From positions 1 through 33,558 of the forward strand of contig NZ_LXQB01000055.1 of the NCBI RefSeq assembly GCF_004421185.1: a DNA stretch of 33,558 nucleotides. The letters are read 5' to 3'. A model generated the notes under the pieces. That model made no database searches, had not been told where the DNA came from, and saw only the letters and a list, made by a program, of their open reading frames with translations. The position numbers were made by a program, and so were the translations under genes. The stretch comes from Methylacidiphilum sp. Yel. GTDB taxonomy: Bacteria > Verrucomicrobiota > Verrucomicrobiia > Methylacidiphilales > Methylacidiphilaceae. This document shows, piece after piece, positions 1 to 33,558 of the stretch (the first letter of the stretch is position 1; the number at the start of each line of letters is the position of its first letter).

Positions 1-400
1 CTCACCATGGCAGAGGCCGTCTGCGCTTACAAGGAGCTTACCCAAGTGGAGCGGGCCTTTAGAAAGTTAAAAGATGTCCTAGAGATGCCTCCGATCTATC
101 CCCATGATCCGAGAGCTCGTCCAGGCCTATGGCTTTGTCGCCGCCTTGGCCTTCTTGCTTGACTAGCTATTGGAGAAAAAACTTAAGGCAGCCAAACTCC
201 CCTTTTCCCCCGAAGAGGCCCTGACTCACCTACGCACCGTCCAAAGACGCCAGAGGCAGACATCGCTGGCACCAAACACCACGGAGTCACGGCGGGAAAC
301 CAACATGGGCGTCCGGATCCTTTCTGCCCTCCGAGTTGGCTTCATGGAGCCTTGGAAACCCAAAAATAGCTCTCAATATCCCCACATAGTGACACATTGA
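1..400 (+). pseudogene. Decayed IS1634/IS4-type transposase, C-terminal remnant
   Basis: Frame 1 from the window edge reads AYKELTQVERAFRKLKDVLE, which resembles the conserved C-terminal region of IS1634-like DDE transposases (YKELxxVERAFRxLK). Reading then moves to frame 2 near base 115-125, giving QAYGFVAALAFLLD, a TAG stop at 164-166, then LLEKKLKAAKLPFSPEEAL. A further frame change lies around 270-310: a third frame gives GTKHHGVTAGNQH, and frame 2 resumes with RILSALRVGF. At least two frameshifts and one stop make this non-functional. The 5' part lies outside the window. No terminal inverted repeat was recognised. Family assignment is by motif memory only. Confidence 0.6.
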
Positions 401-646
401 AAAAAAGCTCATTGATAATCAGCGCCTTACAAAAGTTTCTCCAAACATGGGATAGTGGATAAAGAATAAAAGCAACAGAGCTTTTCAACGCAGCAAAGAG
501 TAAGTTTTGTCAAAGAAAAAAAATTTTTTGCCACACAGTAGATAGATTTTTTTTGCCAAATCCAAAAATTATAAAACAACTTTTCCAAAGAATTATGATG
601 AGCTTACATGTATTGACATAGGGGATTATTTTAATAAATTTATAAA

Positions 647-829
647 ATGAAAATAGTAAAAGCATTACTTATTGTTCTAGCGTTTATATTGCTGTTTTTT
701 GCTCCACATTTGACCCATCTTTTTGAGAGGACTCAAAGACAAGTTGTAGAGAATAAAGCTATTGAGAATGGATTAGAAAGGATGCAAAAAGAACAGCAGG
801 CTAAGATGCCTTCTCCTTCTCAGCCTTAG
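647..829 (+). CDS. Small single-pass membrane protein, unknown function
   Basis: A 60-residue protein with a basic start (MKIVK), a hydrophobic segment at about residues 5-24 that can span the membrane or act as a signal anchor, and a charged, Gln/Glu-rich tail likely to form a helix. I do not recognise a family. There is no clear ribosome binding site before the ATG. A TTGACA hexamer at 613-618 could be a -35 element, but no well-spaced -10 follows. It stands alone and converges on the sugar dehydrogenase gene. The membrane-helix-then-charged-tail layout argues for a real gene, but the call is tentative. Confidence 0.4.
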   Translation: MKIVKALLIVLAFILLFFAPHLTHLFERTQRQVVENKAIENGLERMQKEQQAKMPSPSQP

Positions 830-882
830 ATAAAATGTTATAATACAAAATTAAAAATATTTTGCCCATTTGGAGGAGATGA

Positions 883-2145
883 TTATTGAGCATAGAAAAT
901 CCGGTAAATGATATTATTCCCATCATCAGCTAAAAGAAGACTTCCATCCGGCAAGAATAATAGGCCACATGGTCTTCCCCAGGTTTTGGAAGGATAAGAA
1001 TTAAGCAAAAAGCCAGTCATAAAGTCTTCATAATATCCTTTAGGCCGATGGTCTTCTCCAAAAGGAACAAAAACAATTTTATATCCAGTCGCCTGCTTTC
1101 TATTCCAAGAGCCATGAAGAGCTACAAAGGCCCCATTTTTATAATGTTCTGGCAAGTTAGAATCAGGGGGAGGAAAGGCTAAACCAAGAGCTGCAGAATG
1201 GCTTTGAAAGAGAACATCAGGAGTTTTTGTTGATTGTATAAGCTCCTTTGCTTTCGTTCCTTCAATTCTATTTTTCCAACGTGGATCGATGAATTCAGGA
1301 CTTAAGTAACAATAAGGCCATCCATAGAATGCCCCTTTTTCGACTCGTGTTAAGTAGTCGGGCACAAGCTCCTCACCCAGCCAATCTCTTTCGTTTACTG
1401 TAACATAAAGATCCGAGCTATGAGGATAAAAGGCGAGCCCCACCGGGTTTCTTAAGCCTCTGGCATATATCTCTGAGCTGTTTGATTTTATTTTTAAGGC
1501 TACGATGGATGCCCTAGGAGGAGGATCTTCATCCACATTGGTTTTTGAACCAACAGTAACAAAAAGAACTTGACCATCAGGAGACAAAGCTAAAGTCCGG
1601 CTCCAATGATTGCCACTCCCTGGCAGAGAAAGAATCTTTCTCCCTCTTCCTTCTAGTTTTTTTTGCCCTTCTTTGTAAGGAAAGACAAGCACACCATCGG
1701 TGTTGGCAACATAAAAAGAGTCCTTCGAAAATACCATTCCAAAAGGTAAATGGAGACCATTAGAGATATCAGCAAAAATTGAAATTTTATCTACAACGCC
1801 ATCTTTGTCGTTGTCTTCAAGCAACATGATTCGGCTTGAATAGGATTCAGCGACAAGAACATCTCCTGTAGGTGTTAGGGCAAGCCATCGAGGATTATCT
1901 AAATCCTTGGCATAAATGTTTACTTTGAATCCAGGAGGAAGGTGAAGAGTGGCTTTGGCAGGTGGTGGAACAATTTGAGGCCAGTTGTTTGCCCCATGGA
2001 CTACAGGCTTTGGAAGTTTTTGAAGATCAATCGTGATTTTCTGAGGGCTCATGTTTTCGCTAAGGAGTATGGCATGGGCCTTTTTTATCCACAACAAGCA
2101 TAAAAAGACAAAGAGAAGGACTGTTATTTTCTTACAGGCATTCAT
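883..2145 (-). CDS. PQQ-dependent sugar dehydrogenase (sorbosone dehydrogenase-like), exported
   Basis: A 420-residue protein of the soluble glucose/sorbosone dehydrogenase beta-propeller family. Residues 1-25 form a signal peptide ending near AHA, so it should act in the periplasm. Family-like segments include FKVNIYAKDLDNPRWLALTP, GDVLVAESYSSRI, DNDKDGVVD, GNHWSRTLALSPDG, ARGLRNPVGLAFYP, GWPYCYLSP and ALHGSWNR, spread over six propeller blades. Known relatives oxidise aldoses or sorbosone using PQQ, but the substrate here cannot be told, and many homologues have no tested activity. It follows the PEBP gene by 26 bases on the same strand, so the two are probably co-transcribed. Confidence 0.85.
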   Translation of the reverse strand: MNACKKITVLLFVFLCLLWIKKAHAILLSENMSPQKITIDLQKLPKPVVHGANNWPQIVPPPAKATLHLPPGFKVNIYAKDLDNPRWLALTPTGDVLVAESYSSRIMLLEDNDKDGVVDKISIFADISNGLHLPFGMVFSKDSFYVANTDGVLVFPYKEGQKKLEGRGRKILSLPGSGNHWSRTLALSPDGQVLFVTVGSKTNVDEDPPPRASIVALKIKSNSSEIYARGLRNPVGLAFYPHSSDLYVTVNERDWLGEELVPDYLTRVEKGAFYGWPYCYLSPEFIDPRWKNRIEGTKAKELIQSTKTPDVLFQSHSAALGLAFPPPDSNLPEHYKNGAFVALHGSWNRKQATGYKIVFVPFGEDHRPKGYYEDFMTGFLLNSYPSKTWGRPCGLLFLPDGSLLLADDGNNIIYRIFYAQ

Positions 2146-2171
2146 TGCAGCGGGTATTTTTTATAGATCAA

Positions 2172-2681
2172 TTATCTAGAAGCGGCGAAAGTCCCCATAA
2201 GCTCTGCAGAAGCAAGAACATGACCATGGATTTTTTTTAGTAGATCGCTTTTAGTAGATCCTTTCGCTAAATTCAATATTTGGTCGAGCGCATAAGCACG
2301 AAAATAATATCGATGCACGCCAGATGGAGGAGCAGGGCCGTCGTATCTGGTATTACCAAAATCATTCCTGCCAGGGACAGCGCCATCAGGTGTTTGTCCC
2401 CTTTTTATCGTCCGGACATCAGGCGGTATATTCCATAATACCCAATGTACCCAAGTTCCTCGTGGAGCATCAGGGTCATCCATAATGAGTGCTAAGGACT
2501 TTGTGTTTTGTGGAACATCTTCCAATTTCAATTCTGGAGATTTATTTTCAGCACGATAAGCACAGAAAGAAGGTAATGGCTGACCATTTTCAAAATCAGG
2601 TGAAGACAACTTCATAGACAATCCTTTGTTTATGTAAAAAATAAAGAAGACAAAAGAAAGGAACAACCACTTAGCAGCCAT
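2172..2681 (-). CDS. YbhB/YbcL (PEBP) family protein, probably exported
   Basis: A 169-residue member of the phosphatidylethanolamine-binding / Raf-kinase-inhibitor-like family. Residues 1-22 are hydrophobic and look like a signal peptide. The mature part starts MKLSSPDFENGQPLPSFCAY and carries the family ligand-pocket motifs DDPDAPRGTWVHWVLWNIP, then GNTRYDGPAPPSGVHRYYFR. The bacterial role is unknown; ligands are usually anionic. An internal Met at residue 23 would give a cytosolic form, but the hydrophobic leader suggests export. It is the first gene of a pair with the sugar dehydrogenase. Confidence 0.88.
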   Translation of the reverse strand: MAAKWLFLSFVFFIFYINKGLSMKLSSPDFENGQPLPSFCAYRAENKSPELKLEDVPQNTKSLALIMDDPDAPRGTWVHWVLWNIPPDVRTIKRGQTPDGAVPGRNDFGNTRYDGPAPPSGVHRYYFRAYALDQILNLAKGSTKSDLLKKIHGHVLASAELMGTFAASR

Positions 2682-2754
2682 AATTTTTTTTAACTGCTAG
2701 CTGCTTGAAAATCAAGCCCATTGAGAATAAGAATAACAAAGGAAAGTAAGCAAA

Positions 2755-3288
2755 TTGAATAAGAATAAATGGAAAGCTATAGTCTGGTTGATAGTTCTCC
2801 CTTTTTTCTTTATCCCCTTTGGTCGAGGGCAAAACTCAAAATTCGATTTTACTGCCCTTGATAAGGAAAATGAAGAAATTGAGATCAATCCTCAAGACCC
2901 CTGGAAGAGGGAGGAAGTTATCACTCCACAAGAACTTGTCGACGCTTTGAGAAAAAGCAGCAAAAAAAAAGATCTTGTTATTTTCCATGTGGGATTTTCT
3001 TTTCTTTATAAAGCTAGTCATATTCCAGGATCGGATTATGTTGGTTCAGGAAAGGACAAAGAAGGGATTGCTAATTTAGAGAAAAAAGTCTCTGGGCTTT
3101 CCAAGAATCAACAGATCGTTCTTTATTGCGGATGCTGTCCATGGAACCAGTGTCCCAATATTCGTCCAGCGTTTAATGCTCTCAAACAAAAGGAATTCGC
3201 AAATCTTAAAGTTCTGTTTATTCCTCACGATTTTGCTCAAGATTGGATTAGGAAAGGCTATCCTATAGAAAAGGGGTTTAAAAATTGA
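2755..3288 (+). CDS. Exported rhodanese-like protein with a Cys-rich active loop
   Basis: A 177-residue protein with a signal peptide (about residues 1-25) and one rhodanese domain: ITPQELVDAL, a strand ending VIFHVGFSFLYKASHIPGS, and the catalytic-loop region LYCGCCPWNQCPNIRPAF. The usual rhodanese loop has one Cys in a CxxxxR(S/T) context; here four Cys fall within nine residues (CGCCPWNQC), which may favour thiol-disulfide or metal chemistry over sulfur transfer. The start is TTG at 2755, chosen because AGGAAAG lies 9-15 bases upstream and the signal peptide begins there. It is divergent from the PEBP gene. Substrate unknown. Confidence 0.82.
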   Translation: MNKNKWKAIVWLIVLPFFFIPFGRGQNSKFDFTALDKENEEIEINPQDPWKREEVITPQELVDALRKSSKKKDLVIFHVGFSFLYKASHIPGSDYVGSGKDKEGIANLEKKVSGLSKNQQIVLYCGCCPWNQCPNIRPAFNALKQKEFANLKVLFIPHDFAQDWIRKGYPIEKGFKN

Positions 3289-3339
3289 TATCTTTTACTA
3301 TTTTTAATAGTTGAAGGAAATCTATTTTCCCCTTTTATT

Positions 3340-3669
3340 ATGTATATTATGAAAAGAAAAATTAATTTATCTTTTCTCCTTGCTGCTATTTTTGTTGTGA
3401 TTTTTGGAGGGGAGTCTGCAAGAGCTGATATAATGCTTACGACCAAAGGGTATCGACTCACAATCCTTCCAATTATGGGGGCAGAGAAGGTGGAAGTTCC
3501 AGAAGGGAAAGTCAAGGTAAGAGAGCTTGCCGAAATGTCCTTCGATAATAAGAAATCTTCTTCAAATATCCAAAATGATTTTACTAAAAATGGAATGGAG
3601 AAAAAATGCCCTTATATTGTTTTAAAAAATAAGGGCATTGATCAAATAACGCAGCTAGCCCAAAGATAA
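3340..3669 (+). CDS. Small secreted protein, unknown function
   Basis: A 109-residue protein with a clear signal peptide (MKRKINLSFLLAAIFVVIFG, cleavage probably after SARA). I know no family. The mature part is short, hydrophilic and Lys-rich, with one Cys. A second ATG at 3349 gives a better signal-peptide start (MKRK) than the first at 3340; neither has a strong Shine-Dalgarno. The last 20 or so codons coincide with the terminator hairpin of the convergent DUF4242 gene, so the end of the protein may be shaped by that element. The frame could also be a decaying gene. Confidence 0.45.
   Translation: MYIMKRKINLSFLLAAIFVVIFGGESARADIMLTTKGYRLTILPIMGAEKVEVPEGKVKVRELAEMSFDNKKSSSNIQNDFTKNGMEKKCPYIVLKNKGIDQITQLAQR
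3601..3639 (-). terminator. Rho-independent terminator of the DUF4242 gene
   Basis: On the minus strand an 11-bp perfect stem (AATGCCCTTAT / ATAAGGGCATT, 3605-3615 with 3629-3639) is followed by a run of T (complement of A3601-3606). It lies 37 bases past the stop codon of the minus-strand gene at 3676-3954. It is embedded in the 3' end of the plus-strand reading frame at 3340-3669. Confidence 0.75.
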
Positions 3670-3675
3670 CAGGTG

Positions 3676-3954
3676 CTATTTATTTTGAGCAGTAAAGGGG
3701 GATATAATATTTTTAATCTCTGCAATTCGATTGGCTGGAAATCCTCCTTGAGCTGCATGTTCTCGAATAATTTTTTCATCTGGAGCGATATAGATACAAT
3801 AGATTTTATCTCCAGTCACGTAACTTTCTATCCATTGAATTTGTGGGCCCATTTTATCTAAAATCGAACAGGATTTGGCGGATATTTTGGCAAGTTCTTC
3901 ATTTGATAAGTTTCCTGCTCCAGGAATCTCTCTTTCAATAACATATCTAGGCAT
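3676..3954 (-). CDS. DUF4242 (SCO4226-like) small protein
   Basis: A 92-residue protein that begins MPRYVIEREIPGAG, typical of DUF4242 proteins, a ferredoxin-like fold. The middle reads WIESYVTGDKIYCIYIAPDE and the end EHAAQGGFPANRI, both typical of the family. A Streptomyces member (SCO4226) binds nickel; whether this one does is unknown. AAAGGA sits 6-11 bases before the ATG. It is monocistronic, with its own terminator downstream. Confidence 0.85.
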   Translation of the reverse strand: MPRYVIEREIPGAGNLSNEELAKISAKSCSILDKMGPQIQWIESYVTGDKIYCIYIAPDEKIIREHAAQGGFPANRIAEIKNIISPFTAQNK

Positions 3955-4421
3955 ATCGTTCCTTTCTTGTTAAAGATTGCATTTTGTAAATTATAAAGAA
4001 GAATTAGCCTGTTCGATTACTTTTTGGCAATCATTTTTTTTCAAGTGCCTGAGATAACCTAACTTTCTATGCCTCTATTTTTGTTTTTGATCCATTCCCT
4101 CCAAAATCTCATGGATCAACATGCACAATATTCTAAAAACGCATTAGCGTTGTGAACTTATACTCAGAGCCGAACGAAGCAACATGCTCCTTATGGAAAT
4201 TGGGAAAAGAGGATTAATTGCAGATAGCACAGAAGTAAAGTGATTAAAAGATTCCTTATCTTCTTAATCTTGGGCTAGTTTGGTTTTCATAGAATAGGCC
4301 AAAAAACAAGGAGACTACATTATCAGACCCTCTAAATGAAAAATTCTTTGGCTTTCATGTTAATCGCTTTTTGACATAGGTTGCCATCCACATCTGAGAG
4401 TAAGCCGAGTAAAAAAAGCGC
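3955..4421. other. Gene-free interval, nothing recognised
   Basis: About 470 bases between the DUF4242 start and the amtB terminator. Both strands hold only short, interrupted frames. I see no tRNA, riboswitch, repeat or IS end. A frame at 4332-4529 on the minus strand runs across the amtB terminator and the amtB stop and is not credible. Confidence 0.5.
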
Positions 4422-4458
4422 AAAAAGGGCTTCCTTGAGAATGCATGAAGCCCTTTTT
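4422..4458 (-). terminator. Rho-independent terminator of amtB
   Basis: A 12-bp perfect inverted repeat (AAAAAGGGCTTC 4422-4433 with GAAGCCCTTTTT 4447-4458, 13-base loop) lies 30 bases past the amtB stop. On the minus strand the right arm ends in five T. The structure is symmetrical and could stop transcription from either side. Confidence 0.8.
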
Positions 4459-4488
4459 ACTTTTACAAAAAAGGAGGTAGGTAGTATA

Positions 4489-5973
4489 TCAGATTGAATA
4501 GCCTTGTTCCCCATGCTCAGAAATATCAAGCCCTTGAGTTTCTACTTCTTCATCAACTCGTAATCCGACAAGAGCTTTTACAACAAAACCAATGATCACT
4601 GAAGCCAGAGTAGCAAGAACAATAGTGATCAATATTGCTTTTGACTGAGCTATCCATAAAGTACCACTAGTGACGCTTGCTGCCAGACCATTTTTCTTTG
4701 CCACTGCCTCACTTAACAAATTGGCATTTACTGCAGGATCGACAAAGACTCCCGTTAAAAACGCTCCAAGCATACCTCCTACTCCATGAACCCCGAAAGC
4801 ATCGAGAGCATCATCGTATTTTAAAAGTGGCTTAATAACTGAGCAGGCAAAATAAGGAATGATCCCTGCAGCCAGTCCGATTATCACTGCTCCTGTGCTA
4901 TTAACAAAACCGCAGGCCGGAGTGATAGCCACCAGGCCAGCTACCGCGCCTGTGGAAAACCCAAGAACTGTTGGCGTCCCCTTTAGAGTATATTCAAGCA
5001 TAGGCCACGTAAGAGAAGCTACCGCCGTGGCAAGTGTTGTAGTCATGAAGGCGTTAGCAGCAATTCCATCCGCTGCCACAGCACTACCTGCATTAAATCC
5101 ATACCATCCAATCCAAAGGATGGCTGCTCCAACCATACAGTAAGTCATGTTATTAGGAATTATAGGTTCTATGCCAAATCCCTTTCTTTTGCCAAGCAAT
5201 AGAGCCAGGATCAATGCTGACCATCCGGAAGTCATATGGACCACTGTTCCTCCAGCAAAATCAATAGCAGGAATCTTTGCTCCAGAATTAAATACCCCAT
5301 TCATCATGCCGCTTGCTCCCCAAACCATATGAGCTTGGGGAAAATAGACAAAAAGCATCCATAAGGTGATAAATATTAAAACAGCAGAATACTTCATCCG
5401 TTCTGCAATGCCTCCCATGATTAAAGCAGGAGTAATAACAGCAAACATCATTTGGAACATGCAATAGACATTTTGTGAAACCCAGAAGGAATAGTTTGTA
5501 TTCGGAGCTGAGTCGACGCCTTTAAGGAAGAAATATTCTGTGCCACCAAGAAAATAACCAAGTGGACTACCTGAAAAATTCGTTCCAAAAACAAGACTAT
5601 ACCCTATTGCCCACCAAAGTACAGTTACAAGCCCTGTAATACCCAGGCATTGAGCAAGCACTGAAAGAATGTTTTTTGATCGTACTAGTCCTCCATAAAA
5701 AAGAGCCAAACCAGGAAGGGTCATAAAGAGGACCAGCGCAGTAGAAGTCAGAAGCCAAGCATTGTGTCCTGGTCCTGAACTTCCCACAATCTTGCTTCCC
5801 GACGGGTCAGAATTGGTGATATATGCTTCAAGACCTGCAACACGTTGTTCCAATGTTGGAGGGGGAGAAGGAGCTTGAGTGACTGCGGCCGGACTCTGCT
5901 TATGTGTAAAAGCAATGCCCATGGCTATTAATAGAATTGCCGCCAAGATCCCCAAAAAAATAAATGCTTCCAT
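4489..5973 (-). CDS. amtB: Ammonium transporter (Amt/MEP/Rh family)
   Basis: Inner-membrane ammonium channel of 494 residues. After an N-terminal hydrophobic leader (MEAFIFLGILAAILLIAMG) and a linker comes the Amt core: LVLFMTLPGLALFYGGLVRS, then about ten further membrane helices. The pore His residues lie in GGTVVHMTSGWSAL and DAFGVHGVGGMLGAF. The C-terminal cytosolic tail (GLDISEHGEQGYSI) is the PII-contact region in relatives. The frame is open up to an ATG at 6021 (510 residues), but that codon has no Shine-Dalgarno and would lie 2-3 bases from the start site predicted by the sigma-54 element at 6034-6049. I prefer ATG 5973, which has GGAG ten bases upstream. Confidence 0.93.
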   Translation of the reverse strand: MEAFIFLGILAAILLIAMGIAFTHKQSPAAVTQAPSPPPTLEQRVAGLEAYITNSDPSGSKIVGSSGPGHNAWLLTSTALVLFMTLPGLALFYGGLVRSKNILSVLAQCLGITGLVTVLWWAIGYSLVFGTNFSGSPLGYFLGGTEYFFLKGVDSAPNTNYSFWVSQNVYCMFQMMFAVITPALIMGGIAERMKYSAVLIFITLWMLFVYFPQAHMVWGASGMMNGVFNSGAKIPAIDFAGGTVVHMTSGWSALILALLLGKRKGFGIEPIIPNNMTYCMVGAAILWIGWYGFNAGSAVAADGIAANAFMTTTLATAVASLTWPMLEYTLKGTPTVLGFSTGAVAGLVAITPACGFVNSTGAVIIGLAAGIIPYFACSVIKPLLKYDDALDAFGVHGVGGMLGAFLTGVFVDPAVNANLLSEAVAKKNGLAASVTSGTLWIAQSKAILITIVLATLASVIIGFVVKALVGLRVDEEVETQGLDISEHGEQGYSI

Positions 5974-6033
5974 TTTGTGACGACTCCGATCTATAATGAC
6001 AGTAGAAGAAGGATTTTTCATCGAAAACTAATA

Positions 6034-6049
6034 AGCAAAATCTATGCCA
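6034..6049 (-). promoter_or_regulatory. Sigma-54 -24/-12 promoter of amtB
   Basis: On the minus strand the 16-mer TGGCATAGATTTTGCT matches the consensus TGGCACG-N4-TTGCW at all but two positions, with the invariant GG and GC in register. Predicted transcription start is near 6023-6024. The same TGGCAT form occurs before the PII gene (12490-12505) and the NasS-like gene (27484-27499). Confidence 0.62.
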
Positions 6050-6101
6050 GATTCTTACATGAGAGGGCCTAAAAATTTGATCGTTGTTTTTTTTTTATAT
6101 T

Positions 6102-6117
6102 ACACAACAAATAGTAT
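6102..6117 (+). promoter_or_regulatory. NrdR box 1
   Basis: ACACAACAAATAGTAT matches the 16-base NrdR box consensus (ACACWATATATWGTGT) at 13 positions. It lies exactly 31 bases, about three helical turns, before a better second box. Paired boxes at this spacing are typical of NrdR-repressed ribonucleotide reductase operons. Confidence 0.72.
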
Positions 6118-6132
6118 TTTTAAAAAATAAAT

Positions 6133-6148
6133 ATACATTATATAGTGT
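6133..6148 (+). promoter_or_regulatory. NrdR box 2
   Basis: ATACATTATATAGTGT matches the NrdR box consensus at 14 of 16 positions and lies 75 bases before the nrdA start. With the box at 6102-6117 it forms the expected pair. The NrdR repressor gene itself is not in the window. Confidence 0.78.
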
Positions 6149-6222
6149 TTATTGCGTTTAGAAGGAATGCAAACAATTAAATTTCGCGTAGTATTTTTTC
6201 CAATTTCAATATTAGGAGGGCG

Positions 6223-9054
6223 ATGATGGATCACCAACAGCTTTTTTTTTCTGGTTTTGATTACGGTCTTTCTAATTTGTCAATAGTCAAAAGAGATGGT
6301 CGCGTGGTCCCTTTTGATATTGGTCGAATCTATGCTGCTGTTGAAAAAGCGTTTCGGGCGGAAAGAAAGAAAAGTGCAGGGGATAATCTTTCCAGAGAAG
6401 ATCTTTTAGCTATCGAAGAGATTACCAACCGAGTGGCGATAAAATCAGCAGCACTAGCCAATCGAGGAGAAAGGCTTGAAGTAGAACGGATACAGGACCT
6501 TGTTGAACTGACGCTTATGGAGCTGGGACACCATACCGTTGCCAAGCGTTATATCCTCTATAGGGCAGAGCGAGGCAAGGCTAGAACTATACAGAATAGA
6601 GAAGGGGCATCGATCCACATGATCGATAGGCATGGGAATACTGTTCCATTGGATTTGGCATGGATACATCGGATGCTTATGGAGGCTTGTAGGGGTCTTG
6701 AAGATCGCTGTTCGTGGAGGGATCTTGCTGAAGAGACGGTTCGAGGTCTTTATGACAACATAAAAGAAGAAGAAATCCTCCAAGCTATGATTCTTACGGC
6801 AAGGACATGGGTAGAAAAAGAACCTGCTTATACTTATGTGGCTGCGCGACTGATGTTGAGTAAAATCTATCAGGAAGCTCTTTTAATCGTTCCTAGTATC
6901 CATGAGACAGCGGCCTACCATAAGGCTTATTTTCCTCATTATGTGCAATATGGAGTAAAGATCGGTCGATTGTCTCCACAGTTGCTTGAATTTGACCTTG
7001 AAAGACTGGCTCAAGCGCTCAAGTTGGAGAGAGACAGACAATTTACCTATTTAGGCCTGCAGACCCTTTACGACAGATATTTGCTCCATCATGAAGAAAG
7101 GAGGTTTGAAACGCCTCAATACTTCTGGATGCGGGTAGCCATGGGCCTAGCTTTGAATGAAAAGTCAGATAAAGAGTCTTGGGCGATTACTTTTTATGAT
7201 ACTCTCTCAAGCTTCCTTTTCATGTCCTCTACTCCAACCCTTTTTAATTCTGGAACCGTACATCCACAGTTAAGTTCTTGTTATTTGTTGACTGTAGAGG
7301 ATGATCTGGAAAGCATCTTCAAGGTTATTTCTGATAACGCTAAGCTTTCCAAATGGGCTGGAGGCTTAGGTAATGATTGGACCAATGTGAGGGCGACTGG
7401 ATCATTGATTCGTGGCACAAATGGGAAAAGTCAAGGGGTGATCCCTTTCTTAAAAGTGGCTAATGATACGGCTGTTGCTGTAAACCAAGGCGGTAAAAGA
7501 AAAGGGGCCTTGTGCGCTTATTTGGAAACTTGGCATTTAGATATAGAAGATTTTTTAGAGCTTCGAAAAAATACAGGAGATGAGAGACGGCGTACCCATG
7601 ATATGAACACCGCAAATTGGATCCCAGATCTTTTTATGAAAAGAGTCCTAGAAAACGGCAGTTGGACGCTTTTTAGTCCCAGTGATGTGCCTGATCTGCA
7701 TCATCTCTATGGAAAGACTTTCGAGAAAAGATATCTCGAATACGAACAGATGGCAGATAAAGGAGAAATCAAACTATTCAAAAGGGTTTCAGCCATGACC
7801 CTTTGGAGGAAAATGCTTACCCTTCTTTTTGAAACTGGCCATCCTTGGATTACCTTTAAAGATCCCTCTAACATTCGGTCTCCTCAAGACCATGTTGGGG
7901 TTATCAATAGTTCTAATCTTTGTACTGAAATTCTTTTGAACACTAGTGCCGAAGAAGTCGCTGTTTGTAATTTAGGATCAGTGAATCTGCTAGCTCACTT
8001 GGACGAATCGGATAATATAGACGAAAAAAAGCTCGAAAACACAATCAATATCGCTGTCCGCATGCTAGACAACGTGATTGATATCAATTTTTATCCAATC
8101 CCTGAAGCCAGAAATTCTAATTTAAAACACAGACCGGTAGGTCTTGGCATTATGGGATTTCAAGACCTGCTCTATAGGAAAAAAATTCCTTATGCTAGTG
8201 CTCAGGCTGTAGAACTTTCAGATCGGCTTATGGAGATGATTTCCTATTATGCTATTCTTTCTTCATGCAATCTAGCAAAGGAACGGGGAGCGTATCCTTC
8301 TTTTCGTGGTTCGAAATGGGACAGGGGATTATTACCCATCGATACTATTGAATTGTTGGAACAGGAAAGAGGGGGATTTGTAGAAGTAGACAAAAGCAGA
8401 ACCAAAGATTGGGATAGTGTGAGAAAGAAAATTAAAGAGCATGGACTAAGAAATAGCTGTCTGTTAGCTATTGCCCCTACAGCAACAATATCCAATATTA
8501 CGGGAGTTGCTCAGTCGATAGAACCAAGTTACAAAAATCTATATGTCAAATCAAATCTTTCTGGAGATTTTATTAGTATCAATCCTTACTTGGTTGAAGA
8601 CCTTAAAAAACTGCAACTTTGGGATCAGGAAATGGTCGATGATTTAAAGTATTATGATGGATCGGTCAAACACATCGAGAGAATACCCGAGTCTCTTAAG
8701 GAACTATATGCCACTGCGTTTGAAATTGATCCTTCGTGGCTTATTGAATGCGCTAGCCGTAGACAGAAATGGATCGATATGGGACAGTCCCTAAACCTTT
8801 ATATTGATGAACCAAGCGGTTGGAAAATCTCTCAAATGTATATCATGTGCTGGAAAAAGGGTTTAAAAACAACCTATTATCTTAGATCAAGGGCAGCAAC
8901 AACTGTTGAAAAGTCTACTCTAGATATAAATGTTCGAGGCATTCAGCCACGATGGATGAAAAGTAAGAGTCCTTCTTCAAACATCAAAGTAGAAAGGAAA
9001 AATAAAGAAAAAAACGCATGTGCTCTTGATTCGGAATGCGAAAGCTGTCAGTAA
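6223..9054 (+). CDS. nrdA: Ribonucleotide reductase class I large subunit (R1) with two ATP-cones
   Basis: A 943-residue catalytic subunit that reduces ribonucleoside diphosphates to deoxy forms. An ATP-cone spans about residues 21-115 ([16 protein letters not shown]) and a second about 130-220 ([14 protein letters not shown]); most bacterial R1 proteins have one. The barrel holds the redox Cys353 (LSSCYL), the thiyl-radical Cys567 in the NLCTE motif (Asn565, Glu569), and Cys582 (VAVCNLGS). The C-terminal CESCQ is the mobile dithiol that re-reduces the active site. AGGAGGG at 6214-6220 serves ATG 6223 or, with better spacing, ATG 6226. nrdB follows 44 bases downstream. Confidence 0.97.
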
Positions 9055-9098
9055 GCAGGCATATAGCCAATTTGAAAAATAGATATTGGAGGAACATT

Positions 9099-10154
9099 AT
9101 GAGCTGTTGTGTAGGTGGTGGCGGTCAACCTTATGATCTTACCAAAAGAATCAATGTACAGGAAAAAAGATTGATTAATTGTAAGGCTGTAGATGTTAAC
9201 CAGCTAATGCCCTTAAAGTACAAGTGGGCATGGGAACACTATCTGAATGGATGTGCGAACAATTGGCTGCCTTCGGAGGTCCCTATGCAAAGGGATGTGG
9301 AACTTTGGAAATCCAATAGGCTTTCCGATGAGGAAAGGCTTGTCATTATGAGAAATTTAGGATTTTTTGCTACCGGGGAAAGTCTTGTTGGCAACAACAT
9401 TGTCCTAGCGATCTTTAAGTTCGTTACCAATGCTGAAGCAAGACAATATCTTTTAAGACAGGCTTACGAGGAGGCTGTCCATACCCATGCCTTTCTCTAT
9501 ATTGTCGAATCTCTTGGGCTCGATGAAAGAGAAGTGTTTAACATGTATCATGAGGTTAACTCCATTTCAAATAAAGACCAATTTGAGATGGCTCTGACCG
9601 AAGATATTCTTCGGAGCGATTTTAACACTGAAAGTGTGGAAAATATCCAAAAATTTGTAAAAAATCTTGTCGGTTTTTACGTCATTATGGAAGGAATCTT
9701 TTTTTACAGTGGTTTTGTCATGATTTTATCTTTTCATAGACAAAATAAAATGACGGGGATTGGGGAACAATTTCAATATATCTTGAGGGATGAAACCATT
9801 CATCTTAATTTTGGCATCGATCTCATCAATGGAATAAAAGAGGAAAACCCTGAAATATGGACAGTTGATTTTCAGAAAGAAATCGAAGCGATGATCGATC
9901 AAGCCGTTTTGCTTGAATATGCCTACGCAAAAGATTGTTTACCACGGGGAATTTTAGGACTTAATAGTGCACTCTTTAAAGATTATGTTGAATATATTGC
10001 GGATAGAAGACTAGAAAGAATCGGGTTTAAAGCCAAATATGGCTCTAAAAATCCCTTTCCGTGGATGAGCGAAGTAATGGATCTAGTGAAAGAGAAAAAT
10101 TTCTTTGAGACTCGAGTAACGGAGTATCAATCAGGTGCTGTTTTAAATTGGTAA
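9099..10154 (+). CDS. nrdB: Ribonucleotide reductase class Ic small subunit (R2), Phe in place of radical Tyr
   Basis: A 351-residue ferritin-like R2 protein. The frame is open from 9036, but TGGAGGAAC at 9087-9095 precedes ATG 9099, and this start gives the sensible N-terminus [14 protein letters not shown]. Metal ligands read by eye are Glu94, Glu125, His128, Glu198, Glu232 and His235, each exactly five residues after those of Chlamydia trachomatis R2. The residue at the radical-tyrosine site is Phe132 (EEAVHTHAF), and the first ligand is Glu rather than Asp. Both are hallmarks of class Ic enzymes that use a Mn/Fe cofactor instead of a tyrosyl radical. The Cys-Cys-Gly4 N-terminus is odd. 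Confidence 0.96.
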
Positions 10155-10212
10155 TTCGTTGCTCCCATTTTTATTTTTCTAAGACGATGTTTTTATAGTT
10201 TTTATAAAAAAT

Positions 10213-11499
10213 ATGCATCATTTTTATTATAAAGATTCAGAATTGTATGTGGAAGATGTTCCAGTTTTAAGTCTTGTCAAAGAGTTTGGAACCCCGCTTT
10301 ATGTCTATTCTGCTCAAACAATTATTGATCATTATACAAGATTTGAAAAGCTATTGGAACCTCTTGATCATTTGATTTGTTATGCTGTCAAAGCCAATTC
10401 TAATCTTTGGATACTAAAATTGCTTGCTAACCAGGGAAGCGGCTTTGATCTTGTTAGTGGGGGAGAGCTCTATAGGGTTCTTCGTGCCGGAGGTAACCCG
10501 AAAAAGTGCACCTTTGCTGGAGTTGGGAAAACCCGATCTGAAATTGAAGAAGCTCTGCGTGTGGGTATTTACAGTTTTATTATAGAAAGTGAAGAAGAGC
10601 TTTTAACGATTGAGGCAATGGCCAAGAAACTATCCATACAGGCTCCTGTAGCCTTTCGAATTAACCCTGATGTGCAAGCTGCAACCCATGCAAAAATTAC
10701 AACGGGTAGTGATGTGAATAAATTTGGAATTGCTCTTTCTCAAGTGCCGGAGCTTTTTGACAAATGTTCCAAACTTGATGGAGTGCTGCTTAAAGGCATT
10801 CAAATCCATATCGGTTCGCAAATACAACAGGTAGGTCCTTTTTTGCAGGCGATACAAAAAGTCCTTCCTCTTGTGGAAAAAGCAAAGCAAAAATATGGAG
10901 CGGAGTTTTTGGATATTGGGGGAGGTATTGGAATAGTATATGAACAAGCAATAGAAAGTGGTAGAGAAGATTGGTGGAAAGAAAGAAATGAGTCTTTAAC
11001 GCTGGCTCGATATGTTGAATCGATTCTTCCTTTAGTCAAGCCGATGGGCATGAGACTCTTGGTTGAACCTGGAAGAGTTCTTGTTGGAAATGCAGGCATA
11101 TTGGTCAGCCAAGTTCTTTATGTTAAAAAAGGGGGTTCTAAAAAGTTCATAATAGTTGATGCGGCAATGAATGATCTTGTCAGACCTGCTTTTTACCAAG
11201 CGTATCATCAAATTATTCCACTTAGAAAACAGTTGGACCCGATGATGGAAGTTGTCGATGTTGTGGGTCCGGTTTGCGAATCTTCTGATTGTTTTGCTGT
11301 CGATAGACCTTTACCCAAAGTGCAGGCCGGAGATTATCTTGCTATCTGCAGTACGGGTGCCTATGGGTTTTCCATGGCTTCTAATTATAATTCTAGACCC
11401 AAACCTGCAGAAGTAATAGTTTCAGCTAAGGCAGTAAAATTAATTAGAAAACGAGAAAGCTACCAGGATCTCGTTGCCCTAGAAGAAGGGTTGATTTAA
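10213..11499 (+). CDS. lysA: Diaminopimelate decarboxylase
   Basis: A 428-residue PLP enzyme that decarboxylates meso-diaminopimelate to L-lysine, the last step of lysine synthesis. The fold-III barrel begins with PLYVYSAQTI and the cofactor lysine is Lys60 (CYAVKANSN). Further motifs are GFDLVSGGELYRVLRAG, GIQIHIGSQI (substrate contact), FLDIGGGIGI (phosphate site), LLVEPGR, CESSDCFA (the catalytic Cys from the partner subunit) and GAYGFSMASNYNSRP. Length is normal. The ATG at 10213 has no good Shine-Dalgarno and follows an AT-only inverted repeat. It is 58 bases after nrdB on the same strand. Confidence 0.96.
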   Translation: MHHFYYKDSELYVEDVPVLSLVKEFGTPLYVYSAQTIIDHYTRFEKLLEPLDHLICYAVKANSNLWILKLLANQGSGFDLVSGGELYRVLRAGGNPKKCTFAGVGKTRSEIEEALRVGIYSFIIESEEELLTIEAMAKKLSIQAPVAFRINPDVQAATHAKITTGSDVNKFGIALSQVPELFDKCSKLDGVLLKGIQIHIGSQIQQVGPFLQAIQKVLPLVEKAKQKYGAEFLDIGGGIGIVYEQAIESGREDWWKERNESLTLARYVESILPLVKPMGMRLLVEPGRVLVGNAGILVSQVLYVKKGGSKKFIIVDAAMNDLVRPAFYQAYHQIIPLRKQLDPMMEVVDVVGPVCESSDCFAVDRPLPKVQAGDYLAICSTGAYGFSMASNYNSRPKPAEVIVSAKAVKLIRKRESYQDLVALEEGLI

Positions 11500-11541
11500 A
11501 AAGGGATTGTTAAAAGGTTGAGAATAAAATAAGAAAAAAAG

Positions 11542-12072
11542 ATGAACTGGAGGATTGAAACAAAAAAAACGGCCGTTCTCTTGATCGATCTTCAGGATAA
11601 ACTTTTGTCTGTGATTGAGAATCGGGATAGGGTTGTGCAGAAAGCCGTACAGATTGTCAAATTGGCGAAATTATTTTCATTACCTCTTTATATCACCGAG
11701 CAGGTGCCTGAAAAATTGGGAACGACTTGCAAGGAGATTCTTGAAGTTTCTGGAGAAGTTCCTCGGCTCTCGAAAAACACCTTTTCGGCAAGTCCCCTCT
11801 TGCCTGCTGATATTCCAAAAAATATTCTTGTATGTGGAATAGAAACTCATATCTGCGTACGCCAAACAGTGTATGATTTGAGGATGAGAGATAAGACCCC
11901 TTATGTCTTAGGGGATGCTGTCAGTTCTAGAAATCAAATTGACCATCAGTTGGGGATAGAAGAAATGAGGCAGGATAGAGTGTTGATTAGTTCAGTTGAA
12001 GCGATAGCATGGGAAATGATCGAAAAAGCTGAAGGGGCCTTTTTCAAGGAATTTCTTTCTATTTTAAAATAG
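11542..12072 (+). CDS. Isochorismatase-family cysteine hydrolase
   Basis: A 176-residue alpha/beta hydrolase of the isochorismatase/YcaC group. The catalytic triad is visible as Asp16 (VLLIDLQDKL), Lys78 (RLSKNTFSA) and Cys105 (CGIETHICVRQTVYDL). Substrates in the family range from isochorismate to nicotinamide and ureidoacrylate; none can be assigned here. The gene lies 42 bases after lysA on the same strand. Its last nine bases overlap the end of the convergent PII gene, so the two mRNAs are complementary at their 3' ends unless terminated inside the coding regions. Confidence 0.88.
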   Translation: MNWRIETKKTAVLLIDLQDKLLSVIENRDRVVQKAVQIVKLAKLFSLPLYITEQVPEKLGTTCKEILEVSGEVPRLSKNTFSASPLLPADIPKNILVCGIETHICVRQTVYDLRMRDKTPYVLGDAVSSRNQIDHQLGIEEMRQDRVLISSVEAIAWEMIEKAEGAFFKEFLSILK

Positions 12073-12444
12073 AATAGAGGTTTGGGGTAGCTGTGAAGTA
12101 TTTTTCTTGGTCAAGGGGCTAGGGGCAACGATCTGATAAACCCGGGAGATAGGAATAATAGTTATTTTGCCACCTGTGTTTTTGTCGATGTTTATAGTGT
12201 TATCAAGCGCCCTAAGGATCGTTTGTAGCTTGCTTTTGGGGACAACAATCTCTAGTTTATAGAGTGTTTTTAATACTGGGAAATATTCGTCGCCTCTATA
12301 TTTTTCGATTCTATTCTCTTCTTCCTCTAAACCTTTAACTTTATACATTGTAATGGAAAAGATCTCTTCTTTGAATAAATTTTTTCTTATTTCTCCTAGT
12401 TTAAAAGGTTTGACGATCGCCTCTATTTTCAGCAAAGAATCCAT
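12064..12444 (-). CDS. Divergent PII (GlnB/GlnK-like) signalling protein
   Basis: A 126-residue PII-family protein: IEAIVKPFKLGEIRKNL at the start, a T-loop region (residues 39-56) with YRGDEY where Tyr54 matches the uridylylated Tyr51 of GlnB, then KLEIVV and TGGKITIIPISRV. By eye several ligand residues differ from GlnB: Gln39 is Glu, Lys58 is Leu, and Arg101/Arg103 are Gln/Val. The usual TGKIGDGKI is IDKNTGGKI. Canonical ATP/2-oxoglutarate binding is therefore doubtful. A 15-20 residue tail extends beyond the normal end. A sigma-54 element lies upstream. Its target could be AmtB or the NasS system, but neither is adjacent. Confidence 0.85.
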   Translation of the reverse strand: MDSLLKIEAIVKPFKLGEIRKNLFKEEIFSITMYKVKGLEEEENRIEKYRGDEYFPVLKTLYKLEIVVPKSKLQTILRALDNTINIDKNTGGKITIIPISRVYQIVAPSPLTKKNTSQLPQTSILF

Positions 12445-12489
12445 AAAAGTAAAAGAGAGAGAAATTTAAGTCAATCGTGACTTTTAAAA

Positions 12490-12505
12490 AGCAATAATTA
12501 TGCCA
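12490..12505 (-). promoter_or_regulatory. Sigma-54 -24/-12 promoter of the PII gene
   Basis: On the minus strand TGGCATAATTATTGCT has GG and GC in the correct -24/-12 register and shares the TGGCATA and TTGCT blocks with the amtB element. The predicted start is near 12480, about 36 bases before the PII start codon. Confidence 0.62.
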
Positions 12506-12542
12506 TAAATCAGGCAAGAAAACCGGTGGAAGACAAAAATTT

Positions 12543-12971
12543 ATGGATACTCAAGAATCAAACTATTTTAGTGAATTAGAAATAAGAAGTGCTAAACACT
12601 CACAATTTTTAAGATTAACAGATAAGATTGAAGAAGAAATCCAACATCGGGGTTGGTATGATGGCCTTTTGCACATTTTCATTCCTCATACAACAGCTGG
12701 GCTAACAATTCAGGAGGATGCAGATCCTGATGTCATAAAAGATATTCTTTATGTTCTAGACCGGATCGTCCCATGGCATGATCCTTCCTACTGCCATACC
12801 GAAGGCAATACTGCAGCTCATATTAAAACAGCTCTTTTAGGGAACTCAGTACATTGTAATGTAAAAGAGGGACGGTTAAGACTGGGGAGATGGCAGGGGA
12901 TTTTTCTTTGTGAATTTGATGGTCCTAGGACAAGAAAAGTGCAACTTACCTTCCTTCCTTTTTATAGGTAA
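12543..12971 (+). CDS. YjbQ/UPF0047 family protein
   Basis: A 142-residue protein with both family signatures: HTTAGLTIQEDADPDV (conserved His and acidic residues near residues 43-60) and LGRWQGIFLCEFDGPRTRKV at the end. E. coli YjbQ has weak thiamine-phosphate synthase activity; the physiological role is not settled. The start ATG is at 12543; the upstream GGTGGAAG is a moderate binding site. It is divergent from the PII gene, sharing a 98-base interval that holds the PII sigma-54 element. Confidence 0.93.
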   Translation: MDTQESNYFSELEIRSAKHSQFLRLTDKIEEEIQHRGWYDGLLHIFIPHTTAGLTIQEDADPDVIKDILYVLDRIVPWHDPSYCHTEGNTAAHIKTALLGNSVHCNVKEGRLRLGRWQGIFLCEFDGPRTRKVQLTFLPFYR

Positions 12972-13094
12972 GCTTTTTATAAAGAGAAAGGCCATTGGGA
13001 GGGGGGAGGAGGAATACCCTATTCTTTTGAAGGGATGAAATGAAAAAAATACCAATAGAGAAATCATCCTTTTTGAAAGATAGGAAAGGGTCAT

Positions 13095-14009
13095 ATGCTT
13101 TGGATTATAGGAAGTTGTAATATCGATCTGACAGTCAAAGTAGAAAGGTTCCCTAATGAAGGCGAAACAGTCCTAGCTCTGGAGTCACATATTTCTGTTG
13201 GGGGAAAAGGAGCAAATCAAGCGGTGGGAGCAGCAGTATGGAAGATCAATCCAAAGCTTATAGCCTCTGTTGGAAGTGATACTTTCGGCAAGCAAGCATT
13301 TCAGACTCTCCAGCAATATGGAGTGGATACTTCCTCTATTGTAGCATCTGACAAGCATCCTACTGGCATGGCATGGATAGAAATAGACAAAAGAGGCAAC
13401 AACCGGATCACAGTTGTTCCCGGAGCTAATGTCGATCTCCTTGCTGGACAGATCCTTCCAAACTTGGTTTCTTTAAAAGAGACCGATTATGTATTAGCTC
13501 AGTTAGAGATTCCTGTGAAGTCCGTTGAATCGGCGTTTGCTTATGCGAAAAGAAAAGGAGCGACAACTATTTTGAATCTTTCCCCCTCTTTCGAAGGAGT
13601 TGAAGTTCTTTTATCTTTAACTGATTTGCTTGTGCTCAATGAGAAGGAATATTGTCAATTGACTAAGATTTCTTCGTTTTTGGAAGCAATGGAAGAAGCT
13701 AAAGCCCATTTTTTTCGTTATGGAATCACTGCTTTGGTTGTAACAGCAGGAGAATTAGGTGCATTTCTGTCTATGAAAAATAGTTCCTTTGTCCATTTCC
13801 CAAGCCCTAAAGTTCAGGTTGTTGATAGTTCTGGTGCTGGAGATGCTTTTTTGGGAACATTCAGTGCTTGGATGGTAATGGGAAAATCCATAGAAGAAGC
13901 TCTGAAAGCTGCTGTGATTTCTGGCTCTTTAGCCTGTTGCTGTTTAGGAACGATGAGTGCTATTCCAGATCCCATGCAGGTGTTGCAACATTTGAAAAAT
14001 GCTATATAG
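13095..14009 (+). CDS. Ribokinase-like carbohydrate kinase (PfkB family)
   Basis: A 304-residue sugar kinase that closely matches the ribokinase subgroup. PfkB signature 1 is VGGKGANQAVGAA near residue 36, with the N-terminal GSCNIDLTVKVERFPNEGET. Signature 2 is DSSGAGDAFLGTFSAW, where Asp250 is the catalytic base and GAGD forms the anion hole. Ribose is the likely substrate by similarity, but no rbs transport genes are near, so another nucleoside or sugar is possible. AGGAAAGGG at 13082-13090 precedes the ATG. The FmdB-like gene follows after 46 bases. Confidence 0.9.
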   Translation: MLWIIGSCNIDLTVKVERFPNEGETVLALESHISVGGKGANQAVGAAVWKINPKLIASVGSDTFGKQAFQTLQQYGVDTSSIVASDKHPTGMAWIEIDKRGNNRITVVPGANVDLLAGQILPNLVSLKETDYVLAQLEIPVKSVESAFAYAKRKGATTILNLSPSFEGVEVLLSLTDLLVLNEKEYCQLTKISSFLEAMEEAKAHFFRYGITALVVTAGELGAFLSMKNSSFVHFPSPKVQVVDSSGAGDAFLGTFSAWMVMGKSIEEALKAAVISGSLACCCLGTMSAIPDPMQVLQHLKNAI

Positions 14010-14055
14010 TAGTTTTGAAAATAATCTATATTAGAAAAAGCGAAGTGGAGGGAAA

Positions 14056-14298
14056 ATGATCACTTACGTTTATGAGACAATTCCTACAAAAGAAGGAGAA
14101 GAAATAAAACGATACGAAATTGAACAGAGTATTGCGGATAAACCACTAACCCATCATCCAGAAACAGGCGAACCTATTCAACGGATCATTTCTGGGGGAT
14201 TAGGGGTACTTACCTCCGCTAAAAAATCCTCAGTGTCTTCCTCTTCTTATCCATCCAAAAGTTGTGGATGTGGAGGAGGATGTGGTTGCTCTCATTAA
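14056..14298 (+). CDS. FmdB-like protein lacking the zinc-ribbon cysteines, with Cys/Gly-rich tail
   Basis: An 80-residue protein aligned by eye to the FmdB/CxxC_CxxC family: TYVYET, then FEVxQSIxDxPLTxCPECG-like ERYEI.. positions reading IEQSIADKPLTHHPETG, then IQRIISGGLG. The two CxxC knuckles of the normal domain are absent (KEGEE and HPETG stand in their place). Instead the C-terminus ends CGCGGGCGCSH, with four Cys and a His that could bind a metal. Similar Cys-less forms probably occur in other PVC bacteria, but I cannot check. Role unknown. A strong terminator follows. Confidence 0.7.
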   Translation: MITYVYETIPTKEGEEIKRYEIEQSIADKPLTHHPETGEPIQRIISGGLGVLTSAKKSSVSSSSYPSKSCGCGGGCGCSH

Positions 14299-14308
14299 AA
14301 AAGACATA

Positions 14309-14338
14309 CCCTTTCTGGAGCCCAGAAAGGGCTTTTTT
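14309..14338 (+). terminator. Rho-independent terminator after the FmdB-like gene
   Basis: A perfect 10-bp stem (CCCTTTCTGG 14309-14318 with CCAGAAAGGG 14322-14331), three-base loop, then C and six T. It ends the plus-strand run that includes the ribokinase-like gene. Confidence 0.9.
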
Positions 14339-14380
14339 ATTTATAAGTTTTTCTTCTTAGATAATGTTAATAAAATAAAA

Positions 14381-14824
14381 TTATTGATTTTCGATAATTT
14401 CTGATTCTAATTCTACCGATCCTTTTAAAGATTGAGTAATCAAGCAATTTTCTTCTGCTTTACGCAATAACCTACGAGCTTTTTCTTTATCTGTGCCTGG
14501 AGGGACAAATAGTTTGGTTTTCAGGGAAAAATGGACAAAATACCTTACCCCATCTTTTCGATCGAGAGTTCCGTCAGCTTGACATTCAATTTTATGCCAG
14601 TGAAAATGGTTAGCTTCAGCAACAGAATCGAATGTTAAAATCAAACAGCTGGATAATGAGGCAGGTAAAAGGGTCTCCGGTGACCATGTATTCTTAGGTC
14701 CACCATATTGTACTGGAGCGTTGATTTCTATGGGTGGCAAATCTTCATCTATACCTTTTGCAATAAGATTCCCAAAAGGACCTCCAGAGGTAACAACTTT
14801 ATAGTGGTGGGGTAGTGGATGCAT
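14381..14824 (-). CDS. OsmC/Ohr family peroxide-detoxifying protein
   Basis: A 147-residue OsmC-type protein. The two catalytic cysteines are present: Cys60 (LPASLSSCLILTF) and Cys127 (KAEENCLITQSLKG). These form the peroxidatic/resolving pair that reduces organic hydroperoxides in the cytosol. The N-terminal segment GGPFGNLIAKGIDEDLPPIEINAP resembles the YhfA/OsmC-like subgroup more than Ohr. The gene is alone, with the convergent terminator of the FmdB-like gene just beyond its stop and an AT-rich gap before it. Confidence 0.87.
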   Translation of the reverse strand: MHPLPHHYKVVTSGGPFGNLIAKGIDEDLPPIEINAPVQYGGPKNTWSPETLLPASLSSCLILTFDSVAEANHFHWHKIECQADGTLDRKDGVRYFVHFSLKTKLFVPPGTDKEKARRLLRKAEENCLITQSLKGSVELESEIIENQ

Positions 14825-15190
14825 GTCATCACAATATCAAAATTCTTTGTTTCATCAAATAATTTCTTGGTAATATCTCAGAAAATAGAAGAAAATCTTA
14901 TTTTCTAAATGCAAAAATTTTTATTTTCAAGCTTCATCTTATAAGAAAAAAAGATTAAATTGTATTTTTAAGATACTGATATACAAATAGATAATAATTT
15001 TACATATTTTTTTATAAAAAAGGGGATCATATATTTTTTCTTTTTTTCTATCTACTGATTAAAACGGACTCACCATAACATAATTATTTTTAATAATATG
15101 CATTCTTTTAAAATTTTAACAAAAATTATTGATTTTTATCTTCATTTTTTTTAGAAGAATAAGTTCTAAATAAAAAGGGTTTAAAATATT
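14825..15190. other. AT-rich gap between divergent osmC-like and rlpA-like genes
   Basis: 366 bases, very AT-rich, with many A and T runs. It must hold the two divergent promoters, but no single -35/-10 pair stands out, and I see no RNA gene, repeat or operator. Confidence 0.5.
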
Positions 15191-15553
15191 ATGTTTTTTT
15201 TATTTTTCCTCTTTTCTCTTTTGCCTTTTCATAAAAAAGCTATTTCCTATATGCCAACAGAGGTTAGGCTAAGAGGGCTGGCTTCTTGGTATGCGGAGCC
15301 TGGTCATGTGGGAAGAAAACTTGTAAAAGAACACAAGTTTACGGCTGCTCACAGGACCTTGCCTTTTGGAACATATGTGGAAGTTCACAATTTAAAAAAT
15401 AATCGTAGAGTCATTGTTTGTATTGATGATCGGGGACCATTCATCAAAAACAGAGTCATTGATTTGTCAAAGCCTGCCGCTGAAAAGCTAGAAATGATCC
15501 ATTCGGGCATTGTTCCTGTGGAATTGAAAGTGATTCGATATGCTGCTTATTGA
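15191..15553 (+). CDS. RlpA-family (double-psi beta-barrel) exported protein
   Basis: A 120-residue protein with a hydrophobic signal peptide (residues 1-18) and one double-psi beta-barrel domain. Family motifs are GLASWYAEP, KFTAAHRTLPFGTYVEVHNL and CIDDRGPFIKNRVIDLSKPAA. RlpA relatives cleave naked glycan strands at the septum, and the Asp in DDRGPF belongs to the active site. There is no SPOR domain, so it is a minimal form and septal targeting is not evident. A lipobox is not seen. It converges on the methyltransferase gene with only 17 bases between. Confidence 0.9.
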   Translation: MFFLFFLFSLLPFHKKAISYMPTEVRLRGLASWYAEPGHVGRKLVKEHKFTAAHRTLPFGTYVEVHNLKNNRRVIVCIDDRGPFIKNRVIDLSKPAAEKLEMIHSGIVPVELKVIRYAAY

Positions 15554-15570
15554 ATAAGGATTGGAACTTT

Positions 15571-16230
15571 TTATCCATTAAAGATTCCATGAATCATCAA
15601 ATGGAAATCAGAGATTTGTTCCACAGTAAAGGAGAGATTTTTAGATTGGATTTCTTGACTTATCTCCTCGATTGTAAAGGAAGCAAGTAGGGAATTAAAA
15701 AAGTCTCTTTTTAAAAGAAAGGGGGCATTTTGAACATAGCTTTCAGTCAACAGTCTTGCTTTTTCTATTGATTCAGGCCGGATAAGATCGACGAAAAAAA
15801 TAAAAGCCCCTTTTTTAGCATACTTTTTGATTGCTTGCCACGCTATTGATAACCTTGGCAAATGATGTAATAAGCTATTGCTAAGCAGAACATCAAAAGG
15901 AGCTGGATAGGACCAAGTTGGAATTATCCCCTCAAAAAGTTCAATGGAATGGGAAAGATGGTATTCTTCGATTCTTTTTCTCCCAATGGAGAGCATGGAA
16001 GGGGAGCCATCGACACCGATTATTTTTGCCCTTGGAAATCTTTTGGCAAAGCGAATGGAAATGTCAGCTGTCCCACAGCCCATATCGAGAACTAATCCTT
16101 CATTAAAAGCAGAAAAAATGGCGGCGAATCGCTCGATAACTGCCTGATGAGCAGTGGAAAAGTCTGCCGATGCATAGGCAAAAGCTTGATGAGGATCAAG
16201 CATTAGTTCAGGCTCAAGCGTTCTTTCCAT
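15571..16230 (-). CDS. Class I SAM-dependent methyltransferase
   Basis: A 219-residue Rossmann methyltransferase. Motif I is LVLDMGCGTADISIRFA at about residue 43, followed by AKIIGVDGSPSMLSIGRKRI (acidic residue that binds the ribose) and FDVLLSNSLLHHL (motif IV). It resembles the UbiE/Methyltransf_25 group. The substrate is unknown. It lies 55 bases downstream of the globin-Roadblock gene on the same strand and may be its operon partner, which makes a link to haem or redox sensing possible but unproven. Confidence 0.88.
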   Translation of the reverse strand: MERTLEPELMLDPHQAFAYASADFSTAHQAVIERFAAIFSAFNEGLVLDMGCGTADISIRFAKRFPRAKIIGVDGSPSMLSIGRKRIEEYHLSHSIELFEGIIPTWSYPAPFDVLLSNSLLHHLPRLSIAWQAIKKYAKKGAFIFFVDLIRPESIEKARLLTESYVQNAPFLLKRDFFNSLLASFTIEEISQEIQSKNLSFTVEQISDFHLMIHGIFNG

Positions 16231-16285
16231 TGATTTAGTAATCTATTTATTTATGGATTTTTTAGGTCTGAAGCTGTTATCGTTG

Positions 16286-17089
16286 TTAAGGGAAAGTGAG
16301 CAAAAGAGTTTTGATTTTTTCTGCTGCCTTTCGAAGTAAAAGAGCAATCACGCCTTCGTAAGAATCAGTAGGATAAAGGATCCCAATGGCCGAATGGGGG
16401 CCAGCCATACAAATGTAAAGTTGCACCTGAGTTCCCGTGATCTTTGTTTCCAATATATTTCCTGCTCCTGCTAACTCACATAGCCTTTTGGCATGTCCAA
16501 TAGTGGAGCTGACAACGGAAGCAATAATGTTTGAATAGTTTGAGAAACTGCATCGGCTGACCGTTGCTCCCTTATTTGTAGAGATGACGATACCAAGAAT
16601 ATCTGGGTTCGCTGCAAACAGATCGGATATTATTTGAGAAAGCTCTTGTTCCAGATACCTTACGAGATATTCGAAAGATTGGCTTTTTTTATGCTCCTCA
16701 ATCATAACCTGGGCCAGCGCTTCATAAGCCTTTATCCAGGTTTGTTCCAATTCTTTATTCCATTCTTTTCCAATGATTTTTCCAAGTGTCCAAATAAGTG
16801 TGTGTCCAATCAACGGATAATGTTCCACTTCCACTCCATACTTAACATGCCGACGGGCTAATTCTTTTGCAGCATCCAAAGCCGTATCAATATCTTGAAG
16901 GTTTAAAACTATCCAATTTAAGACATCTATTAGTTTTCTACCTTGTTTTTCAATATTCTCTCTAAAAAGAGATCGTACATTAGGTTCTACCTCAAAGAGC
17001 CTTTTGTAAAAAAGTAATCCTGCTTCATCAGCCTTCTCTATCACATGGAGCCAACTTTTTTGGATAAGTTTTATTTGCTCTTGCGTCAT
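16286..17089 (-). CDS. Globin fused to a Roadblock/LC7 domain (HGbRL-like)
   Basis: A 267-residue two-domain protein. Residues 1-138 are a globin close to Hell's Gate globin I: LIQKSWLHVIEKADEAGLLF, then Gln49 at position E7, Lys52 at E10 and proximal-type His81 in LARRHVKYGVEVEHYPL. Residues about 145-262 are a Roadblock/LC7 domain (SQIISDLFAANPDILGIVIS, then KAAEKIKTLL), a module that in bacteria partners MglA-like GTPases. I recall a globin of this architecture (HGbRL) from Methylacidiphilum infernorum with Lys-His haem coordination. The role is probably gas or redox sensing rather than simple NO removal. A 19-base palindrome sits 13 bases upstream. It lies downstream of the nitrate genes. 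Confidence 0.9.
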   Translation of the reverse strand: MTQEQIKLIQKSWLHVIEKADEAGLLFYKRLFEVEPNVRSLFRENIEKQGRKLIDVLNWIVLNLQDIDTALDAAKELARRHVKYGVEVEHYPLIGHTLIWTLGKIIGKEWNKELEQTWIKAYEALAQVMIEEHKKSQSFEYLVRYLEQELSQIISDLFAANPDILGIVISTNKGATVSRCSFSNYSNIIASVVSSTIGHAKRLCELAGAGNILETKITGTQVQLYICMAGPHSAIGILYPTDSYEGVIALLLRKAAEKIKTLLLTFP

Positions 17090-17102
17090 AAAAAGAAAGA
17101 TA

Positions 17103-17121
17103 ATTTACAATTTTTGTAAAT
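17103..17121. promoter_or_regulatory. Palindrome before the globin gene, candidate operator
   Basis: ATTTACAA-TTT-TTGTAAAT is a perfect 8-bp inverted repeat with a 3-base centre, 13 bases upstream of the globin start codon. It could be a repressor operator, or an mRNA hairpin covering the start region, which has no visible Shine-Dalgarno. No known regulator consensus was matched with confidence. Confidence 0.45.
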
Positions 17122-17249
17122 GAAGCTATATAATAAATTTATTTTCTTCAAGACGTTCTTTAATGTTCTTTAAGGCGTTGGAAAGCTTCATACCAAGGCA
17201 GTCCTCGTAAAAAGTAAAAGGAAATTTTTCTAAAATTAAGAATAAGATT

Positions 17250-19674
17250 CTAAAACAAATAGCTTAAGGTTCCTTGAATCCAAAAAGGCATTCCTGGAAC
17301 AATATTAGCGTAATCAAAAATTCTTGCCGCTTGAATTCCTGCCCCAAAAGGTAACCAGTATTTATTATCCGTTGTGTTGAAAAGGTAAAGGGAAAATTGC
17401 CAGTGGGGGAGGGAGTAAAAAAGCCGTGTTCTAATAATAAATTCAGGAGGAATGGAATCAGCATAGTTATACCCAAGAAATTGTCTACTAAACCAACTAA
17501 GCCCTACCGTAAATCCTAATCCTGAAGAGGAAGCATAGTTGATCATGCCATCTATAACATTTGTTGGCCAGCCAATAAATGGATAAACGCCAGCAGGAAA
17601 AAAAGCATTGTTGTTTAGAGGTAAAGAAAATAGTAGTGCCTCACTGGTAGAGTAAGTCTGAGTTTCTAAGGGGCCATGACCGACATTTGTCCAGTCTTCC
17701 ATCCCATATTGGTAGGCATAGCCTAGCCGGCAGAGTAAGGATGGGTGAGGTTTATAAGAAAAGTCCAGTTCAAAACCATTCACTGTTGTCTTTGTAGGTG
17801 TCAGTCCTACATTATCGATCCAAAGGTCTTGGGAAAAAATTGTGCCATCAATAAACAACCGCTTGTTTAAAATGTTTAATTTTATGCCAGCTTCATAGAG
17901 CTTGTCGCCTTGATGGAAGGATTGGGAATTAAAAAGAGGAGAGTACCCGCCAAGGACTGCTGCATCAGTAGTATATTCGAAGATGTACGTAAAATAAATG
18001 TTCATCCACTCAAAGGGCATGGAACTAGGACTGATTGAGAAGAGGGGGAGGGATTGTGTTGTTTTTAATTCCTTAAAAAGCATTGGAGGAGTTCCAGGAG
18101 GAGTTTGAGCCTGTACAAAGTAGTTGGTATCTCTTAGCCCTAGAGAAAGGTTCCAAGATTGGTTTAAGCTTATTGTTTGCTGTATAAAAGGAGCTATAGA
18201 GAAAAAAAAGCTATTTGTAGATCCTCCAGAACCATTTAAAGGATTAAAAAAATAGCCATTTGGGGCACCAGGAATTGGCCAAAGCCCCCCAAATTTTGCA
18301 TGGGGATTCATTATATTCTTTTGGAAAAAAGAAGAAGAAATCATATTCCAGCTAGTAGGTAAGCTTGAAACCATATCCCAGCTATTTGCTCCAAAGAAAG
18401 AGGTGGCTACATAATCGAGATTTTTTTGGATATGCCATTCAATGCCACTATCCATCAGATCAGTGAATGAAAAAGTTGAATTAGCTTCTGGAAATTCGAT
18501 ATTGGCAACACACTCCGTTCGGTGCCCAATTTCATAATCTCCCCTACTCGAAAGACAATAATAAACAGGGGGCTGCAGGAGTTGTTCCCGGTTAGACCAC
18601 ACCAGGGTATTGTCTAAAATCTTTAACCGGTCATTAATTGAAAATTTCTGAATCAACTGTAACATTCCTAGCATAGCCCGAGCCCCACCTTCCGGATTTT
18701 GAAGGAGGATCCTACGGCTGATTGGAAGAAGAGGACCGGCATAGAGGGAATAGGGAGGATTATTTATTTGTCCCACATTGATTAAGGAAGGCGAAAGAGA
18801 TCCAGAAGAATAGAGACCATTTTCAATTAAGTTTTCCGTTGGCCTATTCATCCACATAAAAAGAGGAGTATAGTCATAGGTTCCGAAATCGCCGAGAAAT
18901 TCGACTTGATAGTTCTCTGGAGAGTGAAATCCTACATTAAAATATAGGTTTTGTTGATCGTTGTGAACATATTGATAATAATTTCCATTTTCCATGCCTT
19001 GATAGCTGATTCTATAAGCAATATTTGGAGAGATTGGTCCTCCTAAGTCTATAAGCCACATATATTTTTCGTACATACCAGTGGTCCATTGAGCTGATCC
19101 ACGAAAAGAATCAAAATAGGGTTGTTTTGTTAGATAGTTGGTCACTCCAGAGCTTGTTTGGGTGGCTCCAAAGATTGCTTGTGCGGGACCTTCGATAAAA
19201 TCGAACGATTCAATCATGTTCCAGTTCATCGGAATTCCTTGGAAGGCGCCGTTTTGGATGTTCATTTCAATGCCATTAATATAGGGAGTAGAAGGATAGC
19301 CTCTTGAGAAGGGAGCTATCCCTAGACCGTAGTTTACCGATGAATAAGCAGAAGGGATATAAAAGACCACGCTTAGAGGATCTAAAAAAGGCTGCAATCC
19401 CATCCCTAACGCCTGAATGAGTGTTTTGTCGATTGTAAAAACGGTGCGAGGACTATCTAAGATGTCCACTGGTCCGAAGCCTTTCGAGGGTGAAAGCAAA
19501 AAGGAAGACTTTTCTTTTTGATTCTATTGGCACTTGCCCTTTGACTTTTATTGGTGGAACGGCTAAAGCATCCTCTGCCACAGCATCGGCTGTGGAACCC
19601 ACTCCCTTATCAGGATAAATACAAGTGATTAAAAAAAGGGGAGTCAGATAAAATACAATCTGCCTCTGGCTCAT
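17250..19674 (-). CDS. TonB-dependent outer-membrane receptor, interrupted by one frameshift
   Basis: The gene reads in two frames. The first (19674-19453) begins MSQRQIVFYLTPLFLIT, a signal peptide, and reaches VPIESKRKVF. The second runs from about 19499 to 17250, 749 codons: SPSKGFGPVDILDSPRTVF, a plug domain (GYPSTPYINGIEMN, FIEGPAQAIFGATQTSSGVTN), then a 22-strand-type barrel ending in Phe (GTLSYLF). Deleting one T from the TTTTT run at about 19498-19502 joins the two frames. Either the gene has just been inactivated, it is phase-variable, or a base is miscalled. The start codon overlaps the narK stop as ATGA, so it belongs to the nitrate operon. The ligand is unknown. Confidence 0.82.
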
Positions 19675-20984
19675 TTTTTTCTTTTTTCGATCTCCTCTTC
19701 CTCTTTGGATCCAAAAGTTAAAAAAGGGAAGAAAAGGAATTTCTTGCTTTTATGCGGACTTTCCAAAAAAGGATATGGAGGGAAAGGTCTTTTGCCTTCT
19801 GATAGCGAGACAATAGAGATGATTCCGCAAATTAAAAAAAAGAGCGAAAAGAGTCTGAAACCAAAAGAGCAAGAACCAAAAGATTCTTTGATTTTTCCAA
19901 GAAAAATAGGTAAGAGAAAACCGCCAATGCCTCCTGCAGCTCCGACAATTCCTGTCGTTAAGCCAATATGGGAGGCAGCTTGCGTGCCCACCAATTGAAA
20001 TATGGCTCCATTGGCTAGGCCAAGGCATCCCATCATAAAAAATATTGGAGTTAATTCTAAAAGCAGAGGAAAGTAAAAGGAGGGAAGAAAAGCAAAAAAA
20101 CTACCTAAACTAAATAAAAGAATCAATACCTTCATTCCGCCCAATTTGTCGGCTATGGCTCCACCTAAAGGCCTTAAAAGGCTTCCAGAGGCAATGAGCA
20201 AAGTTTGAAGCCCCCCCGCGTTTACTTTCTCTACTCCATACTCATCGACCAGAAAGAATCCCAGATAGCTTGAGAAACCTATAAAACCACCAAAAGAAAG
20301 GCTATACAAAAGGGATAAAAGCCATGTCTTTTTCTGACAGAGCACTCGACAGATACTTTCCTTTGTAATTCTTTCATTCTGGGGCCGAGGAGCATCTTCA
20401 GCAAAAAAAAACACGAAAAGGAAAACAATGAATAAGAGCAGGAAGAAAAAGCCAAAAACCGAATGCCACCCGTATCTGTGTGCAATCATAGGACCGAAAA
20501 GTGTGCTAAGAAGCGTGCCGCTATTTCCGCTTCCAGTCAGTCCTAAAACAAGTCCTTGATGCTGCGGCAAAAACCACCTGCTTGCCATTGGAATGGCGAC
20601 GGCAAAACTTGCTCCTGCAACTCCAAGAAGGATACCGATGAGATATATTTCTTTAAGAGTATGGGCAAATACAAAACCCCAGACGAGGGGGATAAACGAA
20701 ACTCCCATGGCAATAAGAGCCGTTTTTTTCCCTCCATAGCCTAATTCAGCTATTCCCAAGGCAATTCGTAAACTGCTTCCTGAAATAATAGGTATAGCCA
20801 CCATAATACCTTTTTCTACCGGTGTCAGCTTCAGTTCATCTGCTATAAAGGTCCCCACAGCCCCAAGAATCACCAATATGGCAAAACTGATGTCGAAATA
20901 GAGAAAAGAAGAACAAAGGGTCAAAAGGCTTTGTTTATTGACAAAGACATTGGAAAAAAAGGGCTTTTTCATGAGGGAGAGCAT
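19671..20984 (-). CDS. narK: Nitrate/nitrite MFS transporter (NarK/NasA type)
   Basis: A 437-residue major-facilitator protein with about 12 membrane helices. Features of the nitrate/nitrite porter family are the Arg in TM2 (SGSSLRIALG), GLTGSGNSGTLLSTLFGP and the glycine-rich signature GAAGGIGGFLLPIFLG in the second half. It should import nitrate for assimilation, given nasA, nirB and nirD immediately upstream. A second Met at residue 5 is an alternative start; neither has a good Shine-Dalgarno. It begins 55 bases after nirD and ends in an ATGA overlap with the TonB receptor. The C-terminus is basic and glutamate-rich. Confidence 0.93.
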   Translation of the reverse strand: MLSLMKKPFFSNVFVNKQSLLTLCSSFLYFDISFAILVILGAVGTFIADELKLTPVEKGIMVAIPIISGSSLRIALGIAELGYGGKKTALIAMGVSFIPLVWGFVFAHTLKEIYLIGILLGVAGASFAVAIPMASRWFLPQHQGLVLGLTGSGNSGTLLSTLFGPMIAHRYGWHSVFGFFFLLLFIVFLFVFFFAEDAPRPQNERITKESICRVLCQKKTWLLSLLYSLSFGGFIGFSSYLGFFLVDEYGVEKVNAGGLQTLLIASGSLLRPLGGAIADKLGGMKVLILLFSLGSFFAFLPSFYFPLLLELTPIFFMMGCLGLANGAIFQLVGTQAASHIGLTTGIVGAAGGIGGFLLPIFLGKIKESFGSCSFGFRLFSLFFLICGIISIVSLSEGKRPFPPYPFLESPHKSKKFLFFPFLTFGSKEEEEIEKRKK

Positions 20985-21039
20985 TTCGGGCTAATGTTGT
21001 TTGTAGCCATGGGGATTTTTATAAAAATCTGGTGGTTTT

Positions 21040-21339
21040 TTACAAGGTAGGATAAACTTTAATTCGAAACTTTTCAGAGATTGTGCAGTTGCCCGTTTCA
21101 AAAGAAAAAGAGTAAGCATGCAGTGGACAAATGAAGGTCTTTTCATCACATAGAGCTTCGGCAATTGGCCCTCCTTGATGTGGGCATTGGCCTTCGACTG
21201 CCCATATTTTCCCTGTATGGGTTTTAAAGAGGGCAATTTTTATCTTTCCAATTCGAAAGCATCTACCTATGCCACTGACCAGTTCGTTGAGGTGACATAC
21301 TTGATAGAGCCTCTCATTATCCAGCATATTGCCATTCAT
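21040..21339 (-). CDS. nirD: Nitrite reductase small subunit, Rieske-type
   Basis: A 99-residue Rieske [2Fe-2S] protein, partner of NirB. The cluster motifs are CPHQGGP and CPLHAYSF, followed by ETGNC near the C-terminus. It is closer to stand-alone Rieske ferredoxins than to E. coli NirD, which has lost the cluster ligands, so here it should carry a real cluster. The frame is open from 21444, but that would overlap nirB. AAAGGAGA just upstream of ATG 21339 fixes the start. It follows nirB by 22 bases. Confidence 0.9.
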   Translation of the reverse strand: MNGNMLDNERLYQVCHLNELVSGIGRCFRIGKIKIALFKTHTGKIWAVEGQCPHQGGPIAEALCDEKTFICPLHAYSFSFETGNCTISEKFRIKVYPTL

Positions 21340-21361
21340 TATTCGTTCTCCTTTTAGGATT

Positions 21362-23803
21362 TTAGGAAATGGGATTAGGACAGCTTGTTTCAGAAGCAAA
21401 TTGATAGGGAAATTCTTCCTGTTGGGCAGCTTTCCAAGGATCATCGTAGGCCGCTATCGCCTGTTCTATTTCTCTATCTAACCTGTTTTTTTCGGCTTCC
21501 GGAGCTGAGAGTATTTCAGATCTTATTGCTTCGATTCCAAGCCGTTCAACAAAACTATAGCTCCTTTCTGCATATTTTGCGTTTTCTCGATAGTATTGAA
21601 TGAACCGGCCGATACATACAAGCGCCTCCTCATGATCCTTAACGACTGTGAGAAGATCTCCAGCTCTAACCCTTGACCCTGCAGCCCCTCCAATATAAAT
21701 TTCCCAGCCTGTTCCAATAGCTACAACCCCAATGTCTTTGACAGTGGCTTCTGCACAATTCCTCGAACAACCACTTACCGCAAGCTTGAGCTTTGCTGGA
21801 GTTTCTACTCCCTGAAATCTCTTTTCAATTGCTATCCCAAGCTTAGTAGAATCGCCTACACCAAATCGGCAAAATTCGATTCCAACACAGGTTTTGCAGG
21901 TTCTGAAAGCTTTCGTATAGGCATGACCGCAATTCATTCCCAGCTCTTTCCATACCAAAGGCAGTTGCTCTTTTTTTAGTCCAAGCAAGTCTATTCTTTG
22001 GCCTCCTGTAATTTTTATCATGGGGATCTTATATTTTTCGGAGACATCAGCAATTTTTCGTAGTTGTTCAGGAGTGGTGATGCCTCCATAGATTCGAGGA
22101 ACTACCGAATAGGTCCCATCTTTTTGAATATTTGCATGAACTCGGTCATTGATGAATCTCGCATCTGGTTCTTCTTTGTATGATTTAGCCCAGATGGTTT
22201 TTAAAACGCTGGCTAACGCCGGTTTGGAGGCAGCTTCTTCTTTTCCTCCTGCTAGTTGTTGAAAGACAGCTGAAACGCTTCGTAGTTGTCTTTTTTTAAT
22301 CTCTTCGATCAGTTCCCTTTTTTTCAAAGGAATGCAAGGTACATAATAATGGATGGAAGGATCGTCAGAAATTGACTTTTGAGTTGTATTTTCAAAGAGT
22401 CTTTGTACAAGACCTCTGCAACTACCACATCCAGTTCCAGCTCGACTGATGGTCATGACTTCTTTGAGGGTAGAAGAGCCTTTTTGAATAGCTTGTAGAA
22501 TTTCTTTTTTCGTTACTCCATTGCAGTTACATACTTGAAAATCCTCCGGTTTGTTTTCTATTGGTTCTTCTTTTGTTGTGACGGTTCCTTCGGTTAGAAG
22601 ATCTTTTGGAGCACAGGTTAGGGGGAGGGATTTTTCATAGAATTGCACTGCTTCTAATGCGTGGGATGAAGGTCCAAGGAAAATCCCTCCAATTATATTC
22701 TTTTCATTGATCACGATTTTCCTATAAATTCCTCGGTTTGGTTCGGCATAGAGCACACTCTCTTCCCCACCTTCTGGTTCAATGCGGCCAAAAGAAAGAA
22801 GGTCGATTCCGGCAACTTTCAATCGAGCAATCGGCAGAGAACCATTGTAGCCTTGTGTATGGGCTTTGCCCATGAGTGATCGTGCGGCTATAGCGGCTTG
22901 CTGCCAAGCAGCGGCAACTAAACCGTAGGTTTGGCCATTAAACTCGATGCATTCGCCTATAGCAAAGATCCCAGGATGAGAAATCGATTCCATACGAGAA
23001 TCGACAAGAATGCCTTTGTTTACAGCAATCCCGGAGTTTTTAGCCAACTGGCAGTTTGGTTCAATTCCCGTAGCAATAACAACGAGATCTGCTAGGGCTT
23101 CTTTGTGATTTTCAAGTAAGATGGCCAGGCTATTGCCTTTATTTTCTATGCCGATCGTTCTTGTTTTTATCAAGACTTGGATATTAAGTTTTTCTAACTC
23201 CTGTTTTAAAATAGCTCCCGCCATTTCATCGAGTTGCTTTTCCATCAAATGGCCCATAAGATGGATAAGACTGACCTGTAGCCCTCTTTTCTTTAAACCA
23301 TAGGCTGCTTCTATCCCTAGAAGTCCTCCGCCAATGACGATTGCCTTTTTTGCCTCTGAAAGAAGCCTGAGAATGTTGTTACAATCGTTGATTTCTCTAA
23401 ATGTGTATATTCTCTGAGCAAGTTTTCCTGATTGATCGAAAATCCCAGGCAATTTAGGGATCGATGGAATACTTCCTGTGGCCAAAAGAAGTTTGTCATA
23501 TGGAATTTTTTCTTTTTCAGTCCATATTCTTTTATTGACTGGATCGATGTGTAAGGCTTCACAACAGTGTCTGACCACAATTCCATGCTCTTGAAACCAT
23601 TGTAAACTTTTAAGTTCAATTGCCTGAGGCTCCGTTTCCCCAGCAAGCAGACTGGAGAGTAAAATTCGGTTGTAGCCAACCCTGCTTTCCTTTCCAAGCA
23701 GAGTAATCTGATAGTGCTCTGTCCCTCCAATTTCGACCAGTTCTTCAAGGAATCTTACAGCAGCCATTCCGGCACCAATGATGAGGAGTTTTTCTTTTTT
23801 CAT
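21362..23803 (-). CDS. nirB: Assimilatory nitrite reductase [NAD(P)H] large subunit
   Basis: An 813-residue cytosolic enzyme that reduces nitrite to ammonium with six electrons from NAD(P)H. The domain order is typical: an FAD/NAD module (IIGAGMAAVRFLEEL at the start, VIGGGLLGIEAAYGL near residue 158), a BFD-like [2Fe-2S] site (Cys425, Cys427 and a later CGSC pair), then the sirohaem domain with the 4Fe-4S/sirohaem ligands Cys639, Cys645, Cys679 and Cys683 (SGCSRNCAEA). Length is normal. Its ATG overlaps the nasA stop by one base (TAATG), showing tight coupling. Confidence 0.97.
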   Translation of the reverse strand: MKKEKLLIIGAGMAAVRFLEELVEIGGTEHYQITLLGKESRVGYNRILLSSLLAGETEPQAIELKSLQWFQEHGIVVRHCCEALHIDPVNKRIWTEKEKIPYDKLLLATGSIPSIPKLPGIFDQSGKLAQRIYTFREINDCNNILRLLSEAKKAIVIGGGLLGIEAAYGLKKRGLQVSLIHLMGHLMEKQLDEMAGAILKQELEKLNIQVLIKTRTIGIENKGNSLAILLENHKEALADLVVIATGIEPNCQLAKNSGIAVNKGILVDSRMESISHPGIFAIGECIEFNGQTYGLVAAAWQQAAIAARSLMGKAHTQGYNGSLPIARLKVAGIDLLSFGRIEPEGGEESVLYAEPNRGIYRKIVINEKNIIGGIFLGPSSHALEAVQFYEKSLPLTCAPKDLLTEGTVTTKEEPIENKPEDFQVCNCNGVTKKEILQAIQKGSSTLKEVMTISRAGTGCGSCRGLVQRLFENTTQKSISDDPSIHYYVPCIPLKKRELIEEIKKRQLRSVSAVFQQLAGGKEEAASKPALASVLKTIWAKSYKEEPDARFINDRVHANIQKDGTYSVVPRIYGGITTPEQLRKIADVSEKYKIPMIKITGGQRIDLLGLKKEQLPLVWKELGMNCGHAYTKAFRTCKTCVGIEFCRFGVGDSTKLGIAIEKRFQGVETPAKLKLAVSGCSRNCAEATVKDIGVVAIGTGWEIYIGGAAGSRVRAGDLLTVVKDHEEALVCIGRFIQYYRENAKYAERSYSFVERLGIEAIRSEILSAPEAEKNRLDREIEQAIAAYDDPWKAAQQEEFPYQFASETSCPNPIS

Positions 23804-25944
23804 TATTTTTTTTCCTTTCTTATTTCAGTGTGCGTGGTTTGCTCCGTAGGGGATTGAATCTTAGCTGCACACAGCTTAAATGAAGGCATTTTGGAAAGAG
23901 GATCAAAAAGGGATAAAGTCAGCGCATTGGCTTCTACCTGTCCGTTGGAATAAAAAGGGATAAAAAGAGTGTCGAGCCGTAGATTGGGAGAAAACTTTGC
24001 TTTGAAGTATCCTTTACCCCTTTTTGTTTCCACTAAGACATATTGACCATCCTTTATTCCAAAATGACGAGCAACGGCTGGGTTTATCTCGACGATAACA
24101 GAAGGTTCCTTTTCTTGGAGTTTTTGAATAAGCCGAGTCTGCACCCCTGTTTGGTAATGATATAAAGTTCTTCCTGTTGTTAGGTAGAAAGGATATTCGC
24201 TATTTGGTTCTTCAGGAAAAGCGATGGGATAAACGGGATGAAATTTTGCTTTCCCTTTATCTGTAGGGAATCTTTTGCTAAGGAAGATATCTTTTTGACC
24301 TTTGCTTAGGAAAGAATGGCATGGCCAATAAAGCTCTTCTCCTCTAGAAAGCCTTTGGTAGGTAATTGCAGAATAATCTGCAGCTGCTCCAGCGGTAGCT
24401 CTTCGAAGTTCTTCAAAGATGGCTTGTGGATCTGAAGAAAACCTTACTCCATAGCCAAACTTTTCAGCTAGTAAGTGAATGATTTCAAGGTCTGTTTTAA
24501 CGTTTTTCGGAGGATCTAAGATTTTTGGTCTGAGCAAGACACGGCCTTCAAGATTTGTGACTGTACCTGTTTCTTCAGCCCAAATCGCTGTGGGTAAAAC
24601 AACATCAGCCATCGCTGCCGTTTCGGAAAGGAAAGAATCACATACAAGGAGAAATTCCAACTGTGGGAAAAGCCGCTTGAGCTTTGAATTATTTGGAGAA
24701 GATACAATAGGATTGGCTCCAAAGACTAGCATCGCTTTAATACCCTGCGGCTTTTCAAGGGAGTCAAAAATTTCGGTTACACTTTTGTCAGAGGATGGCA
24801 AATCCTTTTCATCGATTTGCCAGAGCCTGGCGATATAGTTCCTGTCGAAAGAATCAAGATTGCTTCGAGCACCTGGCAATTGATCAGGTTTGAGCCCAAA
24901 TTCTCTGGCTCCTTGCCCATTGCCTTGACCAGTCAAAGTACCAAATCCTGAATTTACTTTTCCTACAATCCCAAGAGCTAGGGCAAGGTTGATAAAGGAA
25001 AGGACGTTAAAAACCCCTTGGGTTTGCTGTTCACACCCCCTTCCAGTAAGAATGACAATGTTCTTTTCGGTTTCTAAAAGTTCAGCTACCCTCAATAACT
25101 CTCTTTGAGAAATACCTGTCAGAGTTTCAACTTTGGCAGGCCAAAAAGAAGAAACAGAGTTGGGGATCTTTTCAAATCCATAAGTGTAATTACGAATAAA
25201 ATAGTGGTCGATCTTATTCTTTTGGATCAACAGATAGAGCAAACCATTGGCTAGGATACCATCGGTTCCGGGTTTTATTTGCAGATGCACATCCGCATAG
25301 GTAGTTGTTGGGGTAGGCCTTGGATCAATAGCGATGATTTTTTTGTTCCTTTTTTTCAAGCAGTCAAAATGGGTCCGAATGGGAGGCATGGTTTCCAATG
25401 GGTTTGTTCCAACGAGTAAGAGCAAATCAGTATGGGCAATATAGTCGATGGGAAAGGGTAGCCCTCTATCTATTCCCAAAGCCATTTCAAGAGCTTTAGA
25501 TGCCGAAGCCATACAATATCTTCCGTTGTAATCGATTGCTGAAGATTGCAAGGCAACACGGGCGAATTTTCCAAGGAGATAAGCTTTTTCATTGGTTAAA
25601 CTCCCGCTCCCATAAACGAAGATAGAACTATTTCCCCACTGTGATCGAATCTGGGAAAGCTTTTCTACTGTAAAAGAAATAGCCTCTTCCCAATTAGATG
25701 CTCTAAAGGCATTGTCTTTTTTGGATCGGATGAGTGGATTAAGAACTCTTTTAGGATGTTCAATTAAGGCAGCGGCATGCCATCCTTTAATGCAAATTTC
25801 ACCTTTATTTGTAGCAAACTCTCTTGGTTCTACCCTAAACCCATGACTATCCTGAACAACCCATATGGCACACTGATAACTACAAAAGGGACAATGCGTT
25901 GAATATTTTGCATATATTCTGTCTTTTATATGTTTTTCGATCAT
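23803..25944 (-). CDS. nasA: Assimilatory nitrate reductase catalytic subunit (molybdopterin)
   Basis: A 713-residue member of the DMSO-reductase family that reduces nitrate to nitrite in the cytoplasm; there is no signal peptide. The N-terminal 4Fe-4S ligands are Cys18, Cys21, Cys25 and Cys51 (HCPFCSYQC, GEICIKGW). Molybdopterin-binding regions include GNGQGAREFG and the C-terminal domain from about residue 590 (YPFYLTTGRTLYHYQTGVQT). It lacks the C-terminal BFD [2Fe-2S] extension seen in some NasA/NasC proteins, so electrons must come from another carrier, perhaps NirB/NirD or a ferredoxin. It is the first reductase gene of the operon, after a 437-base gap. Confidence 0.95.
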   Translation of the reverse strand: MIEKHIKDRIYAKYSTHCPFCSYQCAIWVVQDSHGFRVEPREFATNKGEICIKGWHAAALIEHPKRVLNPLIRSKKDNAFRASNWEEAISFTVEKLSQIRSQWGNSSIFVYGSGSLTNEKAYLLGKFARVALQSSAIDYNGRYCMASASKALEMALGIDRGLPFPIDYIAHTDLLLLVGTNPLETMPPIRTHFDCLKKRNKKIIAIDPRPTPTTTYADVHLQIKPGTDGILANGLLYLLIQKNKIDHYFIRNYTYGFEKIPNSVSSFWPAKVETLTGISQRELLRVAELLETEKNIVILTGRGCEQQTQGVFNVLSFINLALALGIVGKVNSGFGTLTGQGNGQGAREFGLKPDQLPGARSNLDSFDRNYIARLWQIDEKDLPSSDKSVTEIFDSLEKPQGIKAMLVFGANPIVSSPNNSKLKRLFPQLEFLLVCDSFLSETAAMADVVLPTAIWAEETGTVTNLEGRVLLRPKILDPPKNVKTDLEIIHLLAEKFGYGVRFSSDPQAIFEELRRATAGAAADYSAITYQRLSRGEELYWPCHSFLSKGQKDIFLSKRFPTDKGKAKFHPVYPIAFPEEPNSEYPFYLTTGRTLYHYQTGVQTRLIQKLQEKEPSVIVEINPAVARHFGIKDGQYVLVETKRGKGYFKAKFSPNLRLDTLFIPFYSNGQVEANALTLSLFDPLSKMPSFKLCAAKIQSPTEQTTHTEIRKEKK

Positions 25945-26381
25945 ATTTCTTTTGAAACATATAAAGCAATAAATGTTCTTTTTTTATCGAATTAATTAAA
26001 ATTATCCATGAAACCTTTGCATTATATATATTACATTTACGCATATAATACTTTTTATATATGATATATTTTTATAATATGTGAGAACCTTTAGGAGTTT
26101 TGTCCTTTCGCATAGTTTTCTAGTGGATATTGCTAAGGGGTGTTGGGAGTTTTTGATTGAACAGAGGGAGGAAGAAAGGAGAGAGAAAATGTTGGCTCTA
26201 AAGCTGGATGGGTTATAGGAAAGTTATAGTCGTAATGAAAAGGGAGAAGATAGCATCAAAAAATGGAATTTGGGCTTAGAAAAAAAATTTAAAATAATTC
26301 TCAGCTAATTTATTCTAATTCAAGCTATTATTAGCGCTGTTCCTATTAGCAGCCATTTTTCTGTTTTTTTTCTAGAATGGT
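25945..26381. other. Long leader between the NasS-like gene and nasA
   Basis: 437 bases without a convincing gene. The part near nasA (25980-26090) is extremely AT-rich with alternating TA runs. The part near the NasS-like stop has short inverted repeats around 26303-26355, including an imperfect hairpin (AGCTTGAATT / AATTAGCT on the minus strand) followed some 15 bases later by a T-run. No sigma-54 element is present here. It could be a transcribed leader with attenuation control, but I cannot fold it by eye with confidence. Confidence 0.4.
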
Positions 26382-27428
26382 TCAAATAGAAATGGGCAAG
26401 GTATTTGCTTTTTGTTGAGCCACTATTTTTTCAGCTTGCTTATAAATTTCAGGATCAAAAAACGATTGGTTTTTTCTTTCTCCTATCTTTAATACTCCAG
26501 CATCAACCATTTCATTAACAATCCACTGTTCCTTTTCTTTTGAGGGGCTGTTGGCATTGCCTTGACTAAAGACATGAAATGCCTGTCCTGGAATAAAGAT
26601 GTTTTTCCCCATTCGAAAAGGTCCAATAAGGCTGTGTCGAAGCACTTCTAGAGGCTGAGCAATCCATCCCCCATAGTGCAGCATTTCGGCCAAAGCCTGT
26701 CTGTTAAGAGGGCTGTCTGCCCATTGGCAGGCTTCTATAAGAGAGCCAACAATCCGTATATGTTCTTCCCTTTTTCTTTCTTTGTACTTTGCATTTGCAA
26801 GCAATACTTTTTCGGGATGTCTTGGAGCTAGGTCAAGACTTGTAGCCACACAATAACCCGTTTTTTCGAACAGTGAAACAGAATTCCATGGTTCTCCAAC
26901 ACAAAAGCCATCAATAAATCCTTCTTTGAGGTGAAGAGGCATTTGAGGAGGAGGCAAGGGAACAAAGCGAATATCCTTTTGTGGATTTAAGCCTATCTTT
27001 TGAAGCCATCGAAGAAGGAGAAAATAGTGGCTAGAAAAAGTGGAAGCTACACCAAAAAGTAGAGGAAGGGCGCTGGTTGCTTTTAAAATCCTTCCATAGT
27101 TTTCAAAAGGTTCATTTTCTAAGATCGAGCTATATTTTTTAGAAAGAGTGATTGCATTGCCATTAAGATTCAAAACGAAGGCTGTTGAACATCGATAGGG
27201 AATCGATTTTAAACCATAATTCAAGACAAGGGGTAGACCGCAGACGGCTTGAGCAAAATCCAGCTCTTCATAGACAATCTTTCCTCGGATCGTTGCCCAG
27301 CCAGGCTCAGGACTAAGGTGAACGTCAAAACCCCACTTTTTAAATAATCCCATTTCTAAAGCTACGACCAACGGAGCACAATCGATCAAAGGAACATAAC
27401 CAATGGTTATTTTAGATCCTATCCTCAA
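26382..27428 (-). CDS. NasS/NrtA-like nitrate-binding sensor protein, cytosolic
   Basis: A 348-residue protein of the NrtA/CmpA substrate-binding fold: IGYVPLIDCAPLVVALEMGL, GWATIRGKIVYEELDFAQAV, GFIDGFCVGEPWNS and the C-terminal half LRHSLIGPF. It has no signal peptide and no ABC permease or ATPase beside it, which fits NasS, the cytosolic nitrate/nitrite sensor of NasST systems, better than a transporter subunit. The frame is open to TTG 27512, but TTG 27428 has GAGGAGGT eight bases upstream, and the sigma-54 element at 27484-27499 lies inside the longer reading. No NasT (ANTAR) gene is in the window. Confidence 0.82.
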   Translation of the reverse strand: MRIGSKITIGYVPLIDCAPLVVALEMGLFKKWGFDVHLSPEPGWATIRGKIVYEELDFAQAVCGLPLVLNYGLKSIPYRCSTAFVLNLNGNAITLSKKYSSILENEPFENYGRILKATSALPLLFGVASTFSSHYFLLLRWLQKIGLNPQKDIRFVPLPPPQMPLHLKEGFIDGFCVGEPWNSVSLFEKTGYCVATSLDLAPRHPEKVLLANAKYKERKREEHIRIVGSLIEACQWADSPLNRQALAEMLHYGGWIAQPLEVLRHSLIGPFRMGKNIFIPGQAFHVFSQGNANSPSKEKEQWIVNEMVDAGVLKIGERKNQSFFDPEIYKQAEKIVAQQKANTLPISI

Positions 27429-27483
27429 TGCTCTACCTCCTCGTGTTACTTCCCCCCCTCTTCCAACTTTGTCTCTTTTCTCA

Positions 27484-27499
27484 AGCAGGTAGAATGCCA
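27484..27499 (-). promoter_or_regulatory. Candidate sigma-54 promoter of the NasS-like gene
   Basis: TGGCATTCTACCTGCT on the minus strand has GG and GC at the correct distance and shares the TGGCAT block with the amtB and PII elements; the -12 half is CTGC rather than TTGC. Predicted start is near 27474, some 46 bases before TTG 27428. Confidence 0.45.
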
Positions 27500-27516
27500 A
27501 AGGGGGATGCAAATTG

Positions 27517-27530
27517 ATATTGAATAATAT
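27517..27530. promoter_or_regulatory. Inverted repeat between divergent nasS-like and lysR genes
   Basis: ATATT-GAAT-AATAT is a small perfect palindrome in the 135-base interval, upstream of both genes. LysR proteins often bind AT-rich interrupted dyads beside their own gene, so this may be an autoregulatory site, but AT-rich sequence gives such repeats by chance. Confidence 0.25.
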
Positions 27531-27563
27531 GTATAAATAGAATAGGATTTATAAAATAATTGT

Positions 27564-28469
27564 ATGGCTTATCCAATCGATAGTCGTGCTCTTTACATTT
27601 TTGTCAATACCGCTGAATCCGAAAGCTTTTCGCAGGCCGCAAAATCATTGCATCTGAGTCAACCGGCTGTGAGCCGAACAATTCAATCGTTAGAAGAAGA
27701 ATTAGGATGTCGACTTTTTGATAGGGAAGGAAAGAATCCATCGCTTACGGCGATCGGTAGAGAATTTTTGGTCTTAGCAAAAGAAATATTGGCAGGAATG
27801 GAAAAAGCAAGAATTGATATAGAAAATCTTAAAAGGGAAGGACCCAAAAAAATTGTTTTTTCAACAAGCTCGCTTAGTTGTCAATATTTCATTCCACAGA
27901 TTTACAGGGAATTCCAAGAAAGTTTTCCTGACTGCCTTTTTTCAATCATTCCAGCCAATTCTCCTTTGGCGATTGAATTGGTCGAACAGAAAAAAGTGGA
28001 TTTTGCCCTTTCCATTAAGCCAATAGTTCCCTTTGAGGGATTGGTTATGCTAGAACTTTTCCAGGATGAAATCCTTTTTTTAGTAAGCTCTTTTCATCCC
28101 CTGACTCGAAAAAAGGATATTTCTAAAAAGGAGATAGAAACTGCTCATTACTTAATAAAAAATAAGAACGATACTACTTTTCATATAGTTGAGAGGGCAT
28201 TTGCTGAACAATCTTTGTATCCAAAAAATTTCATCGAATTAGCTGAAACCGGCTCCATTAAAGAGATGGTCAAAATGGGTCTTGGAATTGGCATTTTACC
28301 AGGTTGGATTGCCAAAGAAGAACTAAAAAAGGGCAAGCTTCTCTCTCTTTCTTTAATCGCTAGACCTATTATCAGAAAATGGGTTTTCGTATATAGAATG
28401 GGAAGAAAACTTAGCCTTTTAGAAACCACTTTTTTAGAGCTGTGTAAACAATTCTTCCTAAAAAAGTAA
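27564..28469 (+). CDS. LysR-family transcriptional regulator
   Basis: A 301-residue LysR protein. The N-terminal winged helix-turn-helix is clear (FVNTAESESFSQAAKSLHLS, then QPAVSRTIQSLEEELGCRLF, residues 10-50), followed by the two-lobed co-inducer domain (VFSTSSLSCQYFIPQIYREF). It is divergent from the NasS-like gene and followed after 102 bases by the ComA-like gene. It may control nitrate assimilation (as Nac/NtcB/CysB relatives do) or the sulfonate gene downstream. The co-inducer cannot be told from sequence. Confidence 0.92.
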   Translation: MAYPIDSRALYIFVNTAESESFSQAAKSLHLSQPAVSRTIQSLEEELGCRLFDREGKNPSLTAIGREFLVLAKEILAGMEKARIDIENLKREGPKKIVFSTSSLSCQYFIPQIYREFQESFPDCLFSIIPANSPLAIELVEQKKVDFALSIKPIVPFEGLVMLELFQDEILFLVSSFHPLTRKKDISKKEIETAHYLIKNKNDTTFHIVERAFAEQSLYPKNFIELAETGSIKEMVKMGLGIGILPGWIAKEELKKGKLLSLSLIARPIIRKWVFVYRMGRKLSLLETTFLELCKQFFLKK

Positions 28470-28571
28470 GCTGATTAAATTTGGTTGACCCTTCTTTTTT
28501 CTTTTACTCTTCTCCAAAACTAAAAGATCTTTTTTCATAAAATTTAAAAAAAAAAATCAAAGGAGCAGTCT

Positions 28572-29414
28572 ATGGATCTGGCTAATGAAAAAAACGAGCG
28601 GGCATTCGATTTTATTCCTCTTAATGAAAGAGAGCAGAAGCCTAGAAAAGTTGGCCTTACCGAAATCCGTGGCCCCTATTACACCCCAGTTGGTAGGCAT
28701 TATCTAGAAGATTTATTCACCACAATGGGTAACTACATTGATATCCTTAAGTTTGCTGGTGGCTCTTTTACATTGATGTCTAAAAGAGCCCTTAAAGACA
28801 TCATAAACCTTTGCCATAGCCACAATGTTTTGGTATCCACGGGAGGATTCATCGAAAGAGTATTGACGATGGGGTCAGAATTGATTGATAAATATGTGAA
28901 CGAATGCCAATCGATCGGTTTTGATATTATTGAGATTTCTGCTGGCTTTGTAACCGCTCCTTTTGGTGATTTGCTTCGGCTCGTTGAAAAAGTGCAAAAA
29001 GTGGGGTTAAAAGTAAAACCTGAGGTAGGAGTACAGTTTGGAGCCGGAGGGGCTACTAGAGCTGAAGAACTAGAAGCAGAAGGAACAAAAAGTACAAAAT
29101 GGGCGATCAAACAGGCAAAAAGTTTTCTAGAGGCTGGAGCCTATCTGATAATGGTAGAATCAGAAGGGATCACTGAAAATGTTGCTGTGTGGAAAAGGGA
29201 GATTATAGCGGAGTTTATTGATCAACTAGGATTGGAAACATTAATGTTCGAAGCAGCTGATCCAGAGGTATTTTCTTGGTATATAAAGGATTACGGTCCG
29301 GAGGTGAATCTTTTTGTTGACCACAGTCAGATTGTTCAATTGGAATGTTTGCGTTCAGGGATTTGGGGAACGAAAAGCACTTGGGGTAGAGTAGTGACAT
29401 ATAAAAAGCCATAA
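28572..29414 (+). CDS. Phosphosulfolactate synthase (ComA) family protein
   Basis: A 280-residue TIM-barrel protein of the ComA family, which includes archaeal (2R)-phospho-3-sulfolactate synthase (sulfite plus phosphoenolpyruvate, first step of coenzyme M synthesis) and the plant heat-tolerance protein HSA32. Recognisable segments are YIDILKFAGGSFTLM, VLVSTGGFIERVL, GFDIIEISAGF, VKPEVGVQFGAGGAT, LIMVESEGIT, MFEAADPEVFSWYI and FVDHSQIVQLECLR. AGGAG lies upstream of ATG 28572. No comB, comC or other coenzyme M gene is near, so the product may be a different sulfonate or the enzyme may act otherwise. Confidence 0.9.
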   Translation: MDLANEKNERAFDFIPLNEREQKPRKVGLTEIRGPYYTPVGRHYLEDLFTTMGNYIDILKFAGGSFTLMSKRALKDIINLCHSHNVLVSTGGFIERVLTMGSELIDKYVNECQSIGFDIIEISAGFVTAPFGDLLRLVEKVQKVGLKVKPEVGVQFGAGGATRAEELEAEGTKSTKWAIKQAKSFLEAGAYLIMVESEGITENVAVWKREIIAEFIDQLGLETLMFEAADPEVFSWYIKDYGPEVNLFVDHSQIVQLECLRSGIWGTKSTWGRVVTYKKP

Positions 29415-29492
29415 AAAGGGTCAACAAACTATTTTCTCAGGATAGATGATTGTGTTTCTGAAATCGCCTATTTATATACAAAAGAAAAGAAT

Positions 29493-30002
29493 TCAGTCGT
29501 GAGAAATTCTTGGTGGCTCAACGGTTACTAAAGTAATGATGAAGTTTTTTTCTGAATTTTGGACAATGGCAGCGACTTTTGCAGGCGTTGTTGCAGGTAT
29601 GGAGAAGGTTGCTGGAGCTTTTTTAATGAGGTTACGTAGTGATTTTTTAGGACTGACAATTAAAACAAATGTTTTTGTTCCCTTCGTACTTCGATTTGAA
29701 TGAACTTTAGGAGTTTCTTCTATTATTTGGAATTTAGATCGTAAGGGAATGGCTTCGATGACTTCAGGAGCAATGACTGATTTAAAGGCAAATTCTCCAT
29801 AAGACCAAAGGTTTTCACGGAGTTCCCCTTGGATATCAGCAAGTTTTGGGATTTCTTCAATTGGAACTAAGTGGGAGTTTTCTTTACTAAATCCAAGTCT
29901 TTGATATTCTTTCAGAGCCGTATTTTTCTCTGCCGCATAAGAAAAAGAGGAGAAGAAGAAAAATATCCAAACAATGACAATGGATAAGACTACATGTTTC
30001 AT
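29493..30002 (-). CDS. Small exported protein, paralogue of its upstream neighbour
   Basis: A 169-residue protein with a signal peptide (KHVVLSIVIVWIFFFFSSFS, cleavage near YAA). I recognise no family. The mature part has ENLWSYGEFAF and, at the end, FVLIVSPKK followed by PAKVAAIVQNS and LVTVEPPRI. These blocks match in order and spacing the protein encoded just upstream (30006-30596), so the two arose by duplication. Only three bases separate the genes. The operon also includes a TonB-like protein, suggesting a periplasmic or envelope role. Confidence 0.6.
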   Translation of the reverse strand: MKHVVLSIVIVWIFFFFSSFSYAAEKNTALKEYQRLGFSKENSHLVPIEEIPKLADIQGELRENLWSYGEFAFKSVIAPEVIEAIPLRSKFQIIEETPKVHSNRSTKGTKTFVLIVSPKKSLRNLIKKAPATFSIPATTPAKVAAIVQNSEKNFIITLVTVEPPRISHD

Positions 30003-30005
30003 TAT

Positions 30006-30596
30006 TTATTCCTGGGACAATATCTGAGGAGGAAAAATCATTTCTAACTCCATAAGATGATATCCGGCATCTGTTTTCATATTTACAAGGACCCTTGCAG
30101 GGGCCTCTGGAGAAATATAAAGAATAGAATTCTTTTTAATTGGAGGACAACTTGAATGAACGACCAGAATCACATGATCGAGGTGCTTACTGCTGAAAAA
30201 TGCTGGAACGCCGATCAATGGCCAAAAAATGATACCTGCACCCACAGCCATCCCAGAAGAACTGGCAATTCTCTTAGTCTTATCTCCAGCTATTAAACAT
30301 ACAATTAACCCATCATGTGGACTACTTTGTGCTTCAAACTTTCCATAGACCCAAAGATTGGAAGGACAAATCCCTCTTTTTTGTATCGCTGCCGAGCGAA
30401 GGCGTTGAACTTTAAATAGTTCTTTTTTATTTTCAGTTACATAGCCAGTTTCTTCCTCTTTTGAAGTTACTCCCATTGGGGTACTCTTCTTGTTTATCTC
30501 CTGATTATTAGTGAAAGCTAGGGAAGAAAAGACCAAAAAATAGGTATAAAAAAAGACGATCCAATATTTTTGAAAAAAAGACATGAAACCTACCAA
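30006..30596 (-). CDS. Small exported protein with an extra membrane-like segment
   Basis: A 196-residue protein with a signal peptide (residues about 1-28) and no family I know. It shares with the downstream 169-residue protein the blocks SNLWVYGKFEA, HVILVVHSS, PARVLVNMK and MEMIFPP-like LEMIFPPQI. Between the first two blocks it has a hydrophobic Gly-rich stretch (GMAVGAGIIFWPLIGVPAFF) that is absent from its paralogue and could sit in a membrane. It follows the TonB-like gene by 54 bases on the same strand. Confidence 0.6.
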   Translation of the reverse strand: MVGFMSFFQKYWIVFFYTYFLVFSSLAFTNNQEINKKSTPMGVTSKEEETGYVTENKKELFKVQRLRSAAIQKRGICPSNLWVYGKFEAQSSPHDGLIVCLIAGDKTKRIASSSGMAVGAGIIFWPLIGVPAFFSSKHLDHVILVVHSSCPPIKKNSILYISPEAPARVLVNMKTDAGYHLMELEMIFPPQILSQE

Positions 30597-30650
30597 AACG
30601 GTAGCTAACTATAGAAAAAAAAAAGTACCCATCAAGATTAAAATAGATTT

Positions 30651-31328
30651 TTACTGAGGAATATAACTTGTCTGATAGTATTTTTCATTGGATGGAAGAG
30701 GAGAATCATCCAGTTCGAAGGTCACTGCTTCTTTAATGAGCCGATTGACATGCAGTGGAAATTTCCAATGGGCATCTATCCAATCTTTTGCTGTTTTGTC
30801 AAGGAGGCGATATCCAGAAGAGCGAACAATTTGAGAGTTGACGATTTTTCCTTTCCGTACATCGAGCATAATAACGACTGTCCCTTCCATATGATGAAGA
30901 CGGGCTTCGTATGGATAAGGGGGTGGGGAAAGGAAAGAAGTGGATAAAGAATATTGACTATACTCTTTGTTTGGCGCATGGAAGGCGCATCTTTTTGTTT
31001 GAGATTGAGAAATAGCTCGTGGACTATTCAGCGGGATGTTTTTCGGTCCTTTCGGATTGGTTGGCAACGGAGAAGGAATAGGGGGAAGGGGAGGTTTTGG
31101 GGCTTCAGCAATAGGGAGAGAAGAAGAAAAATGCTCTGAACTTGAAACAAGATCAATAGAGGAAGAAGAATCTGTTTGGGAAAAAAAGCTATTTTTTTCT
31201 ATTTCAGAACTATTCTTGTTTGGAAGAGAAATCAATGCTAGCAATCCATGAACGCTGGCAGCTAAAAACATACAAAGTAAATAGGCCAGTTTATCTTTTG
31301 AAAAATAACCAAAGGCTTTAGCAATCAT
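30651..31328 (-). CDS. TonB-like energy-transducer protein
   Basis: A 225-residue protein with the TonB plan: a short cytosolic start, one membrane helix (LAYLLCMFLAASVHGLLALI, residues 15-34), a Ser- and Pro-rich periplasmic linker (PKPPLPPIPSPLPTNP, about residues 75-95) and a C-terminal TonB domain (PPYPYEARLHHMEGTVVIML, then WKFP, about residues 135-195). TonB proteins pass proton-motive energy from ExbB/ExbD to outer-membrane receptors; no exbB or exbD is near. It heads a three-gene operon with two small exported paralogues. It may serve the receptor at 17250-19674, but that is a guess. Confidence 0.85.
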   Translation of the reverse strand: MIAKAFGYFSKDKLAYLLCMFLAASVHGLLALISLPNKNSSEIEKNSFFSQTDSSSSIDLVSSSEHFSSSLPIAEAPKPPLPPIPSPLPTNPKGPKNIPLNSPRAISQSQTKRCAFHAPNKEYSQYSLSTSFLSPPPYPYEARLHHMEGTVVIMLDVRKGKIVNSQIVRSSGYRLLDKTAKDWIDAHWKFPLHVNRLIKEAVTFELDDSPLPSNEKYYQTSYIPQ

Positions 31329-31556
31329 TTTTTTTTCTTTTATTGAATTAAAAGCAAGAAGTATGCCAATTTATAAGTATTTGATTACAAATAATTTAAT
31401 TGTTTTCTATCAACTTGCTTTTTAAATTGCCTAAGCCATAGGCTTGCCAACTGCAGAAAATGGTCTAAGCTTTTGGAATTAAAAAAAATTCTGCAAAGGA
31501 AAAAGTTGGGAATATAAACTGCCTGACTGGGAAAGAAATGCACTACTGGAGGACAT

Positions 31557-32993
31557 ATGATGGGGGAGCTACCTGACTTTTGTGGTAAAGAAAAAGAGCT
31601 TAAAGAGGCAATTCAAAAACAAGAGAAGATTAGTTTAGATGCCACTGGAATTGATTTCGAGCAGATAAAAAGTGCCGCATCCATTGCTCTTCATATGCAT
31701 CAACCTTTAATACCAGCTGGCGGTACAGACTTAAGATCTGCTCAGATAATCAGTAATTTGCAGTTTATGCTTGAACATTTGGGGGATGGCGATAGCCATA
31801 ATGCTCCTGTTTTTCAGTGGTGCTATCGACGAATGGGAGAGTTTATTCCTGAATTACTCTCGCAAAATAAACAGCCCAGGGTGATGCTCGACTATTCGGG
31901 GTGCTTGCTGTATGGCTTTGAACAAATGAGAAGCCGAGATATCCTGGAGGCACTCTATACTCTTTCTAATGATCCTACTTGTCGAAAAGCAACAGAATTT
32001 CTCGGAACAGCCTGGGGACACGCTGTAGCTCCTTCCACTCCAATTCAGGATTTTCGTCTGCACGTTGAAGCCTGGCGACAACACTTTGGTAGCCTTTTTG
32101 GCTTTGAGGCTTTGTCTCGTGTTAGAGGATTTTCTCCGCCCGAGATGGCTCTTCCCAACCATCCTGATGTTGCTTATGCTTTTGTGAGAACATTGTTAGA
32201 TTGTGGGTACAAATGGGTTTTAGTTCAAGAACATACGGTTGAAAGACCTGATGGGCATCCTCTGTCTTTTAAGCACATTCCTCATCGACTTACTTGTGTA
32301 AACGCCAACGGAGAAGTAGCTTCGATCATTGCTATTATAAAAACTCAGGGATCCGATACAAAGTTAGTGGGTCAAATGCAACCATGGTATGAGGCTAAGG
32401 GACTTAACCGAGTTGAATTTTCTAACAGAACTCTCCCTCCTCTTGTGACACAAATTGCTGATGGGGAGAATGGTGGAGTTATGATGAATGAATTTCCTCC
32501 AAAATATTTTGAAGTGATTAAAGAAGCCTCTTATAGTCCTACACCGATTTTAAACGTAAGTGAATATCTAGCCTATTTGGATCATTTAGGCATCAAACAA
32601 GAAGACTATCCTACTATTCAACCAATTCATCAACATTATCTTTTTCAAAGGTTCGAGCCAGGAGATGGTCCACAGAAGCTTTCAGAAACAATCGAGAAAG
32701 TAAAAAAAGAAAATCCACGGTTTTCGATGGAGGGGGGAAGTTGGACAAATAATATTTCCTGGGTACAAGGCTATGGAGACCTTCTTGGTCCTATGGAGCA
32801 GTTGAGTAGACTTTTTTATGAAAAAGTCCTTGAAAAGGGTATTTCCTCAAAGGATTCGAAATATAGGCAAGCCTTGTTTTATTTGTTGGTCGGTGAGACA
32901 AGCTGTTATAGGTATTGGGGTACTGGACTTTGGACTGAGTATGGAAAAGAAATTTGTAGAAGAGGAATAGAGTTTATTGAGAAAAATTTTTAA
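31557..32993 (+). CDS. Glycoside hydrolase family 57-type protein
   Basis: A 478-residue protein with the GH57 layout: region 1 SIALHMHQPL (the HQP motif), TEFLGTAWGHAVAPS, region 3 VRGFSPPEMALP (the Glu in the PPEMA context corresponds to the nucleophile of amylopullulanase-type enzymes) and region 4 IADGENGGVMMNEF (the Asp as the likely acid/base). GH57 enzymes act on alpha-glucans, so a glycogen or maltodextrin role is plausible. The substrate is not known, and GH57-like proteins without activity exist. GGAGGA lies just before ATG 31557; a second ATG follows at once. It stands alone. Confidence 0.85.
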   Translation: MMGELPDFCGKEKELKEAIQKQEKISLDATGIDFEQIKSAASIALHMHQPLIPAGGTDLRSAQIISNLQFMLEHLGDGDSHNAPVFQWCYRRMGEFIPELLSQNKQPRVMLDYSGCLLYGFEQMRSRDILEALYTLSNDPTCRKATEFLGTAWGHAVAPSTPIQDFRLHVEAWRQHFGSLFGFEALSRVRGFSPPEMALPNHPDVAYAFVRTLLDCGYKWVLVQEHTVERPDGHPLSFKHIPHRLTCVNANGEVASIIAIIKTQGSDTKLVGQMQPWYEAKGLNRVEFSNRTLPPLVTQIADGENGGVMMNEFPPKYFEVIKEASYSPTPILNVSEYLAYLDHLGIKQEDYPTIQPIHQHYLFQRFEPGDGPQKLSETIEKVKKENPRFSMEGGSWTNNISWVQGYGDLLGPMEQLSRLFYEKVLEKGISSKDSKYRQALFYLLVGETSCYRYWGTGLWTEYGKEICRRGIEFIEKNF

Positions 32994-33117
32994 GAAAATC
33001 AGTTCCTGGTTGAAAAGTTATTGTTGAATTATTACTAGCCTAAGTTTTAGGCCTGAATAAGCTTTTCTACCCTTTTTAAACTATAGATTAGTAGATTATC
33101 TCTTCATGCGCTTTTTT

Positions 33118-33240
33118 TGCCCTTACAGAAAGTCCCGCATGAAATCCCACTTTTTAAAGGCTGGGATGAAGTCCGTTTTAGTTAGTTCATCAGCCAACAG
33201 CATCGCGCAAGACCCCTTCCTTTAGGCATGGAGAGGAGCG
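33118..33240 (+). repeat. Possible IS605-type end upstream of the tnpB remnant
   Basis: An inverted repeat (ATCCCA 33144-33149 with TGGGAT 33162-33167) and a C-rich/G-rich block (GACCCCTTCCTTTAGGCATG at about 33210-33229) resemble the subterminal hairpins and the guide-RNA scaffold end of IS200/IS605 elements. It is higher in G+C than the sequence before it. Boundaries and identity are uncertain. Confidence 0.3.
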
Positions 33241-33280
33241 CCGCTACTTTCGCTTCGCAAAATAGGATAGTATGTGAAGT

Positions 33281-33558
33281 ATGAGGAGGACAATCCGATT
33301 GTTTCTACAACCTACAACCGAACAGGCTGAAATCCTCTTGCGCACACTCCCTGAGTACACTGATTGTTTCAACGCTGTCTGTGCTGTTGGCTGGCAGAAG
33401 CGTTGCAAGAACGCTGTGAAATTGCATCCTGAGACGTACTGGACACTCCGTACGGAGCATCCGGATATGCCTTCCAGGCTTGTGATTTCTGCTAGAGTGT
33501 GCGTGCAACGGAGGCTATCAAGTCCGCCTTGAACCGTCTGAATAAAGACCGCAAGGTG
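33281..33558 (+). pseudogene. tnpB: TnpB (IS200/IS605 OrfB) N-terminal remnant, frameshifted and cut by the window end
   Basis: The first 70 codons read MRRTIRLFLQPTTEQAEILL, then NAVCAVGWQ and a downstream block ending SRLVISARVC. This matches the N-terminal region of TnpB/OrfB, the RNA-guided nuclease of IS605-group elements. At about 33503 the frame is lost: two extra bases (GT) would have to be removed to continue as ATEAIKSALNRLNKDRKV, the expected helix. The catalytic RuvC part lies beyond the window. Codon use and G+C are unlike the neighbours, as expected for a mobile element. Confidence 0.7.

Follow-up and report, generated by a model that had tools for sequence, protein, structure and literature searches.

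A globin fused to a Roadblock/LC7 domain beside the nitrate-assimilation genes of Methylacidiphilum: a candidate haem sensor

When looked at through its closest described relatives, the protein considered here belongs with HGbRL of Methylacidiphilum infernorum, which has had a structure since 2015, although neither its ligand nor its partner nor its pathway has been assigned in the accessible literature. As far as the available text of Teh et al. 2015 (PMC4476040) goes, the globin half was solved (3WFW and 3WFX), the fusion to the Roadblock domain and the coordination of the haem by Lys E10 were described, and a fused E-F helix and a site-swapped dimer were presented as features of the protein. 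The same text reports spectra with a Lys-His closed form and slow oxygenation, observes O2 binding, and proposes, from the structures of the globin half alone, that a ligand-driven change is relayed to the output domain, in the way of a globin-coupled sensor; no work on NO was found in it. A second M. infernorum globin, HGbI (3S1I), shares Gln E7 and Lys E10 with HGbRL, but it consists of a globin domain alone, with no Roadblock; it also lacks Trp59 and has Ser at E8 and a Pro at the E-F turn. Further afield, the narK-bjgb-flp-nasC genes of Bradyrhizobium japonicum encode the single-domain haemoglobin Bjgb together with narK and nasC, much as HGbRL adjoins nas genes, and Bjgb is part of NO detoxification; compared by description, it differs from HGbRL in that the available text mentions no Roadblock (PMC4724949). 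On the other side of the fusion, HGbRL shares the Roadblock family with MglB and the conservon CvnB regulators of small GTPases. The region of Myxococcus xanthus MglB with GEF activity is, in the accessible account, its C-terminal helix; HGbRL ends directly after the last Roadblock helix and has no long C-terminal extension.

The window analysed here, a 33,558-nucleotide stretch of Methylacidiphilum sp. Yel (NZ_LXQB01000055.1), carries a gene of this kind on its minus strand (Table 1): translation of the plus strand over the same interval meets many stops, while the minus strand is free of them. The initial annotation, made from the sequence alone, had proposed a globin joined to a Roadblock/LC7 domain, and both domains do exceed their Pfam cut-offs (Globin PF00042, 54.4 bits against 22, residues 27-129; Robl_LC7 PF03259, 27.9 bits against 23, residues 154-238). 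It had compared the globin half to HGbI; the closest known protein is instead HGbRL, by far the best PDB match being 3wfw, annotated as fused to a Roadblock/LC7 domain (E 2.6e-68, as against 2.2e-26 for HGbI, 3s1i). Because of these values and the identity of 105 of 133 globin residues to 3wfw, the protein is much nearer to HGbRL than to HGbI, and we regard it as virtually certain that the gene is the orthologue of M. infernorum HGbRL, the very species from which the annotation had said the protein type was known. That annotation had also offered a haem sensor with a GTPase partner as a new idea, which it is not, since both the sensor idea and an MglB/MglA-like pair are already in the available text of Teh et al. 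2015 (PMC4476040). The fusion, the Lys-E10 coordination, that pair and the adjacent methyltransferase are thus prior knowledge, and the core idea is not new. What is new is a family-wide tie between globins and nitrate assimilation, together with a refined view of the Roadblock half. Our main reading, to which as a whole chain we give a probability of about 35%, is that HGbRL may serve nitrate assimilation as a haem sensor, with NO as a possible ligand, and signal via its Roadblock half.

Table 1. Features of the HGbRL locus and of the small GTPase module (positions refer to the window unless L023 is given)
Feature	Position	Strand	Basis or remark
HGbRL orthologue, 267 aa: globin (aa 1-134), linker helix, Roadblock/LC7 (aa ~140-267)	16286..17089	-	Pfam, PDB, orthologue alignment
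Globin half (aa 1-134), with Y28, Q49, K52, W59, H81	16688..17089	-	Pfam, residue comparison
Roadblock/LC7 half (aa ~140-267)	16286..16672	-	Pfam, tree, hhalign
Class I SAM-dependent methyltransferase, directly downstream of HGbRL, 55-bp gap	15571..16230	-	
HGbRL leader, promoter-like TTGAAG...TTATATA block, perfect 8-bp inverted repeat 17103-17121	17090..17249	-	
TonB-dependent receptor-like protein	17250..19499	-	weak plug match, below cut-off
NarK-type MFS transporter (MFS_1)	19671..20984	-	
NirD-type small subunit	21040..21444	-	named from position and sequence
NirB nitrite reductase large subunit	21362..23803	-	TIGR02374, above cut-off
NasC-type assimilatory nitrate reductase	23803..25944	-	723 bits, below cut-off 1100
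NrtA/NMT1-like binding protein	26382..27512	-	
HRL, stand-alone Roadblock gene	L023 9274-9648		adjoins GTPase
Small GTPase candidate, 187 aa	L023 9809-10372		PF03029, PF00025
266-aa protein, overlaps GTPase gene start	L023 10335-11135		no Pfam or NCBIfam match

Full-length HGbRL matches were present in six of the 60 genomes searched, that of the window included, and the six orthologues align over 267 columns. Five come from genomes of the same genus (G000-G004, one of which is the window's own) and one from a second genus of the family (G005), within a family sample of 13 genomes. Identity to the window protein is 96-97% in G003 and G004, 70-71% in G001 and G002, and 49% in G005. In G002, which we take to be M. 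infernorum V4, the first 133 residues are the 3WFW chain itself (133/133). Compared with that protein, to which it is 71% identical, the window protein has the same two domains, the same pocket residues and the same methyltransferase neighbour; K29 and K75 stand where M. infernorum has Arg, and the kind of protein is unchanged. Teh et al. 2015 (PMC4476040), in the accessible text, call HGbRL unique to Methylacidiphilum; the G005 orthologue widens its range into a second genus. Outside the family no globin-Roadblock fusion was found in 387 genomes of the phylum, where all such matches are confined to residues 1-140, nor among five loci from genome contigs, and none of 151 plasmid records covered 80% of the HGbRL query. 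Both halves of the protein are under purifying selection, with dN/dS values of 0.04-0.20 by both methods when three pairs of closely related genomes are compared.

The genes for the NasC-type reductase, NirB, NirD, the NarK-type transporter and the TonB-type receptor all lie upstream of HGbRL on the same strand, in agreement with the proposed place of the fusion downstream of nitrite-forming genes (the NasC assignment scoring below its curated cut-off). All five genomes of the genus show the order nasC-nirB-nirD-narK-TonB receptor-HGbRL-methyltransferase on a single strand. However, this is general synteny, because the flanking genes (nrdAB, lysA, pfkB and others) are conserved there too, so that order within the genus tells little by itself. 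The nasC-type gene of G004 (L062, G004:C1:1093061-1095198) is split over two frames, with 662 and 86 aa matched, and may be frameshifted in the genome or in the assembly. The methyltransferase gene, whose M. infernorum counterpart is reported in the available part of Teh et al. 2015, has been suggested there as the output, HGbRL then regulating methylation of a target (PMC4476040). Its position, adjacent on the same strand with a short gap, and its close orthologues (62% identity or more) in five of five genomes of the genus would suit such a role. Close orthologues are nevertheless found in none of the eight other family genomes, including G005, which has HGbRL and a best match of only 29%, and the adjacency is explained by synteny, for which reasons we hold this output to be quite improbable.

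A search for conserved linkage to nas/nir genes, which the initial annotation had put forward, thus gives a divided answer: across the family, globins and nas genes go together, but the block as a whole is syntenic within the genus, and the HGbRL gene of G005 lies outside its nas cluster, beside what by eye are an ABC transporter and a transposase-like frame, with the Nas reductase on another contig. Better evidence than the order within the genus comes from the sister genus, since the flanks differ there: in G006, G009 and G012 the gene between nirD and narK encodes a single-domain globin, in G011 such a globin adjoins narK on a short contig that breaks off there, and around these clusters no window gene was matched except the nas genes, NrtA and LysR. 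Across the family sample, 10 of 13 genomes have PF00042 globins, and exactly these ten also carry a NasC-type reductase (47% identity or more), a count that includes G012, cut by a contig end, and the split gene of G004. The other three (G007, G008, G010) have neither, and carry only the 27% molybdoenzyme that is present in all 13. The chance of such co-occurrence is 1 in 286 if genomes are treated as independent, which they are not.

In a wider set of 20 more globin loci, three, which come from two families, have a Nas-type reductase within the 18-kb stretch, accompanied by nitrite-reductase-like genes; of five globin loci from genome contigs, one (L076) has such a reductase. Among 20 control stretches, drawn from 12 of the same genomes, none had a Nas-type reductase and no other query matched. 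The difference is not significant alone (Fisher 0.115); a rough binomial, for which a gene density was assumed, gives 0.0005. Three plasmid globins (H2, H3, H7) have no nas genes in their annotation, which is incomplete. A separate observation on globin loci is a reductase resembling the N-terminal part of NirB about 2.4-3.3 kb from the globin in L120, L121, L126, L076, L079 and L122 (other Verrucomicrobiota and Spongiibacter), which together with the globin looks like a recurring cassette; multihaem-like cytochromes are also encoded at L120 and L076, the two whose frames were read.

The adjacency could instead be an accident of shared synteny, HGbRL then sensing O2 or redox state with no relation to nitrogen, as the displaced gene of G005 and the published binding of O2 (PMC4476040, in its accessible part) would allow. 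We consider this unlikely because globins turn up again in other nas clusters whose surroundings differ, both in the sister genus and further away, and judge a functional tie of HGbRL to nitrate assimilation to be probable. Our search of openly available full texts returned no link between the two.

The position of HGbRL in the nas cluster, where the sister genus has a different globin, hints that it deals with nitrite or nitric oxide. The available text of Teh et al. 2015 (PMC4476040) argues that both halves of HGbRL are duplicated in the genome, which would leave it free to change. G002 does have an HGbI gene, which lies in opposite orientation in the interval from nasC to NrtA, but HGbI was not found in G000, G001, G003 or G004. 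HGbRL is therefore no spare copy of HGbI in four of the five genomes, and the published redundancy argument is valid for G002 and perhaps for G005, not for the others. PF00042 in fact matches nothing but HGbRL in G000, G001 and G004, and in G003 it adds only a broken copy of the gene. Matches to the truncated-haemoglobin family (PF01152) occur in all five. As regards descent, HGbI pairs in the tree with an HGbI-like globin of G005, which speaks against an origin of HGbRL from HGbI, although the topology test does not reject a joint clade of the two (p 0.187). The nas-cluster globin of the sister genus also stands apart from HGbRL, with a test (p 0.248) that decides neither way.

Being the sole intact PF00042 globin of four genomes is also what would be expected if HGbRL were mainly an enzyme for the removal of NO, by oxidation to nitrate or in another way, in place of the single-domain globin of the sister genus, with the Roadblock serving as a dimer or docking module. 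The precedent of Bjgb (PMC4724949, as far as available), the retention of Y28 and Q49, and the accessible literature on these bacteria, which leaves room for a further NO-oxidising enzyme, point the same way. Set against this are the lack of a reductase domain, the norBC genes, which in the accessible accounts of related strains already deal with NO, the truncated-haemoglobin matches in each of the five genomes of the genus, and the spectra in the available text of PMC4476040, whose closed Lys-His form and slow oxygenation favour a sensor. Overall, a mainly enzymatic role seems rather unlikely to us.

The sensor reading begins in the haem pocket, where the Gln E7, Lys E10 and proximal His named by the initial annotation were recognised as Q49, K52 and H81, alongside Tyr B10 (Y28), Gly E8 (G50) and Trp E17 (W59). 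All six are kept in each of the seven HGbRL sequences compared, a count that includes the broken copy of G003. Among 32 other globins, Q49 recurs in 31, K52 in 24 and G50 in 17, W59 in none, and Pro at position 72 is present in 22, against none of the seven HGbRL rows. Since the switch residues are so common elsewhere, the Lys E10 switch probably predates the fusion, and what sets HGbRL apart are the residues that go with the fused E-F helix, as judged from W59 and position 72. Site-swapping should not be assumed for the G005 orthologue, because its sequence places Pro65 within the fused E-F stretch; this orthologue also carries Ser68. AlphaFold models were made for the window protein and five single-domain globins; in the single-chain model of HGbRL the E and F helices are separate (46-62 and 67-84), an arrangement that speaks neither for nor against the site swap, and helix H is continuous into the linker (112-160), with block pLDDT dropping along it from 93 to 53-58. 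The globin half is modelled confidently and the Roadblock half mostly at pLDDT below 50.

The Roadblock half, as far as its sequence tells, goes with the family's own stand-alone HRL proteins and not with classical MglB. In the tree, the Roadblock halves of HGbRL form one group (support 96/98, long branch) nested among the HRL proteins and separate from the MglB-type proteins of other families; hhalign matches them to HRL at 99.4% (E 1e-21, 114 columns) and returned no match to a set of 13 MglB-type proteins, and phmmer gave only weak matches of HGbRL to MglB (E 0.059 and up). The closer matches of HRL itself are 7f8m (E 1e-11) and CvnB5 (3leq, 3e-8), with MglB more distant (0.17). At the MglA-binding hot spot (A64 and G68 of M. 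xanthus MglB), HGbRL has G198, which is small, and R202, which is not; A64R/G68R corresponds, in the accessible source, to a Thermus thermophilus MglB variant with reduced GAP activity. R202 would thus speak against a classical MglB-type contact, but not against one of HGbRL's own kind, because HRL, which is encoded beside a GTPase, carries the same Gly and Arg. At the positions of M. xanthus MglB N37 and R98, HGbRL has, by eye, K173 and H232, the letters that T. thermophilus MglB also shows in the alignments.

A genome check for a small GTPase, also proposed initially, yields, with PF03029 and PF00025, one candidate next to the stand-alone Roadblock gene, so that, with the family-wide tie of globins to nas genes, both sequence-based conditions that would have refuted the initial annotation turn out in its favour. 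The candidate is the sole match to PF03029, whereas PF00025 finds it together with four longer frames (368-702 aa). The 266-aa protein whose gene overlaps it is a possible third member of this module. All 13 family genomes encode relatives of the GTPase whether or not they have HGbRL, and the occurrence of the one thus does not depend on the other. The MglB/MglA-like pair named for M. infernorum by Teh et al. 2015 (PMC4476040, available text) lies elsewhere in the genome.

From these elements and the published 3WFW/3WFX structures, a course of events can be sketched for the sensor. Binding of a ligand would displace Lys52 (E10) from the haem; helix E would then shift, and the movement could be carried via helix H into the Roadblock domain, which might pair or compete with HRL at the small GTPase encoded beside it and so tune that GTPase. 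The ligand could be nitric oxide (or O2), NO being suggested because the nas/nir genes handle nitrite, from which NO can arise; NO as the main ligand we put a little short of even odds, and a GTPase output slightly lower still. The bolder view that an ordinary NO-handling globin of the nas cluster was replaced in Methylacidiphilum by a Roadblock-wired one, which reports NO or nitrite stress to one small Ras-like GTPase, is speculative and on balance unlikely. The cluster data suggest for HGbRL a concrete candidate pathway (nitrate assimilation, NO), one candidate small GTPase and one candidate Roadblock partner, in genomes where for the most part, contrary to the published reasoning, it is not a dispensable duplicate. 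If the view of a Roadblock-wired globin is true, a bacterial small GTPase would here be under the control of a haem-gated regulator.

As to expression, the nas genes of M. fumariolicum SolV rise 9-45-fold on nitrate; no figure was found for HGbRL, which is absent from the SolV transcript table in the available part of that source (PMC5623727). HGbRL and the methyltransferase gene may have their own promoter, because the promoter-like block of the leader aligns, by eye, in all five genomes of the genus; a scan for consensus promoters and terminators gave no excess and nothing in this leader, and of 25 matches to sigma-54 sites (14.5 expected) none falls within it. The inverted repeat in the leader, with a 3-bp spacer and the only exact copy in the genome, was considered as an operator and rejected: 17% of simulated AT-rich leaders give such a repeat, and it is degraded in G001 and G002. 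The broken HGbRL copy of G003, 83% identical in its globin part and 79% in its Roadblock part and interrupted by internal stops, is grouped with a second amtB, truncated nrdA pieces and an amtB fragment (L026, 881-5460), and this region looks like a decayed segmental duplication.

Follow-up and report, generated by a model that had tools for sequence, protein, structure and literature searches.

The locus raises the question of whether ammonium transport, PII signalling and nitrate sensing are under common sigma-54 control in a verrucomicrobial methanotroph. A preliminary description proposed a single regulon, based on three TGGCAT-type −24/−12 elements before amtB, a PII gene and a nasS-like gene. 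The window, by which we mean the whole stretch of DNA analysed here, is contig 55 (33,558 nucleotides) of the 2.25 Mb genome of Methylacidiphilum sp. Yel, a thermophilic and acidophilic methane oxidizer. The gene content agrees with a verrucomicrobial methanotroph: the window has nitrate assimilation genes, and other parts of the genome have glnBA, nif and several pmoC loci. Expression figures used below are those of a close relative, M. fumariolicum SolV, and not of the window's strain; SolV genes are presumed counterparts of the window genes by gene order, and the order in one genome of the sample, G009, matches the published SolV order (amtB Mfumv2_1275, glnK 1285, nirB 1296, nitrate-binding protein 1299). 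The family sample comprises 13 genomes, 5 in the window's genus, 7 in a second genus and 1 in a third.

The sigma-54 RNA polymerase rests in a closed state at TGGCAY-N6-TGCT and is fired by an AAA+ activator through ATP hydrolysis. All three elements of the preliminary description are found on the minus strand with GG and GC 10 bases apart, each aimed at the named gene. A fourth site, overlooked in that description, precedes a tonB-like gene. The elements and the genes around them are as follows.

4489 to 6021, minus strand: amtB, ammonium transporter (TIGR00836, 417.8 bits)
6034 to 6049, minus strand: predicted sigma-54 promoter of amtB, TGGCATAGATTTTGCT, predicted +1 near 6023
12064 to 12444, minus strand: divergent PII (glnK-like) gene (PDB PII matches of about 1e-13)
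12490 to 12505, minus strand: predicted sigma-54 promoter of the PII gene, TGGCATAATTATTGCT, predicted +1 near 12479
19671 to 25944, minus strand: nitrate assimilation genes nasC, nirB, nirD and narK
26382 to 27428, minus strand: nasS-like gene with TTG start, soluble NrtA/NasS-type nitrate-binding protein (PF13379, 213.9 bits)
27484 to 27499, minus strand: predicted sigma-54 promoter of the nasS-like gene, TGGCATTCTACCTGCT, predicted +1 near 27473
27564 to 28469, plus strand: LysR-type regulator, transcribed divergently from the nasS-like gene, with gene order preserved in the family regions that were examined
30651 to 31328, minus strand: tonB-like gene (PF03544 TonB_C), with two small same-strand genes downstream (30006 to 30596 and 29493 to 30002)
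31353 to 31368, minus strand: fourth predicted sigma-54 promoter, before the tonB-like gene, TGGCATACTTCTTGCT, predicted +1 near 31342, kept in 5/5 genus genomes

The amtB, PII and tonB-like sites match TGGCAY-N5-TTGCW exactly, and in the nasS-like site C replaces the first T of TTGC. TGGCAYN6TGCT occurs four times in the window against 0.09 expected; the third-order Markov expectation is 0.17 sites per window, and none of 100 dinucleotide shuffles of the window attains four matches. This enrichment is restricted to the sigma-54 spacing, as the 175,562 bases of the window and four syntenic regions contain 20 matches with N6, none with N5 and 3 with N7. Over the whole genome, the strict pattern TGGCAYN5TTGCW is found at 20 sites versus 1 for the reversed pattern, and allowing another base before TGCT brings in 18 more versus 0. 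The motif is therefore not equally frequent at random, neither in the window nor in the genome, where 38 sites stand against 0 to 1 for the reversed patterns.

Inspection of flanking ORFs places 24 of these 38 sites between genes and 14 inside genes, so that the pattern alone gives false positives. The intergenic excess has P < 1e-8 even for a genome with 20% non-coding sequence, and 11 of the 24 intergenic sites precede nitrogen-related genes, a strong over-representation; these enrichment probabilities use assumed coding fractions and assumed nitrogen-gene numbers and give orders of magnitude only. The nitrogen-related sites are those of amtB, PII, the nasS-like gene, glnBA, nifA, nifB, nifW (with a fixA-like gene behind it), nifQ, nifH, nifV and an Fe-S biosynthesis gene beside nifA. 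Other intergenic sites include those of a porin, a TonB-receptor plug protein, secreted proteins, the tonB-like gene, dnaK, a DegT aminotransferase and the divergent pair of pmoC3 and a glyoxalase gene. The sigma-54 set is thus broader than nitrogen, as it also takes in the tonB-like gene, porins and pmoC3.

The sigma-54-type site of dnaK lies 12 bases before the ATG (L092, G000:C33:26258-26273). The divergent sites of pmoC3 and the glyoxalase gene (L099 and L019, G000:C60:12481-12496 and 12298-12313) are kept in 5/5 genus genomes and are absent before pmoC1 and pmoC2; a gene for a sigma-54 activator of AcoR-like architecture (L026) lies about 6 kb away. For the acetone-oxidation cluster to which pmoC3 belongs, published promoter predictions covered sigma-70 only (PMC8630023).

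Each of the five genus genomes has exactly four sites in its syntenic region, always before the amtB, PII, nasS-like and tonB-like genes, and the amtB site stands at the identical distance of 28 bases before the ATG in each. The nasS-like site, previously called the weakest of the three, is not so by conservation: it is kept in every one of the 10 family genomes, from three genera, in which the gene is present. The glnBA site is present in 13/13 family genomes. In the sister genus, a site also precedes the distant PII gene near amtB, a site with a longer leader precedes amtB in five of the genomes read, and a separate sigma-54 site precedes nasC in the two genomes examined. Among 42 loci with nasS-like relatives outside the family, a sigma-54 site is found at only a handful, three of them verrucomicrobial (L150-L152), and such a site is therefore not general for these relatives. 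In G009, amtB and nrdA are partly duplicated next to the intact genes (L228 3644-6461), and the second amtB copy has TGACAT in its promoter, not TGGCAT.

The rpoN gene, whose presence the preliminary description made a point to check, is found with an intact frame of 461 aa (PF04552, 1.5e-58). Because rpoN is present, the spacing exact, the orientation towards the genes and the sites conserved, we read the four elements as real, evolutionarily conserved sigma-54 start sites, with predicted transcript starts.

For amtB, translation from the ATG at 6021 would leave an awkward leader of 2 nt behind the predicted +1, and an in-frame start is available at 5973; codons 1–16 vary 4/3/6 by codon position, with too few changes to call this stretch coding or not. 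The amtB–nrdA intergenic region contains two AT-rich repeats at 6102-6148, ACACAACAAATAGTAT and ACATTATATAGTGT, which we take to be similar to the NrdR boxes that accompany ribonucleotide reductase genes. The PII gene of the window is distinct from glnB of the glnBA operon. It evolves fast, with identities of 87–90% to the closest relatives, 54–60% to the rest of the genus and <32% to the sister genus, and its nucleotide-binding GDGK and C-terminal region depart from those of E. coli PII. The nasS-like ORF as listed from TTG 27512 overlaps the promoter. TTG 27428 is conserved and stands mostly behind a purine-rich ribosome-binding site, and is likely the start of the gene. The protein matches nitrate transporter NrtC (8wm7_C) at 1.2e-45 and by sequence has the NrtA-like nitrate-binding fold required of NasS.

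Published SolV data speak to how these genes respond. RPKM values with ammonium, under N2 fixation and under O2 limitation are 343/1143/420 for amtB, 28/117/33 for the nasS-like gene, 166/60/203 for the window's PII gene and 69/22651/80 for nifH (PMC3404531). On nitrate, amtB is at 1082, the nasS-like gene at 41 and PII at 125, and nirB rises 45-fold from 19 to 854 (PMC5623727). Over six conditions, amtB and the nasS-like gene correlate with a Spearman coefficient of 0.93 and PII and amtB with −0.77 (P 0.07). Therefore, amtB and the nasS-like gene track nitrogen limitation, the nitrate reductase genes track nitrate, and PII runs opposite. In these SolV data the nasS-like promoter follows nitrogen starvation and not nitrate. 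Of the proposed single regulon, the sigma-54 promoters and the over-representation of nitrogen genes stand; the co-regulation of all three genes is contradicted, because PII falls while amtB and the nasS-like gene rise.

Seven proteins in the genome have a full sigma-54 activator domain. One of them, L023, is NifA above cut-off (638 vs 528.85 bits). The upstream regions of nifW, nifH, nifV, nifB and the DegT gene contain NifA sites of the form TGT-N10-ACA, whereas those of amtB, PII, the nasS-like gene and nifA do not. As nifA itself is without a NifA site, the split is not simply nif versus the rest. In agreement with the preliminary description, no NtrC-type enhancer site was found anywhere: at each promoter, even the closest dyad carries 4 mismatches or more. 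Nor was a gapped word found that amtB, glnBA and the nasS-like gene share in their conserved upstream regions, and with neither dyad nor word a common enhancer was rejected. A palindrome, TGTTCC-N4-GGAACA, lies some 250 bases ahead of the glnBA site (L047) and is kept in 5/5 genus genomes; it is confined to the glnBA/lpd region and may serve the divergent lpd-like gene.

We consider it very probable that the four elements are genuine RpoN promoters, with amtB and the nasS-like gene in a nitrogen-limitation set together with glnBA and nif, and with PII under a separate input. Most likely, the sigma-54 promoters of amtB and the nasS-like gene belong to a general nitrogen-limitation response, PII being placed on a second input. 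Several nif promoters would use NifA through its upstream sites, and the window promoters, being without such sites, would need another activator. PII would share the sigma factor and be regulated in the opposite sense, either by a separate input or because a poised sigma-54 complex limits another promoter. Production of the nasS-like protein in nitrogen starvation would ready the cell for nitrate sensing, and the nitrate reductase genes would be induced by nitrate through something else. The divergent LysR-type regulator is a candidate alternative regulator of the nitrate genes.

Several other explanations have to be weighed. A chance origin of the sites, or their use by some other binding protein, is extremely improbable: the pattern is short and 14 of its 38 genomic matches lie in coding sequence, but the shuffles, the spacing control and synteny reject a chance match, and the sites are oriented towards their genes in a genome with rpoN. 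It is also very unlikely that the nasS-like site drives the entire nitrate operon as one transcript. All of these genes lie downstream on the minus strand, yet a gap of 437 bases precedes nasC, nirB in SolV is strongly induced on nitrate while the nasS-like gene hardly leaves its base level, and N2 fixation brings the nasS-like gene up about fourfold but not nasC. Two sister-genus genomes have the separate site before nasC; in the window, no sigma-54 site driving nasC is found within the 437-base gap.

The identity of the activator separates the remaining explanations. In a canonical Ntr regulon, NtrB-NtrC would sense PII uridylylation, bind NtrC sites and activate amtB, PII and the nasS-like gene jointly. 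Real sigma-54 activators are present, ntrB and ntrC are named in SolV papers, and L024 is an NtrC/AtoC-like response regulator with a Fis-type HTH adjoining a PAS histidine kinase, kept in 12/13 genomes. We nevertheless regard this explanation as unlikely, since no protein passes the curated NtrC cut-off (best 479.7 vs 558.6 bits), the L024 kinase reaches 86.5 where the NtrB model requires 240, any dyad before a site departs from the NtrC pattern at 4 or more positions, and joint induction by nitrogen limitation is not seen in SolV. The best NtrC match, below cut-off, is L022 (G000:C13:24528-25979), with receiver and AAA+ domains. It is conserved 1:1 in 13/13 family genomes with a highly conserved AAA+ domain, and among its orthologues HTH_8 scores 13.7 bits in one and is undetected in five others sampled, against 47–54 in other response regulators. 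Such a protein, without a working DNA-binding domain, might fire the nitrogen promoters from solution and make an upstream site unnecessary, which would fit the failure to find a common upstream element and has precedents in H. pylori FlgR and Chlamydia CtcC (PMC3162934). This too is improbable in our judgement: the tie between L022 and nitrogen is hypothetical, no kinase adjoins L022, some helix residues persist and might still bind DNA, and the absence of a known site leaves room for another kind of site. More doubtful still is the fuller version, in which amtB, the nasS-like gene and glnBA are fired enhancer-free by an NtrC-like regulator stripped of its DNA-binding domain while a fast-diverging PII paralogue, with a promoter of this type too, responds the opposite way.

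The sigma-54 nitrogen promoters found here form a system of a familiar kind, in a lineage that has received little study. As in the proteobacterial Ntr/RpoN regulon (glnA, glnK-amtB, nas, nifLA), sigma-54 promoters stand at ammonium transport, PII, glutamine synthetase, nitrate assimilation and nif genes. In contrast to that regulon, neither an NtrC site nor a protein above the NtrC/NtrB cut-offs is found here, and amtB and the window's PII gene are not adjacent and are oppositely expressed in SolV. The NifA–sigma-54 nif regulon is recognizable by NifA above cut-off and TGT-N10-ACA before nifH, nifV, nifB and nifW, sites that the window promoters lack; no nifL was reported for SolV (PMC3404531). 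Similar to nasTSABGHC of Paracoccus denitrificans, which is controlled by NtrC and NasS-NasT antitermination (PMC5424462), a NasS-like protein adjoins assimilatory nitrate reductase genes, and nitrogen control is combined with nitrate control. The differences from that system are the divergent LysR gene and the sigma-54 site on the nasS-like gene itself. A search of the 13 genomes for the ANTAR protein NasT gave no match, with the search controls equally silent, and NasT may be present. L022 resembles FlgR and CtcC as a receiver and AAA+ response regulator whose C-terminal HTH is missing or decayed; unlike those cases, the organism has six sigma-54 activators besides it. The non-nitrogen sites before porin, TonB receptor, tonB-like and secreted-protein genes are in line with sigma-54 as a controller of the bacterial exterior (PMC3162934), a paper in whose main text Verrucomicrobia go unmentioned.

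Published work on verrucomicrobial methanotrophs has described expression changes and named sigma-54 at amtB in general terms only, and we found no promoter map for these organisms in the published work surveyed. What emerges here is a concrete map of conserved sigma-54 promoters in verrucomicrobial methanotrophs. By its NifA sites, nif control is set apart from the control of ammonium transport and the nitrate sensor, and one PII gene departs from the other nitrogen genes. Beyond that, the map raises the ideas that activation may proceed without enhancer sites and that sigma-54 may control the pmoCAB3 acetone-oxidation locus.
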